The translations under genes were made by a program, and so were the position numbers. Below the pieces are notes generated by a model. That model saw nothing but the letters and a program-made list of their open reading frames with translations, made no database searches and was not told the origin of the DNA. A DNA stretch of 64,000 bases. Source: Pseudomonas sp. B21-040 (GTDB taxonomy: Bacteria; Pseudomonadota; Gammaproteobacteria; Pseudomonadales; Pseudomonadaceae). Location of the stretch: the NCBI RefSeq assembly GCF_024748695.1, contig NZ_CP087176.1, positions 6,627,501-6,691,500 of the forward strand, given 5' to 3'. Below, piece after piece: positions 1 to 64,000 of this stretch; position 1 is the stretch's first letter; each line of letters begins with the position of its first letter.

Positions 1-875
1 TTGTCCTTGCCTGGCTGTATTTCAACGATATCCATACCGACTACCCGTCCCTTTTTCACCAAACCGTGGATGAGCTTGCGGGCCTGTAAAAAGGTCACCC
101 CACCTGGGGCCGGACCATCTACAGCAGGCATAATGGTCGGATCCAGACCATCGGCATCAATGGTCAAGTAGTAGTTCCCACCATCGGGAATACGCGCAAG
201 CACCGCGTCCATACCGATCTCATGCAATTCGTAGGCACTGATCAACTCCGCACCATACTCGCGCGCCACCTCGAGATCTTCGGGGCGGGCGCTGCCTTGA
301 GCACGCAGTCCGATCTGGAAAATACGGCCGACATGGGCCATTTCGGAGGCGCGACGTATTGGACTGGACAACCCCTCCTTGATCCCGTTTACGTCGTCGC
401 GCCAGTCAAGGTGCGCATCGATATGGATGATAGTGATCGGGTCAAGACTGTCGTAGGCCCGTAAAACCGGTGTGGTAATACCATGATCACCACCAAGAAT
501 GACTGGCAACGCTCCGGCTTTGAGCAGCTGGCGTACGGCCTGCTCGGCACGTACATAGTGCTCACCCGGTTTTGCGACATCTGGCAACACGTCACCACAG
601 TCGATGAATCGGATATCGGTATGGCCTTGCAGCAATGGGCCATCGATATCGAAATCGTAATGCCGTGGATCACGCACCATACGGTCAGTGAGCTGACGTA
701 TTGCTAACGGTGCATTAGTCTGGTCGTTGGTATATGAGCGCGGGCCGTAAGGCGAACCAAAAGGCATACCAAGCACTGCAATATCGGCCTGTTTAAGGTT
801 TTCGAGATCGGTCATCAGTTCTGAATAGAGCAGGGTCTGATGGCTGGTACGTGGAGCGACGGTCAGGTTATTCAT
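1..875 (-). CDS. Ureohydrolase (agmatinase/arginase family), 3' end outside window
   Basis: About 291 codons are visible from an ATG at 875; the C-terminus lies beyond the left edge. The family hydrolyses guanidino compounds (agmatine, arginine, guanidinobutyrate) to urea and an amine, using two Mn ions in the cytoplasm. The metal-binding signatures are readable: GGDHG, then IHIDAHLDW, then TIDADGLDP. It follows two ABC permeases on the same strand with a 25 bp gap, so it is probably co-transcribed with the transporter, whose ligand may be its substrate. The exact substrate cannot be read from the sequence; agmatinase and guanidinobutyrase are both possible. Confidence 0.85.
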   Translation of the reverse strand, partial: MNNLTVAPRTSHQTLLYSELMTDLENLKQADIAVLGMPFGSPYGPRSYTNDQTNAPLAIRQLTDRMVRDPRHYDFDIDGPLLQGHTDIRFIDCGDVLPDVAKPGEHYVRAEQAVRQLLKAGALPVILGGDHGITTPVLRAYDSLDPITIIHIDAHLDWRDDVNGIKEGLSSPIRRASEMAHVGRIFQIGLRAQGSARPEDLEVAREYGAELISAYELHEIGMDAVLARIPDGGNYYLTIDADGLDPTIMPAVDGPAPGGVTFLQARKLIHGLVKKGRVVGMDIVEIQPGKD

Positions 876-900
876 AAAAACTCCAAAATGATGGGATTTT

Positions 901-1563
901 CTAGCGATGTCGCCAGTGTCTTTCACGGGCTTCCAGTGCTTGGCCAAGAGCATCGAGGACAATGCTCGACAGCCAATAAAGCAATGCAGCGGTGCCTAAC
1001 ACTTCGAGATAGGCGAAGGTGTCAGCGGTCATCAGGTTGCTCTGATAGGTCAGCTCAGGAAGACTGGTTACCGAGAAGATCGCGGTGTCCTTGAACATCA
1101 TGATGATCAGGCTGGTAGTAGGCGGGATCAGGTAGCTGAAGCTTTGCGGTACGACCACGTAGCGCTGAACCTGCCAGACGGAAAACCCCAGCGACCGCGC
1201 TGCGCGCGCCTGGCCGGCAGGCACGCTCTTCAAGGCAGCACGCAGAATTTCACTGAAATACCCGGCCGTGTAGAACGCAGTGGCACCAATGGCGATCGCA
1301 AACGATGAGGCTTGCACTCCCAGCTGTGGCAGACCGAAAAACAGCAGGTACACCACGATCAGGAATGGAATATTTCGGACAAGTTCGACATAGCAACGAG
1401 CAAACAGCCTTGGCAACCAATGCGGGGCATCGGCCATGTAAGCGAACAGAGCACCGATCAACATCCCTAGCGGAATACCTATGGCACTGACCGTTGCGGT
1501 GATTTTCAGCCCCTGCAGCAATGCGGGGATTGCGTGGCTGATCACTTCAATATCAATGGGCAT
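901..1563 (-). CDS. Amino-acid ABC transporter permease (HisM/GlnP family)
   Basis: 220 residues with about five hydrophobic segments and the EAA-type cytoplasmic loop typical of polar amino acid permeases (SVPAGQARAARSLGFS, then a PQSF stretch). It would form the inner-membrane channel together with the adjacent permease. It overlaps the upstream permease by 11 bp, indicating translational coupling. Order on the minus strand is binding protein, permease, permease, ureohydrolase. No ATPase gene is present in the window; it may lie past the left edge. The substrate is probably a basic or guanidino compound, inferred only from the ureohydrolase neighbour. Confidence 0.88.
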   Translation of the reverse strand: MPIDIEVISHAIPALLQGLKITATVSAIGIPLGMLIGALFAYMADAPHWLPRLFARCYVELVRNIPFLIVVYLLFFGLPQLGVQASSFAIAIGATAFYTAGYFSEILRAALKSVPAGQARAARSLGFSVWQVQRYVVVPQSFSYLIPPTTSLIIMMFKDTAIFSVTSLPELTYQSNLMTADTFAYLEVLGTAALLYWLSSIVLDALGQALEARERHWRHR

Positions 1564-2233
1564 TTGGCATTACCTTGGCAATGCGGCGCTCGATGAGTCG
1601 CGAGATCGACGAAGCGCACAGCAGAATAAGGAAGTAAACGATCGCTGTTGCGCTGAACACTTGCAGCGGCAGATCGCTTTGCAGCGTCGCGTTACGAGCC
1701 ACGGTAGCCAGCTCACTGACGGCAATGACCGACAGCAGCGATGAGGCTTTGAGCAGTACGGTGTACTCGTTGGTCAGCGGAGGAACAGAACGATGGAACA
1801 TCTGCGGCAACAGCACGTAACGCCACTTCTGATGAGCGCGCATCCCCAGTGCCTGGGCTGCAGCCACCTGACCTGCAGGAATCGAAGTCAAAGCTCCCCG
1901 CAAGATTTCACTGATGTAAGCCGCCGTGTTCAACGACAGGGCCAGGATCCCCGCCTCCAGTGGTGTCAGTGAAATACCGATCAGGCTCGGCAAAACGAAA
2001 TACGCGATCAGCAACTGAATCAATAGCGGTGTGCCGCGGATGGCACTGACGTAGACCATTACTGCGAATCGGAAAATCGGTCCTGCTGCGACTCTCAGGA
2101 GAAGTAAGAGGACGCCGAACCCCAGCCCGATGAGAAAAGCCAGGCTACTTGCGATAAATGTTGTAGCCGCTCCTTGAAGCAACCCATCGAAAAAGGGTCC
2201 CAGCGCGGTGTGTGCACTCAACCAGCTCATCAT
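1553..2233 (-). CDS. Amino-acid ABC transporter permease (HisQ/GlnP family)
   Basis: 226 residues, polytopic, with an EAA-like loop (SIPAGQVAAAQALGMR followed by LPQMF). It is the partner of the permease at 901-1563, and such transporters often use a heterodimeric pair. The start has AGGAGGG about nine bases upstream of ATG-ATG. It lies 15 bp after the binding-protein gene. It differs clearly from its neighbour in sequence, so the pair is not a recent duplication. Confidence 0.88.
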   Translation of the reverse strand: MMSWLSAHTALGPFFDGLLQGAATTFIASSLAFLIGLGFGVLLLLLRVAAGPIFRFAVMVYVSAIRGTPLLIQLLIAYFVLPSLIGISLTPLEAGILALSLNTAAYISEILRGALTSIPAGQVAAAQALGMRAHQKWRYVLLPQMFHRSVPPLTNEYTVLLKASSLLSVIAVSELATVARNATLQSDLPLQVFSATAIVYFLILLCASSISRLIERRIAKVMPNAH

Positions 2234-2248
2234 TTCCAGACCCTCCTA

Positions 2249-3100
2249 TTAGAGGGCCGCTTCAGGCAGATACCCTGAAGTCGGTAATGTCATTGTTTCG
2301 CCGAACCATTTTTTCTGCAGCTCGGCCAACTTGCCCGTAGCACGCATCTCATCCAGCGTTTCGTTGATAAAGGTGCGTACTTCAGGATTTTTAGCGTTGA
2401 CTACCCAGGCCAGCAGCTTGGCATCGCCGACTTCGCCAACCGACTTATAAGTGTCCGGCTGACGACGCATTTGCACCGCCAATACGTTGCTGGGTAGAAC
2501 ACCAACATCGATCGAACCATTGGCAATCGCCAAGCCGACATCGGGATAGCCCTGGAATAGCTTGAGGTCAGCGTAACCCTGCCCTTTGCCGGCCTTAAGT
2601 TCTCGCTCGTATTCCTGCAGTGCTTGTTGGGCTGAAGAACCCATCTGGGTCCCCACCACTTTGCCTGCTACATCCTCGGGCTTGCTGATGGTGGTGTTGT
2701 CCGCCTTGACGACGAACATTGAGCGGACGATACCGATGGGCTGACTGAATGCGAACCGTTTGGCACGCTCCGGTGTGATCCCGACAGAAGTGGCCACGAA
2801 ATCAAATTTGTTGCTCATCAATCCGGGAAGCAAACCGTTGAACGGCAAGTTCAACTGCTCCAGTTCGACGCCGAGTTTTGCGGCCATCAGTTCCAGAATA
2901 TCGTGGCCGTAACCCACCACCTTGCCGTTTTCAACGAACTCATAAGGTTCGTAAGCGGCTTCGGTGCCCACTGTCAGCTTGCCACGCCGCTTGATGTCGG
3001 CAAGCGTACCTGCCTGGGCTAATGCGAAGCTTGATGTGCAGATAACCAGCGAGGTCAAGAGCACGGCTTTGACGATGCTTCGGCGACTGAGTGTTGTCAT
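2249..3100 (-). CDS. Periplasmic amino-acid-type solute-binding protein (SBP family 3)
   Basis: 283 residues. The N-terminus has a signal peptide (KAVLLTSLVICTSSFALAQA). The mature protein begins with the typical cluster-3 pattern: IKRRGKLTVGTEAAYEPYEF, then GYGHDILELMAAKLG, and later FDFVATSVGITPERAKRFAFS. It captures ligand in the periplasm for the two permeases downstream. GGGGACC precedes the ATG. It is the first gene of the transporter operon and is divergent from the LysR gene at 3229. The ligand is not certain. Confidence 0.9.
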   Translation of the reverse strand: MTTLSRRSIVKAVLLTSLVICTSSFALAQAGTLADIKRRGKLTVGTEAAYEPYEFVENGKVVGYGHDILELMAAKLGVELEQLNLPFNGLLPGLMSNKFDFVATSVGITPERAKRFAFSQPIGIVRSMFVVKADNTTISKPEDVAGKVVGTQMGSSAQQALQEYERELKAGKGQGYADLKLFQGYPDVGLAIANGSIDVGVLPSNVLAVQMRRQPDTYKSVGEVGDAKLLAWVVNAKNPEVRTFINETLDEMRATGKLAELQKKWFGETMTLPTSGYLPEAAL

Positions 3101-3228
3101 GATGCGGTCCCCCCATTTCGTGGAGTGTTGTATTTGTGAAGGTTGCTGGAACCAAATTAATCAGTGGGAAAGCGCATGTAAAATCACTTTGTTGGCAATA
3201 TGGTCTTGGAATCTGATACCTTTTCCCC

Positions 3229-4134
3229 ATGAACCGATTTGACCTTACCGAGCGTGACTTACGTTCTCTGCGTATTTTCTGTGCTGCCGCTGAAGCCGGT
3301 GGATTTGCTGCGGCTGAACGCCGACTGAATATGACCAAAGCCTCCATCAGTAGGCATATCAAGGAGGTAGAAGAACGCCTGGGTGTTCGTCTGTGCGAGC
3401 GAGGTCCGGCCGGTTTCAAGCTGAGCGCGGCCGGGAGGGTGGCGCTGGAGTTGACGACTAATGCACTCAACTCTCTTGAACGAATCAAGCCTGAAATTGA
3501 TGCGGTACGTGCTGTGATATCCGGCACTGTTTCGATTGGTACTGTCGAGCATATGCTCGCTGATCCGAATTTCCGACTGGCGGAAGCACTTAAAGAACTG
3601 AGACGAAGGGCACCTAATGTTCAGGCAGAAGTGGCTGTGATGACCTTTGCCAATTTGAACCAGGCACTGCGCGAGCGCCGGGTGCAGGTGGCTATTCGTG
3701 GGATGTACAGAAAAGAACGAGCCTTTCATTACCAAAAGCTGTTCGTCGAAGACCATCGCGTATATGTAGCGAATCAAGCGCCGCGCGAGAGGCAGCTCCG
3801 ACCTCAACTGGTTTATCGACCGCATCCCTTCGTCGAAGAAACGCTGGCTGCACATGGTTTTGAACGAGGCCCCGAAGCTGCGGGATTGGAAGCGATCGCG
3901 ATGCTCGTTGAAGGCGGTGGTTATGCGGGGCTACTACCGGAGCACTATGTCGAACTCATTACCCCGCGCTTCGACTTTCGCGAGTTACCGGAAAGCCCCG
4001 TGTTCCATAACACCATCTGCGCAATAACCGAGGCTTCTCGCCCTCTGTCACGAAGCGCAGAGCTTTTTCTAGAGATCCTTGACGAATTGCATGCAAGCGA
4101 CGCCTCCATCTCGAATCGGAATAGCGCCAGATAG
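3229..4134 (+). CDS. LysR-family transcriptional regulator
   Basis: 301 residues. The N-terminal winged helix-turn-helix is clear (RSLRIFCAAAEAGGFAAAER, MTKASISRHIKEVEERLG). It is followed by a substrate-binding domain with a LysR C-terminal pattern (AMLVEGGGYAGLLPEHYVE). It is divergently transcribed from the ABC transporter/ureohydrolase operon, with 128 bp between starts, so control of that operon is the natural inference. I could not pick out a convincing T-N11-A operator in the gap. It marks the last gene before the accessory island that begins near 4135. Confidence 0.87.
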   Translation: MNRFDLTERDLRSLRIFCAAAEAGGFAAAERRLNMTKASISRHIKEVEERLGVRLCERGPAGFKLSAAGRVALELTTNALNSLERIKPEIDAVRAVISGTVSIGTVEHMLADPNFRLAEALKELRRRAPNVQAEVAVMTFANLNQALRERRVQVAIRGMYRKERAFHYQKLFVEDHRVYVANQAPRERQLRPQLVYRPHPFVEETLAAHGFERGPEAAGLEAIAMLVEGGGYAGLLPEHYVELITPRFDFRELPESPVFHNTICAITEASRPLSRSAELFLEILDELHASDASISNRNSAR

Positions 4135-4302
4135 AAAACGAATGGTTCCGGCACAATGAATCCTCCCAAGTTTCGTAGATACCCCGGCGAGTCCTGGCTG
4201 ATCAAAAGACGTAGACGCCGAGTTGACCCGAGTGCTGAAACAAGACTGCCCCCCAACTCGGCCATGTCGTCATTTGGTTTCTCGGTATCACGAGTAGTCG
4301 GC

Positions 4303-4395
4303 GTCGGCCCAAATCTGATGGTGGCAACAGGCAAAAATCGGCCATTTTCTGCTGACAGGCACAAAACGACCCATAGGCGACGTTCATCGGACGGA
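4303..4395. repeat. Degenerate copy of an interspersed repeat
   Basis: Contains caacaggcaaaaatcggcc followed by ttctgctgacaggc and aaaacgaccca. On the other strand this reads as the pattern seen again at 6366, 6791, 7895, 9230 and 10747: TGGGTCG, a spacer with GCCTG and CAGGC, then ATCGGCC-AAAA-GCGG. The gap 4135-4427 holds no gene that I can support. Confidence 0.5.
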
Positions 4396-4427
4396 CTCAC
4401 ACGTTTAGCTGCTTTTTGCCGTGGTGT

Positions 4428-4739
4428 TTATATCCGTGAACTGCCTCCATTTCCGGGAACAGTTGCGACAACGATCTTGACTTTGATGCCTAAGGCCGTG
4501 GCCACTTTCAGAACGATAGAAAGGTTCGGATCACCATCCTTAGAAAATGCCCGGTACAGCGTGGCTCTACTAATTCCGGTCTCGCGAGAAAGCCGGCTCA
4601 TTCCTTTGTCTCGCGCAATTGTGCCCAGTGCAGCAACCAATACGCTCGGATCATTCGCCATCAGACCGCTCTCCAGAAGGGCGGCAAAATCCTTATCACT
4701 GATTCGACTGTCCGACTCAACCAAACCTGTGTAATGCAT
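4428..4739 (-). CDS. HigA-like addiction-module antidote protein, orphan
   Basis: 103 residues from the ATG at 4739, which has GGGGAGG upstream; longer upstream frames lack support. The sequence carries a Cro/XRE-type helix-turn-helix (GMSRLSRETGISRATLYRAF) followed by DGDPNLSIVLKVATALGIKV. That pattern is typical of the putative addiction-module antidote family, which represses its own promoter and neutralises a RelE/HigB-like RNase. Normally the toxin gene lies directly upstream. Here the 240 bp upstream contain no recognisable toxin, so the antitoxin appears to be solitary. It lies at the left edge of the accessory island. Confidence 0.75.
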   Translation of the reverse strand: MHYTGLVESDSRISDKDFAALLESGLMANDPSVLVAALGTIARDKGMSRLSRETGISRATLYRAFSKDGDPNLSIVLKVATALGIKVKIVVATVPGNGGSSRI

Positions 4740-4978
4740 AGCAGCCTCCCCGTGATAAGAGCGTCTCCTAAAGCAATGGCTACGCCAGAGTCGGTGAAGA
4801 TGCTCATATGAAAATCTAGACCATTCCGGACGCATTAACGCGATGTGCTGGATCTTTCTATCCCGCACTCTGAAATTTAAGTGTTCTGATGTTCCTCGGT
4901 CTTAATGACTGATCAGATTCGGAGGGTTGTTACCCGGTTTTGGCCCCATTTCGCTCAGTCGCAAAGGTCAGAAAGCGG

Positions 4979-5257
4979 TCATGGGCGGCCATTCGGCAGA
5001 CGCTGGTAGACGGCCTGCTCGGCCCGATGCACCGCCCCGATCATGGCCCGGTAGGCCTCGGCGCCAATCAACCCGGCGGCCTGCAGTCCCAGGGTGAAGC
5101 CAAGGGCGTGCGCGATGTGGTGTTGGATAATCGGGACCGCCAGGTGCTCACCGATGCGCTGTAGCTCGGTGTCCCAGGCCTGTTGCAAGGACGGGGTCGG
5201 CAGGCGCAGCGGCAGCGGCAGCGGGTCATCCGGCATCGGTTCTTTTGAGCGCGACAT
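4979..5257 (-). CDS. Small conserved protein of unknown function (paralogue A)
   Basis: 92 residues, ATG at 5257 preceded by CAGGAGCCTCCCC. The central part (LRLPTPSLQQAWDTELQRI and IAHALGFTLGLQAAGLI) aligns with the protein at 5806-6096, so the two are diverged copies of one family on opposite strands. No signal peptide or catalytic motif is visible. The middle is alanine-rich and likely helical, and the N-terminus is proline-rich. I do not recognise the family. Confidence 0.6.
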   Translation of the reverse strand: MSRSKEPMPDDPLPLPLRLPTPSLQQAWDTELQRIGEHLAVPIIQHHIAHALGFTLGLQAAGLIGAEAYRAMIGAVHRAEQAVYQRLPNGRP

Positions 5258-5360
5258 GGGGAGGCTCCTGGGCGAATGAGTGGCCGACGGTGCGTCAAAC
5301 CAGAGGGCCGGGGGTCGGTATACCAGTCTAGGCGGTGGTGATTTCCGCCGCCAATCAAAA

Positions 5361-5391
5361 AGGCCCCCGCACCGGGCTGAGGTGGGGGCCT
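5361..5391. terminator. Bidirectional terminator-like hairpin
   Basis: AGGCCCCC at 5361-5368 pairs with GGGGGCCT at 5384-5391, with additional inner pairing (CACC/GGTG). It is flanked by AAAAA on the left (T-run on the minus strand) and TGTTTT on the right. It stands between the 4979-5257 gene and the remnant at 5500-5735. Confidence 0.65.
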
Positions 5392-5499
5392 GTTTTACAT
5401 AAGCGGCGTTATGGGTAATCGGCGGTTTTTTTTATGGCGTTCAGCACCATAGGTAAGTGATAGCCCCCGTTTTTGGGGAATTGTCCTAAAGGAAAATTG

Positions 5500-5735
5500 A
5501 TGTCTGGTGTAATGACGTGGCGGGTTTATCGCGGTGCCGCGAAGCGTGGCGCTGACGTGGCCTACTGGCGTGGATTTTGCTTCGACGGTTAGAGGCAGCA
5601 TTCATTGATGCATCAAAGCCGGAGATTAGCGCCTTGTGGAAACATCCTCTACTGCTCGGCATTACCTGTGGATTTGCGATCTTCACATTCGGTTTGGTTG
5701 TGAGCTTTAGCGTAATCCTGTGGCAGATGAGATAA
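5500..5735 (+). pseudogene. Possible frameshifted small membrane-protein gene
   Basis: An ATG at 5500 with AAAGGA upstream opens 30 codons (MSGVMTWRVYRG...) ending at TAG 5590. In the +1 frame an open stretch from 5556 to TAA 5735 encodes a credible membrane-protein end: ALWKHPLLLG followed by FAIFTFGLVVSFSVILW. One indel would join them into a protein of about 75 residues with one transmembrane helix. Alternatively the second part starts at TTG 5577. No family recognised. Apart from this and the hairpin at 5361, I see nothing in the 548 bp between the two paralogues. Confidence 0.3.
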
Positions 5736-5805
5736 CCAATCGATTAACGGTAAGCTTTCTTGATAAACAGCCGTACGATGCCCAACTTAAACAGGAAGCG
5801 CCCAT

Positions 5806-6096
5806 ATGCAGCGCGTAAACGAATTATCCCCCATAGACTCGATCGACCCACTCTCTGTGCGTTTGCCGACGGAATCGCTGCAATGCGCTTGGGAAACGTC
5901 GCTGGAAAACATCATTCAGGCCCGCACGGAACTGGCCATTCTAGAGCACGTTTCAATCGCCCGGGGTTTTGCATGGGGTGTCCATGCGGGTGCGCTGGTT
6001 GACCATACGGATTTCACTTCGATGGGCGCGAAAATCATCCTGGCTCACCAAGAGGCCTTAGATAAATGCAGGAACACCATCATCGAGAACGGTTGA
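5806..6096 (+). CDS. Small conserved protein of unknown function (paralogue B)
   Basis: 96 residues, ATG at 5806 with AGGAAGC upstream. Shared with the protein at 4979-5257: (L)RLPTxSLQxAWxTxL, then a helical stretch ending in ARGFAWGVHAGALVD, then a final helix (ILAHQEALDKC). The similarity spans most of both proteins, so this is a duplicated accessory gene, now convergent/divergent with its copy. The first residues (NELSPIDSIDPLSV) replace the proline-rich start of the copy. Function unknown; cytoplasmic by appearance. Confidence 0.65.
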   Translation: MQRVNELSPIDSIDPLSVRLPTESLQCAWETSLENIIQARTELAILEHVSIARGFAWGVHAGALVDHTDFTSMGAKIILAHQEALDKCRNTIIENG

Positions 6097-6179
6097 CTGT
6101 AGTTCATTAGAATCCATGCATGGTTGTGAATGAGAAGTGAATCATCCCGGATATTCTGGAGCATCCGACGACTGCTTTT

Positions 6180-6365
6180 GGCCGATTGTGTTGAAAAAGT
6201 CGACCCGGCCCAATGGGCAATGCATTGAGCGGTGAAAACGTAATTTTTGTACGCTGCTACGTAAAATCTGAGCCCTGATCCTTCTGCGCGTAGTGCGGAT
6301 TTCAATCTCAGACGCGTTCTTTCCTGAGCCGAAAACCGCAGCCGACTTTTTCAACAGAATCGGCC
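6180..6365. mobile_element. MITE-like element with 23 bp inverted ends
   Basis: The left end at 6180-6202 (GGCCGATT-G-TGTTGAAAAAGTCG) is repeated inverted at 6343-6365 with a single mismatch. The 140 bp between encodes no supported protein. Ends of this kind, with a GTTGAAAAAGTCG core, resemble insertion-sequence termini, suggesting a non-autonomous or decayed element. I could not identify a target-site duplication. The GGCC ends merge with copies of the interspersed repeat on both sides, so it may have inserted into one. It accounts for most of the gene-free stretch 6097-6492. Confidence 0.5.
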
Positions 6366-6415
6366 GTTTGTTGCCTGTCACGACCGGCAAAAATCGGCCA
6401 AAAGTGGCCTTTGAG
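6366..6415. repeat. Interspersed repeat copy
   Basis: Reads gtttgttgcctgtcacgaccggcaaaaatcggccaaaagtggcc in two overlapping pieces: CCTGTC and GACCGGC around a CAC centre, followed by ATCGGCCAAAAG. It belongs to the same family as the copies at 4303, 6791, 7895, 9230 and 10747. Confidence 0.5.
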
Positions 6416-6492
6416 TTCAACGCGCAATTACAGCCCAAGAGTGGCCACTCGATCTACTTTTCGGGCACCATAAAGCTGGGCAAAAACGAGCT

Positions 6493-6738
6493 ATGAGTAT
6501 GAAACATGAACTTTGGCTGGAACCCGATGGTTGCCAGACTTTCTGCCTGGTAGGTATTCACGGTGATGACGCGCGCAATCTTCTTTCAGAAAACTCCCAA
6601 CTGGTCTGGACGGTCGAAGCTGACAGTTACTTCGAGGCGGTGACCAAATACTACTCCTTCATGGCATGGGGTGATTACCAGACAGATTTCCCCGAACAGG
6701 ACCAAATGTCCTACGCAGAGCTGGGATGGGATGAGTAA
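6493..6738 (+). CDS. Hypothetical protein, 81 residues
   Basis: Starts ATG-AGT-ATG, so the start at 6499 is an alternative. The protein is acidic and rich in aromatic residues (YFEAVTKYYSFMAWGDYQTDF), with no membrane segment or signal peptide. The coding look is good: no rare-codon runs and a clean open frame to the TAA. It stands alone, after the MITE-like element and before another interspersed repeat. I do not recognise the family and propose no function. Confidence 0.55.
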   Translation: MSMKHELWLEPDGCQTFCLVGIHGDDARNLLSENSQLVWTVEADSYFEAVTKYYSFMAWGDYQTDFPEQDQMSYAELGWDE

Positions 6739-6790
6739 CGGGTGGCAAGCGAGAGGATAAGCAGCCCCGCCTTTTTGAGCTCTAGACCCA

Positions 6791-6862
6791 CGTCCGTATT
6801 GGGTCGATTACAGCCCCCTGGCCTCAGGCAGAAATCGGCCAAAAGCGGGCATCCGAGTAGAT
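6791..6862. repeat. Interspersed repeat copy
   Basis: Contains TTGGGTCGATTACAGCC, then CCTCAGGCAG, then AATCGGCCAAAAGCGGGC. This is the clearest copy of the family: TGGGTCG at one end and ATCGGCCAAAAGCGG at the other, about 45 bp apart. Confidence 0.55.
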
Positions 6863-6980
6863 AAAATTTGCCCCCCTTTTCGCTCGCTGGTCAGCTAAAA
6901 ACTACGCTATTGTGCCCGTTAGCTTATCGGCCTGACCGACATTCAAGGCTTCATCGGTTCCGGAACTGGAGTTCTTTACC

Positions 6981-7793
6981 ATGCACGAGCGAGCTTTCGA
7001 AATACTTGTTCGAAACTGCTTAGAAGACATTTTCGGGATTGGCTGGTATCTGCTTGCTCAGCAACTTTCGCTGCCCTCTGGACGGTTGGATCTGCTCATC
7101 GCGGACGGCCTAGACAATCGCCACCTTCTTGAGCTGAAGAAGGGGCGCGCTACGCCGGCGGCGATCGCTCAAGCGGTCCGATATTCCGAAGAACTTTCTG
7201 CGCTGCTGGATGGCGCAACAGTGATGCCATGGGTGATTGCACATGAGATACCGACGCGAGTCGCAGAGCACGCCGTGAGTGCAGGGGTAAAGACGCTAGC
7301 AATCTCATTTGCGAGATGTGAGACGTTAATGATGGCGCGCGGTCTTGATGAGAGAGATCTACTTGGCGACCGCAGAATCGCCGGTGTATTGCATGGAGGT
7401 TCCGGAAAAGCGGGGCTATGGGAAACTTTCGATAATGAGGAAGCGTTCAGTGGAATGCCAGCCACGATGGCCTCGCTATTGCTCCAGCTCGAAAGAACAC
7501 CGCATTTCATTGTGCAGTCGGGAAGGATGCAAACTGCTGTGTACTACCGCGGAGTAAAGCTTGGCGGAGTAAATCGAAAGCACCGCCACTGCTACATCTC
7601 GGAGGGTGTAGTCCTCCGAAACGAATTTGTAGAGTTTCTATCGCATCATGGGTTTCGGCGGAAATGTAAGACCCAGGCATCAAGTTCCCACGAACATATC
7701 TGGTGGGAGGCGCCGTTACAGCACTCTGTGCAATTTGGCTCAGCGTTGCAGCAGGCTCAACTCGTCGTCGATCACTCGCTTCGCGTAATCTAA
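6981..7793 (+). CDS. NucS/DUF91-like PD-(D/E)XK nuclease family protein
   Basis: 270 residues, ATG at 6981. Residues about 30-75 carry a restriction-type nuclease pattern: SGRLDLLIAD, then HLLELKKGRATPAAIAQAVRY. The D, the E-x-K and the following helix are arranged as in NucS/DUF91 nucleases. The remaining 190 residues are not familiar; they include conserved-looking patches such as YYRGVKLGGVNRKHRHCYI. It would act on DNA in the cytoplasm. The next gene on the same strand is a glycosylase-like protein about 200 bp downstream, so a two-gene DNA-processing or defence module is possible but unproven. The nuclease fold call is fairly safe; the biological role is not known. Confidence 0.6.
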   Translation: MHERAFEILVRNCLEDIFGIGWYLLAQQLSLPSGRLDLLIADGLDNRHLLELKKGRATPAAIAQAVRYSEELSALLDGATVMPWVIAHEIPTRVAEHAVSAGVKTLAISFARCETLMMARGLDERDLLGDRRIAGVLHGGSGKAGLWETFDNEEAFSGMPATMASLLLQLERTPHFIVQSGRMQTAVYYRGVKLGGVNRKHRHCYISEGVVLRNEFVEFLSHHGFRRKCKTQASSSHEHIWWEAPLQHSVQFGSALQQAQLVVDHSLRVI

Positions 7794-7894
7794 TCCGTTT
7801 TAGTTTTCAGCGGATGTCCGTCCTGAAGCGGCCCTGCTTCAGGAGATGCATTCAAATCTAATGTTGTTAGCCTCAAGCCGTTCGCGAACGTCTG

Positions 7895-7957
7895 TAAAGG
7901 GTCGGTTGCAGCCCTTCATGACAGCCTGCAAGCGGCCAACAGTAGCTATTCATCTAA
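7895..7957. repeat. Degenerate interspersed repeat copy
   Basis: GGGTCGGTTGCAGCCC, TTCATGACAGCCTGCA, then AGCGGCCAACAGTAGC. It is spaced like the better copies but is more mutated. It lies between the nuclease-like and glycosylase-like genes and upstream of the chosen start of the latter, which argues against the longer upstream reading frame being translated. Confidence 0.4.
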
Positions 7958-7992
7958 CCTTACTGACTCGGTCTAATCGGAGGATGTCGCCC

Positions 7993-8997
7993 TTGGATAC
8001 AATCGTCAAAATGCAAGACATCGCTAGCCGTTATCAAAAGGTGAGTGGTCTAAGTGAACGCCGATTTTACAGCATTTTTTTTAGCCGAATTGATCCATCC
8101 GAAGCGCTCGTCGTAGGCATTAAACCTGGTGGAAATCCTTCAAAGTGGTCTGAATCCGAACTGGCCTCTCAATCATTTTATGAAAACTGGGAGCATGAGT
8201 ATGTGGATTGTGACTATCCAATCCAAAGGGCAATGCTGCCGCTTCTCATGGAAGTTTTTGGTATCAGCAAGGAAGAGGTCAGGAAGATACCAAAGTCTAA
8301 TCTTGCCTTCCGAAGGGCCTCCAGTGTAGAAACCTTTAAGGTTGAACAAGGAATCACATTAGATGAGGCCCAGCGCGAAGCCAAACCATTTTTGGAGGAA
8401 ATGATCTCGTTCATTTCGCCGAAGATAATCCTCTTGGAGGGGATCACCACGTTTGATTTTTTTCGTGCTAATTACTGCCAAGGCAAAGTTGATCAAAATT
8501 TAGGGATTCCAATTTATACACAACATCGAGGCAGGCAGGTTCGAATTTTTTTCGGGGAAAAACTTTTTGTGAACTGTCTAGGACGTGAAATACCAATTAT
8601 CGCAGTTGGTCATCCTTCGTACTTCGCTAGCAAGCCAGAGTGGGTGAAAGTTATCCGCCGGATAAAAGAGATAGTGGCAAACAGCAGAACTGACAATTGT
8701 CAGGAGTCAACACTTGTGACTCTCACGGATGCGCCTGCCGGAAAAACTAGCCTTTCACTCCAGAAGCACGGGAATCTTATCATCCGAGTCATAAATCGAG
8801 AGGCAGAGCCCTATCGCCCTAAAACTCAGCGGGCGCTAGCATGGCAAGTCGTATCGTTGATGGATGGCCTAACCGTTTCTCAAGTACACCATATCCTTGA
8901 GCTACTAGAACCCAATATTCAGGGAAAAGTAGGTCGACCATTGGGTTGGGTGGTAGATGCCATAGACAGGGGGCTCGTCGAAATACATAGACAGTGA
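7993..8997 (+). CDS. Uracil-DNA-glycosylase-superfamily-like protein with C-terminal extension
   Basis: 334 residues from a TTG at 7993, which has CGGAGGA eight bases upstream. An ATG at 7984 sits too close to that ribosome site, and the frame before it runs through a repeat. Motifs resemble the UDG superfamily: ALVVGIKPGGNPSKW (residues about 38-52, compare the G-x-N/A-P-G loop), KSNLAFRRASS, then ISPKIILLEG, and IIAVGHPSY (compare the HPS loop). The last 100 residues form an extra region I cannot place. The family removes damaged bases or binds such sites in DNA. Base composition is more AT-rich than the core genes. It may pair with the NucS-like gene upstream. Confidence 0.5.
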   Translation: MDTIVKMQDIASRYQKVSGLSERRFYSIFFSRIDPSEALVVGIKPGGNPSKWSESELASQSFYENWEHEYVDCDYPIQRAMLPLLMEVFGISKEEVRKIPKSNLAFRRASSVETFKVEQGITLDEAQREAKPFLEEMISFISPKIILLEGITTFDFFRANYCQGKVDQNLGIPIYTQHRGRQVRIFFGEKLFVNCLGREIPIIAVGHPSYFASKPEWVKVIRRIKEIVANSRTDNCQESTLVTLTDAPAGKTSLSLQKHGNLIIRVINREAEPYRPKTQRALAWQVVSLMDGLTVSQVHHILELLEPNIQGKVGRPLGWVVDAIDRGLVEIHRQ

Positions 8998-8999
8998 TC

Positions 9000-9150
9000 A
9001 TGCCAAAGAGAGCCGGAGAATCCAGTGGATGATCCAGCATATGACTCGGCTGGAGTAGGCAATTCGCGAACTGATAAAGTTGATTAATAAACAGCTGAAG
9101 CAGAAGAGTTTATTTGCTGATGTCATGCTGGAAGGTGCGGCAGATTGAGT
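9000..9150 (+). pseudogene. Possible IS3-type OrfA fragment
   Basis: A broken frame reads IQHMTRLE, a stop, then AIRELIKLINKQLKQKSLFADVML. The spacing of leucines and the LKQKSLFADVML end resemble the leucine-zipper tail of IS3-family OrfA proteins. It is short and interrupted; the call rests on this pattern only. Nothing else gene-like is seen between 8998 and 9484 apart from the two repeats listed. Confidence 0.2.
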
Positions 9151-9229
9151 CGTTCCTGGTTTCGTAACGCTTTTGCCGAAATCTGACTTAGGCCGAAGGG
9201 CCGTTATCGACCGTTTTCCGTCTCATGCG

Positions 9230-9295
9230 ATAGGCCGCTTTGGGTTGTTTTCAGTCCTTCGCGACACGCAGAATGCGACCAAAAGCGGACGATAA
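9230..9295. repeat. Interspersed repeat copy with inverted ends
   Basis: CCGCTTTGGGTTG and GCGACCAAAAGCGG are inverted copies of each other with small differences, separated by TTTTCAGTCCTTCGCGACA and CGCAGAAT. This copy shows that the family is palindromic, about 55-60 bp long. Confidence 0.55.
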
Positions 9296-9358
9296 GTGAA
9301 GGTCGCTTTAACAAAGAAAAAGCTTACATTGTCGCTCGCCAGCTACTTTAGTTAGACT

Positions 9359-9395
9359 CAGCCCCTCAGCCCCTCAGCCCCTCAGCCCCTCAGCC
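9359..9395. repeat. 8-bp tandem repeat
   Basis: CAGCCCCT is repeated four times without change and followed by CAGCC. It lies 90 bp upstream of the TniQ-like gene. Slipped-strand length variation is likely. Confidence 0.9.
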
Positions 9396-9484
9396 ATACA
9401 GATGGGCCTGTTCCGAGGCTGTATAGCCACAAATACAAATCAACTTAAGAAATTTTATTTTTGATGTGCTGCTAGAGGCAAAAA

Positions 9485-10309
9485 TTGCATTTACTACCTT
9501 CAACACTTCCTGACGAATATATCGGGTCAGTAATCCGGCGAAAAAAGGAACTATTCAATCTAGGAAGACTTTCTCGTAAAGAATATAAAATCAAACCGCC
9601 ATTAAATTACCGTAAGACGTTGACGTGTTTTATTCGTGAAAGTAATCCCACATTTGTAACACTGGCGGATACAGCAACACTACTTCCTTTAGCTAAATCA
9701 CTTGGGTTAAGCACGAATCCGTTGACAGTAATCACACCGAGTGATTCATGGCGTATTTGTAGACAATGCATCACGACCGACCTAGAAACTATCGGCGTCG
9801 GTTACATACGTCGACATCACTTGTTATCTAGCATAAAAGTTTGCGACCTACACGGCCTATTATTAGATGAGATTTGCCCCTCCTGTAACACTCCTATAAA
9901 AAAACACTTAAACTCTAGCTTCCACGGATGCGCAAAAGCGTTTAATCTGAATGAAAATGAAAATAAATTCCAAGCCGCTAACATAAAATATGCAAAATTT
10001 GTACGCGAACTCCTACACTGCAAAGTGCACAATGCAAATTTTTCGCATGTGCGACATGCGATTTATAAGCAGCTTAGAGAGCTTGGATATGTGTTGGAGG
10101 GTGATATCAACTGGAAAAATGTCTGCGTTGATCTGAACAACTATCTGGGCGAATTTACTCATAAAAACAAATTTGATTTCAGCATAAGTCAACTGAACCC
10201 AATTACTAGCCTCGGGTCAATAACAAAAATTGCTTTTTTCGCATTTCGAACAACGGACGCTTATTGGCTGTCAATAAGGGAGACTATCGATGACTTCACT
10301 CACTTATAA
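9485..10309 (+). CDS. TniQ/TnsD-like protein, orphan
   Basis: 274 residues from a TTG at 9485 with AGAGG upstream. The diagnostic central part is WRICRQCITTDLE, then GYIRRHHLLSSIKVCDLHGLLL, DEICPSC. These are the paired cysteine/histidine zinc sites of TniQ and TnsD target-selection proteins of Tn7-like and Tn5053-like transposons. The protein is about the length of a short TniQ but ends without a large C-terminal DNA-binding part. No transposase or ATPase (TnsA/B/C, TniA/B) is nearby. Codon and base use are markedly AT-rich compared with the core genes, a sign of acquisition. It may be a transposon relic or a stand-alone DNA-binding protein. Confidence 0.6.
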   Translation: MHLLPSTLPDEYIGSVIRRKKELFNLGRLSRKEYKIKPPLNYRKTLTCFIRESNPTFVTLADTATLLPLAKSLGLSTNPLTVITPSDSWRICRQCITTDLETIGVGYIRRHHLLSSIKVCDLHGLLLDEICPSCNTPIKKHLNSSFHGCAKAFNLNENENKFQAANIKYAKFVRELLHCKVHNANFSHVRHAIYKQLRELGYVLEGDINWKNVCVDLNNYLGEFTHKNKFDFSISQLNPITSLGSITKIAFFAFRTTDAYWLSIRETIDDFTHL

Positions 10310-10518
10310 TCATCACTCTTATCGTCATCACCTTGGATTTGTCCAACCGGTTCGATTAGGGCTCGACCTTGATTGCGCACATTGCCAAATACACGATCGA
10401 CGTTGAACCATTCAGAGGCCTCCGATAATTTACCCTGAAATAGCGCCATCTGGTCCGCACGCTCTTGGGGTGTCGTCGAATCCAACCATTCTTGGGCCAG
10501 GTTTCCTGTCAGAGCCAC
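10300..10518 (-). CDS. Hypothetical small protein with acidic tail
   Basis: 72 residues from a GTG at 10518; no good ribosome site is visible. It converges with the TniQ-like gene and overlaps its end by 10 bp. It has a helical, glutamine/alanine-rich first half and a very acidic end (GDDDKSDDYK). I do not recognise it, and it may not be translated. Confidence 0.3.
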   Translation of the reverse strand: MALTGNLAQEWLDSTTPQERADQMALFQGKLSEASEWFNVDRVFGNVRNQGRALIEPVGQIQGDDDKSDDYK

Positions 10519-10643
10519 TACTGACGATCGTGGATATCAACCAAAGCACTCAATGACTGTCCATTCCAGCCCAATGGGCAATAACGTTTTCCGATGCAGC
10601 CTAGTTGCTTAATTTACCATTTTACAAAAAAGAATATAAAGCA

Positions 10644-10679
10644 CAGAGGTTGGAGGCCCAAGAAGGCCCCCAACCTCTG
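10644..10679. terminator. Strong hairpin, terminator-like
   Basis: CAGAGGTTGG at 10644-10653 pairs perfectly with CCAACCTCTG, and GGCC/GGCC continues the stem after one mismatch, with a CAAGAA loop. An A-rich run lies on the left (minus-strand T-run). It probably ends transcripts leaving the small minus-strand or core genes. Confidence 0.6.
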
Positions 10680-10718
10680 AGACAGCTTTTATTGTTTCGA
10701 GACAGTTTTTATTGTCTA
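10678..10718. repeat. Two tandem copies of a 20-bp sequence
   Basis: GAGACAG-C-TTTTATTGTTTC is followed at once by GAGACAG-T-TTTTATTGTCTA, two near-identical 20-mers directly after the hairpin at 10644. The spacing could suit a protein-binding site or a replication slippage event. No function can be assigned. Confidence 0.6.
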
Positions 10719-10746
10719 AATCCACAAGCCCAATGTTGAAGCGTCA

Positions 10747-10810
10747 TCGCGCCATTAAGGGGCGAATTTCGGTCAAACCTTTTGGCCATATTTATCCCCT
10801 TTTGGCCTTT
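10747..10810. repeat. Degenerate interspersed repeat copy
   Basis: GGCGAATTTCGGTCAAACC followed by TTTTGGCCATATTTATCCCC and TTTTGGCCTTTCCTGCC. It is the last copy of the family, close to the right border of the accessory region. The gene-free stretch 10519-10881 holds only this, the hairpin and the 20-mer pair. Confidence 0.4.
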
Positions 10811-10881
10811 CCTGCCGTTCTCTCAAACCCCGCCTCCCGCAAGACTGTGATCAACCGAATCAGCCTGCGGAGAACAAGAAA

Positions 10882-11913
10882 ATGCTGACGATCTACTCAG
10901 ACGATCACCACCTTCACCATGGCCGTTGCGAATTGATCGACGGGCAACTCAAGCCGTGCTTCGAGATGCCGTCGCGCGCCGACCATGTGTTGCAACGCGT
11001 GCAAAAGCAGAATCTGGGCCCGGTCGAAGCACCGCAAGATTTCGGCCTTGAGCCGATCGCGCGCATTCACAGTCGCGACTACCTCGATTTTTTCAAAGGT
11101 GCCTGGGCACGCTGGACCGAATTCAACACCGACGGCGATTTGCTGCCCTACACCTGGCCGGCCCGCACCTTGCGCCGGATCATCCCCACCAGCCTGCACG
11201 GCCAGCTCGGCTATTACAGCTTCGACGGCGGCGCACCGATCACGGCCGGTACCTGGCAAGCGGCGTACAGCGCAGCGCAAGTGGCGTTGACCGCTCAAGC
11301 CGAAATCCAGCGTGGAGCGCGCAGTGCCTTCGCGCTGTGCCGCCCACCGGGACATCACGCTGCCAGCGATTTGATGGGTGGTTATTGCTACCTCAACAAC
11401 GCCGCCATCGCCGCTCAAGCGTTCCTCGATCAGGGCCACAAGAAGGTCGCGATCCTCGACGTCGATTACCATCACGGCAACGGTACCCAATCGATTTTCT
11501 ACGGGCGCAGCGACGTGCTGTTCGCCTCGATTCACGGCCACCCGGAAGCAGAATTTCCATTCTTCCTCGGCTATGAAGACGAATTCGGCGAAGGCCCGGG
11601 GGAAGGCTTCAACTTCAACTACCCGTTGCCCGCCGGCAGCGGCTGGGACACCTGGAGCGCAGCCCTGGATCAGGCCTGCCAAGAGATCGAAAAGTACGGC
11701 GCTGACATTGTCGTGGTTTCCCTGGGCGTCGATACGTTCAAGGACGACCCCATCTCCCAATTCAAACTCGACAGCCCGGATTACCTGGCCATGGGCGAGC
11801 GCATCGCGCGCCTCGGCAAGCCGACGCTGTTCGTGATGGAAGGCGGTTACGCGGTAGAAGAAATCGGCATCAATGCCGTCAACGTTCTCGAAGGTTTTGA
11901 AAGCGCCCACTGA
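10882..11913 (+). CDS. aphA: Acetylpolyamine amidohydrolase (histone deacetylase superfamily)
   Basis: 343 residues. The zinc-dependent deacetylase core is readable: CRPPGHHAASDLMGGYCYLNNAAIAA, with the tandem histidines and substrate-loop tyrosine, DVDYHHGNGTQ with zinc ligands Asp and His, and LGVDTFKDDP with the last Asp ligand. C-terminal glycine motif FVMEGGY. The family removes acetyl groups from acetylputrescine, acetylcadaverine and similar amines in the cytoplasm. A polyamine-type periplasmic binding protein follows 12 bp later, supporting uptake and use of acetylated polyamines. The symbol is by family and neighbourhood analogy with Pseudomonas aphA. Confidence 0.85.
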   Translation: MLTIYSDDHHLHHGRCELIDGQLKPCFEMPSRADHVLQRVQKQNLGPVEAPQDFGLEPIARIHSRDYLDFFKGAWARWTEFNTDGDLLPYTWPARTLRRIIPTSLHGQLGYYSFDGGAPITAGTWQAAYSAAQVALTAQAEIQRGARSAFALCRPPGHHAASDLMGGYCYLNNAAIAAQAFLDQGHKKVAILDVDYHHGNGTQSIFYGRSDVLFASIHGHPEAEFPFFLGYEDEFGEGPGEGFNFNYPLPAGSGWDTWSAALDQACQEIEKYGADIVVVSLGVDTFKDDPISQFKLDSPDYLAMGERIARLGKPTLFVMEGGYAVEEIGINAVNVLEGFESAH

Positions 11914-11925
11914 GGAATTAGAACA

Positions 11926-13026
11926 ATGAACAGACTCAAGCGTTTTATCATCCCCACCCTGTGCGCCACGGTGCTCAGCGGTGCGGTTCATGCTGAAGAA
12001 CGAACGTTGCGCGTCTACAACTGGTTCGACTACATCACCCCCAAGGCGCTGGAAGACTTCAAGGCACAGAACACCCAGACCAAACTGGTCTACGACATTT
12101 TCGACACCAACGAAGCACTGGAGGCCAAGCTGCTGACCGGCAACTCCGGCTATGACGTCGTGGTGCCGTCCAACGTGTTCCTCGCCAAGCAGATCGAAGC
12201 CGGTGTGTTCCAGCCAGTGGATCGCAGCAAGTTGCCGAACTGGAACCACCTCGATCCGAAGCTGATGAAGCTGATTGAGGCCAACGATCCGGGCAACAAG
12301 TTCGCCGTGCCGTACATGTACGGCACCATCCTGATCGGTTTCAACCCGGACAAGGTCAAGGCTGCACTGGGCGCCGACGCGCCGGTGGACAGCTGGGATC
12401 TGATCTTCAAGGAAGAGAACATCAGCAAGCTCAAGCAATGCGGCGTCGCCCTGCTCGACTCACCGTCGGAGATCCTGCCGCTGGCCCTGCAACACCTCGG
12501 CCTGGACCCCAACAGCAAAAAGCCTGCGGACTACGACAAGGCTGAAGCGCTGCTGATGAAGATCCGCCCGTACGTCACTTACTTCCACTCGTCCAAGTAC
12601 ATGGCCGACATTGCCAACGGCGACATCTGCGTCGCGGTCGGTTATTCCGGCAGCTTCTCCCAGGCCGCCAACCGCGCCAAGGAAGCCAAGAACGGTGTGA
12701 TCGTTGACATGCGCTTGCCCAAGGAAGGTGCGCCGATCTGGTTCGACATGCTCGCCATCCCCAAAGGTGCGAAGAATCCGGAAGACGCCTACACCTTCAT
12801 CAACTACTTGCTGCAGCCGCAAGTGATTGCGCCGGTCAGCGACTTCGTCGGCTACCCGAACCCGAACAAGGACGCCACGGAATTGGTCGACCCGGCGATT
12901 CGCAACAATCCGAACCTGTACCCGACCGAAACGGCGATGAGCACGCTGTACACCCTGCAACCCCTGCCGCGCGATGCCGAACGTGCGCGGACACGGGCCT
13001 GGACCAAGATCAAGTCAGGCACCTGA
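11926..13026 (+). CDS. Polyamine-type periplasmic binding protein (PotF/PotD family)
   Basis: 366 residues with a signal peptide (FIIPTLCATVLSGAVHAEE). The mature start is characteristic: RTLRVYNWFDYITPKALEDF; later YDVVVPSNVFLAKQIEAG, VPYMYGTILIGFN and YINYLLQP-like text near the end. Such proteins deliver putrescine or spermidine, or acetylated forms, to an ABC transporter. No permease or ATPase is adjacent, so it must borrow one or act as a sensor. Co-transcribed with the deacetylase upstream, and followed by a good terminator at 13044. Confidence 0.88.
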   Translation: MNRLKRFIIPTLCATVLSGAVHAEERTLRVYNWFDYITPKALEDFKAQNTQTKLVYDIFDTNEALEAKLLTGNSGYDVVVPSNVFLAKQIEAGVFQPVDRSKLPNWNHLDPKLMKLIEANDPGNKFAVPYMYGTILIGFNPDKVKAALGADAPVDSWDLIFKEENISKLKQCGVALLDSPSEILPLALQHLGLDPNSKKPADYDKAEALLMKIRPYVTYFHSSKYMADIANGDICVAVGYSGSFSQAANRAKEAKNGVIVDMRLPKEGAPIWFDMLAIPKGAKNPEDAYTFINYLLQPQVIAPVSDFVGYPNPNKDATELVDPAIRNNPNLYPTETAMSTLYTLQPLPRDAERARTRAWTKIKSGT

Positions 13027-13043
13027 CACATTGATGAAATGGA

Positions 13044-13071
13044 AGACCCGCCAATAAGCGGGTCTTTTTTT
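13044..13071 (+). terminator. Rho-independent terminator
   Basis: AGACCCGC at 13044-13051, loop CAATAA, GCGGGTCT at 13058-13065, then a run of seven T. It ends the aphA-binding-protein operon. Confidence 0.9.
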
Positions 13072-13177
13072 GCCTGCAATAACTATCTACCACCTTTCAC
13101 CTTCGACAGCCCTCTACCTTGCCCCGATACAACGCGGCCCAGTGGCCCGCGTCCTCATCGGTACAAAGGAAATGGCC

Positions 13178-16100
13178 ATGCCCGACACCTCATCCACCCG
13201 CCCCGAAGATGTATTGACCCAACTGGTCACTGGCCCCTCGCTCAGGGAAGTGGCGTCGAACGCACTGCGCACCGTGCTCGACGCCGCGTACCCAAGCCTT
13301 GATATCGACCCGGTCCAGGCCATGGTCGTGACGCCAACCTGGACGGTCAGCGGCGACCAGGTCACGCCCGGCCCACATCGATACGAGTCACTGACCGACG
13401 CGCTGGTGCGGCTCACGCTGTCGGCGCAGACCGCGACCTACCTCGACGGGGAACACTTCCTGACCCTGCAACCAGGGGTGGAATCGGCGATCCAGTTGCC
13501 CGTCAAGATCGACGACATTGGCCGGTTGATCAACCAATTGATCCCGCTACTGTTCGTGTCCTATCAAGAGCAGCAGCTTGATTACTGGAACCAGCCAACA
13601 GAAGACGAAACACCACGCTGGCATCAACTTTCAGGCTCACTGCGCAACCTCTGGAACATCGAGCAGGTTTCAGACTGGGATGAGGATGAAAAGGCCATGG
13701 CGCTCGCCTTGTTCAACAACCCGGATAAAACCAGCCGAAACCGCAACGACGCCTATACATCGAGGGCCTGCCTGATCGACATCGATGAGCCGGAAAAACA
13801 TCTGTGGGTACTGGATGTGGCCGTGCTGGTGGGTACGCTGGGTACGCGCACGCTGGTGATCAGCCACTCGATCACCGAGGGCTTCAAGCGTTACGACTCA
13901 CTGCAAGCATTCAGTGAAACGTTGTCCGCACGCGTTGCATCCACATCGGGTTCGCGTACTTTTCAATGGCGTTTGTATGAACCCGCTGGCCACTTTTTCG
14001 ACCATCAAGCCTGTGCGCTGATTGCTCTCGAAGTCGCTGCTATCGGCCAGCTTCAAGGCACCATCACCAACGGTGACCTTGCGCATCAAGCCATGACGGC
14101 TGCCAGAAACCGCAAAAACGTTGACGAAGGGCGCTTCAGCCGGATCGAGCGCTTGCTGCCTGAGTGGCTGCTCAGTGCTCAACCGGCGGACCTGACCTGC
14201 TATAGCCGACACTTGATGGACCTGGCTCAACTTCGGGAGCAACACAGCGGCAAATCCTTTCTGGATGACATTCCACCGCTCCCGGTATTTACGCTGCAAG
14301 CACTGAAAGACCAGGTGCTGAAAGATCACCCGGAGGCGACGGACGCCAGGCTCGAAACGATCGAACTCAGCATTACCAGCCAAGTGATCCTGGGCGCCAT
14401 CGCGGTACCGGGAAAAACCGAAACCGTCACCCTGTCGCTGATCGATCTGGCCCTGCAGAACCTGATTACCGTGCCGTTGGGCAACAAGACCGTGCGCCGT
14501 ACCGATGGCAGCGCCGTTGAGTCCTGGATGACACCGGACTACCTGGAAAAGCTGGTCACCGAGGTCGACATCGGTGAAACCTATCCCACGCTGATCAAGC
14601 AAAAACTACTCGGTGACGCGAAGGAAACACAACGTCGGCAAAACCTGTTCGCCAGCCACCTGCGTATCCAGCTGCCGCTCCAGGCGTTGCAGTACAAAAT
14701 TCGTGGCGAGGCAGGCATCGATGATCAGGGCTACCGATTCGTGGTCGCGGCGATGCAGGAAAAGCCCGGCGACCGCTTTGTGGACGGCCAGGAAATCATC
14801 ATTCGTCCGCTGGCGTTCATTCCGGGGGGGCGCACGGGCAACAAGGCTGACGAGGTTGCCAACATGTTCGTCATCGGCCCACGTCTCGCCGACAAGGGGC
14901 CCTGCCTGCTCTTTCGTCCGCTGCTTGATCCCCCGCTGTTGCAATATCCCCGCGAAACCAACCTGCTGTATGCAATCAAACATAACCAGACGCTTCGCCA
15001 ATCCGTGCTGGCCTGGTTGCCGGACGATGTGCGCTTCAACTACTCACAGTACGTATTTACCGGCCAGTTGCCTTCCGTCTGGACACTGTCGCAATGGCTG
15101 GTTGATCCAGCATCGGTCCTCGGCATGATGGGGGCCGTCAGGCTGGCGGCAGTGCCACTGGCGCCACTCTCCCTGTCAGCCGTGTTCACCGCCAATGCCA
15201 ACGCGATGATCACCCTGGCAGACCGGCAGTCAGTCTCCAATGCACAAAGTCGTTGGCAGACCCTCAAGCAAGGGGCGTGGGTGCTGTTCAACATTGCACT
15301 GCCATTTCTGGGCAAAACGGCTGCCAGTGCGGCCTGGATCTGGCAAATCATGAGCGACCTGGATCAAGCGAATGAAGCCAGCCAGAAAGGTGACAGTGGC
15401 GATGCATGGACGGCATTGACCGACCTGTTCCTGTCATTGGGTATGGTCCTGGCCCATTACGCCGCGACGCGCCACACGACAAGTCGCGCCATTGAAAAGC
15501 AGGCTTTGACGCTGAAGCAACAGCCCATACCGAGGCCGACAATCACCGTGATCCGGCTACCCGATATCACCGCTCAACGGCTGCCAGCGAATCACAAGTC
15601 CAGCGTTTACACCCAAGGCGCCCTGGCGCGAACGAGCCTGGTGACCCTGCTGGACGGGCTGTCCATTGCAAAACCTGAAGGCCTTTCAGCCCCCTCGACC
15701 CAAATCGGCCCCCATCGTTTTTTGAGCCCGCTCAACCAAAAATGGTACGCACAGGTTGGCCAGCGCTGGTTCGAAGTCATGGTCGACGACAACGAATTCG
15801 TGCAAATCATCGATACCCGTCAGTCCCCATCAGGGACTGGCCCCCTGCTGACCCGTACCGCGACGGGACAGTGGGTCGTCGACACACGTCTGAGGTTGCG
15901 CGGCGGAGGCCGTAGCCGAAAAGCGCTGATGCAGGAAAATACCCGGCGAAAAAACGAATTGCGAAATCAGCTGGAAACCTTCGATTCGAACAAAGCGGTA
16001 TTGAAGACTGCACTCGAAACCGCAGAGAAAGCGGCTGTCTCTCTCCCTGCGGGAATCGATGATCCCAATGGACGCAGACTGATAGAAACACTGGAAAAAC

Positions 16101-17728
16101 AGATCGCCGTCTACGGCGTCTACATTGAACAGCTCAGGGCATTCAACGCACTGGAGTCCATCATCAACTACCGCGCGGTCCTGGTCAGTTGCCTGGATCA
16201 ACAGTTGTTGCTGACACAGATGTGGTTCCATCGACAAAACACGGTGTTTGGCACCTGCATGCGTCGCTCATTGGCCCTGCTTGACGCAGAGCCAATGAAC
16301 GAATCCACCCTGACACGACACCAGACTCATCAACAGACCAGCGACCTGACCCAGAGGTTTATCGACAAAATCGAATTTGCCCAGGCCCGGATCGACGAGT
16401 TGAAACGGCTGGGCAGAGAAGCCACCGAAACCGCCAGGGAATACACGCGACGACTACCCAGCTTCGACCTGCACGACCTGAAGCTGTTTCAGGTCAGCCT
16501 CGCTCAAGAGCTCTGTCTTAATGACACCGGCACAGTCACCACCGAACCTGCCCGTCGGGCACTGGCAAGCCTTGTCGAAGACGCGGGCCTCACCATCCAG
16601 TCGTCGCTGGACCTCGCCCAGGAAAATCCCCTGTCGCTACCCGAACGGATTGAGGGCTTCAGCGATCTGGTGGAGCAGTTCGCAACCATCGACCAACGTA
16701 TTCTCGACTTGCCCGACGAGTACCCCGGGCAATTGCTGCAACCGTCAGTGGACCTGATGCGTCAGCGTATCGAAGCGTTCAATGAACGCGCCGTGAATCA
16801 CCTGTCGGGGTTGCTGCTTGAACGCAAGACCCTCGAACCGGTGCCTGGCCCATCGCGACCGGCAATGGCCCCGCATCGCCTCATCAAAACGCGTTTCAAA
16901 GGCGCCGTCGTCGGCAAGTCCCGAACGCGCGCAAACTCTACCGACACCGATCTGGTCGACGTGACCTCCCCACTCACCGGGAAAGTGATCGCTACATTCC
17001 ATGAGAAAACGCCCGGTGTCTGGGTCGAGCATGAGTCGGTCAAAACGGCCGTACCCCCCGTCATACCTCCAACGCTGACGGTCAGCGTGCAAAACGGTGA
17101 ATCGTTACTGACGCAGCTGGAACCTTTCATCCGACGTACCGAGGCCCACTCAAAAGCCGATCGACGTATTCCGCTGGAAATCGAGGAGATGTTTCATCAG
17201 CAGGCCCGCCGAATGGATGCGGCAGCGGACACCATCGAAAATGCCCTGACCGATAGCAACTCCACCGAAGGCGGCCCGGGATCGGCGGTCACCGTGGCCA
17301 AAAGGCTAAACGATGAGGCGGTCGCGCTTTACAAAAAAGGCACCGATGTCCGTATCAGCATGACCAAGCGACAGCCGCCCACCGCGGGCCGCGTTGAATG
17401 GCTGCACAGCAGGGGCCAGGTGACCATCCACAGGATCGGTAAACCACTGCCGGAACATCAACGTTTGAAAGGACCACGCAAAGACTATCTGGACGAGTAT
17501 GAGATTCGCGATCACGAAACCCGCAAAGTCCTTTGGTACGCGCACTTTCACTACCCGGCGTCTGACAGCCCACGAGCTGCCTTCTCTGCTGCACACTTGA
17601 AGACCGTCGAACAACGCGGTTTAGGGGGATCGCACGAAAAGCGTGATGAGTTGAACGCTCATCAGTCCATTGCCATCTATCGCTCTGAAATCAACCAACG
17701 ACTGGCTGCTGCATTGTTCTTCAAGTAA
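13178..17728 (+). CDS. Very large toxin-like protein (dermonecrotic-toxin-N-terminal/DUF6543-like family)
   Basis: 1516 residues from ATG 13178 with AAAGGA seven bases upstream; the ATG at 13172 sits too close to it, and the longer frame to 13070 has no support and overlaps the terminator. No signal peptide. The N-terminal third and the block FVVAAMQEKPGDRFVDGQE...IIIRPLAF, with LRQSVLAWLPDDVRFNYS, fit the large Pseudomonas proteins labelled DUF6543/dermonecrotic toxin N-terminal. Hydrophobic helices lie around residues 650-790 (VLFNIALPFLG, LTDLFLSLGMVLAHY), followed by a charged coiled-coil part and a compact C-terminal module (YEIRDHETRKVLWYAHFHY). Many relatives carry C-terminal repeat or toxin domains; I see none here. 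Solitary gene. Assignment is from memory of the family, not a search. Confidence 0.6.
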   Translation: MPDTSSTRPEDVLTQLVTGPSLREVASNALRTVLDAAYPSLDIDPVQAMVVTPTWTVSGDQVTPGPHRYESLTDALVRLTLSAQTATYLDGEHFLTLQPGVESAIQLPVKIDDIGRLINQLIPLLFVSYQEQQLDYWNQPTEDETPRWHQLSGSLRNLWNIEQVSDWDEDEKAMALALFNNPDKTSRNRNDAYTSRACLIDIDEPEKHLWVLDVAVLVGTLGTRTLVISHSITEGFKRYDSLQAFSETLSARVASTSGSRTFQWRLYEPAGHFFDHQACALIALEVAAIGQLQGTITNGDLAHQAMTAARNRKNVDEGRFSRIERLLPEWLLSAQPADLTCYSRHLMDLAQLREQHSGKSFLDDIPPLPVFTLQALKDQVLKDHPEATDARLETIELSITSQVILGAIAVPGKTETVTLSLIDLALQNLITVPLGNKTVRRTDGSAVESWMTPDYLEKLVTEVDIGETYPTLIKQKLLGDAKETQRRQNLFASHLRIQLPLQALQYKIRGEAGIDDQGYRFVVAAMQEKPGDRFVDGQEIIIRPLAFIPGGRTGNKADEVANMFVIGPRLADKGPCLLFRPLLDPPLLQYPRETNLLYAIKHNQTLRQSVLAWLPDDVRFNYSQYVFTGQLPSVWTLSQWLVDPASVLGMMGAVRLAAVPLAPLSLSAVFTANANAMITLADRQSVSNAQSRWQTLKQGAWVLFNIALPFLGKTAASAAWIWQIMSDLDQANEASQKGDSGDAWTALTDLFLSLGMVLAHYAATRHTTSRAIEKQALTLKQQPIPRPTITVIRLPDITAQRLPANHKSSVYTQGALARTSLVTLLDGLSIAKPEGLSAPSTQIGPHRFLSPLNQKWYAQVGQRWFEVMVDDNEFVQIIDTRQSPSGTGPLLTRTATGQWVVDTRLRLRGGGRSRKALMQENTRRKNELRNQLETFDSNKAVLKTALETAEKAAVSLPAGIDDPNGRRLIETLEKQIAVYGVYIEQLRAFNALESIINYRAVLVSCLDQQLLLTQMWFHRQNTVFGTCMRRSLALLDAEPMNESTLTRHQTHQQTSDLTQRFIDKIEFAQARIDELKRLGREATETAREYTRRLPSFDLHDLKLFQVSLAQELCLNDTGTVTTEPARRALASLVEDAGLTIQSSLDLAQENPLSLPERIEGFSDLVEQFATIDQRILDLPDEYPGQLLQPSVDLMRQRIEAFNERAVNHLSGLLLERKTLEPVPGPSRPAMAPHRLIKTRFKGAVVGKSRTRANSTDTDLVDVTSPLTGKVIATFHEKTPGVWVEHESVKTAVPPVIPPTLTVSVQNGESLLTQLEPFIRRTEAHSKADRRIPLEIEEMFHQQARRMDAAADTIENALTDSNSTEGGPGSAVTVAKRLNDEAVALYKKGTDVRISMTKRQPPTAGRVEWLHSRGQVTIHRIGKPLPEHQRLKGPRKDYLDEYEIRDHETRKVLWYAHFHYPASDSPRAAFSAAHLKTVEQRGLGGSHEKRDELNAHQSIAIYRSEINQRLAAALFFK

Positions 17729-17749
17729 ACCCGGGAACCCAGGCACTGC

Positions 17750-19300
17750 TTATGGACGCCAGATCGCTTCCAAACGCCCGAGTGCAGCGCTGATCGCCGA
17801 TTCCGGCACTGCCGCAAACCCCAGGACCAGCCCTGCGCGCTGGTCCACCGGTGTTTGCGAATCCGGCAGCCAGTAATTGCTTAATGCGTTGATCTCGACA
17901 TCCGCGCTGGCCGCTTTTTCCACCAGTTCTTGCTCCCGGGCTTGAGAGTCGACCGCCACCGTCAAATGCAGCCCTGCCGCGACGCTCGGCAGGCTGCCAA
18001 TCCCGGGAATGTTCTGCGGCCAACCGGCCAGCAACGTATTACGCCGGCTCAGGGCGGCACGGCGCATGCGGCGGATATGACGCTGAAAGTGCCCGGCAGC
18101 CATGAATTCGGCCATCACCGCTTGAGTGCTCACTTCGGAATGCCGCACGTCCACAGCGCGCCGTTGAGAGAATGCCTGCACCAGGGTCGGCGGCAACACC
18201 AGATAACCCAGACGCAGTGCCGGGAAAGCGACTTTGCCAAACGTCCCGACGTACAAAACCCGTCCCTGCCGATCGAGTGCCGCCAGCGGCGCCAGCGGCG
18301 CACCGCTGTATCGGTACTCACCATCGTAATCGTCCTCGACGATCCAGCCTTGGGTGCGTTCGGCCCATGCCAATAATTCCAGGCGCCGTGCCAGGCTCAT
18401 CACCACACCGGTCGGGTATTGATGCGACGGCGTGACATAAGCGAGGCGACAATCCTTGAGCCCTGCCAATTCGCGACAATCGATACCCTCGCTGTCCACC
18501 GCCACACCGTGCAATCGCGCACCGGCCACGGCGAACGCATGGCCCGCTGCCCGATACCCCGGATTCTCGATCGCCACCCCATCACCCGGCTCCACCAGCA
18601 GCTGTGCACAAAGGCTAATTCCCTGTTGCGCGCCACTGGTGATCACTATTTGCTCAGCCGAACACTGCATGCCCCGCGAGCTGCGCAAATACGCAGCAAT
18701 CAGACCGCGCAAACGCGCATCGCCCGCCGGATCGCCGTAACACAACTGCTGTAAATCCGGTTTGCGCCAGAAAGCCGCGTTCAGCTTGGCCCAGACTTCG
18801 AAAGGAAACAGATCAAATGCCGGAACACCGACCCGGAAGGCACGCGGCGGTCCACTCGGCGGCAGGGCTAAATGGTTCTTTTCAACGCGACCCAATGCGC
18901 CGCTGTGGATAACTTTACTGGATGGAATCACAGGTAAATCCAGCCAATTTGTGGATAAGGCTGTGGGTAACCCTGTTGAAAACCCTGTGGATACTTTTGT
19001 GGATAATTTTTTCGACGGTAACGCGGCCTCGGGCAGTTGCGCGACGTAAGTCCCGTCGCCCACTCGGCCTTCGATAAAGCCTTCGGCATAGAGTTGATCG
19101 TAAGCGCGGACCACACTGTTTCGGGATATAGCCAGCGCCGCCGCCAGATCCCGACTGGCCGGAAGTCGCGTGCCGCTGGCCAGTCGCCCGTCGAGCACTC
19201 GCACCCGTAACGCCTGATACAGCTGGCGACTGAGGCCCTGGCGACGATCGAGTTCGATGCCTGCCGGGTTGAATGAGAGGGAAAGCGGCGCGTCCGTCAT
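17750..19300 (-). CDS. MocR/PdxR-type GntR regulator with aminotransferase domain
   Basis: 516 residues. The N-terminal GntR winged helix (RQLYQALRVRVLDGRLASGTRLPASRDLAAAL, SRNSVVRAYDQL) is fused to a fold-type I aminotransferase-like domain. That domain has the pyridoxal-phosphate lysine context VGTFGKVAFPALRLGY and YDGEYRYSG. A low-complexity linker lies near residues 90-130 (repeated KVSTGFSTGLPT-type text). Members sense PLP or amino acids. It is divergent from a PaiB-like gene with only 90 bp between, where repeats suitable for its binding are found. Regulation of that neighbour operon is inferred. Confidence 0.88.
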   Translation of the reverse strand: MTDAPLSLSFNPAGIELDRRQGLSRQLYQALRVRVLDGRLASGTRLPASRDLAAALAISRNSVVRAYDQLYAEGFIEGRVGDGTYVAQLPEAALPSKKLSTKVSTGFSTGLPTALSTNWLDLPVIPSSKVIHSGALGRVEKNHLALPPSGPPRAFRVGVPAFDLFPFEVWAKLNAAFWRKPDLQQLCYGDPAGDARLRGLIAAYLRSSRGMQCSAEQIVITSGAQQGISLCAQLLVEPGDGVAIENPGYRAAGHAFAVAGARLHGVAVDSEGIDCRELAGLKDCRLAYVTPSHQYPTGVVMSLARRLELLAWAERTQGWIVEDDYDGEYRYSGAPLAPLAALDRQGRVLYVGTFGKVAFPALRLGYLVLPPTLVQAFSQRRAVDVRHSEVSTQAVMAEFMAAGHFQRHIRRMRRAALSRRNTLLAGWPQNIPGIGSLPSVAAGLHLTVAVDSQAREQELVEKAASADVEINALSNYWLPDSQTPVDQRAGLVLGFAAVPESAISAALGRLEAIWRP

Positions 19301-19349
19301 GGTAATGGACCTATGAAATTGGTCGGTAATGGCTCTTACAACAGACCAA
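19300..19349. promoter_or_regulatory. Candidate MocR operator region
   Basis: GGTAATGG at 19300-19307 is repeated at 19324-19331, and ATTGGTC at 19317-19323 is inverted as GACCAAT at 19343-19349. MocR regulators commonly bind paired direct or inverted repeats in the gap to their divergent target. The first repeat touches the regulator's start codon, so autoregulation is also possible. Confidence 0.5.
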
Positions 19350-19390
19350 TAGCCTGCCTAGGATGGAGGCATTCGCCAAGGGATATTTCC

Positions 19391-20014
19391 ATGTACAACC
19401 CCAGCAGCTTTGCCATCAAAGATTTGGATGAACTGCGCCAGCAGATCCTCGGCACCCGCCTCGCCATGGTGGTTACCCACGGCGAGCAAGGCCTGCAAGC
19501 CAGTCATCTGCCGCTGTTGTTCAAACCTGACGAAGGTCCGAATGGCACCCTCTACGGCCACTTTGCCCGGGCCAATCCACAGTGGAAGGCATTGCAGGAC
19601 GGCGCTGAAGCCCTGGTGATTTTTGCCGGTGCCGATGCGTATGTCAGCCCCGGGTTTTATCCAGCCAAAGCCGAACACGGCAAAGTCGTGCCGACCTGGA
19701 ACTACGTCGCGGTACACGCCTACGGTACCGCCGAAGTGTTCAGCGATACGGATCGCCTGCTCGACCTGGTCAGCGCGCTGACCGATCGCCACGAAGCCAG
19801 CCGCGCGCACCCCTGGAAAGTCGCCGACGCCCCCGCTGATTACATCGACGGCATGCTCAAAGCCATTGTCGGGTTTGCCCTGCCGATCCAGCGCCTGGAA
19901 GGCAAACGCAAACTCAGCCAGAACCGCAGCCCTGAAGACATTGCCGGCGTGCGCGAGGGGCTCACCGCCAGCCCTGATGTGCACGACCAGGCCCTCGCCC
20001 ACTTGATGCGTTAA
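19391..20014 (+). CDS. PaiB-like FMN-binding negative transcriptional regulator family protein
   Basis: 207 residues from ATG 19391 with AAGGGAT upstream; the longer frame from 19313 would cover the operator region. Family features: MYNPSSFAIKDLDELRQQI, then LAMVVTHGEQGLQASHLPLL, and PTWNYVAVHAYG. The fold is the split-barrel flavin reductase type. Bacillus PaiB represses sporulation and protease genes; in proteobacteria the role is unclear, and a flavin- or heme-binding enzyme is also conceivable. It probably forms one transcript with the two acetyltransferases that follow, 9 and 17 bp apart. Confidence 0.82.
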   Translation: MYNPSSFAIKDLDELRQQILGTRLAMVVTHGEQGLQASHLPLLFKPDEGPNGTLYGHFARANPQWKALQDGAEALVIFAGADAYVSPGFYPAKAEHGKVVPTWNYVAVHAYGTAEVFSDTDRLLDLVSALTDRHEASRAHPWKVADAPADYIDGMLKAIVGFALPIQRLEGKRKLSQNRSPEDIAGVREGLTASPDVHDQALAHLMR

Positions 20015-20023
20015 GGAATGAAC

Positions 20024-20470
20024 ATGAGTCAGATTGAAATCCGCCAGGTCAGCGCCGACGATCACGCCGCCTGGCTGCCGCTGTGGCAAGCCTACCTGCG
20101 TTTCTATAACACCGAGTTACCCGCGGCGGTCACTGACAGCACTTGGCAGCGCTTGCTTGACCCGAGCGAACCGACCCACGCCGCACTGGCCTGGGCCGAT
20201 GGCAAAGCCGTCGGCATGGTGCATTTCATCTACCATCGCTCGAACTGGAGCATCGAAAACTCCTGCTACCTGCAAGACTTGATGGTGTCGCCTGAAACCC
20301 GTGGCACCGGGGTCGGCCGCCAGCTCATTGAATTCGTCTACGCCACTGCCAAAGTGGACGGTTGCTGCAAAGTCCACTGGCTGACACACGAAACCAACGC
20401 CACCGCGATCCAGCTCTACGAGCGCATCGCCGAGCGCCCCGGTTTCATTCAGTTTCGCAAAGCCCTTTAA
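20024..20470 (+). CDS. GNAT-family N-acetyltransferase
   Basis: 148 residues from ATG 20024 (AAGGA upstream; the ATG at 20018 overlaps that site). The acetyl-CoA binding motif is clear: LQDLMVSPETRGTGVGRQLIEFV, followed by THETNATAIQLYERI. Substrate unknown. In Bacillus the analogous gene pair paiA/paiB couples a polyamine acetyltransferase with PaiB, so a small-amine substrate is a fair guess here. Confidence 0.85.
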   Translation: MSQIEIRQVSADDHAAWLPLWQAYLRFYNTELPAAVTDSTWQRLLDPSEPTHAALAWADGKAVGMVHFIYHRSNWSIENSCYLQDLMVSPETRGTGVGRQLIEFVYATAKVDGCCKVHWLTHETNATAIQLYERIAERPGFIQFRKAL

Positions 20471-20487
20471 GGTTCAAGGAGAACACC

Positions 20488-21159
20488 ATGTCGACTTTAC
20501 TCGCAGACTGGAAAGGCGTCCCGGCGCCCACCGTTAAAGCTCTCGAAGGGCGCTTCATTCGCTTGGAAAAACTCGACCCGGCGCGTCATGCCGAGGGTTT
20601 GTTCAAGGCCTTGCAAGGCCCCGGTGCCGACCCGAAGCTCTGGGACTATTTGCCCTACGGACCGTTCCCGGAACGGAGCGTGTTTAACGATTGGTTGAAC
20701 AACCATGCAGCCAATAGCGATCCGTATTTCTTCAGCGTGATCGACCGTGCCAGCGGTGAGGTGCAGGGCATTCTCAGCCTGATGTCGATCGTCCCGGCGC
20801 AAGGACGCATCGAAATCGGCCACGTGACCTTCGGCGCTCCCATGCAGCGCTCGCCGAAAAGTACCGAGGCGATTTACCTGCTGGCCAAGGAGTCGTTTGC
20901 ACTGGGATACCGACGCCTGGAGTGGAAATGCAACAACGGCAATGCCCGCTCGAAGTACGCCGCCGAGCGACTGGGGTTCAGTTTTGAGGGGGTCTTCCGC
21001 CAGCACATGGTGGTGAAAGGACAGAACCGGGATACCGCCTGGTACTCGATTCTGGACTCGGAATGGCCAGCGATTGGCGCCGGGTTCGAGCGGTGGTTGA
21101 GCGATGAAAACCAGACGGATTCGGGACAGCTGAAAACGTTGGTGGAGTGCCGCGCGTAA
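20488..21159 (+). CDS. GNAT-family N-acetyltransferase, RimJ/RimL-like
   Basis: 223 residues from ATG 20488 with AAGGAGA upstream. The pattern of the large RimJ/RimL-like branch is present: EGRFIRLEKLDPARHAEGLF, YGPFPERSVFNDWL, IEIGHVTFGAPMQRSPKSTEA, and WKCNNGNARSKYAAERLGFSFEGVFRQHM. Members acetylate protein N-termini, amino acids or small amines. Third gene of the PaiB-GNAT-GNAT row and followed by a strong hairpin at 21181. Confidence 0.87.
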   Translation: MSTLLADWKGVPAPTVKALEGRFIRLEKLDPARHAEGLFKALQGPGADPKLWDYLPYGPFPERSVFNDWLNNHAANSDPYFFSVIDRASGEVQGILSLMSIVPAQGRIEIGHVTFGAPMQRSPKSTEAIYLLAKESFALGYRRLEWKCNNGNARSKYAAERLGFSFEGVFRQHMVVKGQNRDTAWYSILDSEWPAIGAGFERWLSDENQTDSGQLKTLVECRA

Positions 21160-21180
21160 TCCTCGTGTCTGCCAGCACGC

Positions 21181-21206
21181 CTTCGCGGGCACGCTAGCCC
21201 GCGAAG
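21181..21206. terminator. Perfect 10-bp hairpin (REP-like)
   Basis: CTTCGCGGGC, loop ACGCTA, GCCCGCGAAG. It lies between two convergent genes and can serve both as terminator. No T-run is present, so it may be a single REP-type element. Confidence 0.65.
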
Positions 21207-21225
21207 CTTTTGATGTGCGTTAGTT

Positions 21226-21504
21226 TCAGCTCAAATCGCGCCGAATCCGCACGACGCCCATCTTCAGCCCAAATGGTCGAAACACTGCATTCAGCGATTT
21301 CAGCGTTTGATTCCCTTCCCCATGTTCGATATGCACCAGCGTGCGCACTGAGATTTTGCACATTTTTGCAAATTGAGTCTGGTGCAGGCCTGTGACTTCT
21401 ACCCGTAATCGACGAACCGCCTCGCCTATTTCAAGAGCGCCTTGAGCCAACCCTTCTTGAATACTTTCGAGGAGCACGGTGCGCTCTGCAACGGTCATGC
21501 TCAT
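21226..21504 (-). CDS. hipB: HipB-like XRE antitoxin/regulator
   Basis: 92 residues if started at ATG 21504, whose ATGA overlaps the stop of the hipA-like frame; a GTG at 21516 is an alternative. Helix-turn-helix of the HipB type: LHQTQFAKMCKISVRTLVHIEHGEGNQTLKSLNAVFRPFGL. HipB binds its own promoter and neutralises HipA. Gene order is unusual: the hipA-like frame comes first. Since that partner is truncated, this protein may now be only a repressor. Confidence 0.75.
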   Translation of the reverse strand: MSMTVAERTVLLESIQEGLAQGALEIGEAVRRLRVEVTGLHQTQFAKMCKISVRTLVHIEHGEGNQTLKSLNAVFRPFGLKMGVVRIRRDLS

Positions 21505-22070
21505 GTCAGGTCCCACTCTTTCAAACGCTGCTCCAGATTTTTCAAGGCAATCGCCGGGTGATTCATTGTCGCGTCGGGCAAGCCACTGGCAGTCAAAATA
21601 TCGGGGAGTGCCGCCAGGTGTTTGGCATCCTCGCGCAATCGCACAAAGGGTTCCGACAGGTCACTCAATGCGGCCAGCGGATCATTCGGATCGGCGATGT
21701 CAGCCAGTGCTCGACATACTCCTCGCCAATCAACATCACCCGCTCTCTCCAACTCTTTTGGCCACTTGGTGGTTCGTGTGACACCCTCGTCGTCCATTGC
21801 CATCGGTGCCAGGTCATAGATAGGTGCCAAGCGGAACGAGGCGGTGTCGCGAATGATTGCGGTGTTGCGCCCGTGGTTATCTGAGTTACCAAGGATTTTA
21901 TTGAGCAGATCACGTCGCAGATAGTCAGCCACGAGATTCGGGATTTGGTCCATCTGCCCAGCATCACGCCAGAGTCCGGCACGCATCCGGATGACGTCCA
22001 TGTGGTCCATCAGGCTACCGGGCGTGGTTATTTGTGCCAGAGAGTAGATCGACTCAACTGCAAAGTGCAT
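21501..22070 (-). pseudogene. HipA C-terminal half, truncated
   Basis: 189 residues, less than half of the usual 400-440 of HipA kinases. What remains is the C-lobe: LLNKILGNSDNHGRNTAIIRD contains the catalytic loop (Asp-Asn-His and the following Asn) and FRLAPIYDLAPMAMDDEG the metal-binding Asp. The N-terminal domain and the nucleotide-binding loop are absent, and the frame upstream is closed by a stop just before the ATG at 22070. The frame itself is intact and remains coupled to hipB, so it could make a fragment. HipA phosphorylates aminoacyl-tRNA synthetases; this one cannot be expected to be active. Confidence 0.7.
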
Positions 22071-22140
22071 TCAACTTCTCAAAAGCACTTTGTAAAATGC
22101 ATTAAATTGCGCATAAAGGACGGCGGATGGTTAAAAACCG

Positions 22141-22177
22141 CAGAATAATGCAGATTTCAACTGCATACATCATTCTG
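22141..22177. promoter_or_regulatory. Bipartite inverted repeat upstream of hip genes
   Basis: CAGAAT-A-ATGCAG, seven bases, CTGCAT-ACATC-ATTCTG. The two inner and two outer blocks are perfect inversions. It could be an old hip operator or a hairpin. Apart from it I see nothing convincing in the gene-free stretch 22071-22514. Confidence 0.4.
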
Positions 22178-22514
22178 TAAAAACCCTCCGGCATGCCATC
22201 CGAAGCACGCAACCTCAATGACCAAAATGCGCCAGGCCGACTCTGGCTGTAAGCCATCGGCGGCTATGGCAAGCCGTAATCATGGGCTGATAGGACCGTG
22301 GCGGATAAGTTTCTACATTGCGAAAGCCAGCCACGTCTCGATTAGCTGTAAGAAAGGTCTTCATTTCAAACGGCTAAAAATTGCCGAATTCCAACGGTGG
22401 GTAATTTTCTACTTATCTATCTGACACCGCCTGCATACCCGCCGGAAGCGGCTGACATCGGTATCCAGGCGCTCTCCATAGAGTTTGGTCTTCTTTTCAT
22501 GAAGGCTAAATTCA

Positions 22515-24671
22515 ATGTCTGTTCAGCACAAATACCGACCCCATCACTTGGCGCTGGCCATCGCACTTGCGCTGGGTTGCACTGAAGTTTTTGCCCAACA
22601 AAGTCCTGTCGAAAACACGGCCCCTGCGCTTGAAACGCCGGATCAGTTCTTGGCAGCGCTTGATGTGTTCATCAGTGCCCCTGACACCAATAAGGTCATC
22701 ATCGGCAAAACAGTGGACGGTGTTAACCGAGTCTTCAGTGACGACAATGATCTGGTCACCGTATCCCGCCACGGGAGCATCACCGGATTGATTGACGGTG
22801 GTGGCGGCACCAATATTCTGCAACTGGATACGGCGAGCGCTGGCACGTTAGGCGACAGTCGAAATTTCGAAGGACTGGAACTCAAACGTGGCACCTGGAC
22901 CTTGAATGGTGCCGAGGGTGACTTCAACTCAGGCGCCTTGGTGCGCCCCAAAACGAAGCTAGTCAATAACAGTAACGTCCTGGGAGATGCATTGACCCAA
23001 GGCACGCTCGTCAACAACGGCAGGATTGGCGGCGGAGTCACCGTGCAATCAGGTGGCATCCTGAATAACCCGGGTACGATCGAAGGCGACGTCTTTATTC
23101 ACGAAAAAGGGGTATTTGCGGGCGGTGGTCGCACGGGTTCGCTGGAGGTAAACGGAAAATTTTTGGTGGATAAGGTGCACGGCGCCCCAAAAGTTAAGGG
23201 TGACCTGAAGCTTTCCAACACTGCCGAACTGGTCTACGAGGTCCACCCTGAACGCAAAAGTGAAACGATAGTAGTCGATGGCACCGCCACGCTCGGTGGC
23301 GCCACACTGAACATCGCTGCCGCACCCGGTGACTACCCGACAATCAGCGCAAACAGCATTCTTGTGGCCGATAAAATCGAGGGCCGATTTGGCAATGTGA
23401 TCAACAACCTTGTCTTTTTGACGCCTGTTGTCCTATACGACGATCCTAAGAAAGTCGACTTGGTCTTGACCCGAAACGATGTACCTATCGAAAGCATCGC
23501 GACTTCGAAGAACGGACAGGAATTAGGAGCAAGTATTGAGGAGCCGAGAGGGCAGACGCCATCTGAAAACACCTCCCCCGTTACTGCCAATGAATCATCT
23601 TCGACCCCAACGCCATCCAGCCCCAAAAACGCCGCAGTCGTGGCCCTGCTGGCCAGCGACAAGACAACCGCATCCCATGCCATCGAGCAACTGGCCGGCG
23701 GCACCACCGCCAATCTCGCCAAGGCAACGCTCTCCAGCGCCAACCCGGTGAGCACAACCATGCTCTCGGCCATGCGCCAACTGGACAGCGCCAGCAACTA
23801 CAACTCCGGCAGAAACCGCAACAACGCTCCACGGTTGGCCGCGGGCAGCGAAGACAACGGCAGGGTCTGGCTTCAAGCGTTAGGTCATGGCGGAACACTG
23901 GATCGTGAAGTTGACCCCTTGAAACACGCCACCCAAGGCCTGGTGCTGGGCGCCGATTGGGGCATCGATGATGAATGGCGTATCGGGATGATGGGTGGCA
24001 AATCCGAAACACGCCTCGATAGCCGCGACCTCGATGGCGATCTCGACAGCTGGTATCTGGGCGCCTATGCCTTGCGCCAGAACGGCCCCATGTCGCTGCG
24101 ATTGGGCGCCACTTATGGCAATCACGACGGCAACACCAAACGCCGGGTGGCCTTCAAAGGTTTCAGCGACCGCCCGGAAGGCCGTTACGACGCCAACACC
24201 CAGCAGGCTTTCGCTGAAGTGGGTTTCAACCTGGGGCGTGCCAACGTCAGCATCGAACCGTTCGCCAGCCTTGGCTACGAACGCTATCAGCGTGACAGCT
24301 ACACGGAAAAAGGTGGCGCAGCGGCGCTGAAAGTTCAGGGCCAGACCCAGAACAATGTGAGCAGCACGTTCGGCCTGCGCCTGGCGAAACTCAATGTGCT
24401 GAATAACGGCATGCAACTGACGCCGCGATTCAGTGCCAGCTGGAAACACACCTACGGTGATGTCGCCAGCGATTCCCGTCAACGACTGGTAACGGGCGGT
24501 AGAAACTACACCGTTTCCGGTGCGCCGCTGGACCGTAACAACCTGGCAGTCGATGCAGGACTGGACCTTGGATTATCAGCAAGACATACGCTGGGTGTCG
24601 GCGTTAACGGCGAGATGGGCACCGACAGTCGAAGCCATGGTGTCACCGGCCAATGGCGGATGAATTTCTGA
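22515..24671 (+). CDS. Type Va autotransporter
   Basis: 718 residues. Signal peptide MSVQHKYRPHHLALAIALAL, cleavage near VFAQQ. The passenger (about residues 30-430) has beta-helix-like short repeats (GTLVNNGRIGGGVTVQSGGIL, NNPGTIEGDVFIHEKGVFAGG). A serine/threonine/proline-rich linker follows around residues 340-365, then a helix (SHAIEQLAGGTTANLAKATL). The C-terminal barrel of about 270 residues starts near RVWLQALGHGG and ends in GVTGQWRMNF with the terminal phenylalanine. The passenger would be displayed on the cell surface. No catalytic triad or known enzymatic motif was found in it. Solitary gene. Confidence 0.88.
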   Translation: MSVQHKYRPHHLALAIALALGCTEVFAQQSPVENTAPALETPDQFLAALDVFISAPDTNKVIIGKTVDGVNRVFSDDNDLVTVSRHGSITGLIDGGGGTNILQLDTASAGTLGDSRNFEGLELKRGTWTLNGAEGDFNSGALVRPKTKLVNNSNVLGDALTQGTLVNNGRIGGGVTVQSGGILNNPGTIEGDVFIHEKGVFAGGGRTGSLEVNGKFLVDKVHGAPKVKGDLKLSNTAELVYEVHPERKSETIVVDGTATLGGATLNIAAAPGDYPTISANSILVADKIEGRFGNVINNLVFLTPVVLYDDPKKVDLVLTRNDVPIESIATSKNGQELGASIEEPRGQTPSENTSPVTANESSSTPTPSSPKNAAVVALLASDKTTASHAIEQLAGGTTANLAKATLSSANPVSTTMLSAMRQLDSASNYNSGRNRNNAPRLAAGSEDNGRVWLQALGHGGTLDREVDPLKHATQGLVLGADWGIDDEWRIGMMGGKSETRLDSRDLDGDLDSWYLGAYALRQNGPMSLRLGATYGNHDGNTKRRVAFKGFSDRPEGRYDANTQQAFAEVGFNLGRANVSIEPFASLGYERYQRDSYTEKGGAAALKVQGQTQNNVSSTFGLRLAKLNVLNNGMQLTPRFSASWKHTYGDVASDSRQRLVTGGRNYTVSGAPLDRNNLAVDAGLDLGLSARHTLGVGVNGEMGTDSRSHGVTGQWRMNF

Positions 24672-24690
24672 CCACCACAAATTAGCGGCG

Positions 24691-24716
24691 AAAAAAAAGG
24701 GGAGCACATGCCCCCC
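24691..24716 (-). terminator. Rho-independent terminator of the pyruvate carboxylase operon
   Basis: On the minus strand GGGG-GCA-TG-TGC-T-CCCC is followed by eight T (the A-run at 24691-24698). It stands just after the autotransporter stop and so separates two convergent genes. Confidence 0.75.
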
Positions 24717-24749
24717 CGAGGTTTAAAGCGGTCAATCGAGGCTGTTAAA

Positions 24750-26558
24750 TCAGCCTTCGATTTCGATCAGGATTTCGCCCGGATTGACCCGGTCGCCCTT
24801 GGCCACGTGAATGGCGGTGACTTTGCCGGCGATGGCCGATTGGACTTCGGTTTCCATCTTCATCGCTTCGGTGATCAGCACGGCCTGGCCGGCTTTCACG
24901 GTATCGCCTTCCTTGACCAGCACATCGACGATGTTGCCCGGCATGGTGGTGCTGACGTGGCCCGGCGCAGTGGCTTGCTTGCGCTTGCTGCTGCCGCCGC
25001 CGACGAATTCGTTGAGCGGCTCGAACACCACTTCTTCCGGCATGCCGTCGATGGAAAGGTAGAAGTGACGCTTGCCCTCAGCCTTGACGCCGACACCGGT
25101 GATGTCGACGCGGTAGGTCTCGCCGTGAACGTCGATGACGAACTCGGTCGGCACGCCTTCGCCACCGGCCGAGGTCACGCGACCGGCTTCAGGAATCGGT
25201 AGCAGCACTTCAGGGGTCAGGGTGCCGGCAGCGCGTTCTTCGAGGAACTTGCGACCGATGTCCGGGAACATGGCGTAGGTCAGCACGTCTTCTTCGGACT
25301 TGGCCACGGTGCCAATTTCAGCACGCAGTTTGGCCATTTCCGGCTTGAGCAGATCGGCTGGACGAACGTCGATCACTTCTTCGCTACCGATTGCCTGGCG
25401 ACGCAGTTGTTCGTTAACAGTGCCCGGCGCCTTGCCGTAGCCGCCTTGCAAGTAGAGCTTCACTTCGTTGGTGATGGTTTTGTAGCGCTCGCCAGCCAGC
25501 ACGTTGAAGAACGCCTGGGTGCCGACGATTTGCGAGGTCGGCGTTACCAGCGGCGGGAAGCCGAGGTCTTCGCGAACGCGCGGGATTTCAGCCAGCACTT
25601 CGCTCATGCGGTTCAGCGCGCCCTGCTCTTTCAACTGGTTGGCCAGGTTGGAAATCATCCCGCCCGGTACCTGGTTGACTTGAACTCGGGTGTCGACGGC
25701 GGTGAACTCACTTTCGAACTGGTGGTACTTCTTGCGCACGGCGTAGAAGTACAGACCGATCTCTTGCAGCAGCTCCAGGTTCAGGCCGGTATCGAACTCG
25801 CTTCCTTTAAGGGCGGCGACCATCGATTCGGTGCCAGGGTGGCTGGTGCCCCAGGCGAAGCTGGAGATCGCGGTGTCGATGTGGTCGGCACCGTTTTCGA
25901 TGGCCTTCATTTGGCACATCGCGGCCAGACCGGCCGTGTCGTGCGAGTGGATGAACACTGGCAGCGACTGCTCGGATTTCAATGCCTTGACCAGCTCACC
26001 GGTCGCGTACGGTGTCAGCAGGCCGGCCATGTCCTTGATCGCCACCGAGTCGCAACCCATGGCTTCCATTTGTTTGGCTTGCGCCACGAACGCCTCAATG
26101 GTGTGCACTGGGCTGGTGGTGTAAGCGATGGTGCCTTGAGCGTGTTTGCCCGACGCTTTCACCGCTTCGATGGCCACGCGCAGGTTACGCACGTCGTTCA
26201 TTGCATCGAAGATACGGAACACGTCGATACCGTTGACCGCGGCTTTCGCGACGAAGGCTTTGACCACGTCGTCGCTGTAGTGGCGGTAGCCCAGCAGGTT
26301 CTGGCCACGCAGGAGCATTTGCAGACGTGTGTTAGGCAGTGCCGCGCGCAGCTGGCGCAGACGCTCCCACGGGTCTTCTTTCAGAAAGCGTACGCAGGCG
26401 TCAAAGGTTGCGCCGCCCCAGCATTCCAGCGACCAGTAGCCGACTTTGTCGAGCTTGTCGCAGATCGGCAGCATGTCTTCGGTGCGCATGCGGGTGGCGA
26501 GCAGCGATTGGTGGGCGTCGCGCAGGATGGTGTCGGTTACGTGAATCTTCTTAGTCAT
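24750..26558 (-). CDS. oadA: Pyruvate carboxylase subunit B (carboxyltransferase plus biotin carrier)
   Basis: 602 residues from ATG 26558 with GAGGAAT eight bases upstream. It transfers carboxyl from biotin to pyruvate, giving oxaloacetate to refill the TCA cycle. Domains in order: TIM-barrel carboxyltransferase (VTDTILRDAHQSLLATRM; metal ligands in HSHDTAG), PYC_OADA domain, linker, and biotinyl domain ending with ITEAMKMETEV, whose lysine is biotinylated. Although relatives are named oxaloacetate decarboxylase alpha, no beta or gamma membrane subunits follow and the biotin carboxylase subunit lies directly upstream, so this is the two-subunit pyruvate carboxylase (pycB). Eleven bp separate the two genes. 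Confidence 0.95.
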   Translation of the reverse strand: MTKKIHVTDTILRDAHQSLLATRMRTEDMLPICDKLDKVGYWSLECWGGATFDACVRFLKEDPWERLRQLRAALPNTRLQMLLRGQNLLGYRHYSDDVVKAFVAKAAVNGIDVFRIFDAMNDVRNLRVAIEAVKASGKHAQGTIAYTTSPVHTIEAFVAQAKQMEAMGCDSVAIKDMAGLLTPYATGELVKALKSEQSLPVFIHSHDTAGLAAMCQMKAIENGADHIDTAISSFAWGTSHPGTESMVAALKGSEFDTGLNLELLQEIGLYFYAVRKKYHQFESEFTAVDTRVQVNQVPGGMISNLANQLKEQGALNRMSEVLAEIPRVREDLGFPPLVTPTSQIVGTQAFFNVLAGERYKTITNEVKLYLQGGYGKAPGTVNEQLRRQAIGSEEVIDVRPADLLKPEMAKLRAEIGTVAKSEEDVLTYAMFPDIGRKFLEERAAGTLTPEVLLPIPEAGRVTSAGGEGVPTEFVIDVHGETYRVDITGVGVKAEGKRHFYLSIDGMPEEVVFEPLNEFVGGGSSKRKQATAPGHVSTTMPGNIVDVLVKEGDTVKAGQAVLITEAMKMETEVQSAIAGKVTAIHVAKGDRVNPGEILIEIEG

Positions 26559-26569
26559 TGTTATATTCC

Positions 26570-27985
26570 TCACAGGCCTGCGTGGGCGGCGATGGCGGCG
26601 GCGATGGCCAGGGCCAGCTCTTCGGGTTTGCGCTTGATCGAGTAGTTGGTCAGTTCAGGATGGCTTTCAACGAAGCTGGTATTGAACTGGCCGCTACGGA
26701 ATTCCGGGTTACGCAGGATTTCCTGGTAGTACGCGGCGGTGGTCTTGACCCCTTGCAGACGCATGTCGTCCAAGGCACGCAAGCCACGGTCCATCGCTTC
26801 TTCCCAGGTCAACGCCCACACCACCAGTTTCAGGCACATGGAGTCGTAGAACGGCGGAATGGTGTAACCGGTGTAGATCGCCGTGTCGGTACGCACACCG
26901 GGGCCGCCGGGTGCGTAGTAACGGGTGATCTTGCCGAAGCTCGGCAGGAAGTTGTTTTTCGGGTCTTCGGCGTTGATCCGGAACTGCAGCGCGAAACCGC
27001 GGTGCTGGATGTCTTCCTGTTTCACCGAAAGCGGCAGGCCCGATGCGATGCGGATCTGCTCACGCACGATATCGATGCCGGTGATTTCTTCGGTGATGGT
27101 GTGTTCCACCTGCACCCGGGTGTTCATTTCCATGAAGTACACCTCGCCCTCGGCGAGCAAGAACTCCACGGTGCCGGCGTTCTCGTAACCCACGGCCTTG
27201 GCTGCACGCACCGACAGGTCGCCGATGTAGGCGCGCTGTTCAGGGGTCAGCTGCGGGCTCGGGGCGATCTCGATCAGTTTCTGGTTGCGACGCTGGATCG
27301 AGCAATCACGCTCGAACAGGTGCACCACGTTGCCAAAGCTGTCGCCGAGAATCTGCGCTTCGATGTGCTTTGGATTGACGATGCATTTTTCCAGAAACAC
27401 TTCCGCCGAACCGAAGGCCTTGGTGGCTTCAGAGATCACGCGCGGGAAGGCTTGTTCAAGTTCTTCGCGGCTGTCGCAGCGACGGATACCACGACCACCA
27501 CCACCGGAGGTTGCCTTGAGCATCACCGGGTAACCAATACGGTCGCCTTCGACCAAAGCTTCGGCGATGTCCGCGACGTTGCCTTCGGTGCCAGGCGTAA
27601 CCGGCACGCCGGCCTTGATCATGCTGCGGCGGGCTTCTGTCTTGTCGCCCATACGGCGTATGACTTCAGCCGATGGACCAATGAACTTGATGCCGCGCTC
27701 TGCGCAGATATCGGCCAGTTCAGCGTTTTCCGAGAGGAAGCCGTAACCGGGATGCAACGCATCACAACCGGTTTCCACGGCCAGGTTCACCAATTTTCGC
27801 GCATTCAGGTAGCCGGCCAATGGCTCGGCACCAATGCTGTGGGCCTCATCCGCACGCTTCACATGCAAGGCATGACGGTCGGCGTCTGAATAGATCGCGA
27901 CCGAGCGAATGCCCATCTCGGCGCAGGCACGTACGATTCGTACGGCAATCTCACCACGGTTGGCGATCAGGATCTTTTTTATCAC
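26570..27985 (-). CDS. pycA: Pyruvate carboxylase subunit A (biotin carboxylase)
   Basis: 471 residues from the GTG at 27985 (VIKKILIANRGEIAVRIVRA). An upstream frame to 28018 has no support. ATP-grasp features: KATSGGGGRGIR, EAQILGDSFGNVVHLFERDCSIQRRNQKLIE and MNTRVQVEHTITEEITGID. It carboxylates biotin on the partner subunit using ATP and bicarbonate. First gene of the operon; divergent from a LysR gene, with a 16-bp palindrome between them. Length is usual for this subunit. Confidence 0.95.
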   Translation of the reverse strand: MIKKILIANRGEIAVRIVRACAEMGIRSVAIYSDADRHALHVKRADEAHSIGAEPLAGYLNARKLVNLAVETGCDALHPGYGFLSENAELADICAERGIKFIGPSAEVIRRMGDKTEARRSMIKAGVPVTPGTEGNVADIAEALVEGDRIGYPVMLKATSGGGGRGIRRCDSREELEQAFPRVISEATKAFGSAEVFLEKCIVNPKHIEAQILGDSFGNVVHLFERDCSIQRRNQKLIEIAPSPQLTPEQRAYIGDLSVRAAKAVGYENAGTVEFLLAEGEVYFMEMNTRVQVEHTITEEITGIDIVREQIRIASGLPLSVKQEDIQHRGFALQFRINAEDPKNNFLPSFGKITRYYAPGGPGVRTDTAIYTGYTIPPFYDSMCLKLVVWALTWEEAMDRGLRALDDMRLQGVKTTAAYYQEILRNPEFRSGQFNTSFVESHPELTNYSIKRKPEELALAIAAAIAAHAGL

Positions 27986-28124
27986 TTTTGGAGGTTCCCT
28001 TGAGCCTGTGGTACCCACGACCTGCTAGACCAGGTCGACGCGTGACCAAATGTTTCAATTCAGTCGCGGCCCCACACTAGCCCCCACAAGGGATTAACAA
28101 AAATGATTAATAATTGGGTTAGGC

Positions 28125-28140
28125 ATAAGTAAAGACTTAT
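28125..28140. promoter_or_regulatory. Candidate LysR operator
   Basis: ATAAGT-AAAG-ACTTAT, a perfect 6-bp inverted repeat with a 4-bp centre, inside an AT-rich stretch 37 bp before the LysR start codon. Its T-N11-A-like shape and its place between pycA and the LysR gene suit binding by that regulator. Confidence 0.5.
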
Positions 28141-28176
28141 AGTTAAGGCATCAGCCTTTGGCGAGAGTCCTTAGAT

Positions 28177-29139
28177 ATGCGTAAGTCCTTGATGCGTATG
28201 ACATTGCGTCAGTTGCAGATTTTCAATGAAGTCTGCGACCTGAGGTCCTACAGCCGAGCAGCCGACGAAATGTCACTCACACAACCGGCCGTCAGCCTAC
28301 AGATTCGGCAACTTGAGGAGCTGATTGGTCAGCCCTTGTTCGATTATGTCGGCAAAAAACTCTACATGACCGAGGCCGCCGAAGCACTCCAACGTGCCAG
28401 CCGGGACATTTTCGGGCGCCTGGAAAACCTCGACATGCAACTCTCGGACATGCAGGGATCTCTTCAAGGGCAGTTGAAGCTGGCGGTGGAATCCAGCGCA
28501 AAGTATTTCGTCCCGCACCTGTTTGCCGCGTTCAAGCGCCAGCATCCAGAAGTGAATCTGCAACTGACAGTTGTCAACCGAGGACAGGTGATTCGTCGAC
28601 TGTCCGATAACCGCGACGACCTGGTGATCATGTCCATGGTGCCCCAGGACATGGGGCTGGAGTTTCTGCCCTTCCTCAACAATCCGATCGTGGCCGTGGC
28701 GCCACCGGATCATCCGCTCAGCCACATGGGGCCTCTACGCCTGCAGGACCTTGAGCCTTACACCCTCTTGCTGCGCGAACCCGGTTCCGGAACGCGACTG
28801 GCGTGCGAAGAGTATTTCAAGGAAAAGCGCGTGCACTTCAACCAGACCCAGGAAGTCTCGTCAGCCGAAGCCCAGCGTGAATGTGTGTTGGCGGGTCTGG
28901 GCGTAGCGCTGTTGACGCGTCACGCCCTGAACCTTGAGTTGGCGACCGGCGGACTGATTGAGTTGCCGGTCGAAGAGCTGCCGCTGTACCGCAGTTGGTG
29001 CCTGGTGCAGGCCAAGGCCAAACGGCTGTCACCGGTGGCGCACGCATTCCTTGCGTTTATCCGCAGCGAGCGGATACAGATCAGCGCCCTGGTTGAGCGT
29101 TTCGACGGGAAGCTGTCGGCGCGGCCTGCCAGTAGTTGA
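28177..29139 (+). CDS. LysR-family regulator next to pyruvate carboxylase
   Basis: 320 residues; ATG at 28177 or 28195 are both possible (MRKSLMRMTLRQLQIF). Helix-turn-helix LRQLQIFNEVCDLRSYSRAADEMSLTQPAVSLQIRQLEELIG. Its effector domain resembles CbbR-type members (AVAPPDHPLSHMGPL, REPGSGTRLACEEYF). It is divergent from pycA and presumably controls anaplerotic carboxylation. The 3' end overlaps the small minus-strand gene at 29081 by 59 bp. Confidence 0.9.
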   Translation: MRKSLMRMTLRQLQIFNEVCDLRSYSRAADEMSLTQPAVSLQIRQLEELIGQPLFDYVGKKLYMTEAAEALQRASRDIFGRLENLDMQLSDMQGSLQGQLKLAVESSAKYFVPHLFAAFKRQHPEVNLQLTVVNRGQVIRRLSDNRDDLVIMSMVPQDMGLEFLPFLNNPIVAVAPPDHPLSHMGPLRLQDLEPYTLLLREPGSGTRLACEEYFKEKRVHFNQTQEVSSAEAQRECVLAGLGVALLTRHALNLELATGGLIELPVEELPLYRSWCLVQAKAKRLSPVAHAFLAFIRSERIQISALVERFDGKLSARPASS

Positions 29140-29290
29140 GCTCCAGCTCAGGAAAATCACCAATCTCGGCCAGCAACTGGCGGCGCTCGCAGCGATCTTC
29201 GATCGCGCGGCGAAATTCCATGCGGCGCTGATCTTCTTGCTGACGGCGAGTTTTGGCAGCGCTGTTGCGTTCTTCGTAGGGCTGGGCCAT
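29081..29290 (-). CDS. Small PA3496-like protein
   Basis: 69 residues from ATG 29290 with GGAG upstream. The run KTRRQQEDQRRMEFRRAIED, then a tryptophan-containing end (DFPELELNYWQ), matches my memory of short Pseudomonas proteins called PA3496-family putative envelope integrity proteins. Very basic helix, no signal peptide. It overlaps the LysR gene tail on the other strand. Function unproven. Confidence 0.55.
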   Translation of the reverse strand: MAQPYEERNSAAKTRRQQEDQRRMEFRRAIEDRCERRQLLAEIGDFPELELNYWQAAPTASRRNAQPGR

Positions 29291-29394
29291 TTCGAGTCTC
29301 CCAAGGCGATTACGGGAGTTTCAAGATAGGCGCGGGGGATGACGGTTTGGCGGCGGGTGGGTTACAGGCAGATGAAAGTTGTCATGTTTGAGGG

Positions 29395-29424
29395 CGCCTT
29401 CGCGAGCAGGCTCGCACACAGGAG
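29395..29424. repeat. REP element
   Basis: CGCCTTCGCGAGCAGGCTCGC followed by an ACACAGGAG flank: a GCGAGC/GCTCGC hairpin of the Pseudomonas REP type between the small gene and the RpiR gene. Confidence 0.7.
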
Positions 29425-29470
29425 AACGCGATCAAATGTGCGACCCTGGTCCGGGCGGCGTTCCGACGAT

Positions 29471-29489
29471 TAAGGTCGGTACGACCTTA
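29471..29489. terminator. Short hairpin after the RpiR gene
   Basis: TAAGGTCG-GTA-CGACCTTA, a perfect 8-bp stem 9 bp beyond the stop codon of the RpiR-type gene on the minus strand. No T-run follows, so termination by it alone is uncertain. Confidence 0.4.
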
Positions 29490-29497
29490 CGACGACG

Positions 29498-30364
29498 TCA
29501 GTCGTCCAGCGCTTTCACCGACTTGGGTGACAGCCGCAAGCTGCGAAGGCTGCGCTTGACGCTCTTGAGGTGATTGACCAGGCTCGGCCCGCGCGCCATG
29601 GCCACGCCCATCGCCAACACATCGATCACCACCAGGTGAGCGATACGCGAGGTCAGCGGCGTATAGATTTCGGTGTCTTCGTGCACATCGATCGCCAGGT
29701 TGACGGTCGACAGCTCAGCCAACGGTGTCTGGCTCGGGCACAAGGTGATGAGCGAGGCGCCACTTTCACGCACGATGTTGGCCGTGATCAGCAGGTCTTT
29801 GGAGCGCCCCGACTGGGAAATACAGATCGCCACGTCCGAGGGCTTCAACGTCACTGCCGACATCGCCTGCATATGCGGGTCGGAATACGCCGCCGCTGTC
29901 AGCAGCAAACGGAAGAACTTGTGCTGGGCATCCGCCGCCACTGCACCCGATGCGCCAAAGCCATAGAACTCGACACGCTGGGCCTGGGACATGAGCGTGA
30001 CCGCACGCTGCAACTCCACCGGATCGAGTTTCTCGCGAACCTCCATCAAGGTGTGCAGGGTGGTGTCGAAAATTTTCAGGCTGTAGTCAGCGACGGAGTC
30101 GTCTTCATGGATCGCGAACTGGCCGAAGCTCGCACCGGCCGCCAGACTCTGCGCCAGCTTCAGTTTCAAGTCCTGGAACCCGGAGCAACCGATGGCGCGG
30201 CAAAAGCGCACGATGGTCGGCTCGCTGATGCCAACGCTGTGGGCCAGGTCGGCCATGGAACTGTGCATCACCGCCGCAGGATCAAGCAGCACGTGGTCTG
30301 CGACCTTGAGCTCCGACTTGCGTAAGAGGTGGCGTGACTGGGCGATGTGTTGCAGCAGATTCAA
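29498..30364 (-). CDS. RpiR/MurR-family (HexR-like) regulator
   Basis: 288 residues from a TTG at 30364. N-terminal RpiR helix-turn-helix (HSSMADLAHSVGISEPTIVRFCRAIGCSGFQDLKLKLAQSL) and C-terminal SIS sugar-phosphate domain (VEFYGFGASGAVAADAQHKF, CISQSGRSKDLL). The family senses sugar phosphates; HexR itself controls Entner-Doudoroff genes with 2-keto-3-deoxy-6-phosphogluconate as signal. No zwf-edd cluster is nearby, so this is a paralogue whose target set is not visible, apart from a perfect palindrome 46 bp upstream of its own start. Confidence 0.88.
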   Translation of the reverse strand: MNLLQHIAQSRHLLRKSELKVADHVLLDPAAVMHSSMADLAHSVGISEPTIVRFCRAIGCSGFQDLKLKLAQSLAAGASFGQFAIHEDDSVADYSLKIFDTTLHTLMEVREKLDPVELQRAVTLMSQAQRVEFYGFGASGAVAADAQHKFFRLLLTAAAYSDPHMQAMSAVTLKPSDVAICISQSGRSKDLLITANIVRESGASLITLCPSQTPLAELSTVNLAIDVHEDTEIYTPLTSRIAHLVVIDVLAMGVAMARGPSLVNHLKSVKRSLRSLRLSPKSVKALDD

Positions 30365-30409
30365 AGGGCTGGACTCTTTGTTATTGGCAGGTGCCGGGGA
30401 TGTAGCAAG

Positions 30410-30428
30410 CTTGTAGTTATACTACAAG
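30410..30428. promoter_or_regulatory. HexR-like operator, perfect palindrome
   Basis: CTTGTAGT-TAT-ACTACAAG, 19 bp, in the promoter region of the RpiR gene. HexR-type sites in proteobacteria have the form TTGT-N(7-9)-ACAA with TGTAnT..AnTACA arms, which this matches. Autoregulation is the direct inference. Confidence 0.7.
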
Positions 30429-30521
30429 AATTGGCTTTTTGCCTGCTCAATGCGTAACTCGATGCCCCCATTCCACGCGACATGCGTTCCATGTAGCACT
30501 GTGGCCCGAGTTTCGGAGCTG

Positions 30522-33392
30522 CTACTGGGAATTTGTGTCGTTGCGTAAAAGCGTAGCCAGGTCGTCGGCCTCGACCGGACGACTGATCAGATAACCTTGC
30601 ACTTCATCGCAGCGCTCGACCTTCAAAAACTCCAGCTGCTCCTGCCGCTCCACGCCTTCGGCCACCACTTTGAGCGACAAACCGTGCGCCATCGCAATGA
30701 TCGCCCTGGTAATCGCCGCATCCTCGCTGCCCTCCCCCAGGCCGCGGATAAACGCCTGATCGATCTTCACGTAGTCCACCGGAATGCGTTTGAGGTAGCT
30801 CAGGGACGAATACCCGGTGCCGAAATCATCAATCGCCAGCTTCACGCCCAGATTTCGCAGTTGCTGGAAGGTCGCGATGATGTGCTCGACGCTGTCCAGC
30901 AACTGGCTTTCAGTAAGTTCGAGTTCCAGGTAGTGCGGCGCCAGGCCGGTTTCTTCCAACACTTGACGCACCAGGCTGACCAGCTTGCCCTGGCGCAATT
31001 GATGCACGGACAGATTGACTGACACGCGAATCGGGTCCAGCCCCTGCCGCTGCCACTCGCAGGCTTGCCAACAGGCCTGACGCAAGACGAATTCGCCGAT
31101 CGGGCCGATCAGGCCGGTTTCCTCGGCCAGGCCGATAAAGTCTCCCGGCGGTACCCGGCCCATGGTCGGGTGATCCCATCGAACCAGCGCTTCAGCGGCA
31201 TTCAAGCGACCCGTGGCGAGGCAGAGTTTGGGTTGGTAAAAGACCTTCAGCTGCTTTTCGTCGATGGCTTTGCGCAGCTGGTTTTCAAGCTGCAAGCGCT
31301 CAAGGGTGCTGGCTTGCAGGCTTTCGGTATAGAACTGGAAGTTGTCTCCGCCCAAGTGCTTGGCGTGCTGCATGGCCATGTTCGACTGACTGACCAACGC
31401 GGATATTTCCCGTGCGTTGTCCGGCAGCATGCTAATGCCCATGGACGCACTCACCACCAACTCGTGGCCATCAATGGTGACGGGCAACCGCAGTTTGGTC
31501 GACAAACGCGTCGCCACTCGCGCCAGGCTGGACAAGTTGCCGTAAGCATCGAACAGCACCGCAAATTCGTCGCCGGAAAGCCTGGCGATCGTGTCAGCCT
31601 CTGGCAACGCGTTGACCAGGCGCCGGGACATTTTCTGCAGCAATTGGTCGGCGACGTCATGCCCCAGGCTGTCATTGAGTAGTTTGAAGCGATCCAGATT
31701 GATGTGCAGCAATGCCAGGCTACGTCCGCCCTGACGCACCCGTTGATGGGCTTCGTGCAGCCGTTCCCGGAACAGCGAGCGGTTCGCCAGGCCCGTCAAT
31801 TCGTCGTAGTGAGTCAGATAGCGCATGCGTTCTTCGGATTCGCGGCGGGCCGACAGATCGGCGAAGAAGCCGACGATATGACTCACATTTCCCCGCGAAT
31901 CGCGCACTGCGTTCAGTTGCAGCCACTGCGGATAGAGTTCGCCGTTTTTCCGGGTCTCCACCAGCTCGCCTTGCCACGTCCCGTGCTGCTCCAGCGCCTG
32001 ATGAATCGCGCCGTAGTGCCGGCGAGCATCGCGACTGCACGGGAGTTCGACAACATTGCGCCCCAGCATGTCGTCGATGTCATAACCGGTGAGGCGGCTG
32101 AACGCCTGATTCACAGCGATCAAGGCGTAATTCGGATCGAAAATCATGATGCCTTCGCTGGCGGCTTCGAACACCGTCGCCGCCAGTTGGCGCTGCTCTT
32201 CCTGACCTTTGGTTGCGCTGATGTCGCGACGGGTGCCGACCATGCGGATCACCCGGCCGCTTTTACTGCGCTCGACGGCCCGGCCACGGTCTTCGATCCA
32301 TACCCAATGACCGTCGCCATGCCGCACGCGGTACTCGATCTGGTAATCCTCGGTGCGGCCTTTCAAATGCTCGACCAGTGTGTGCTTCAACACCGGCAGG
32401 TCTTCCGGGTGCAGGCGCGGCTTGAGATGGCGCAGCATGGCCGTTACATACTCCGGCGCCAGGCCGAACAATTCCTGAATCTGCGTGTGATGGACTTCGT
32501 CGGTTTGCAGATTCCAGTCCCACAGACCGAGCTCGCTGGCCTTCAGCGCCAACGCCAGGCGCGCTTCACTCTTGCTCAGGGCCTGGTTCGCGGCGTCCAG
32601 CTCCAGGCTACGCTGGGCCACACGGTTTTCCAGCTCGACCTGGGCTTCACGCAATCGGTCTTCGGCGCAGCGGCGCTGGTCGATTTCCTTGGCCAGTTCG
32701 TGATTGAGTTGGTCGCTGCGGCTTTGCGCTTGCTGCAAGTGCTCGATCAACGCCTGATTCTGGAAGCGGCGCAGCAACCCGCTGTCGATCAGCCGATTGA
32801 CCTGCCAGGCGATCACGCTCAACGCACCCAATAAAATCAACCCGAACCAACCCCAGCCCTGATCCTGTTTATCACCGCCCCAAAATAGATAGGCGATGGC
32901 CGGCAACAGGCAGGGCAAGGTAAAGGACAGGAATGCTGGCAGGCTGACGGCGTACGCAACGCTGGCGGAAAGGGCGGCGGCACCGATCAGGCCAAACACC
33001 CACGCTTGCTGCATGAAGTTGTCGGCGGGCACCAACGCAATCCCGGCCCCGGCCAGGGTCAGGCCGGTGAGGCCAGAGCCCAGCAAAAACATACGCCACC
33101 AAATCGGATGTGCCTGCCGGTCAGGAATCGCCGAATCGAAGGCTGCCACTTGAATTACCCGCAACGCCACCAGCGACAACAGCCACACCAGCCAGATGCT
33201 GACCAGGAAATAGCGCTGCGGGCTCCAGAGCAAACCGGCACAGACCAGACCATTGATTAACATGAACAACGTGGGCAGCAGCGACCCCTGGTAAAGCAGT
33301 CGCGTGCGTTCGACCGCCATTTCCATTGCGTACTGCTTGCGGATAACCCGAGGCTCCACTGTGGGGCCCGACAGGTCGGTGCTGAGGGTCAT
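30522..33392 (-). CDS. Membrane-bound PAS-GGDEF-EAL protein
   Basis: 956 residues from ATG 33392; the frame stays open to 33821 but that part overlaps uvrD and reads as non-coding. Order: about six membrane helices (residues 30-210), a coiled coil (LNHELAKEIDQRRCAEDRL), two PAS domains, GGDEF, EAL. The diguanylate cyclase signature reads LSGDEFAVLF, with Ser in the first Gly place. The phosphodiesterase part keeps EALVRW, ELTESQLL and DDFGTGYSSLSYL, so it is probably active. It would adjust cyclic di-GMP at the inner membrane. Divergent from uvrD, as in other pseudomonads. Confidence 0.9.
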   Translation of the reverse strand: MTLSTDLSGPTVEPRVIRKQYAMEMAVERTRLLYQGSLLPTLFMLINGLVCAGLLWSPQRYFLVSIWLVWLLSLVALRVIQVAAFDSAIPDRQAHPIWWRMFLLGSGLTGLTLAGAGIALVPADNFMQQAWVFGLIGAAALSASVAYAVSLPAFLSFTLPCLLPAIAYLFWGGDKQDQGWGWFGLILLGALSVIAWQVNRLIDSGLLRRFQNQALIEHLQQAQSRSDQLNHELAKEIDQRRCAEDRLREAQVELENRVAQRSLELDAANQALSKSEARLALALKASELGLWDWNLQTDEVHHTQIQELFGLAPEYVTAMLRHLKPRLHPEDLPVLKHTLVEHLKGRTEDYQIEYRVRHGDGHWVWIEDRGRAVERSKSGRVIRMVGTRRDISATKGQEEQRQLAATVFEAASEGIMIFDPNYALIAVNQAFSRLTGYDIDDMLGRNVVELPCSRDARRHYGAIHQALEQHGTWQGELVETRKNGELYPQWLQLNAVRDSRGNVSHIVGFFADLSARRESEERMRYLTHYDELTGLANRSLFRERLHEAHQRVRQGGRSLALLHINLDRFKLLNDSLGHDVADQLLQKMSRRLVNALPEADTIARLSGDEFAVLFDAYGNLSSLARVATRLSTKLRLPVTIDGHELVVSASMGISMLPDNAREISALVSQSNMAMQHAKHLGGDNFQFYTESLQASTLERLQLENQLRKAIDEKQLKVFYQPKLCLATGRLNAAEALVRWDHPTMGRVPPGDFIGLAEETGLIGPIGEFVLRQACWQACEWQRQGLDPIRVSVNLSVHQLRQGKLVSLVRQVLEETGLAPHYLELELTESQLLDSVEHIIATFQQLRNLGVKLAIDDFGTGYSSLSYLKRIPVDYVKIDQAFIRGLGEGSEDAAITRAIIAMAHGLSLKVVAEGVERQEQLEFLKVERCDEVQGYLISRPVEADDLATLLRNDTNSQ

Positions 33393-33650
33393 AGGCAATG
33401 TTCTTGTTCTTATAATGATGAGCATGGGCCCGAAACGTCGACGGAGCATACACAAGCCGATGCACTTGCCAAACTGCTCCAGATCATAAATTCGACAATA
33501 TTTACGCACCCCGCCACCCCTCCAAAACCCTTGGAGCGCGGCCCGCCAACGCCTGCAGCCAGTGACTGACCGGTCGTCCTTCGTGCATCTTTCATCGGCT
33601 AATGCAAAGCTCGGTTTGCCCGGTGTGACGGCGCACCCTAGAATGCCCCG

Positions 33651-35834
33651 ATGCGCGATGATCTCTCCCTTCTGCTGAACTCCCTCAACGATGCCCAACG
33701 CCAGGCCGTAGCTGCCTCCGTGGGTCGTCAGTTGGTCCTGGCCGGTGCTGGCTCCGGTAAAACCCGAGTGCTGGTGCACCGTATCGCCTGGTTGATCCAG
33801 GTCGAAAACGCCTCGCCCCACTCAATCCTGTCGGTGACCTTCACCAACAAGGCCGCGGCCGAGATGCGTCATCGCATCGAGCAGCTGATGGGTATCAACC
33901 CGGCCGGCATGTGGGTAGGTACCTTCCACGGCCTGGCGCACCGCTTGCTGCGGGCGCATTGGCAGGAGGCCGGGCTGAGCCAGACGTTCCAGATTCTCGA
34001 CAGCGACGATCAGCAACGACTGGTCAAGCGCGTGATCCGCGAGCTGGGGCTGGACGAACAACGCTGGCCGGCCCGGCAGGCCCAGTGGTTCATCAACGGG
34101 CAGAAAGACGAAGGTCTGCGTCCGCAACACATTCAAGCCAGCGGCGACCTGTTTCTGGCGACCATGCGCAGCATTTATGAGGCCTATGAGGCCGCGTGCC
34201 TGCGCGCTGGCGTGATCGATTTCTCGGAACTGCTGCTGCGTGCACTCGACCTGTGGCGCGACCATCCGGGCTTGCTGGCTCACTATCAGAAGCGTTTCCG
34301 CCACATTCTGGTGGACGAGTTCCAGGACACCAACGCCGTGCAGTACGCCTGGTTGCGTTTGCTGGCCAAGGGCGGCGACAGCCTGATGGTGGTGGGCGAC
34401 GACGATCAGTCGATCTACGGCTGGCGTGGCGCGAAAATCGAGAACATTTATCAGTATTCCGATGACTTTCCGGATGCCCAAACCATTCGTCTGGAGCAGA
34501 ACTACCGCTCCACCGCAGGCATTCTCAAAGCCGCCAACGCCCTGATCGCCAACAACACCGGGCGCATGGGCAAAGAGCTGTGGACCGATGGCGGCGAAGG
34601 TGAAGCAATCAATCTGTACGCGGCGTTCAACGAACACGACGAAGCACGCTACGTGGTGGAAACCATCGAAAGTGCGCTGAAAACCGGCTTGGCCCGCAGC
34701 GATATCGCGATTTTATACCGCTCTAACGCCCAATCGCGCGTTTTGGAAGAAGCCTTGTTGCGCGAGCGCATTCCGTACCGCATCTATGGCGGTCAGCGCT
34801 TCTTCGAACGGGCAGAAATCAAGAACGCCATGGCCTACCTGCGTTTGCTGGAAGGCCGGGGTAACGATGCGGCGCTGGAACGGGTGATCAACGTGCCGGC
34901 CCGAGGCATCGGCGAGAAAACGGTCGAAGCGATCCGCGACCATGCGCGGCACAGCGATGTGTCGATGTGGGAAGCCATGCGCCTCCTGGTGGCGAACAAG
35001 GGCCTGACCGGTCGTGCCGCTGGCGCACTCGGCGCCTTTATCGAGCTGATCGAAAACCTCGCTGCCAAGTGCATGGAAATGCCCCTGCACCTGATGACTC
35101 AGACGGTCATTGAGCAATCGGGACTGATTGCTTATCACCAGGCGGAAAAAGGCGAAAAGGGCCAGGCTCGGGTAGAAAACCTTGAGGAACTGGTCAGCGC
35201 CGCGCGCAACTTCGAAAACGCTGAAGAAGATGAAGAGCTCACGCCTCTGGCGGCGTTCCTCGGCCATGCGTCGCTGGAAGCCGGGGATACTCAGGCCGAC
35301 GAGCACGAAGACAGTATTCAGTTGATGACGCTGCACAGCGCCAAGGGCCTGGAATTCCCTTACGTGTTCCTGGTGGGCATGGAAGAAGGCCTGTTCCCAC
35401 ACAAGATGAGCCTGGAAGAGCCTGGCCGTCTCGAGGAAGAACGTCGCCTGGCTTACGTGGGCATCACCCGTGCGATGCAAAACCTGGTGATGACCTACGC
35501 TGAAACCCGACGCCTGTACGGCAGCGAGACTTACAACAAGGTCTCGCGTTTCGTACGGGAAGTACCGAAAGGCCTGATCCAGGAAGTGCGGCTGTCCAAC
35601 AGTGTCAGCCGTCCGTTCGGTGGCAATCAATCGATGAGTGGCAGCAACCTGTTCAGCGGCAGCGAGATTCCGGAAACCGGCTTCAGCCTGGGTCAGACTG
35701 TAAGGCACTCGATCTTTGGTGACGGCGTGATCCTCAACTTCGAGGGTTCCGGCGCGCAGGCACGGGTGCAGGTGAACTTCAGCGAAGGCAGCAAGTGGCT
35801 GATGCTGGGTTACGCGAAGCTGGAAGCTATCTAA
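33651..35834 (+). CDS. uvrD: DNA helicase II UvrD
   Basis: 727 residues, ATG at 33651. Superfamily 1A helicase motifs in order: GAGSGKTRVL (Walker A), VTFTNKAAAEMRHR, LVDEFQDTN (Walker B), GDDDQSIYGWRGA, LEQNYRST, TLHSAKGLEFPYVFLVGMEEGLFPH and AYVGITRAMQNL. The C-terminal module (VRHSIFGDGVILNFEG) is the Tudor-like RNA-polymerase-contacting end of UvrD/PcrA. It unwinds 3'-5' in nucleotide excision and mismatch repair. Followed at once by a REP pair. Confidence 0.97.
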   Translation: MRDDLSLLLNSLNDAQRQAVAASVGRQLVLAGAGSGKTRVLVHRIAWLIQVENASPHSILSVTFTNKAAAEMRHRIEQLMGINPAGMWVGTFHGLAHRLLRAHWQEAGLSQTFQILDSDDQQRLVKRVIRELGLDEQRWPARQAQWFINGQKDEGLRPQHIQASGDLFLATMRSIYEAYEAACLRAGVIDFSELLLRALDLWRDHPGLLAHYQKRFRHILVDEFQDTNAVQYAWLRLLAKGGDSLMVVGDDDQSIYGWRGAKIENIYQYSDDFPDAQTIRLEQNYRSTAGILKAANALIANNTGRMGKELWTDGGEGEAINLYAAFNEHDEARYVVETIESALKTGLARSDIAILYRSNAQSRVLEEALLRERIPYRIYGGQRFFERAEIKNAMAYLRLLEGRGNDAALERVINVPARGIGEKTVEAIRDHARHSDVSMWEAMRLLVANKGLTGRAAGALGAFIELIENLAAKCMEMPLHLMTQTVIEQSGLIAYHQAEKGEKGQARVENLEELVSAARNFENAEEDEELTPLAAFLGHASLEAGDTQADEHEDSIQLMTLHSAKGLEFPYVFLVGMEEGLFPHKMSLEEPGRLEEERRLAYVGITRAMQNLVMTYAETRRLYGSETYNKVSRFVREVPKGLIQEVRLSNSVSRPFGGNQSMSGSNLFSGSEIPETGFSLGQTVRHSIFGDGVILNFEGSGAQARVQVNFSEGSKWLMLGYAKLEAI

Positions 35835-35842
35835 TAGCTTTT

Positions 35843-35932
35843 CTGTGGGAGCGAGCTTGCTCGCGATTGAGATCGCTGCGGTGTATCTGTTAAATCGCGG
35901 TGTGGCTATCGCGAGCAAGCTCGCTCCCACAG
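35843..35932. repeat. Inverted REP pair (BIME-like)
   Basis: CTGTGGGAGCGAGCTTGCTCGCGA is repeated inverted as TCGCGAGCAAGCTCGCTCCCACAG (each quoted in two overlapping parts), separated by about 40 bp. It directly follows the uvrD stop and can act as its transcript end. Confidence 0.9.
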
Positions 35933-35984
35933 GGTTTTGTGTTGAGCCTGCCTCAACGGGTTGATCTGACATAAGGCGTAAATC

Positions 35985-36425
35985 ATGGGCTCAGGCTTTT
36001 TTTCTTCCTGGACATTCTGGGCCCTGATGTCGGCGGCGTTTGCAGCCATGACCGCGATCTTCGCCAAAATCGGCATCGAAAACGTCAATTCCGACTTCGC
36101 CACCCTGCTACGCACCGTAGTGGTATTGGTCAGCCTGGCCTTGATTTTGTACGCCACGGGCCAATATCAGTCATTAGGATCAATCTCTGCCAGGAGCTAT
36201 CTGTTCCTGTTGCTCTCGGGACTGGCGACGGGCGCCTCCTGGATCTGCTACTTCCGCGCGCTGAAATTGGGGCCGGCCTCGTTGGTCGCTCCGGTGGACA
36301 AGCTCAGCGTGGTGCTGGTGGCAGTGCTGGGCGTGATCCTGCTGGACGAAAAACTCGACCTGCGCCAATGGAGCGGGATCGGCCTGATCACGGCCGGTGT
36401 GGTCATGCTGGCGCTACGACGCTAG
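35985..36425 (+). CDS. Single-domain EamA/DMT transporter
   Basis: 146 residues with five hydrophobic helices; one EamA repeat instead of the two in most drug/metabolite transporters. Readable marks: SAAFAAMTAIFAKIGIENV at the start, then ASWICYFRALKLGPASLVAPVDKLSVV and LDLRQWSGIGLITAGVVML. It must work as a dimer, like EmrE-sized proteins. Substrate unknown. It is bounded by the REP pair and a signal-peptide gene, so it is probably a single-gene transcript. Confidence 0.88.
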   Translation: MGSGFFSSWTFWALMSAAFAAMTAIFAKIGIENVNSDFATLLRTVVVLVSLALILYATGQYQSLGSISARSYLFLLLSGLATGASWICYFRALKLGPASLVAPVDKLSVVLVAVLGVILLDEKLDLRQWSGIGLITAGVVMLALRR

Positions 36426-36604
36426 GCAAATCTCCAACAGACCCTATCCACTCGTCCGACGGACCGACATCAAAAGGCCTTATTGCGCTGACCGAAGCTG
36501 AACGCAACCTGTCAGGCAAAAGCCCGAAACACTCTGCCGCTAGCCAGTAACACTTCAGCTGTGCAACATGGCGCGCGTGCCATCCACAAATGGGATTACC
36601 CTTT

Positions 36605-37480
36605 ATGAAACGTTTTCTTAGCATCGCCATGGCGTTGTGCATCGGCCTGACGATGAGCCTCGACGCCAACGCCAAGCGCTTTGGTGGCGGCAAAAGCGTC
36701 GGCGCTGCGCCGACCCACCAAACCAGCCAAATGGCGCCTTCTTCTCCAGGCATGGGCGGCGCTGCGGCGACCGCTGGTGCTGCCGGCGCCGCGGGCGCAG
36801 CTGCCAAGGCTGGCGGTGCTTCGCGCTGGCTCGGCCCTCTGGCCGGCATCGCCGCCGGTGGCCTGCTGGCCTCCATGTTCATGGGCGGCGGCTTCCAGGG
36901 CATGCAGATCTTCGACATCCTGATCATGGCGGTCATCGCCTTCCTGGTCTTCCGCTTCATCGCCGCTCGTCGTCGCAAGCAGCAGGAGCACATGGCGCCG
37001 GCTGGCCACGCGCCGATGCAGCGTGAAGTATTCGAGAACAAGCCTGCGGGCGGTTCGATCTTCGGTGGCTCGGCAGCACCTGCCGCCGCTCGTCCAGTGA
37101 TCAACGCGCCGGCCTGGTTCAATGAAAAGAACTTCATTGAAGCGGCACGCAACCACTTCCAGTCCCTGCAGCAGCACTGGGACGCCAACGAAATGGACAA
37201 GATCGCCGAGTTCGTGACCCCGCAAATGCTCGAGTTCCTCAAGCGCGAACGTGCGGACCTGGGCGACGGTTTCCAGTCCACTTACATTGATAACCTCAAT
37301 GTTCAGCTGGACGGCGTGGATGATCGTGCCGACAAGACCATCGCCACCCTGACCTTCAGTGGTGTGTCGAAGACCTCGCGTTTCGACCAGGGTGAAGTGT
37401 TCAGCGAAAGCTGGAACATGGAGCGTCCACAGGGCGAAAACCAGCCTTGGCTGGTGGCCGGTATCCGCCAGAACGGCTGA
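36605..37480 (+). CDS. Tim44-like domain membrane protein
   Basis: 291 residues from ATG 36605 (MKRFLSIAMALCIGLTMSL, a signal peptide or anchor). Then an alanine/glycine-rich part with one long hydrophobic segment (LGPLAGIAAGGLLASMFMGG, LIMAVIAFLVFRFIAARRR). The C-terminal 150 residues form a Tim44/NTF2-like domain (FIEAARNHFQSLQQHWDANEMDKIAEFVTP). In bacteria such proteins are membrane-associated with unclear role. A solid terminator follows at 37507. Confidence 0.88.
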   Translation: MKRFLSIAMALCIGLTMSLDANAKRFGGGKSVGAAPTHQTSQMAPSSPGMGGAAATAGAAGAAGAAAKAGGASRWLGPLAGIAAGGLLASMFMGGGFQGMQIFDILIMAVIAFLVFRFIAARRRKQQEHMAPAGHAPMQREVFENKPAGGSIFGGSAAPAAARPVINAPAWFNEKNFIEAARNHFQSLQQHWDANEMDKIAEFVTPQMLEFLKRERADLGDGFQSTYIDNLNVQLDGVDDRADKTIATLTFSGVSKTSRFDQGEVFSESWNMERPQGENQPWLVAGIRQNG

Positions 37481-37506
37481 TCTCCGCTGCGTTAAGCATG
37501 CGGCAT

Positions 37507-37537
37507 AAAAAAACCCCAGCTTCGGCTGGGGTTTTCT
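37507..37537. terminator. Bidirectional Rho-independent terminator
   Basis: AAAAAAACCCCAGC, loop TTCG, GCTGGGGTTTT: a CCCCAGC/GCTGGGG stem with A-run and T-run. It ends the Tim44-like gene. Confidence 0.92.
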
Positions 37538-37617
37538 ATTTCGCGGTTGCATCTATAGCGAGCTACTGTATAAACCGCCCCAACTAAACCGCGCCATCAA
37601 GCAAGAGGATCCCGGAC

Positions 37618-38025
37618 GTGGAAGAAATCATCGAACAACTGCGTGAAGCCAACGAACCGGTACCGGTCCCCTTGGAGCTGCCTGACGAAGACCTGCTGGT
37701 TGAAATCGAAGAACAGCTGTTCATCGACATTCCTTTCGTCTTCAGAGAATTTTTGCTGACCGTCAGCGACGTCGTCTATGGCAGCCTGGAGCCGGTGACC
37801 GTCACCGACCCACAATCCCACACCTATCTGCCGGACGTTGCCGCCAACGCCTGGGACGCTGGCGTTGACCGCAGCATGATCCCGATCTGCCAGGACGGTG
37901 ATGACTATTACCTCGTCGAAGAAGACGGCACCGTGGTGCTGTGGCAAGCCGAAGAAGAACTGATTGCCGAAGAGACTTGGGAATCGGTATGGCACTGGGC
38001 GCGGGACGTCTGGCTGGAAAGCTGA
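37618..38025 (+). CDS. SMI1/KNR4-like (SUKH) protein
   Basis: 135 residues from a GTG at 37618 with AAGAGG upstream. Strongly acidic; typical SUKH order: ELPDEDLLVEIEEQLFIDIPFVFREFLLTVSDV, then ICQDGDDYYLVEEDGTVVLW and a final tryptophan-rich helix (WESVWHWARDVWLES). Many SUKH proteins are immunity proteins for contact-dependent toxins; this one stands alone in a core setting with no toxin next to it, so a housekeeping role is as likely. Confidence 0.82.
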   Translation: MEEIIEQLREANEPVPVPLELPDEDLLVEIEEQLFIDIPFVFREFLLTVSDVVYGSLEPVTVTDPQSHTYLPDVAANAWDAGVDRSMIPICQDGDDYYLVEEDGTVVLWQAEEELIAEETWESVWHWARDVWLES

Positions 38026-38043
38026 TTTAGCCTATCCCGACTT

Positions 38044-38167
38044 TGTAGCAGCTGGCGTAGCCTGCGTTCGGCTGCGCAGCGGCCGCAATATCAGACAACG
38101 AGGTGCTGCAGGAAAACCGAGTCATCCGGGTTTACGACTGCTTCGCAGCCGGACGCAGGCTGCTACA
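38044..38167. repeat. Long intergenic inverted repeat
   Basis: TGTAGCAGCTGGCGTAGCCTG and CGTTCGGCTGCG at 38044-38076 are inverted at 38144-38167 as CGCAGCCGGACGCAGGCTGC-TACA with small gaps. It fills the space between two convergent genes; this is another Pseudomonas repeat type (GTAGCAGC...GCTGCTAC). Confidence 0.75.
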
Positions 38168-38176
38168 GGTCAAATG

Positions 38177-39940
38177 TCAGTGGCCAGATGCATCGCTGTG
38201 GTTGTCCAGGGTTTCAAGCAAGGCCACTTGCATGCGCGTGTGGACGCGGATGAACCAGCGCCAAAGCAGTGCAGCTACGGCGGCAGCCACCACGATGATC
38301 AATACCAGCAACTTGTTGGTCGGCAAAATGCTGGCCGACAAGGCTGCCAGTAGCAGGAAAATCACCAGCAGCGAGAGGATCGGAATCACTTCGGCGATCA
38401 CCCGACGCACTCGCTGTGTGTGGCGGCCGGCCATCTCCGGTTTCACTCCCATCTCTGCCAATAGCATCGACAGCGCCTTGAGCTTGCGATAGGCGGCAAT
38501 CAGAAACGGCAGCGACAACAGCAGCGCTCCACCCCAGATCAATGCTTTTTGCCAACTCGGGTCGATGATCCAGTCTTGCAGCCAGGTGGACATGTGCCCG
38601 GCGAAATACGCGCCAGAGAAGAAGATCGCAACCACCAGCGCCAGATTGACTCCCACCTGCAACAAAATCCGCCGAATCATCGACGCCAGCAATGCACCCT
38701 CTCCTTGCGGCTGGATGCTGCGCAGCCATTCGCCGTACATCCCCATCACTCTGCCCAGCCGTTGTGGCATTACGGCAGCCAACTTGAGCGACAGCGGATC
38801 GGCCGCGCGAATCAGATACGGTGTCAGCAGTGTGGTAATCACCGAAACAGCCACAGCGACCGGATAGAGAAAGTTGCTGGTGACCTGCAGCGTCATCCCC
38901 AGCGCGGCGATGATGAAAGAAAATTCGCCAATCTGCGAAAGTCCCATCCCCACGCGCAGTGAGGTGCGTCCGTCATTCCCGGCGATAAAAGCACCGAGGC
39001 CGCAGGACAGCATCTTGCCGAGGACCACCGCCACGGTAATCACGGCGATCGGCCAGGCGTATTGCAGGAGGATCATCGGATCAAGCATCAGGCCGATGGC
39101 GACAAAAAAGATCGCACTGAACAAGTCGCGAACCGGCTCGATCAAGCGCTCTATTTTCAGCAATTGCCGAGATTCGGCCATGATCGCGCCAATCAAAAAT
39201 GCACCCAGCACCATGCTGTATTCCAGCTTCACTACCAGCAGACAGAACCCGAAACACAGCCCCAACACGGTGATCAGCAGCATCTCGTTGCTTTCAAACC
39301 TGGCCACGTAAGCCAGCAGCCGCGGCACTAGCAGAATCCCGATGACCAGGGCGACAATCATGAACAGCGAGAGCTTGCCGACCGTGGAAAACACTTCACC
39401 GGAGCTGACTGTGCCACTGACCGCGATGCTCGACAGCAACGCAATGATGCCAATACCCAGGATGTCTTCGACAATCAGCACACCGAAAATAAGCTGGGCG
39501 AAACGCTCGTTTTTCATCTTCAGGTCGTTGAGCGCCTTGACGATGATGGTGGTCGAGGAAATCGCCAGGATCGCGCCGAGAAACAACGAATCCATGGTGT
39601 TCCAGTCAAACCATCGGCCGATCTCGTAGCCGATCCAGATCATCAGCACGATCTCCAGGAACGCCGCGATGAATGCAGTGGCGCCCACTTTGAACAGCTT
39701 GCGCAGGCTGAACTCCAGGCCGAGGCAGAACATCAGGAAAATCACCCCCAGCTCCGCCAGGGTCTTGATGGTTTCTTCATCGTGGATCAGGCCGAAGGGC
39801 GGTGTGTGCGGACCGATGATGAAGCCGGCGACGATATAGCCCAGCACTACCGGTTGCTTGAGCCGATGGAACAGCACGGTCACCACGCCCGCGATCAGCA
39901 TGATCACTGCCAGATCCTGAATGAAACTGATGGCATGCAT
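38177..39940 (-). CDS. CPA2-family monovalent cation:proton antiporter
   Basis: 587 residues. The first 390 form the usual 12-helix antiporter: FHRLKQPVVLGYIVAGFIIGP, LAELGVIFLMFCLGLEFSLRKL, LGAILAISSTTIIVKAL, ILGIGIIAL. Relatives KefB/YbaL carry a cytoplasmic TrkA-N domain; here the C-terminal 200 residues instead hold about four more hydrophobic helices (LALVVAIFFSGAYFAG, ILSLLVIFLLLAALSA, LIIVVAAAVAALLWRW) and a short tail. It would exchange K+ or Na+ for protons at the inner membrane. Convergent with the SUKH gene. Confidence 0.88.
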   Translation of the reverse strand: MHAISFIQDLAVIMLIAGVVTVLFHRLKQPVVLGYIVAGFIIGPHTPPFGLIHDEETIKTLAELGVIFLMFCLGLEFSLRKLFKVGATAFIAAFLEIVLMIWIGYEIGRWFDWNTMDSLFLGAILAISSTTIIVKALNDLKMKNERFAQLIFGVLIVEDILGIGIIALLSSIAVSGTVSSGEVFSTVGKLSLFMIVALVIGILLVPRLLAYVARFESNEMLLITVLGLCFGFCLLVVKLEYSMVLGAFLIGAIMAESRQLLKIERLIEPVRDLFSAIFFVAIGLMLDPMILLQYAWPIAVITVAVVLGKMLSCGLGAFIAGNDGRTSLRVGMGLSQIGEFSFIIAALGMTLQVTSNFLYPVAVAVSVITTLLTPYLIRAADPLSLKLAAVMPQRLGRVMGMYGEWLRSIQPQGEGALLASMIRRILLQVGVNLALVVAIFFSGAYFAGHMSTWLQDWIIDPSWQKALIWGGALLLSLPFLIAAYRKLKALSMLLAEMGVKPEMAGRHTQRVRRVIAEVIPILSLLVIFLLLAALSASILPTNKLLVLIIVVAAAVAALLWRWFIRVHTRMQVALLETLDNHSDASGH

Positions 39941-40142
39941 GGGTAGGCCTCCTTGAGCTGGGCTTTTTGGAGGTTAACACCACGACTTGCGCTGCAAAGG
40001 CGGTGCAATATATGGAAACAGATGGATGCGGGCGTGACGGCAGCCGCTTGCCCGGCGTCCCGATAACTGTTGGTTTGAAAAAGCTGACAAGGCACCCGCA
40101 GAGGTGCGCCCCTGAAATTCTGCCTTGAACCGTGAGAGCGCT

Positions 40143-40625
40143 ATGGAACCCGGAAACGCACAACTGTCGATGACGGTATTGATGACCCCCGACATGGCCA
40201 ACTTCTCTGGCAATGTCCACGGAGGCACCCTGCTCAAATACCTCGACGAAGTGGCCTACGCGTGCGCCAGCCGTTATGCCGGCCGGTACGTGGTGACCCT
40301 GTCGGTGGACCAGGTGATTTTCCGCGAGCCGATTCATGTCGGCGAACTGGTGACCTTTCTGGCTTCGGTCAACTACACCGGCAACACGTCCATGGAGGTG
40401 GGCATCAAGGTGGTGACCGAGAACATTCGCGAGCGCTCGGTGCGCCACACCAATAGCTGCTTTTTCACCATGGTCGCGGTGGATGACAACCGCAAGCCCG
40501 CAGCCGTCCCGCCGCTGCAACCGCACAACAGCGAAGAAAAACGCCGCTACATCCAGGCGCAGCAGCGTCGGCAGATTCGTCAGGAGCTGGAAAAGCGGTA
40601 TCAGGAAATCAAGGGTGATGCCTGA
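40143..40625 (+). CDS. Acyl-CoA thioesterase, YciA/BFIT-type hotdog
   Basis: 160 residues from ATG 40143 with GAGAG upstream; a start at 40125 is open but weaker. Hotdog thioesterase marks: MTPDMANFSGNVHGGTLLKYLDEVAYACASRYAG, VIFREPIHVGELVTFLASVNYTG. The conserved Asn/Asp near GNVHGG and LDE are the catalytic candidates. It hydrolyses acyl-CoA in the cytoplasm. The tail is very basic and glutamine-rich. Confidence 0.9.
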   Translation: MEPGNAQLSMTVLMTPDMANFSGNVHGGTLLKYLDEVAYACASRYAGRYVVTLSVDQVIFREPIHVGELVTFLASVNYTGNTSMEVGIKVVTENIRERSVRHTNSCFFTMVAVDDNRKPAAVPPLQPHNSEEKRRYIQAQQRRQIRQELEKRYQEIKGDA

Positions 40626-40648
40626 GGTCTGTGACCTGCTTTAGATAG

Positions 40649-40725
40649 CCATCGCGAGCACGCTCCCACATTTGATCTGTGTCGTTCACACATTCAATCT
40701 GGGAGTGAGCCTGCTCGCGATGAGG
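40649..40725. repeat. Inverted REP pair
   Basis: CATCGCGAGCACGCTCCCACA and TGGGAGTGAGCCTGCTCGCGATG, inverted, about 30 bp apart, between the convergent thioesterase and pdxY genes. Confidence 0.85.
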
Positions 40726-40736
40726 TCAACGCGGAA

Positions 40737-41609
40737 TCAGAGGCTGATCGCCGTCGCTTCGAAACGCACTCGCGGATGCGCAATCCGGTCCTGCGCCCGC
40801 ACCAGTTCCAGTTCATAGCTGGCACAGGCCTGAGTCTCCAGCAGCACTTCATGCACCGCCGCCGCTGTGAATTCGAAGGCGGCAACCAGACTGTCGCCCA
40901 ACAACACACGCGCCAGGAACAACCCGGAAGTCAGGTCGCCCACACCCACCGGCTGGCGCGGAAACGCCAACAATGGACGGCGCAGGTGCCAACTGCCCTC
41001 GTTTGTCACCAGCAACATCTCGAAGCCATCTGCCGGTTTGCCGGGATAGTCCAGATGCTTGACCAGTATCGCCTTCGGCCCACGCGCCAACAACGCTCGC
41101 GCCATGGCCAGGCAATCGAACAACGATTGCGGTTTGCGCCCCGAAAAGCTGTCCAGCTCCAACTGGTTCGGGCACATGAAGTCAGCCACCGAGGCCGCCT
41201 CTTCCAGTAGAAAATCGCTCACTTCCGCCGGTACGCTGCAGCCTTTCTCGGGATGCCCCATCACGGGATCGCACAAATACAGCGCTTTGGGATTCATCGA
41301 CTTGATGCGCGCCACGCCGGTCAGGATCGCCCGCCCCTGAGCCGCACTGCCGAGGTAGCCGGACAGCACGGCATCGCAATTACCCAATTCGCCAATCGCG
41401 GCAATGCCTTCTACCAGATCGGGAATCTGGTGCGGTGCCAACACTTCGCCAGCCCACTGACCGTACTGGGTGTGGTTGGAGAACTGCACGGTGTTGAGCG
41501 GCCAGACATTCACCCCGACCCGCTGCATCGGGAAAACCGCGGCGCTGTTGCCAGCGTGGCCGAACACCACGTGGGACTGAATGGCGAGCAGATGGGGCGT
41601 ACGTTTCAT
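40737..41609 (-). CDS. pdxY: Pyridoxal kinase PdxY
   Basis: 290 residues from ATG 41609. Ribokinase-type vitamin kinase: [44 protein letters not shown] is diagnostic of PdxY, later [28 protein letters not shown] and [16 protein letters not shown] with the catalytic Asp. It phosphorylates pyridoxal to PLP in the salvage pathway. Single gene, bounded by a REP pair and a divergent DUF3301 gene. Confidence 0.95.
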
Positions 41610-41729
41610 GCGGTGAGTTTTCCGTAAAACGATTGAAATTCGAGCCGCGCAGTATGCGACGAAACACAGCCTGTACGACAGACCGGCGACGCAGTTAAGC
41701 TGGCACTCTCAAGTTGGAGCAACCTGTTG

Positions 41730-42143
41730 ATGCTGACCCTCGGAAATATCTTCGTGCTTATGTTGCTCGCCACCGGTGGCGCGTGGCTGTGGCACAACCA
41801 CGGCTTGCGCGAGCGTGCGCTGGAGCGGGTCAAACAGCATTGTGCCAAGCTCGGCATCGAGTTGCTGGACGGCAACGTGGCCTTGAAAAAGATTGCGTTC
41901 ATCAAAGACGCCAATGGCCGTCGGCGCCTGGCCCGGGTGTATAACTTCGAATTTACCGTGACCGGCGAAACCCGTCACAACGGCACCATCACTCAATTCG
42001 GCGCCCATAGCGCGCAGATCGAACTGGCGCCCTATCCGATGCCGTTCGATGACACGCCTGTCGTAGTCGATGTAGCGAAGCCGCGCGCAGAAGTCATCGA
42101 GTTGAGCCAATGGCGGCAGGAACACACCAAGTGGCGTCCTTGA
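41730..42143 (+). CDS. DUF3301 protein with N-terminal membrane anchor
   Basis: 137 residues from ATG 41730 with GGAG upstream; a TTG one codon earlier is an alternative. It has an N-terminal hydrophobic anchor (LGNIFVLMLLATGGAWLWH), then the family core: RERALERVKQHCAKLGIELLDGNVALKKIAF, RLARVYNFEFTVTGETRHNGTI. Function of the family is unknown. The stop lies 10 bp from the convergent GTPase gene. Confidence 0.85.
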   Translation: MLTLGNIFVLMLLATGGAWLWHNHGLRERALERVKQHCAKLGIELLDGNVALKKIAFIKDANGRRRLARVYNFEFTVTGETRHNGTITQFGAHSAQIELAPYPMPFDDTPVVVDVAKPRAEVIELSQWRQEHTKWRP

Positions 42144-42153
42144 ATCAAAGGCC

Positions 42154-43119
42154 TTAACGCACCCGGCAGTCATTCAGGTTTTTTTGCAGCACTTCAACAT
42201 CTTGCTGCTCACTGAAAATCAGCTCGATCCGCGAATCACCGCGCCATTCGCTGGGCTGCCATTGCAGCGCCGAGTTATCCAAGGCGTTCGCCGATACCCA
42301 CCCGTCGATGCTGTGGATAACCAGCTTCGCCCGCCGCCAGGCGAGACGTTCAAGCCACTGGCCAATGAGTGCCTTATCAAACGTCTGGCCAGGATGCCAA
42401 CGCCAACCAATACTCCACCCCCCAGCCTGTTCCTGACTCAAACAAATCGGTAGCGCAGGATCAGTCCAGATAGCCGGCAACTGCGCCAATCCCTTGGGTA
42501 AAACGAAGTTATCCACACCCTCTACAGCCTGGGCCTTGAGACCGGGCAATTGGCTCAACGGCAATTGCGCCTGCTGCGTCCAGTACAGAGGAAGGGAAGG
42601 CAACTGCGCTGTGATTCGCTGGCGATCATTGTCGTCGAGACCTTCCGCCTTGTTCAGCAACAGCAAACCGGCGCTGTTTAACGCCTCCTGTTGCGCCGCA
42701 GGCAGCGGTTTACCGGCGGCGAGCGATTGGGCATCCAGCACCAGTACGCAACGCTGTACCGACAGTACACCGGTCCACGGAGCCTCACTCAACTGCTCAA
42801 GCAACCGGGCCGGATGTCCCAGGCCAGAGGGTTCTATGAACAACCGATCCGGCTTCGCCTTGCGCAACAACCGTCCGAGTCCGATCTGAAACGGTGCACC
42901 ATTGACGCAGCACAAACAGCCGCCGGCCACTTCACCCAGTGCGATACCATCGGCATCCGAGGTCAGTAGCGCAGCATCCAGGCCAATCTGGCCGAACTCG
43001 TTAATCAACACCGCCCAACGCTCATTGAGCGGCCGCTGCATCAGCAGGTGCTTGATCAGACTGGTTTTGCCGGCACCCAAAGGGCCTGCAATGACATGAG
43101 TGGGAATGTTCTGCAACAT
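42154..43119 (-). CDS. COG0523 (CobW/P47K) GTPase
   Basis: 321 residues. G1 loop IAGPLGAGKTSLIKHLL, metal-binding CxCC motif in GEVAGGCLCCVNGAPF, EPSGLGHPARLL, and LLLNKAEGLDD as guanine specificity element. COG0523 proteins are GTP-dependent metal chaperones; several belong to the zinc-starvation response. It is shorter than ZigA at 44161 and belongs to a different branch. It is divergent from the small secreted-protein gene at 43147 with only 27 bp between starts. I see no Zur-box-like palindrome directly upstream. Confidence 0.88.
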   Translation of the reverse strand: MLQNIPTHVIAGPLGAGKTSLIKHLLMQRPLNERWAVLINEFGQIGLDAALLTSDADGIALGEVAGGCLCCVNGAPFQIGLGRLLRKAKPDRLFIEPSGLGHPARLLEQLSEAPWTGVLSVQRCVLVLDAQSLAAGKPLPAAQQEALNSAGLLLLNKAEGLDDNDRQRITAQLPSLPLYWTQQAQLPLSQLPGLKAQAVEGVDNFVLPKGLAQLPAIWTDPALPICLSQEQAGGWSIGWRWHPGQTFDKALIGQWLERLAWRRAKLVIHSIDGWVSANALDNSALQWQPSEWRGDSRIELIFSEQQDVEVLQKNLNDCRVR

Positions 43120-43146
43120 GGTCGACGTTTTCTGAAGAGGAGGTAA

Positions 43147-43506
43147 ATGATGCGTTTGATGGGATTGTCGTTGCTGCTGGCGCTCAGTTCAGGTGAAGCA
43201 TTGGCTCAAGCCTGCGTAGTACATAGCACAGGTGAGAGACTCGACGTAAAAGTGTGCCAGCAAAACCGCACCATCCCGGAAAAACTCTTCGCTGACGGTT
43301 TCTGCCAGCCCAACCTTCCGGGCCAGAAGGTCGACGTGCAGTACGTAGACCAATGCCCCAGTGGCAGTTTCGGCGTATGCAGCAACGCCCAAGTCGCCAA
43401 TATGCCTTACCGTCAGGATATTCACTATTACGGCGTGGCCACCGATGCGGCGTATCTGAAGCCTTTTTGCGAAACACAGAGCCAGGGAAACTGGCTCAAG
43501 CCGTGA
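43147..43506 (+). CDS. Small secreted cysteine-containing protein
   Basis: 119 residues, ATG-ATG start with GGAGG upstream. Signal peptide MMRLMGLSLLLALSSGEALA, then six cysteines (ACVVHS, VCQQN, FCQPN, QCPSG, VCSNA, FCETQ), an arrangement suited to three disulfides in the periplasm. It lies between two zinc-related GTPase genes. No known domain recognised; a role in periplasmic metal handling is a guess from position alone. Confidence 0.7.
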   Translation: MMRLMGLSLLLALSSGEALAQACVVHSTGERLDVKVCQQNRTIPEKLFADGFCQPNLPGQKVDVQYVDQCPSGSFGVCSNAQVANMPYRQDIHYYGVATDAAYLKPFCETQSQGNWLKP

Positions 43507-43510
43507 GGCA

Positions 43511-44161
43511 TCAGCTCAGCCAGTCAAGGGTCAGGATCAAACGACGCTCGCCCAATGCGGGTTGCGGCGAGCGGTGAATCAGGCCGAAACCTTCGTTGCC
43601 GTGCCACTTCTCGCCCTTAAACAGCGCCACATGCGCGCTGGCGATTTGCTCGATCAGCGAATCCTGTACAGGCTCAGCCTGAGGTTGGCTCAATTGGCGA
43701 CGATCCATAACACCCTCTCGCAGCCACTGACTGCCGATGCCGGAATACGTAGTGATTAACCGCACCGGCACATGATCGACGTGGAAACGCGGGCACATGG
43801 CCTTGTCCAGTGCCCGTAAACGCAGGCCGATGCGCTTGGCGCCCAACAAACAGGCAAACGCGCTGACCAGCCAGGACACGTCGGCGACGAACGCTCCATA
43901 CCCTTCCAGATCGCTGAAGCCCGAAGCTAATCCTCGCAGATCGGGTTCAGTCTCATCGTCGAGTAATTCCAGAACCCGTGATTCGGCCAGCGGCTGATTC
44001 TGCGACAGCAGCAAGTGGCCGAAATCGGCGATATGTACCGGTAATTGACGCTGCCAAGTGGCTAGATTGACCCCGTCATCAAGAATTCGGGTTAGCGTTT
44101 TCGGCGTTTCACCCTGGACTTGTTGAACGACAGAACGCCGCTTCAGAGTCGGCGCCAGCAT
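43511..44161 (-). CDS. DUF1826 protein
   Basis: 216 residues. Its ATG shares one base with the stop of zigA (TGATG overlap), so it is translated with zigA. DUF1826 genes are regularly found beside zinc-linked COG0523 GTPases. The sequence has a C-terminal block HVALFKGEKWHGNEGFGLIHRSP with several histidines, after VPVRLITTYSGIGSQWL. It is possibly a client or partner of ZigA. Biochemical function unknown. Confidence 0.85.
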   Translation of the reverse strand: MLAPTLKRRSVVQQVQGETPKTLTRILDDGVNLATWQRQLPVHIADFGHLLLSQNQPLAESRVLELLDDETEPDLRGLASGFSDLEGYGAFVADVSWLVSAFACLLGAKRIGLRLRALDKAMCPRFHVDHVPVRLITTYSGIGSQWLREGVMDRRQLSQPQAEPVQDSLIEQIASAHVALFKGEKWHGNEGFGLIHRSPQPALGERRLILTLDWLS

Positions 44162-45369
44162 CAGGCAGCCGCCTCGTCATGCCATGGACCAAACGGATCG
44201 TGCAGCGCTCGCCAACCCTCGGCTCCCAAAGCCATCTCCGCGTCGGTCAGCAGGCAATCGTCTAGTTCAGCGGTGAGTTGTGCGAAGTCGATGTTTTGGC
44301 CGATGAACACCAGTTCCTGGCGGCAATCGCCGGTGGCGGCGCTCCAGTTTTCCATGATTCCAGCGGTGCTTTCTTCATCTTGCGGCCACTGGGTTTTCGG
44401 CACAAACCGCCACCAGCGCCCGGCGAAACCGTGACGCATCAAGCCGCCGGCCTGAGACCAACTGCCGGCGTCCAAAGGTTTGCTGGCCAGCCAGAAAAAA
44501 CCCTTGGAGCGCAGCAGCTTTCCATTCGTCCATGGACGGTCGATGAAGCTGAAAAAACGCTGCGGGTGAAAGGGGCGGCGGGCTCGATAAGCGGTCGAAG
44601 CGATCCCGTATTCCTCGGTTTCCGGCACGTGCTCGCCACGTAGCTCCTGCAACCAGCCTGGCGCCTGAGCCGCTTTTTCGAAATCGAAGCGACCGGTGTT
44701 GAGGATGCTCTGCAGTGGAACTTCACCCATGACCATCGGGATGATCTGCGCCTGTGCATTGAGGCGCTGAAGAATCTCGATCAGCTCCTGGCGCTCACGA
44801 CTGCTGATCAAATCGATTTTGCTGATCAGGATGACGTCAGCGAACTCGACCTGCTCGATCAACAGGTCGGTGATCGAGCGCTCGTCCTCCTCACCCAGGG
44901 TTTCTCCACGGGTGGCGAGGCTTTCGGCGGCTTGATAGTCGAGCAAGAAATTCATGCCATCGACCACGGTGACCATGGTGTCGAGCCGCGCGATGTCGGC
45001 CAGGCTTTGCCCTTGTTCATCACGAAAGGTGAACGTTTCGGCCACGGGCAGCGGTTCGGAAATGCCGGTGGATTCGATCAGCAGATAGTCAAATCGCCCG
45101 TCCTTGGCGAGCTTGCTGACCTCTTCGAGCAAGTCTTCGCGCAAGGTGCAGCAAATGCAGCCGTTGCTCATTTCAATGAGCTTCTCTTGCGCACGATTCA
45201 GGCTGACATCACGCTGGACTTCGCTGCCATCGATATTGATTTCACTCATATCGTTGACGATGACGGCGACTCGCAGGTTGTCGCGATTACGCAGCACGTA
45301 GTTGAGCAGCGTACTTTTTCCGGCACCGAGAAAGCCCGACAGGACGGTCACGGGAAGTCGATTGGGCAT
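44161..45369 (-). CDS. zigA: Zinc metallochaperone GTPase ZigA
   Basis: 402 residues. GTPase motifs [17 protein letters not shown] and LISKIDLIS, and the metal site [19 protein letters not shown]. The C-terminal CobW_C domain includes [10 protein letters not shown] and [15 protein letters not shown]. ZigA binds zinc and supports zinc-dependent enzymes during starvation, as shown in Acinetobacter. A Zur-like palindrome lies 50 bp upstream of its start, shared with a divergent secreted-protein gene. First gene of the zigA-DUF1826 pair. Confidence 0.92.
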
Positions 45370-45418
45370 CAGGGTTTCCTCACAGGGATGCCCGGTCGCA
45401 GTGTCGGGCTTAATTTAA

Positions 45419-45433
45419 TGTTATAGTATAACA
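45419..45433. promoter_or_regulatory. Zur box
   Basis: TGTTATA-G-TATAACA, a perfect 15-bp palindrome matching the gammaproteobacterial Zur consensus (GTTATA-N-TATAAC). It lies between the divergent zigA and the secreted-protein gene at 45513 and can repress both while zinc is plentiful. Confidence 0.85.
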
Positions 45434-45512
45434 ATGCAATCAAGCCACCCTCCTATTGCTCGTGACGACAAAGCGTCCGAAGCTGAACCCCATTCAATCC
45501 CCGAGAAATCCT

Positions 45513-45890
45513 ATGCGTATCGCCCTGAGATTGGCGCTGATGTGCGCTTCGCTGATGGCTGCTACACAAGTCCTGGCGCAGATTCCGAGCCTGGCTAAAT
45601 GCACACGCAGCGCCAATCTGCTCGCCTGCGTGGATGCCGATGGCAATGCGTACAGCGTCAACACCGTCGGTAGCACGATCTATCTGCGCGGCTTCGAAAT
45701 GGCGGGCAACCGCTACTGGGCGCAGACCAACAGTCGCTATGGGCAGCTGACGTTCTTCACCGGTATCGCTTCCGACGGCGAAGCCTGGGTTGGCTACAAC
45801 CGTCGGGTTGGCTGGACAACGATCAACCGCTTTTCCAGTTCTGGAGGCAGTAGCGCCACATTCACCTGTAGCAGGATGACCGGTTGCTAG
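45513..45890 (+). CDS. Small secreted protein of unknown function, likely Zur-controlled
   Basis: 125 residues from ATG 45513; the open frame further upstream would precede the signal peptide. Signal peptide MRIALRLALMCASLMAATQV ends near LAQ. The mature part has four cysteines (KCTRS, ACVDA, TCSRM, GC-stop) and many aromatic and glycine residues (YLRGFEMAGNRYWAQTN, WVGYNRRVGWTTINRF), suggesting a beta-rich periplasmic domain. No known family. It sits about 80 bp from the Zur box, divergent from zigA, so induction under zinc limitation is likely. Confidence 0.7.
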   Translation: MRIALRLALMCASLMAATQVLAQIPSLAKCTRSANLLACVDADGNAYSVNTVGSTIYLRGFEMAGNRYWAQTNSRYGQLTFFTGIASDGEAWVGYNRRVGWTTINRFSSSGGSSATFTCSRMTGC

Positions 45891-45934
45891 GCCTGAAGTG
45901 ACCAAGCGTCGTGAAAAAGGCGTAGTCGAATTTT

Positions 45935-45951
45935 ATGTAATAACATAACAT
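45935..45951. promoter_or_regulatory. Probable second Zur box
   Basis: ATGTAATA-A-CATAACAT: arms agree in six of eight positions and share the ATGT..AT pattern of Zur sites. It is 32 bp upstream of the folE2 start codon. Confidence 0.65.
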
Positions 45952-45982
45952 ATAAAATCGATTCCCCTCGACGGACCTGCTC

Positions 45983-46879
45983 ATGAATGCGCTGACCTTG
46001 CCCGATATCGCCGCGCAAGCTTCTCGCCAAGCCCTGCCACTCGACTGGGTAGGCATGTGCGGCATTGCTCTTCCTGTTGTATTCGATGGCCAACGCATAA
46101 GCGCGAAAGTGGACGCGGGCGTGAGCCTCGATGATGGCGCAGCTCGCGGGATTCATATGTCGCGGTTGTATCTGGCACTGGAGATGCTCGAGCAGCAAGA
46201 CCTGAGCCCCGCACTGTTGCGACGAGTCTTGCAGTGCTTTCTCGACACTCACCAAGGACTGTCTACTTGCGCGTACTTAAGAATTCATGGCGATCTACTG
46301 CTAAAAAGGCCGGCGTTGATCAGCCCATTGGCCGGCTGGAAAACGTATCCAGTGAGCATCGAAGCGCGGCTGAAAAACGCGATGTTCCACGTGGAACTAA
46401 AAATCGACGTTGCTTATTCCTCCACCTGCCCCTGTTCAGCCGCACTTTCCCGGCAGTTGATTCAGCAACAATTCGTCGATGATTTCGCCAACAAGTCGCT
46501 GCAACACGCCGAAGTATTGGCATGGCTCGGTTCCACAAAAGGCATCGTTGCGACGCCCCATAGCCAACGCAGCAACGCGGAGTTACGCCTGCGTCTCGAC
46601 GATTATCTGGATGACCTGCCGCTGATCGCTCTCATCAATGACGCCGAAGCAGCCCTCGGCACTGCCGTACAAACCGCGGTAAAGCGCGCCGATGAACAAG
46701 CCTTCGCCTTGGCCAATGGTCAGAACCTGATGTTCTGTGAGGACGCTGCACGACGTTTGAACCTTGCCCTGAAACGCTCCCCGGGCATTCACGCATTTCA
46801 CATTCGCGTGGTCCATGCCGAAAGCCTTCATGCCCACGATGCCGTCGCTGAAAGCCGATGGAACTGGGAGGCGGCATGA
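45983..46879 (+). CDS. folE2: GTP cyclohydrolase FolE2 (type IB)
   Basis: 298 residues. FolE2 signature DVAYSSTCPCSAALSRQLIQQQF with the metal-ligand cysteine, and the start LPDIAAQASRQALPLDWVG. It makes dihydroneopterin triphosphate for folate synthesis, replacing the zinc-dependent FolE when zinc is short, because it can use Mn or other metals. It heads an operon with a zinc ABC transporter (its stop overlaps the ATPase start, ATGA) and is preceded by a Zur-box-like palindrome. Confidence 0.93.
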   Translation: MNALTLPDIAAQASRQALPLDWVGMCGIALPVVFDGQRISAKVDAGVSLDDGAARGIHMSRLYLALEMLEQQDLSPALLRRVLQCFLDTHQGLSTCAYLRIHGDLLLKRPALISPLAGWKTYPVSIEARLKNAMFHVELKIDVAYSSTCPCSAALSRQLIQQQFVDDFANKSLQHAEVLAWLGSTKGIVATPHSQRSNAELRLRLDDYLDDLPLIALINDAEAALGTAVQTAVKRADEQAFALANGQNLMFCEDAARRLNLALKRSPGIHAFHIRVVHAESLHAHDAVAESRWNWEAA

Positions 46880-47544
46880 TTCGCTGTCAGGCATTGCGTT
46901 GGGGCGCACCCGGACAACCGCTCACACCTGCGCTGGATGTCTATTTGCCGAAGGGAAGCCTGACCGCCGTCATCGGCGCCAACGGCTCGGGTAAAAGCAG
47001 CCTGCTGAAAGTCATCGCCGGACTGCAAAGACCTCTGGCAGGCAACGTCATCCTCAATGTTCCACGTAAGGGCGCCCTCTCCTTCCTCCCCCAGCAACAA
47101 CACTTAGACCGGCAATTTCCCATCAGCCTCCAGGAGTTGGTGGCTGCCGGTTTTTGGGGCATCAAGCTATCGCCTGAATTACGCCGCCAACGCCTCAATA
47201 CCGTGCTGGAGAATTGGTGCCTGAGCGGTCTGGAACAACGCCCGTTAATGGCATTGTCGGGCGGGGAACTGCAACGTGCCCTGCTCGCCCGACTAAGCCT
47301 TGCACAAACGCCACTGGTGTTGCTGGATGAGCCGCACGCAGCACTCGATGAACTCGGTCAGTCGCTGCTCTGGAAACACATCCACGAATGGCACGCCCAA
47401 GGTCGAACCCTGGTTGTGGTGTGCCATGACCTGGCCGCCGTTCGCCAACACATTCCACAGACACTGCTGATCAAAAACACTGGCTGCGTGCTTGGATCGA
47501 GCACCGAGTTGATCCGCCAACAACCTCAAACGCAGGTGGCCTGA
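46876..47544 (+). CDS. Zinc/manganese ABC transporter ATPase (ZnuC-like)
   Basis: 222 residues from ATG 46876 (ATGA overlap with folE2). Walker A GANGSGKSSLLK, Q-loop FLPQQQHLDRQFPISL, signature LSGGELQRALLARL, Walker B LVLLDEPHAALD, H-loop CHDLAAV. It powers the permease that follows, sharing one base (TGATG). It lacks the C-terminal histidine tail of many ZnuC proteins. Likely a second, starvation-induced zinc importer distinct from the main znuABC. Confidence 0.92.
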   Translation: MIRCQALRWGAPGQPLTPALDVYLPKGSLTAVIGANGSGKSSLLKVIAGLQRPLAGNVILNVPRKGALSFLPQQQHLDRQFPISLQELVAAGFWGIKLSPELRRQRLNTVLENWCLSGLEQRPLMALSGGELQRALLARLSLAQTPLVLLDEPHAALDELGQSLLWKHIHEWHAQGRTLVVVCHDLAAVRQHIPQTLLIKNTGCVLGSSTELIRQQPQTQVA

Positions 47545-48410
47545 TGCTCGCCACCGCTCAACTTTGGCAACCGTTCCACGAGTTTGTGTTCATGCGCCGG
47601 GCCCTGCTCGGCGGGCTCTTGCTGGCGGGCAGCACGGCACCGCTGGGGGTGTTTCTGATCTTGCGACGCATGAGCCTGATCGGCGATGCAGTCGCCCACG
47701 GCATCTTGCCCGGTGCCGCACTCGGCTTCTGGTTCGCCGGGTTGAGCCTGCCGGCACTGACTATCGGCGGGTTAGGCGCAGGGTTGTCCATGGCCGGGCT
47801 GGCAGCATGGATCACCCGTCGCACCGGCCTGCGAGAAGACGCCAGCCTTGCCGCGATCTATCCGATCTCGTTGGCCAGTGGTGTGTTGATTCTTGGCATC
47901 GCCGGAAAACGCCTGGACCTGTTGCACCTGCTATTTGGCTCCGCGCTAGCCGTCGATGGTCCGACGCTGACCGGCATGTTGTGGGTCTCGGGCTTCAGCC
48001 TGTTCGCCATGGCCCTCATCTACAAACCACTGTTGCTGGACACCCTCGATCCGCTCTTTCTGCAAACCGTCAGCCGACTCGGACCGCTGGCCCATGGCGT
48101 GTTCCTGATGCTCGTGGTGTTGAATCTGGTGATCGGTTTCCAGGCCATCGGCGCGCTGATGGTGGTCGGTTTGATGATGTTGCCTGCCGCCGCGTCGCGC
48201 TTCTGGAGCCGTCGCTTGCCGGTCTTGATGGGTATCGCCGCGTTGCTGGGTTGTCTCTCGGTATGGCTTGGATTGCTGCTGTCGTTCTACTACTCGCTAC
48301 CCAGCGGCCCGGCCATCGTATTGGTCGCGGGTGGTCTGTATCTGCTGTCCGTGGTGTTCGGACCGGTGCATGGCCTGCTGCGCCGCCCTCCTTTACTCAC
48401 ATCCCAATGA
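47544..48410 (+). CDS. Zinc/manganese ABC transporter permease (ZnuB-like)
   Basis: 288 residues, about eight hydrophobic helices. ABC-3 family marks: FMRRALLGGLLLAGSTAPLGVFLILRRMSLIGDAVAHGILPG at the start, and VIGFQAIGALMVVGLMMLPAAASRFW in the second half. Inner-membrane channel of the importer; it overlaps the ATPase stop by one base and lies 11 bp before the binding protein gene. Confidence 0.93.
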   Translation: MLATAQLWQPFHEFVFMRRALLGGLLLAGSTAPLGVFLILRRMSLIGDAVAHGILPGAALGFWFAGLSLPALTIGGLGAGLSMAGLAAWITRRTGLREDASLAAIYPISLASGVLILGIAGKRLDLLHLLFGSALAVDGPTLTGMLWVSGFSLFAMALIYKPLLLDTLDPLFLQTVSRLGPLAHGVFLMLVVLNLVIGFQAIGALMVVGLMMLPAAASRFWSRRLPVLMGIAALLGCLSVWLGLLLSFYYSLPSGPAIVLVAGGLYLLSVVFGPVHGLLRRPPLLTSQ

Positions 48411-48421
48411 GGTGTTTTCCG

Positions 48422-49297
48422 ATGCGCGCTCTACTCGTGCTGTTCAGTTTGATGCTATCGATGTCACTGTCTGCTGCGGAAAAACTTCAGGTAGTCACCA
48501 GCTTCAGCATCCTCGCCGACATGACCCATCAGGTCGGCGGCGACCATATCCAGATCACCAACATGGTCGGCCCCGACGCCGATGCCCACACTTACGAGCC
48601 GACGCCGGACGATGCCAAAGCGTTGCTCCGTGCCCAGTTGATCATCAAAAACGGGCTGGGTTTCGAACCTTGGCTGGACCGCCTGGTGACCAGCACCGAG
48701 ACCAAGGCGCCGATCATTAGCGCAAGTCACGGCGTCATCCCGCGCTCCCTGGATGAAGACGGCGAAACCGTTCCCGACCCTCACGCTTGGCACAACCTGG
48801 CGAACACCGAACTGTACATCGCCAACATCACCAAAGCGCTGATCGCTGCGGACCCGGTGAACAAGGCTGACTACCAACGTAACAGCCAGGCGTACCTGAA
48901 ACAGATCTACGCGCTGCTTGCCGAAGCCAAGGCCAAGCTCGGTTCACTACCGCCAGGCAATCGCAAAATCGTGACCTCCCATGACGCCTTCGGGTATCTC
49001 GGTCAGGCCTACGGAATCGACTTCATGGCACCTCAGGGCCTGTCCACCGAACGCGAACCTTCGGCTGCCGAAGTGGCTGCACTGATCACTCAGATTCGTC
49101 AGGCCAAGGTCAAAGCGGTGTTCATGGAAAACATTAAGGACGCCCGCCTGCTGAAGCAGATTGCCGATGAAAGCGGCGCGCACATCGGCGGCACGTTGTA
49201 CTCCGATGCCCTCGCCGCCACCGGGCCGGCCAGCACCTTTGCCGGGCTGTTCGAGTACAACCTCAATACTCTGTACGAGACGTTGAGCAAGCCATGA
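48422..49297 (+). CDS. Zinc/manganese periplasmic binding protein (ZnuA-like)
   Basis: 291 residues from ATG 48422; the long frame that begins at 47564 is a shadow of the permease. Signal peptide MRALLVLFSLMLSMSLSAAE. Cluster A-I metal ligands: DAHTYEPTPDD, DPHAWHNL, TSHDAFGYL and YSDAL. The histidine-rich loop of true ZnuA is missing, so zinc affinity might differ; manganese cannot be excluded, though the Zur context favours zinc. Its stop overlaps the next gene (ATGA). Confidence 0.92.
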   Translation: MRALLVLFSLMLSMSLSAAEKLQVVTSFSILADMTHQVGGDHIQITNMVGPDADAHTYEPTPDDAKALLRAQLIIKNGLGFEPWLDRLVTSTETKAPIISASHGVIPRSLDEDGETVPDPHAWHNLANTELYIANITKALIAADPVNKADYQRNSQAYLKQIYALLAEAKAKLGSLPPGNRKIVTSHDAFGYLGQAYGIDFMAPQGLSTEREPSAAEVAALITQIRQAKVKAVFMENIKDARLLKQIADESGAHIGGTLYSDALAATGPASTFAGLFEYNLNTLYETLSKP

Positions 49298-49854
49298 TCC
49301 GCAAGAACCCTTCAGGTGATTTACCGCTGATTGCGCAGTCCGCCTATGTGGACAAGACCGCAATCATCTGCGGCAAAGTGGTGATCGGCGAGAACGTTTT
49401 CGTCGGCCCTTACGCGGTGATTCGCGCCGACGAAGTAGACGCCGACGGCGAAATGGAACCGATCACCATCGGCGCCAACTCGAACATTCAGGACGGCGTG
49501 GTGATTCACTCCAAGTCCGGCGCGGCAGTCACTATCGGCGAGTTCAGTTCGATCGCCCACCGCTCCATTGTCCACGGCCCCTGCACGGTCGGTGATCGAG
49601 TGTTCGTCGGTTTCAACAGTGTGCTGTTCAACTGCGTGGTCGGCGATGGCTGCGTGGTGCGGCATAACTCGGTGGTCGACGGACGCGATTTGCCCGAAGG
49701 GTTCTACGTGCCCTCCACTACCCGTATCGGACCGAACACGGACCTGTCGCAATTCCCGCCGGTCAGCGTCAGTGCCTCGGAGTTTTCCGAGGACGTGGCC
49801 CGGACCAATGTCGATCTGGTGCGCGGTTACAAAGCGCTGCAAAACGAGTTCTGA
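49294..49854 (+). CDS. Gamma-class carbonic anhydrase-like hexapeptide protein
   Basis: 186 residues of left-handed beta-helix repeats (KVVIGENVFVGPYAVIRADE, CTVGDRVFVGFNSVLFNCVVG). Histidine ligands are placed as in gamma carbonic anhydrases: GVVIHSKSG and SIAHRSIVHG. Such enzymes can work with iron or cobalt, so one encoded in a Zur operon could stand in for zinc beta-type enzymes. Start overlaps the binding-protein stop (ATGA), so it is co-translated. Activity is inferred from family only. Confidence 0.88.
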   Translation: MIRKNPSGDLPLIAQSAYVDKTAIICGKVVIGENVFVGPYAVIRADEVDADGEMEPITIGANSNIQDGVVIHSKSGAAVTIGEFSSIAHRSIVHGPCTVGDRVFVGFNSVLFNCVVGDGCVVRHNSVVDGRDLPEGFYVPSTTRIGPNTDLSQFPPVSVSASEFSEDVARTNVDLVRGYKALQNEF

Positions 49855-49856
49855 CG

Positions 49857-49937
49857 ATGAGCAGCGTGCTGATTCGCACTATCCACCTTGTTGGAATTAA
49901 TGGCAGACGAAGTCCTGCCGATAACCACCCCTCATAG
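49857..49937 (+). pseudogene. Remnant 5' end of a dihydroorotase gene
   Basis: Two bp after the carbonic anhydrase stop a frame reads MSSVLIRTIHLVG and then turns to unrelated sequence, with a stop after 26 codons. MSS(V/L)LIR-x-x-x-LV is how the pyrC2/pyrQ-type dihydroorotase begins, and that gene follows the gamma carbonic anhydrase in the equivalent Zur cluster of other pseudomonads. The rest of the gene is missing up to the thrS-like gene at 50012, so a deletion is likely. Confidence 0.5.
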
Positions 49938-50011
49938 CGAAGACCCGTCAGCGCAGTTCTCTACGGTTAATGCGCTAGCGCGAATAATAGAAGCACTCGA
50001 GAGCATCACCC

Positions 50012-50908
50012 ATGATTCAAATCCGCCTGCCTGATGGTTCACTGCGTGAATACAACCAACCGCTGTCCGTGTCCGAACTCGCTGCCAGTATCAGCCCCGG
50101 GTTGGCGAAAGCGGCGGTGGCCGGTCGGGTGGAGGGTGTGTTGGTGGATTGTGAATACATGATCAGGAGCGATGCGCGGGTCAGCATCGTCACACCTCAG
50201 GAACCCGATGGCCTGGAAATCCTTCGGCGGTCCTGCGCGTTGATCCTGGCAATGGCGGTCAAGCAGCTTCATCCCAATGTGCAGTTGCAGTCTGGATCGG
50301 CGTTGGGTGACGGATTCTTTTACGGTTTTACCCTCGAGCAATCGTTAACCCGCGACGACCTGCCACTGATCGAAGCTCGCATGCAGATACTCGCGGCGAC
50401 CAACCACTCGATCCGTCGACGAACAATGAAGTCGACAGAGCAACTGTCGTTATACCGCCTGGGGGACTTCGAACAGTTGACGACTGGCCCGCACGTTCCG
50501 GCCACGAAGGTGTTGCAGGCTTTCTCCCTCGACTCCATTAGCGGAACGTCTGAGCAACGAATCTACGGCACGTGTTGGTCTTGCCAACAGGAACTGGACA
50601 ACTGGCGAGCCCCTCCGCTTGTCATCATTGTCAGCATGGCTGAACGCCAAGCGAGTTATGCCCAGTCGGTGACCGAGACATTGCGTCGTAGCGGTGTGCA
50701 TGCTCATGCGGATCTGCGGCATGAAAAGGTCCGCCACAAGATTCGCGAACACAGTCAAAGAGTGCCGTACCTGATGGTCGTGGGCGAGAAAGAACAGGAA
50801 GGGGAATTCGTCAGTGTGCGCAGCGGTGCCGGTGAGGACCTGGGCAGGATGGATGTTGAGGCTGCGTGTCAGTGGCTGAATCGGGTCCGCCCCCACACGA
50901 TCATGTAG
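50012..50908 (+). CDS. Threonyl-tRNA synthetase-like protein lacking the catalytic core
   Basis: 298 residues, ATG 50012 with GAGAG upstream. Residues 1-62 are a TGS domain (MIQIRLPDGSLREYNQPLSV). Residues 66-198 match the ThrRS editing domain: EILRRSCALILAMAVKQLHP, ALGDGFFYGFTLEQSLT, GPHVP, QRIYGTCW. Residues 200-298 match the anticodon-binding domain (ADLRHEKVRHKIREH, RVPYLMVVGEKE). The roughly 300-residue class II core with its zinc site is absent, with a clean in-frame junction near residue 199. The editing HxxxH is changed to L77/M81 and the editing Cys to Thr. It cannot aminoacylate. Intact thrS paralogues occur in Zur regulons; this could be a decayed copy or a tRNA-binding protein with a new role. 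Confidence 0.85.
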   Translation: MIQIRLPDGSLREYNQPLSVSELAASISPGLAKAAVAGRVEGVLVDCEYMIRSDARVSIVTPQEPDGLEILRRSCALILAMAVKQLHPNVQLQSGSALGDGFFYGFTLEQSLTRDDLPLIEARMQILAATNHSIRRRTMKSTEQLSLYRLGDFEQLTTGPHVPATKVLQAFSLDSISGTSEQRIYGTCWSCQQELDNWRAPPLVIIVSMAERQASYAQSVTETLRRSGVHAHADLRHEKVRHKIREHSQRVPYLMVVGEKEQEGEFVSVRSGAGEDLGRMDVEAACQWLNRVRPHTIM

Positions 50909-50932
50909 GGAGCGGCTGTACTGGCAAAGGTT

Positions 50933-51454
50933 TCAGGCTCGAGGCTTGACCGTTCCGCAGTCCTGCCCCAGCCACACGGCGCGACTTTCGAGACTGCCCT
51001 TTTGCTGGATACCGGTGGCATTGAAGGTACCGTTGACCTTGGTCGTGAACTCACGGTCGCTGAGGAACGTGGCAACACCGGCACCTTGCGCTTTGGGGCA
51101 GCTGAAACGGAATTTCCACTGGTTACCGCTGCGGTCGGTGATTTCCTGCTTGCAGCCCGATTGCGGGTCGGTCAGTGGAATGTTGTCGGTCTTCACTTGC
51201 TCCGGGGTCAGGCAAGCCCGAATCCCTTTGCCGCCCATGGTGATGCCCTGCTTCTCCAGTTGAGCACGTTGCTCCGGCGTCATCTGGCTCTGCAACTGAC
51301 CGAGGATCAGCTGCAAGTCCGGCAGGTTCTGGTCATCGACCTTCATGTTGCTTGTGGTCATTTCCCACAACCCGGGTTGCAGCATCTGCGCCTGAGCAAC
51401 CACAGGAAGTGACACACCAATGGCCATGGCCAAACCCAGCAGACGAACGTTCAT
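50933..51454 (-). CDS. DUF3617 periplasmic protein
   Basis: 173 residues from ATG 51454 with AGGAGT upstream. Signal peptide MNVRLLGLAMAIGVSLPVVAQA. DUF3617 core: MLQPGLWEMTTSNMKV, CLTPEQVKTDNIP, GCKQEITDRSGNQWKFRFSCPKAQG. Four cysteines probably form disulfides. Function unknown. Convergent with the thrS-like gene, 24 bp between stops. Confidence 0.88.
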   Translation of the reverse strand: MNVRLLGLAMAIGVSLPVVAQAQMLQPGLWEMTTSNMKVDDQNLPDLQLILGQLQSQMTPEQRAQLEKQGITMGGKGIRACLTPEQVKTDNIPLTDPQSGCKQEITDRSGNQWKFRFSCPKAQGAGVATFLSDREFTTKVNGTFNATGIQQKGSLESRAVWLGQDCGTVKPRA

Positions 51455-51587
51455 CGACAAACTCCTGATCAGTAGTGGCCGTTAGACGCCAGCCTTCGGC
51501 TTCGGTTCATGGGCCAATTAAATAGCGACATTCTGCACGGAACATGGTCTGTTAAGCACTGTATCTTCAGGAGCAGGGCTGCCCCCC

Positions 51588-53027
51588 ATGGATTACTTCG
51601 GACCGCACATTTTCGGCTACACCATTGCACTGCTTCACTCGCTGGGCACGATTGCGGCGATACACGCCGTACTCACCGTCCGGACCGCTCAGGGCTCAAT
51701 CGCCTGGGCCCTGTCGTTGGTATTCATGCCCTACCTCACGCTTATTCCGTACCTGGTTTTCGGTAGCAGCACGTTCGATGGTTACATCAAGGCTCGGCGA
51801 CAGGCCAACGAAGAAATGCGCAAAGCCATCTCCGAGCTCAACTGGCGCCCTTGGGTCGAAGAGGCGCTGACCGCTCGCGCCTCCAACGCCTACGCGTCGC
51901 TGCGGGCGATGCCAAAGCTGGGCCGAATGCCTTGCCTGGCGAACAACGAAGTCCATTTGCTGATCAATGGCCAAGCCACGTTCGATTCAATTTTCGAGGC
52001 CATCAGCAAGGCAAAAGAAGCTGTATTGATTCAGTTCTTTATCATCCACGATGATCGTCTCGGCCAACGCCTGCACCAACTTCTTTTGAAAAAAGCCGCC
52101 GAAGGCGTCGCGATTTACCTGCTGTATGACCGTATTGGCAGCCACTCCCTGCCCCACAGCTATGTGCAGGCGTTGCGCGACGGCGGCGTCGAGGTCAAGG
52201 CGTTCGCCACCCGCAGTGGCTGGCTCAATCGCTTCCAGGTCAACTTCCGCAACCACCGCAAGATCGTGGTGGTCGATGGGGTGCTGGGGTTCGTGGGCGG
52301 GCATAACGTTGGCGACGAATACATGGGCGAGAAACCTCCGCTGGCGCCTTGGCGAGACACTCATGTTCGAGTGCGCGGACCGGTGGTGGCCTGTATGCAG
52401 GAGTCTTTTGCCGAAGACTGGTTCTGGGCAGCACGATCGCTACCGCCACTGATTCTGCCGGATGTGTTTCCGGATGACGGTGTTCTGTGCCAATTGCTTG
52501 CGAGCGGCCCGGCAGATTCCTACGAAACCTGTTCGTTGTTCTTCGTCGAAGCCATTCATGCCGCAACTGAGCGCGTGTGGATCACCAGCCCCTATTTCAT
52601 CCCCGACGAAGCTGTGTTCGCGGCACTCAGGCTTGCGGTGCTGCGAGGCGTCGATGTGCGACTGCTGCTGCCCTCGCGTCCAGACCACCGAATCGTCTAC
52701 GCCGCCTCCAGCCTTTACGCCTTCGAGGCCGTACGCGCCGGTGTACGCGTGTTCCGCTATGAGCCTGGTTTCCTGCATCAGAAAGTAGTGTTGATCGACA
52801 GTGAAATCAGCGCCATCGGCAGTGCCAACCTGGACAACCGCTCGTTCCGGCTCAATTTCGAAGTGATGTTGCTGACGGTCGACAGCGCCTTTGCCGCCGA
52901 AGTGGAACAGATGCTCAACGACGACTTTTCCCAGGCCCACGAAATCGCCAAAGAAGAAAGCCGGGAGACCCATCGCCTGCAACAAATTGGCATGCGGGTC
53001 GCCCGGCTTATCTCACCGATTCTCTAA
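51588..53027 (+). CDS. cls: Cardiolipin synthase
   Basis: 479 residues, ClsA-type length. Two N-terminal membrane helices ([44 protein letters not shown]), then two phospholipase D motifs: [19 protein letters not shown] and [23 protein letters not shown]. It condenses phosphatidylglycerol molecules to cardiolipin at the inner membrane. The 3' end overlaps cfa by four bases on the opposite strand; both genes shape membrane lipids. Confidence 0.94.
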
Positions 53028-54211
53028 GGGTTGTAGATGTCGTCGCGCGTCCATGGCAATTCATGGCTGCCATCGGGGTGGGCTTTAACCGCGAGGATCT
53101 GGTGCAGGTTGATCCAGCCCCGGGCAAACGCATAAGCGCATCCTGCCAGGTACAGTCGCCAGATCCGCAAGGCTTGCTCCGGCACTTGCCTGGACGCCGC
53201 CTCAAGGTTGTCTTCGAGGCGCTCGCTCCAGTGGTCGAGAGTACGCGCGTAATGCAGGCGCAGGCTTTCGACATCGACGATCTCCAGCCCCGCTTCACTG
53301 ATCTCGGCAGAGATCATCGACAGGTGCGGCAACTCGCCGTTTGGGAATACATATTTTCCAATGAAGTCGCCGGCACCGCGCCCCACAGGACGACCGTCGA
53401 TGTGTTTGGCGGTGATCCCATGGTTCATCACCAGGCCGCCCTCTTTCACCGCGCCGAACAAGGTTTTGCAGTATTCAGCCAGGTTGGCGTGGCCCACGTG
53501 TTCGAACATGCCGACACTGACCACTTTGTCGAAGCGACCGTCCTGAGGCAGGTCGCGATAGTCGAGCAGTTGCAGCTCAACCAAATCCTCCAGACCTTCC
53601 TCTTTAACGCGTTCACGGGCCAGGGCCAGTTGTTTTTCGCTGAGCGTAATGCCAAATACCTTCGCACCGAACTCCCTCGCCGCATACCGAGCCAGTCCGC
53701 CCCAACCGCAACCGACGTCCAACAAATACTCGCCCGGCTGCAACCGCAGCTTGCGGCACAGGTGCCTGAACTTGGCCTGTTGGGCCTGCTCCAGGGTTTC
53801 ACTGCCGGTCTCGAAATACGCACAGGAATACGCCATGTCGCTGTCGAGCCACAGCTGATAAAACTCGTTGGAGAGGTCGTAATGGTAGGAGATGGCCTTG
53901 GCGTCGGTTTCCTTGTCGTGGACGGTACGAACCGGTTGATTGCTATCGTCCTCGTTTAACAACGCCTGACTCCATTCATCGCAGACGCGGATGACGTCGC
54001 TGATGGAACCTTCCAGCTCAAGCTTGCCCTCGACAAATGCCGCACCGAGCGCATCCAGGCTTGGGTGGGTGAACTGGGTAACCATTTGTGGGTCCTTGAC
54101 CACAATCGTGACGCTGGGCGTCGGCCCCAGATTGAATTCATGGCCGTCCCAGAGTCGCAGGCGTAGCGGTAGCTGCAGATTCTGTAAGGCCGGTGGAAGT
54201 TGCGCGAGCAT
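53024..54211 (-). CDS. cfa: Cyclopropane-fatty-acyl-phospholipid synthase
   Basis: 395 residues from ATG 54211 with GGGGGA upstream; the longer frame lacks a site. SAM-binding motif [16 protein letters not shown], then [46 protein letters not shown] and a C-terminal [15 protein letters not shown]. It converts unsaturated acyl chains of membrane lipids to cyclopropane rings, usually in stationary phase or acid stress. Convergent with cls. Confidence 0.94.
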
Positions 54212-54295
54212 GGAAAGTCCCCCTTGTTTCAGACGTCTGATGTGAGGGTAGACCATCTTAGAAAATTAGCTGGCTATCGAATTAATAGCCAATTT

Positions 54296-55084
54296 CTATG
54301 ATTTGTGACGCTGCAACCAACCGTCGTGAACCCACTGCTTGAGCCAGGTCACAGCTTGAAATGGCGCACCCTCTCCACAGATGACTGTCAATTCGGAGCA
54401 CAGTTCAGCAAAACTCCATTCACGCTCAAACAGGCCTTTTAGCGCATTGGCCTCTCCAGGCTCCAGGCTTCGATACTGGCAAACGAGATCATTTCGACAA
54501 ATCACCACCGTGTGGGAACTGTCGAGTGGCGTGCTGCCAGGAAACTGCGCTTGATCCTTTACCGATCGCCAGATCGCCACACTGTTGAAGGCACACTCCA
54601 GCCATTGCAGCGAGGGACTGGGGCTGACTTGCAGCGTCGGCCAGTCTTGGGGTGCCAGTTGCGCCATGTCTTGCATCGTCAGGGGCGTTCCGGGAGGCGC
54701 GTCGAATGCCAGCGTAAAGGCCCACTCCAGCGCTGCAAGTTCCGCCAGCGGCGCACTCTGTTCAGGCACCAGATGCTGACGAATAAACATTTCGAAGCCT
54801 TTGCCGAGCCAACGAAGGTTGTAATGATCCGAAGGATTCTGGCGGATGTAAGCCGCGGTGAGTTGTTCGAATTCATCGTCACCCAACCAATCGTGGATGG
54901 CGGGAAAGTCTGCGCGTAGCACTTCCTGTAGCCGGGCCTGATAAGCATTGTGATAAATCGCCAACCCTGTGCTGACATCCAGCGTCGGGCCACCCATAAG
55001 GCTGGAGCCAAGCGTGACATCAGCCGCCACCGGCGCTCCCAACAGGTAGCGTTCAAAGGCCAGTTGCCAATCGATCAGGCGCAT
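54296..55084 (-). CDS. bufC: BufC/HvfC-type partner protein (DUF2063)
   Basis: 262 residues. The N-terminal DUF2063 region is clear: WQLAFERYLLG, STGLAIYHNAYQARLQEVLRADFPAIHDWLGDDEFEQLTAAYI. It starts inside the end of the oxidase gene upstream (10-bp overlap). In bufferin systems this protein acts with the MNIO enzyme to recognise and modify the precursor peptide. The C-terminal half is a degenerate winged-helix-like part with no obvious catalytic residues. Confidence 0.88.
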   Translation of the reverse strand: MRLIDWQLAFERYLLGAPVAADVTLGSSLMGGPTLDVSTGLAIYHNAYQARLQEVLRADFPAIHDWLGDDEFEQLTAAYIRQNPSDHYNLRWLGKGFEMFIRQHLVPEQSAPLAELAALEWAFTLAFDAPPGTPLTMQDMAQLAPQDWPTLQVSPSPSLQWLECAFNSVAIWRSVKDQAQFPGSTPLDSSHTVVICRNDLVCQYRSLEPGEANALKGLFEREWSFAELCSELTVICGEGAPFQAVTWLKQWVHDGWLQRHKS

Positions 55085-55920
55085 TTCTGCCTCCGGTTCA
55101 GCACGCTCGCACCCAACTCCCGGGCTTTTTGCAATTCATTGAGCAGTTCTTCAAACGGCGGGAAATGGTCATCGCGCTCCAGCAGCGTGGCGACCGGGCC
55201 GAGGTAATCGAGCGTGCGTTGATAAAGCGCCCAGACCGGGTCGCTGACAGGATGGTCATGGGTGTCGATGACGTAATCGCCGTAGTCGCTGTGGCCCGCC
55301 AGATGCAGTTGGCGAACCTTGTTTGCCGGCAAACCTTGAATGAAGGTCCAGGGGTCGAAACCATGATTGCGTGAGCTGACATAGACATTGTTGACGTCCA
55401 ACAACAACTCGCAATCGCTCAACCGGCTCAACGCTTCGAGAAACGCCCACTCGCTGAAATCATCGTCAGCGCTGCGCACATAACTGGAGACATTTTCCAG
55501 CACCAGTGGCCGCTGCAAAACGTCTTGTACCTGGCGCACCCGATCAGCGACGTAATAAAGGCTTTCTTCGGTGTAAGGCAGCGGTAACAAATCATGAAGC
55601 TGATGGGCGTTGCCACGGCTCCAACACAAGTGATCGGAAACCCACGCCGGTTTGACGCGATCAGCCAGAAGCTTGAGTTGTTGCAGATAGTTCGGATCGA
55701 GGGCATGCGGCCCGCCGATGGACAACGATACGCCATGCATCACCAGCGGATAACGCTCGGCGATGGCGTCCAGGTAATAAAGGGCTTTGCCGCCCTGCAC
55801 CATGAAATTTTCGGAGACGACTTCGAACCAGTCCACGGCCGGCGACTGATCAAGAATGTCCTGGTAGTAAGCACTGCGTAAACCCAGGCCATAGCCCAGA
55901 CAAGGAAGGGATGCAGACAT
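55075..55920 (-). CDS. bufB: BufB-type multinuclear iron oxidase (MNIO, DUF692)
   Basis: 281 residues from ATG 55920 with GAGGAG upstream. TIM-barrel DUF692 marks: GYGLGLRSAYYQDIL, DWFEVVSENFM, HGVSLSIGGPHALD, WVSDHLCWS, PLVLENVSSYV, CELLLDVNNVYVSSRNHG and QLHLAGHSDYGDYVIDTHDHPV, which hold the His, Asp and Glu iron ligands. The family modifies cysteines of bufferin precursors to copper-binding heterocycles. Operon: precursor, this enzyme, BufC. Confidence 0.9.
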   Translation of the reverse strand: MSASLPCLGYGLGLRSAYYQDILDQSPAVDWFEVVSENFMVQGGKALYYLDAIAERYPLVMHGVSLSIGGPHALDPNYLQQLKLLADRVKPAWVSDHLCWSRGNAHQLHDLLPLPYTEESLYYVADRVRQVQDVLQRPLVLENVSSYVRSADDDFSEWAFLEALSRLSDCELLLDVNNVYVSSRNHGFDPWTFIQGLPANKVRQLHLAGHSDYGDYVIDTHDHPVSDPVWALYQRTLDYLGPVATLLERDDHFPPFEELLNELQKARELGASVLNRRQKCA

Positions 55921-55987
55921 TGGTGGGCTCCTCGCAAAATGGCCGCAGTGGCTGGGGGAAGCCACTGCGGCGCCAAACGGTAGTCGG

Positions 55988-56242
55988 TTACTCGCCGACC
56001 TTGCCACCTTCCTTCATGCACTGAGCCTGAGTCATGGCCTTGAAGCCGTGACCTTTGCAAACTGCCTGACCCTTACAGGCGTTTTCCGCGGTTTTGCAAT
56101 CGTTCATGCCTTTGCACGAGGTCACGCCGTAGCAGTGAACCTGAGCAGCGTCAGCAGCCTGAGCCGTTGTCGCAACACCGGCAAACAGAGTCGCCGCAGC
56201 GAAAGCGAGAGCGGCACCGGTGGAAGCAGTTTTGAAGTTCAT
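55988..56242 (-). CDS. bufA: Bufferin precursor peptide (BufA1/DUF2282 type)
   Basis: 84 residues from ATG 56242 with TGAGGAT upstream. Signal peptide [20 protein letters not shown] ends near AQAAD. The exported core has six cysteines in short repeats ([33 protein letters not shown]). This DUF2282 pattern is that of the ribosomally made, MNIO-modified copper-sequestering peptides called bufferins. It heads the bufA-bufB-bufC operon, whose promoter lies in 56243-56361. No DoxX-type bufD is present. Confidence 0.88.
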
Positions 56243-56361
56243 TTTTGTATCCTCAGTCATCGTCAGGGTTGTCGGCTGGAATGTTGTTCAGTCCCGACAC
56301 AGCACTAGAGAGCGCTCCCCCAATGGCATTACAGAGGCATCCAAAAAAGTTTTCGATTCAC

Positions 56362-58272
56362 TCAACTGTCTTCTTTGAGCTTGAGTAACGGCTCCTGGAA
56401 CCGCAGCAAACGTCCGGCATTGCCCAACACCAACAACGTGCTCAAGTTATGCAGCAACGCCGCGATCATTGCCCCTGCCGCGCCAAGCCAGCCAAACGCC
56501 GCGAATGCGACAATCGCCAGTGTCCAGCCCAAACCGATGATCACATTGACCTGCAAGGTTTGGCGGCATTGGCGGCTCAAACGCACACAGGTGCCGAGCC
56601 GACGCAGGTCGCTGCCGATCAGCACGATGTCTGCCGAAGCCAACGCAATATCGGCCCCGCCCGCGCCCATGGCTACACCCACGACACCCGCCTTGAGCGC
56701 CAGGGAGTCATTGATCCCGTCCCCGACCACCATCGGCCGGAAGCCGCTGCCAATTTCCTTGAGCACTCGATTCAACTTGTCCTCAGGCAATGCCTGGGCC
56801 TCGACATCGCTGATGCCGACATCGCGGGCCAACGTGTGGGCAACGCTCTGCCGATCCCCGGTGAGCAGCAGTTGTCGACCCAAGCCCAATTCACGCAGCT
56901 CACTCAAGGCAAATCGCGCCTCGGGTTTGACGCTGTCGGCCAACAACAGCCAGGCGAGAAATTCACCATCCAGCGCCAGTCCGGCAATCGGTCCGTCGTG
57001 TTCAGGAACCGCCGACGTCACAATACCCAACTGCGCGAACAACTCGGGCCGACCGAGTGCGGCCTCGCCCTGTTCGGTCATTGCCACCACGCCCAACCCC
57101 TGACGCTCGTGGATATCAGACAGCAGCGGAAAGTGCTCCTGCGTGACCAGCCCGGCGAGCGCACGACTGACCGGATGACTGCTGGCCGAACCGAGACTAG
57201 CGGCCAACTTGAGCACATGGCTGCGGTCTTCCAGCGGACTATCGATCGACTGCAAGCGCAAGGTACCGAACGTCAGCGTGCCGGTTTTGTCGACCACCAG
57301 CGACGTCAGGTCCGCCAGTTCCTCAAGAAAAGCCGAACTGCGAATCAGAATGCCGTGGCGCGCAGCCACCGCCACGCCGGCAATTGCCGTCGCCGGCGCC
57401 GACAGCACCAGCGCACAAGGGCACGCGGCGACCAACACCGCAAGCATCGCCTGAGCATCATTGGTTACGAACCAGGTGACTGCAGCCAGCAACAACACCA
57501 GCACCATGTAGCTGCCGGCATAACGCTCCAACAAGCGAGTAATCGGCGGCTTGGAGCGCTCGGCGCTTTGCATCAGCGCAATGACTTTGCCCAAGGTCGA
57601 TTCGTCGCCGGTGCGGGTCACTTCAATGCGCAGCAGACCATCGAGATTGATCGCCCCGCCAAACACCTGCATACCAACTCCGGCTTCCATCGGCACTGAC
57701 TCACCGGTAATAGAAGCCGTATCGAGACTCGCCTGACCGGACAACACGCGACCATCCGCCGGCACGCGATCGCCGGCACGCACCTCGACCTGGTCACCGG
57801 GTTTGAGTGTGCGATTGTCGACTTCGAGGATCGAGCCATCAGCCTGAACCTTGCGCGCATGACTGCGGGTCAGCTTGCCCAGAGCATGAATCGCTTCCTG
57901 AGAACCGATCACGCTGCGCTCTTCCAGCACATGGCCGAAGATCATGATGATCGGCAACAACGCCGCCGTCAGCAGATCTCCCGTGGCCCAAGCGCCGAGC
58001 ATGGCAAGCGCGATCAACTGGTCAGTGATTCCGTGCAAGCTCGGGTAGCGCAGGCTGTACCACGCCGAACGCATCACCGGCACAGCCACCAGAAGCGAGG
58101 CAAAACCGAGCAATAACTGACTGACACCGGTCTGCTCCGGCGACAGCCAGCGCCAGACCAGGCCGAGCCCGAGCAGGCCCAGTGCGAGCATGGCCAGCGT
58201 CAGTTGGCGGGCAGCGCTGCGTTGTTCGGCCGAGGACAACATGCTCGGTGCAGCGGCGGTTTGCGTGGTCAT
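56362..58272 (-). CDS. Metal-transporting P1B-type ATPase without N-terminal metal-binding domain
   Basis: 636 residues, eight membrane helices. Motifs: TGES (ASITGESVPME), CPC in helix 6 (VAACPCALVLSAPATAIAG), DKTGTLTFGT, the SHPVSRAL nucleotide site and GDGINDSLAL. It begins directly with membrane helices, with no CxxC or His-rich sensor domain. In the last helix the sequence is HNLSTLLVLGNAGRLL, not the Asp-containing ZntA/CadA motif, so ion specificity is open (zinc, manganese or other). It is the last gene of an operon of three SPFH proteins (ATGA overlap with the HflC-like gene), headed by a Zur-like palindrome. Confidence 0.88.
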   Translation of the reverse strand: MTTQTAAAPSMLSSAEQRSAARQLTLAMLALGLLGLGLVWRWLSPEQTGVSQLLLGFASLLVAVPVMRSAWYSLRYPSLHGITDQLIALAMLGAWATGDLLTAALLPIIMIFGHVLEERSVIGSQEAIHALGKLTRSHARKVQADGSILEVDNRTLKPGDQVEVRAGDRVPADGRVLSGQASLDTASITGESVPMEAGVGMQVFGGAINLDGLLRIEVTRTGDESTLGKVIALMQSAERSKPPITRLLERYAGSYMVLVLLLAAVTWFVTNDAQAMLAVLVAACPCALVLSAPATAIAGVAVAARHGILIRSSAFLEELADLTSLVVDKTGTLTFGTLRLQSIDSPLEDRSHVLKLAASLGSASSHPVSRALAGLVTQEHFPLLSDIHERQGLGVVAMTEQGEAALGRPELFAQLGIVTSAVPEHDGPIAGLALDGEFLAWLLLADSVKPEARFALSELRELGLGRQLLLTGDRQSVAHTLARDVGISDVEAQALPEDKLNRVLKEIGSGFRPMVVGDGINDSLALKAGVVGVAMGAGGADIALASADIVLIGSDLRRLGTCVRLSRQCRQTLQVNVIIGLGWTLAIVAFAAFGWLGAAGAMIAALLHNLSTLLVLGNAGRLLRFQEPLLKLKEDS

Positions 58273-59327
58273 TGGGCAGCTCCCTGAATGATCAGGCGGG
58301 AATCGTCTTTGGGATCAACCGTGGTCACAGAACCGGCCTGACCAAGAATTTTCGGCATCCGCTCACGGTAAATGCGCAGCAGCATTTGCGGATCGGTGCC
58401 CTGTTGCTGCGCCTTAGCCAGGCTCAATACGGTGGCGGTGTCGGCAGACGCTTTCGCCAGCCGTTCGCTGGCTTGGGCATGGGCCACTTGCAGCGTTCGA
58501 TCCGCTTGTTCGTTGGCGGCCTGAGTCGCCTTCTCTGCTTCAGTGCGGGCGTTCGCCACCGCTTTGTCGGCCTGCTGGCTCGCGGTCAATACCGCGTTGA
58601 AAGCGTTCACCGCAGGACCGGGCAAGCTCGACTGCACGTCGACACGCGCGACTTCGATACCCAGCCCCTGCCCCGTCGCCGCCAGTTCGGTCAGACGTTG
58701 ATTGATGCTCTGCACCAGATCGCCGCGCAGACGTTCACGGCGTTCGGCGGCCTGATTGTCCGCGCCGATCAGTTCAGGACGCGCCACGAGAATAGTGTCC
58801 AAGTCTCGCGCCGCAGTCAGGGCAACGGCACTTCGGGTCACCAACCGATCCAGCGCTGGCAATACATGTTCACCTTGCAGCACGAAGGCATAGGGCTCGG
58901 TGACTTTGTAGAAGACTCGCACATCGAGTTGCACCACACCGGCGTCACCCGTCAGTAAATAGCCGGAACCGGCGAGTGCATCACTGATGGGCGTGGCAAA
59001 CGTCGCCGCGCGATCAGCCTGCAAGGCGACGTCGCTGCGCAACAGATTTCCCACTCGACGTTCGATCACCCGATCTGCGGCCGGTAATAAAACCACCTGC
59101 TCAAACGGTCGCGGCCATGCCAATAGCAACCCGGCGTTCTGGATGCGATCCAGTGCGCCGAAGTGCAAAACCACTGCGCGATTCTGTGGATCAATCTGCC
59201 TTACGTTCGAGAACGCCCACGCTAATGCCGCGAGAACGGTCACGGCGTACAGCGCCAGAAAAGCCAAGCGCCCGGCCTGAATCCAGGGACTGCTCAATGC
59301 CTGTGTTCCACGTGGAACTAATTTCAT
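58269..59327 (-). CDS. SPFH protein, HflC-like
   Basis: 352 residues. One N-terminal membrane anchor (LAFLALYAVTVLAALAWAFSNV), an SPFH/band 7 domain (QIDPQNRAVVLHFGALDRI, VRVFYKVTEPYAFVLQGE), then a long alanine/glutamate-rich coiled coil (AFNAVLTASQQADKAVANARTEAEKATQA) and an HflC-type end (MLLRIYRERMPKILG). HflKC forms large cages around FtsH in the membrane. Its genomic place with a P-type ATPase, not with hfq-hflX, shows that this is a specialised paralogue set. Both ends overlap neighbours by 4 bp. Confidence 0.88.
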   Translation of the reverse strand: MKLVPRGTQALSSPWIQAGRLAFLALYAVTVLAALAWAFSNVRQIDPQNRAVVLHFGALDRIQNAGLLLAWPRPFEQVVLLPAADRVIERRVGNLLRSDVALQADRAATFATPISDALAGSGYLLTGDAGVVQLDVRVFYKVTEPYAFVLQGEHVLPALDRLVTRSAVALTAARDLDTILVARPELIGADNQAAERRERLRGDLVQSINQRLTELAATGQGLGIEVARVDVQSSLPGPAVNAFNAVLTASQQADKAVANARTEAEKATQAANEQADRTLQVAHAQASERLAKASADTATVLSLAKAQQQGTDPQMLLRIYRERMPKILGQAGSVTTVDPKDDSRLIIQGAAQ

Positions 59328-60370
59328 GGCTGCGATCCGGACTTGTTTTCGAGAGCAGGCGGTCCATCCACCAACACCCGAAATGGCGCCGCATCTGTGC
59401 GCAATATCAGTTTTGTACCCGGCGAAACAATGGTGCCCAAGGTGTCGAGTGAGCGCAGCAAGTTGTACAACTGCGGCGAGCCGGCATAAGCACGGCCGTA
59501 AATCTGCGCCGCCTCGACACGCGATTGAGCTTCGATGTCAGCCGCTTTGACCGTCGCATCGGCTTGCACGATTCGCGCATCACGCTCAGCGGCGGAACGA
59601 ATTTGCGCCGCTTCACGTTTGCCGATGGCCGTTCGTTCCGTCGCAATGGTTTCACGCTCGGCGCGCATGCGATCGACCGTGGCGGTCAAAGTGACGGAGG
59701 GCAAGGTCAGGCGTTCGATGCCGACTTGCAGCACGCGCACGCCATAAGTGGTGAGCAATTGCTGATCGATCTGCTGACGCAGCTGCGCCTCAAAATCAAC
59801 AATGTGAACTTGATTGGCATCGGTGTTGACCAGGTTTGCCAAGTCAAAACTGCTGGCGGTGGTTTCCAGTGCCGAGCCGACAAACGTGCGAATCTGTCGC
59901 GCCGCTTCATCCGGCTGATTCTGCACCGCACGCATAAAGCGTTGCACGTTGTCCGGGTCGCCCTGCACCTGCCACGCCACATACGCCTGAACGATAATGC
60001 GCAAACCGTCGCGGGTACCGACATCCTGCAAACCACTGGAGGTTGTGCGCAGCCGCAAGTCGACGGGTATGGCTGCCTCAAACGGTGCCGGCCAACGCCA
60101 GCCAAGCCCCGGCTCCAGTAGAACCCGCGATGGATTACCAAAGCGCGTGATCACTGTCGCCTCCCCCGAGCGCACTTGAACAAGACTCGCGGCGGCAATG
60201 GCAAATGCCACGAGCAACGCCGCCCAACCCATGCGCCGCCATGGAAACGGTCCGGCTTCTTGCGGATCACCATGGTGGTGATGATGGTGACCGTGATGAT
60301 GCCCGTGTCCGCCATGGCTATGATCGTGGCCGGCGTGGTCATCGTGATCGTGTGTATGCGACTGGCTCAA
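59324..60370 (-). CDS. SPFH protein, HflK-like, with histidine-rich N-terminus
   Basis: 348 residues. The first 33 residues contain 17 histidines in HDH, HGH and six-His runs, a likely metal-binding segment on the cytoplasmic side. Next comes a membrane helix (MGWAALLVAFAIAAASLVQV), the band 7 domain (ATVITRFGNPSRVLLEPGLGWRW) and a coiled coil (IGKREAAQIRSAAERDARIVQADATVKAADI), ending like HflK (YNLLRSLDTLGTIVSPGTKLI). It overlaps both neighbours by ATGA. The His-rich start is in keeping with the Zur-like site in front of the operon and suggests zinc binding or sensing. Confidence 0.88.
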   Translation of the reverse strand: MSQSHTHDHDDHAGHDHSHGGHGHHHGHHHHHHGDPQEAGPFPWRRMGWAALLVAFAIAAASLVQVRSGEATVITRFGNPSRVLLEPGLGWRWPAPFEAAIPVDLRLRTTSSGLQDVGTRDGLRIIVQAYVAWQVQGDPDNVQRFMRAVQNQPDEAARQIRTFVGSALETTASSFDLANLVNTDANQVHIVDFEAQLRQQIDQQLLTTYGVRVLQVGIERLTLPSVTLTATVDRMRAERETIATERTAIGKREAAQIRSAAERDARIVQADATVKAADIEAQSRVEAAQIYGRAYAGSPQLYNLLRSLDTLGTIVSPGTKLILRTDAAPFRVLVDGPPALENKSGSQP

Positions 60371-62358
60371 TGGGCAGCTCCTGGCTGGGCGCTGGTACGC
60401 GGCGACGCAGGATCGGCCGGCAGCGTGAAAGTACGGAGGTCGATGGTCGGCGCATTACTGCTGCCACCCAGACGATGATCAAGAATCAGCAGCTTGGCGT
60501 TGGCCAGGCCTTGGGTCAGTTGGCCAAGGTATTGCTCCAGCACAAAGGCCTGGCCAGCACTGGCATAGGCTTTCTGTTCAGCGCTGAACTTGAGGTCCGT
60601 CGCCTGCGCTGTGGCATTGATTTCATGGGCGCTGGCGGTCGCTTGATCGCGGGCAATGCTGGCTTGCAGTTGCGCCTGATTGGTCGCCTCCGCCGCAGCA
60701 CCGCGCTCTCGTGAGATCAATGCTTGAGCACCAATCTGCGCTGCCTGCACGCCGTGATAAGCGTTGGCGGCGCCGGCCGGTGGGTGAATCGCTTCCACCA
60801 CGGTCGCGAGAATTTCCACACCGCTGTCGAGCGTGTTCAAGTCCGCCTGCACCGCGCGACCGATCTCATCAGCCAGACCTACCCTGTCCTCGCCGAGCAA
60901 ACCATCAAGGGTTCGCGAGGCGAAGTCGTGCACCAGAATCCGGCTGGCGGTGCTGCGAATCAGCGTCGGCACGTCAGCACTGTTGTAGGTGGCCGCCAAT
61001 GCTGCTTGATCGGTCAGGCCGATGCGATAGACGAAGCGCACGTCCATGTTGACGATCTGGAAGCTCTGCTTGTCGGCGCGGCTGCTGGCGATGACTTGGG
61101 ATTTGTCATTCACATGGCTGGCATCCCACAGCCGATTGGCAATCGCCGGCGCGGGGCCTTCGGCTGGTTCAAGTACGACGGGGGCCGAGGCTTCGCCAAC
61201 GCTGGTGGCCAACTCGTGAACCACGCCGTTCTCGACATTCAGCACACGACCCAACGGCCACGGTAGACCGGCGTGCAAACCAGGACCAAACACCGCCACC
61301 GGTTTGCCAAATCGCTCGTAGATACCCCGCCCCTGCAACGGTATTTCGTGAATGCCAGTGAGCGACCAGCCGACAATGGCAACCACTGCCAGCACCGGAA
61401 AAAACGCCCGGCGCATATAGGTGAACGCCCAGATTTGTCGCAGGTCGATACCGAAGCGGTTGTGCAATTCGTGCTGCAAGGCGAGCAGCGGCTGCGGTGG
61501 CCAGCGCAGCATGTCGGCGACAAAACTGCGGGCCAGCAATGGAGGCTCGAGTTGTTCACGCTGTGGGCTGAACAGCGACAACACCGCACGCAGCAGCAAC
61601 TCGACCGCGACCAGGCCTGGCAACAAACCGATCAGCACCGCCAAACGCACCGGCCAGATCGACTCTTCGCTGGCAAACAACAGACACAACGCACCAAGCA
61701 CCAGGCAAATAATCGCAACCCGAGTCAATTGCGCCAGTGCACCTGCTTCCGGCCATTGGGCGACGTTTTCCTGGGCCAGTTGTCGTTCAACCACCAGCAG
61801 ACCGAACGCCAGCAGCAAGGCCAGCGCCGCGCCGACGCTGGCGGACAAACCCAGCGCGGCGGGCGGTAACGCGAGGTTCCAGAACTGACTGACACTGAAC
61901 GCCGCCAACAGCGCCCAGGCGCCGAGCCAGAGTGTCGGTGCGCCGATCTGACCGAGCATTCGCACCGAGCGCTGACTGAATCGCTCCAGCAGTCGTTCAT
62001 ACCAACCTTCAGGTGCAACGGTGTCGTCAGCGACAATGACCACCGGCAGCGTCGGGTTCATGGCTTCTGCGCGCCACCGGGTTATCCACCCCGCTGATTG
62101 CAAACCCGCCACCAGCACCAGCAACGCGGCACTCTGGTTCACCAGCAAGGGCGCCCACAGCGACAGCGGCGCGAACAATCCGACAAATAATGCCAACACC
62201 AGCCCGGCCGCCGAAAGAGCACCAAGGCCGATGGCGAATTGTCGTAATCGCCGCCCCTGAAAAACCGCCTGCTGAAAGCGCGGCAGCCCTGCTACCTGCG
62301 CCCCATCGACTTCGAGATCGACTTGCATACCACCCCAGTGTTTATTCAATGCGGACAT
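60367..62358 (-). CDS. SPFH protein, HflK-like, with polytopic N-terminal domain
   Basis: 663 residues from ATG 62358 (GTG 62361 and ATG 62328 are alternatives; no strong ribosome site precedes the first). The first 330 residues carry about seven hydrophobic helices (LSAAGLVLALFVGLFAPLSLW, LGASVGAALALLLAFGLLVV-like text, LAVLIGLLPGLVAVELLL). Then an anchor (AFFPVLAVVAIVGWSLTG) and a band 7/SPFH domain (GIYERFGKPVAVFGPGLHAGLPWPLGRVLNVENG), followed by the coiled coil (ERGAAAEATNQAQLQASIARDQA). Twice the size of usual HflK. First gene of the four-gene operon. Confidence 0.85.
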   Translation of the reverse strand: MSALNKHWGGMQVDLEVDGAQVAGLPRFQQAVFQGRRLRQFAIGLGALSAAGLVLALFVGLFAPLSLWAPLLVNQSAALLVLVAGLQSAGWITRWRAEAMNPTLPVVIVADDTVAPEGWYERLLERFSQRSVRMLGQIGAPTLWLGAWALLAAFSVSQFWNLALPPAALGLSASVGAALALLLAFGLLVVERQLAQENVAQWPEAGALAQLTRVAIICLVLGALCLLFASEESIWPVRLAVLIGLLPGLVAVELLLRAVLSLFSPQREQLEPPLLARSFVADMLRWPPQPLLALQHELHNRFGIDLRQIWAFTYMRRAFFPVLAVVAIVGWSLTGIHEIPLQGRGIYERFGKPVAVFGPGLHAGLPWPLGRVLNVENGVVHELATSVGEASAPVVLEPAEGPAPAIANRLWDASHVNDKSQVIASSRADKQSFQIVNMDVRFVYRIGLTDQAALAATYNSADVPTLIRSTASRILVHDFASRTLDGLLGEDRVGLADEIGRAVQADLNTLDSGVEILATVVEAIHPPAGAANAYHGVQAAQIGAQALISRERGAAAEATNQAQLQASIARDQATASAHEINATAQATDLKFSAEQKAYASAGQAFVLEQYLGQLTQGLANAKLLILDHRLGGSSNAPTIDLRTFTLPADPASPRTSAQPGAAH

Positions 62359-62362
62359 CACA

Positions 62363-62383
62363 TTTCGTTACGATATAACGAAA
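62363..62383. promoter_or_regulatory. Zur-box-like palindrome at the head of the SPFH/P-type ATPase operon
   Basis: Arms TTTCGTTA and TAACGAAA are perfect inversions around CGATA. The centre GTTACGATATAAC fits the Zur consensus GTTATANTATAAC at most positions. It ends 5 bp before the first start codon on the minus strand and is 160 bp upstream of lpd on the plus strand. Its place would block transcription or hide the ribosome site. Confidence 0.7.
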
Positions 62384-62544
62384 ACCATGAAATTTTCGTC
62401 GTAAATCGCAACATCTAAAGGCGCTGAACCTGTCGCTAAGCTGAAGCCTTGACCGAAACAGCCGGAAACGCACATATTACGTTCGTAATTTTTATCAAAG
62501 ACTACCTTCAATCAGCCCGATCCCTTCTCTTCAGGAGTACATCC

Positions 62545-63945
62545 ATGAGCAGCTACGACGTCGTGATTCTGGGCGGTGGCCCCGGCGGTTATAACGCAGC
62601 GATCCGAGCCGGCCAGCTGGGTTTGAAAGCGGCGTGCGTCGAAGGTCGCGCCACCCTGGGCGGCACTTGCCTGAACGTCGGCTGCATGCCGTCCAAGGCG
62701 TTGTTGCACGCCTCCGAACTCTACGAGGCGGCCATGGGTTCGGAATTCGCCAACCTGGGCATCGAGGTCAAACCCACGCTCAACCTCGCTCAGATGATGA
62801 AACAAAAAGATGAAAGCGTGACCGGGCTGACCAAAGGCATCGAGTTTCTGTTTCGCAAAAACAAAGTCGACTGGATCAAGGGCTGGGGCCACATCGACGG
62901 GCCGGGCAAAGTCACGGTGACCGATAATGCGGGCAGCAAGACCGAGCTGAGTGCCAAAGACATCATCATCGCCACCGGCTCCGAGCCCACTCCCCTTCCA
63001 GGCGTCGACATCGACAACAAACGTATCCTTGACTCCACCGGCGCCCTGTCGCTGACCGAAGTGCCAAAACATCTGGTGGTGATCGGTGCCGGCGTCATCG
63101 GCCTGGAGCTGGGTTCTGTTTGGCGACGCCTGGGCGCTCAGGTCACGGTCGTCGAATTTCTCGACCGCATCTGTCCCGGTGTCGATGTTGAGGCCGGCAA
63201 AACCCTGCAGCGCTCGTTAAGTAAGCAAGGCATTAGCTTCAAGTTAAGTTCAAAAGTCACCAGCGCCGCGTCCTCGACTACCGGCGTTCAACTCAGCATT
63301 GAACCGGCGGCGGGTGGCACGCCTGAGTTGCTGGAGGCTGATTACGTGCTGGTGTCTATCGGTCGCCGGCCTTATACCCAGGGCCTTGGGCTGGAAAATG
63401 TCGGCCTCGCCACCGACAAACGCGGCATGCTCGCCAACCAGGGCCACCGTACCGAAGCGGCTGGCGTGTGGGTGATTGGCGACGTGACGTCCGGGCCGAT
63501 GCTCGCCCACAAGGCCGAAGACGAAGCCATGGCCTGCATCGAACAGATCGTCGGCAAGGCAGGTGAGGTGAATTACGACCTGATTCCCAGCGTGATCTAC
63601 ACCAAACCGGAGCTGGCCAGCGTCGGCAAGACCGAGGAGCAACTCAAGGCCGAAGGTCGCGCGTACAAGGTCGGTAAATTCCCGTTTACCGCCAACAGCC
63701 GGGCCAAGATCAACCACGAGACCGAAGGCTTCGCCAAAGTGCTGGCCGATGAGCGTACCGACGAAATCCTCGGCGTCCACCTGGTGGGGCCCAGCGTCAG
63801 TGAAATGATTGGCGAGTATTGCGTGGCGATGGAATTCAGCGCCTCGGCTGAAGACATTGCGTTGACCTGCCATCCGCATCCGACCCGGTCCGAGGCGTTG
63901 CGCCAGGCGGCGATGAATGTGGAGGGGATGGCGACGCAGATGTAG
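62545..63945 (+). CDS. lpd: Dihydrolipoyl dehydrogenase
   Basis: 466 residues from ATG 62545 with AGGAGT upstream; the frame before it is not coding. FAD motif VVILGGGPGGYNAAIRAGQLG, redox disulfide GGTCLNVGCMPSKALL, NAD motif VVIGAGVIGLELGSVWRRLGAQV, and C-terminal catalytic HPHPTRSE. It reoxidises lipoamide of 2-oxoacid dehydrogenases or the glycine cleavage system. The dehydrogenase subunits are not adjacent, so this is one of the stand-alone paralogues (lpd3-like). Confidence 0.95.
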   Translation: MSSYDVVILGGGPGGYNAAIRAGQLGLKAACVEGRATLGGTCLNVGCMPSKALLHASELYEAAMGSEFANLGIEVKPTLNLAQMMKQKDESVTGLTKGIEFLFRKNKVDWIKGWGHIDGPGKVTVTDNAGSKTELSAKDIIIATGSEPTPLPGVDIDNKRILDSTGALSLTEVPKHLVVIGAGVIGLELGSVWRRLGAQVTVVEFLDRICPGVDVEAGKTLQRSLSKQGISFKLSSKVTSAASSTTGVQLSIEPAAGGTPELLEADYVLVSIGRRPYTQGLGLENVGLATDKRGMLANQGHRTEAAGVWVIGDVTSGPMLAHKAEDEAMACIEQIVGKAGEVNYDLIPSVIYTKPELASVGKTEEQLKAEGRAYKVGKFPFTANSRAKINHETEGFAKVLADERTDEILGVHLVGPSVSEMIGEYCVAMEFSASAEDIALTCHPHPTRSEALRQAAMNVEGMATQM

Positions 63946-63977
63946 GCCTTAAAATTCTTGTTGTCGGGTCTGCCGCT

Positions 63978-64000
63978 ATCGCGAGCAAGCTCGCTCCCAC
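63978..64000. repeat. REP element, cut by window edge
   Basis: TATCGCGAGCAAGCTCGCTC followed by CCAC: the same REP type as at 35843, starting 33 bp after the lpd stop. Confidence 0.8.

Follow-up and report, generated by a model that had tools for sequence, protein, structure and literature searches.

The 64,000-nucleotide stretch of DNA analysed here (the window) carries a paralogue of threonyl-tRNA synthetase (ThrRS) that has no catalytic core. The gene, at 50012..50908 on the plus strand, is a single open frame of 298 amino acids and the last gene of a putative Zur operon. The protein is a descendant of ThrRS without the catalytic part, and comparison with relatives shows that a duplicated full-length copy, ThrS2, lost its core in frame within the zinc-related operon. 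We tentatively explain the core-less protein as a non-catalytic binder of the anticodon arms of tRNA-Thr, of the thrS leader, or of both, made in zinc starvation, and we put the probability of this reading at a little under 0.4. When zinc is plentiful, Zur would repress the operon; when zinc is scarce, the core-less protein would appear. It would then bind RNA that has the shape of an anticodon arm and the G35-U36 signature of threonine, namely tRNA-Thr and/or two hairpins of the thrS leader, and its N-terminal part would get in the way of the ribosome, in the manner of E. coli ThrRS. The outcome would be either less synthesis of a zinc enzyme or a buffering of uncharged tRNA-Thr, and the sign of the effect could be repression or the displacement of a zinc-less housekeeping repressor. 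If true, this would link zinc homeostasis to the control of threonine charging.

Domain architecture of the core-less ThrRS paralogue

The window comes from a 6.75-Mb genome in one contig, whose relatives are Pseudomonas. When the core-less protein is compared, P. arsenicoxydans E3, P. brassicacearum 38D7 and P. mucoides come closest among the named relatives (86-88% identity). Three domains follow one another on the plus strand. Residues 1-61 (50012..50194) form a TGS domain (Pfam TGS, residues 2-61, E 5.6e-10). A degenerate editing (N2) domain occupies residues 62-195 (50195..50596) and was assigned from Pfam together with a structural match. The Pfam tRNA_SAD match at residues 146-185 has 22.4 bits, below the cut-off of 24, and residues 1-190 of the predicted model superimpose on 1tje with an rmsd of 2.1 over 190, indicating that the editing fold is retained. 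The anticodon-binding domain, residues 196-298 (50597..50905), matches Pfam HGTP_anticodon at residues 204-289 (E 9.4e-13) and superimposes on 1evk with an rmsd of 1.7 over 99. In the predicted structure the domains make up one confident model, with a pLDDT of 92.3 and a pTM of 0.87.

A Pfam search of the 298-residue frame gave no match to the class II catalytic core, and the NCBIfam thrS model (TIGR00418) scored 108.5 bits, below its cut-off of 383.65. Aligned with full-length ThrS2 of the genus, the protein lacks 305 columns, which comprise the linker helix and the catalytic core with the zinc-binding residues. The Pfam result and the missing columns bear out the sequence-only reading, in which TGS, editing and anticodon domains were joined in frame with about 300 core residues absent. 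By the same alignment the join falls after residue 197, between ...DLKA and WLAP..., at 50602..50603 (plus strand), so that the earlier estimate of a junction near 50605 was close. In other assemblies the core-less genes are joined in the same region, except for a 272-residue form with a different join, and the join is therefore no assembly error. The seven residues GAYWRGD are additionally missing in all 40 core-less sequences, and a variable stretch of the editing domain has shrunk differently by lineage. The window's genome encodes its housekeeping ThrRS elsewhere, at about 2,345,300-2,347,300, and only the two ends of that enzyme match the core-less protein.

All three columns of the zinc ligands Cys/His/His are gaps in the 18 core-less sequences checked. 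The ligands are present in all 19 full-length ThrS2, a count made on a set of 20 that included L069, the housekeeping thrS. As judged from these sequences, tRNA charging by the core-less forms is excluded. A CxxC (CWSC) near the join was considered as a metal site and dropped, as it occurs in only 5 of the 18 core-less sequences shown.

The zinc operon and its Zur-like boxes

The operon begins with folE2 (45983..46879), identified by family searches. It continues with genes for a znuC-like ATPase (46858..47544), a znuB-like permease (47544..48410) and a znuA-like zinc-binding protein (48422..49297), all named from sequence and context, and with a gamma-class carbonic anhydrase-like gene (gCA, 49294..49854; family searches). 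These five genes are on the plus strand and closely packed, either overlapping or separated by about 12 bases at most. The 157 bases from gCA to the core-less gene contain a wrecked remnant, about 150 bases long, of the dihydroorotase paralogue pyrC2 (49857..50007, plus strand); locus comparison finds pyrC2 intact in relatives, for example at locus L036. Divergent from the operon is zigA (44161..45369, minus strand), a COG0523 zinc metallochaperone GTPase gene above the NCBIfam cut-off.

A motif scan placed two overlapping imperfect Zur-like boxes, with one mismatch each, before folE2 (45931..45950, plus strand), and an exact box, TGTTATAGTATAACA, before zigA (45419..45433, plus strand). These three matches in the window compare with 0.63 expected, and 2 of 100 shuffles reached three. 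With up to two mismatches allowed, a Zur-like box precedes folE2 in 17/17 other core-less loci that hold the region, at no more than 46 bp in 16 of them and at 96 bp in L041, which has one box shared with zigA. In those core-less loci the core-less gene is the last of the operon. Operon position and boxes together support a putative control of the core-less gene by Zur, in keeping with the zinc-starvation setting proposed at the outset. At three loci (L034, L041 and L049) gCA and pyrC2 have been lost, in L041 also znuABC, and the core-less gene is retained. A small ORF at 45456-45890, secreted-looking by eye, lies behind the Zur-like box shared with zigA and is found in most loci of the panel.

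Zinc-related ThrRS paralogues have been described before. According to Haas et al., ThrRS is among the zinc-enzyme paralogues in Zur regulons, with its zinc-binding residues conserved (PMC2770081). That description fits full-length ThrS2 and not the core-less form. In Anabaena a second ThrRS (T2) under Zur control aminoacylates tRNA when zinc is low (PMC4787780); the core-less protein, in contrast, cannot charge. Another close relative is the full-length ThrS2 of Pseudomonas, the ancestor type of the core-less form, which shares its operon and site in 15/19 loci. In ThrS2 the core is present and both the zinc ligands and the editing residues are retained (19/19), whereas the core-less form cannot charge tRNA.

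The thrS leader as a candidate RNA target

According to a review, repression of thrS by E. coli ThrRS involves the binding of two hairpins that carry a CGU anticodon; the amino terminus of the enzyme collides with the 30S platform, and regulation is lost when the amino-terminal region is deleted (PMC7373986). An N-terminal region and an anticodon-binding domain, both needed by a thrS repressor of this type, are present in the core-less protein. By analogy, the modules kept match those that the same review reports as necessary for self-repression by E. coli ThrRS (PMC7373986). The two systems have in common these two regions and, in Pseudomonas thrS, a leader with two hairpins. They differ in that the core-less protein is without the core and part of the dimer interface, and in that its gene lies in a zinc operon and not with thrS.

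The leader of housekeeping thrS has two hairpins in 20/20 Pseudomonas loci (L168 and L169-L187), 10 from genomes with the core-less gene and 10 from others. The hairpins are alike in both groups, which counts against the regulator reading. The proximal hairpin, before the Shine-Dalgarno sequence, has a possible six-pair stem and the loop UUGGUAG, and the distal loop reads GCUGUAA, ACUGUGA or ACUGUGC. In this form both have the shape of an anticodon arm, with 7-base loops and GU where such an arm has bases 35-36; the GU was demanded by construction in the arm scan and in the strict pattern, and not in the leader alignment. Minimum-energy folding of four leaders turned the proximal hairpin into nine pairs with a 3-base GGU loop, so that only the distal one keeps a 7-base loop. 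The background of anticodon-arm-like hairpins in the window is 0.037 per 170 nt. In 13 further thrS-like loci (L076-L088), which are partly from other genera and partly second ThrRS copies, the proximal arm was present in 8 and absent in 4, with no start found in the remaining locus; the 8 proximal loops read GGU or CGU.

The strict proximal-arm pattern was found in 9 of 145 genomes of the order. All eight that allow a comparison (the nine without G577) lie directly before a thrS match; the reversed control pattern had no match among the matches listed for the same genomes. In the window's own genome the pattern occurs once only, just before thrS. Rfam gave no match up to E 1 on four thrS leaders. 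A scan of the Zur operon (45401-50012, plus strand) found no anticodon-arm hairpin, which argues that the operon is not self-regulated by such an arm.

The anticodon domain itself is well conserved. Equivalents of E. coli D572, R574, E576, K581, R583, E600 and R609 are present in 40/40 core-less sequences, and the N575 equivalent is Asn in only 22/40; R583, E600, R609 and N575 contact the anticodon in the E. coli complex. Much of the conserved anticodon-domain sequence is also conserved in other class IIa enzymes, and its conservation in the core-less forms may reflect the fold alone. A further point against a regulator is that E. coli ThrRS binds two hairpins as a dimer: with the catalytic part of the dimer core missing, affinity could be too low, although a dimer of another kind may form. 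It is doubtful, in our estimate, that the protein arose as a regulator by subtraction, selection having cut ThrRS down to the modules that bind anticodon-like RNA and exclude the ribosome, and that it now acts in trans to adjust either the translation of thrS or the pool of tRNA-Thr.

A possible ribosome association or protein partner

The main rival to the RNA-binding regulator is a ribosome-associated factor of zinc starvation, whose TGS and pseudo-editing domains would dock like the mitochondrial ribosomal protein mL39 (MRPL39) and would hold, hibernate or remodel ribosomes. mL39 descends from ThrRS and, like the core-less protein, has a TGS domain and an editing fold and no catalytic core, a resemblance of fold that speaks for such a factor. 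The same fold is, however, that of any ThrRS N-terminal part, and sequence similarity to mL39 is marginal (E 0.036). The match extends to about residue 240 of the model and so covers no complete anticodon domain, and docking of this kind would leave the conserved anticodon domain of the core-less protein without a role. We consider a ribosome factor unlikely.

Aminoacyl-tRNA synthetase paralogues with new jobs have usually been viewed as reshaped catalytic cores. HisZ and YadB retain the catalytic core fold, and HisZ is the partner of HisG; in the core-less ThrRS, in contrast, the core is the part that was lost. HisZ and YadB are synthetase descendants with a task other than charging their own tRNA, as is proposed here for the core-less protein; the task of HisZ is in histidine biosynthesis (PMC7373986). 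Such precedents would suit a core-less protein that acts as a partner of housekeeping ThrRS or of another zinc-starvation protein, with RNA binding lost or secondary. The two ThrRS of Anabaena are described as heterodimerising under low zinc (PMC4787780), and the single confident structural model would agree with a protein of this kind. Yet the dimer core of ThrRS consists of the catalytic and anticodon domains, according to another review (PMC11088916), and the catalytic part is missing here. The residues of the anticodon face, moreover, are conserved. A protein partner thus appears quite unlikely to us. Synthetase paralogues with other roles are already known as a kind. Among the papers listed by a literature search, none described a bacterial ThrRS in which the entire core is dropped and the rest kept.

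Selection and retention of the gene

Forty core-less sequences gave an overall dN/dS of 0.166 (398 of 780 pairs, dS 0.15-1.2), calculated between related pairs by the Nei-Gojobori method with Jukes-Cantor correction rather than with a tree-based codon model. For full-length ThrS2, the same columns gave 0.201 and the core gave 0.129. Seven neighbour genes, from 18 of these genomes with 14-18 per gene, ranged over 0.05-0.107. The core-less gene, preserved intact in dozens of species, is under purifying selection, yet it is less constrained than its seven neighbours. By domain, the values in the core-less forms were 0.107 for TGS, 0.133 and 0.116 for parts a and b of the editing domain, 0.174 for the anticodon domain and 0.452 for one loop. 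Recalculation with whole-gene dS changed the absolute values, and TGS was again the most constrained. It is TGS, not the anticodon domain, on which the constraint is strongest, and the regulator reading explains this only in part.

The core-less frame is uninterrupted in 67/69 named loci, a set that was retrieved with the core-less protein, is thus biased to intact copies, and includes three contigs of one assembly. The two exceptions are L160, which is frameshifted, and L147, which is cut by the end of its contig. At the same 69 loci, with nothing upstream visible in L147, the gene immediately before it, pyrC2, is intact at 28 loci, and gCA at 42; at full-length loci both are intact in 10/10. 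The frameshifted copy in L160 lies at about 5001-5900 and belongs to Pseudomonas sp. ANT_J12. A second set was chosen through a neighbour gene and comprises 57 close genomes with a duf3617 protein of 89% identity or more. There the core-less gene is intact in 45 and absent in 12, being either intact or gone. At the 12 sites without the gene, deletions are seen; L192 still has a C-terminal remnant that can be read, and at three more sites short stretches of DNA match. Outright loss in 12/57 close genomes makes the gene dispensable.

These data bear on whether the gene is a slowly decaying relic without function. Lineage-specific shrinkage of the editing domain, the 12 losses, the L160 frameshift and a constraint weaker than that of the seven neighbours would all agree with decay. 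A dN/dS of 0.17, below the value for the same columns of full-length ThrS2, and the far better survival of the frame than of pyrC2 and gCA largely refute it, and we hold a relic to be very improbable. The sequence-only reading had offered either a deletion relic or a functional protein. Retained function is favoured by the 45/57 intact copies and the purifying selection, and the relic half of the proposal is not supported. For the binding of tRNA-Thr or an mRNA leader suggested in the same reading, the hairpins of the thrS leader offer a candidate target.

Residues of the editing site

The editing HxxxH of ThrRS consists of residues 73 and 77; over 4-139 the residue numbers of the E. coli enzyme and of the window protein correspond. 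In the window protein these places are taken by R73 (codon 50228..50230) and L77 (50240..50242), each aligned with His in 19/19 full-length ThrS2, and T157 (50480..50482; all three on the plus strand) stands by alignment where the editing cysteine would be (C182 in E. coli). The motif had at first been located at L77 and M81, which has to be corrected to R73 and L77; the replacement of the editing Cys by Thr was read correctly, and the GPHVP and QRIYG blocks are indeed retained in the window protein.

In the core-less set (n=40), H73 is replaced by Arg in 40/40 and H77 by Leu or Ser in 40/40. The C182 place holds Ser, Thr, Ala or Gly, and Cys in only 4/40; H186 (H161 in the window protein) is retained in 37/40. 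All four editing residues, H73, H77, C182 and H186, are present in 19/19 full-length ThrS2. The change of H73 to Arg is the only position at least 95% fixed to different residues between the two groups. Among the 52 sequences of alignment A2, H73 is present in two (P0006 and P0115) and H77 in none, and one of the 69 named core-less loci (L144) has H73 and lacks H77. Editing through the known residues is, from the alignments, very unlikely in the core-less forms. A trans-editing enzyme that clears mischarged Ser-tRNA-Thr in zinc starvation could draw on the retained fold, GPHVP and H186, and zinc-less ThrRS of Anabaena edits in trans (PMC4787780), but the loss of both histidines and, in most copies, of the cysteine makes it barely credible.

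Distribution and origin

The core-less form occurs in 54 of 398 Pseudomonas genomes and a full-length second ThrRS in 26, as counted from the search listing. Judged by match numbers, no genome (0/398) has both. Restriction to this strain with relaxed selection, or an intact gene in close relatives, had been named beforehand as grounds for refutation. The architecture extends well beyond this strain and is under purifying selection, and a full-length second copy was found in 0/57 of the closest genomes. Eleven genomes (G025, G122, G134, G157, G168, G214, G308, G322, G367, G386 and G397) had four matches with no ThrS2-like best hit, and perhaps carry a different second ThrRS.

A protein search returned 563 matches of comparable length, and in the best 120 of 563 the organism names, where given, were Pseudomonas or metagenome. 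No core-less form of another genus was among the matches listed for 148 genomes of the family (129 from other genera) and 244 of the order; the listed matches that span both ends in one short frame are from Pseudomonas only. Core-less copies would be expected at the top of such a list, but a divergent one could escape the search. In another family of the order, a 345-residue frame (G646:C178, 6568-7260) matches the N-terminal half of the profile only, and may be a contig edge or a truncated ThrRS.

In the 18 core-less loci fetched, the L050 stretch ends before the gene. In the other 17 and in the window the gene is followed by duf3617-cls-cfa and preceded by what remains of the folE2/znu/gCA block. 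Of 19 full-length loci examined, 15 have ThrS2 with these flanks on either side. The presence of full-length ThrS2 at this site in more distant species implies that the ancestor there was a complete enzyme and that the core-less form originated by deletion. The candidate L069 was rejected as a full-length paralogue, being the housekeeping thrS of its genome, and is still a row in the gene tree. L047, which is identical to a P. purpurea protein, has lost the core, but its editing domain, which has R73 and L77, is almost as long as in ThrS2; it is an intermediate. The accessory RNA-binding parts have been retained under selection and the core discarded, and there are species whose ancestor gene at this site is still intact, as well as one intermediate. 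Which part of a stress ThrRS is needed in zinc starvation becomes a directly testable question.

The core may have been cut twice. In the gene tree all core-less forms fall together (UFBoot 83), which favours one origin. In a tree of the seven neighbour genes, the 272-residue form, of the P. canadensis / P. reactans type, groups with full-length species of the P. gingeri type (UFBoot 97). Over its first 136-137 residues, the 272-residue form shares 72-73% identity with two full-length copies of the P. gingeri type and 62-65% with two core-less copies. AU topology tests on 29 sequences of a 59-sequence set gave p values of 0.604 for one origin and 0.187 for two with protein, and of 0.603 and 0.179 with codon positions 1 and 2. 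The gene tree thus prefers one origin, and the AU tests allow two.

Annotators should be warned that some core-less copies are filed as threonine--tRNA ligase; P0035 and P0133 are examples.
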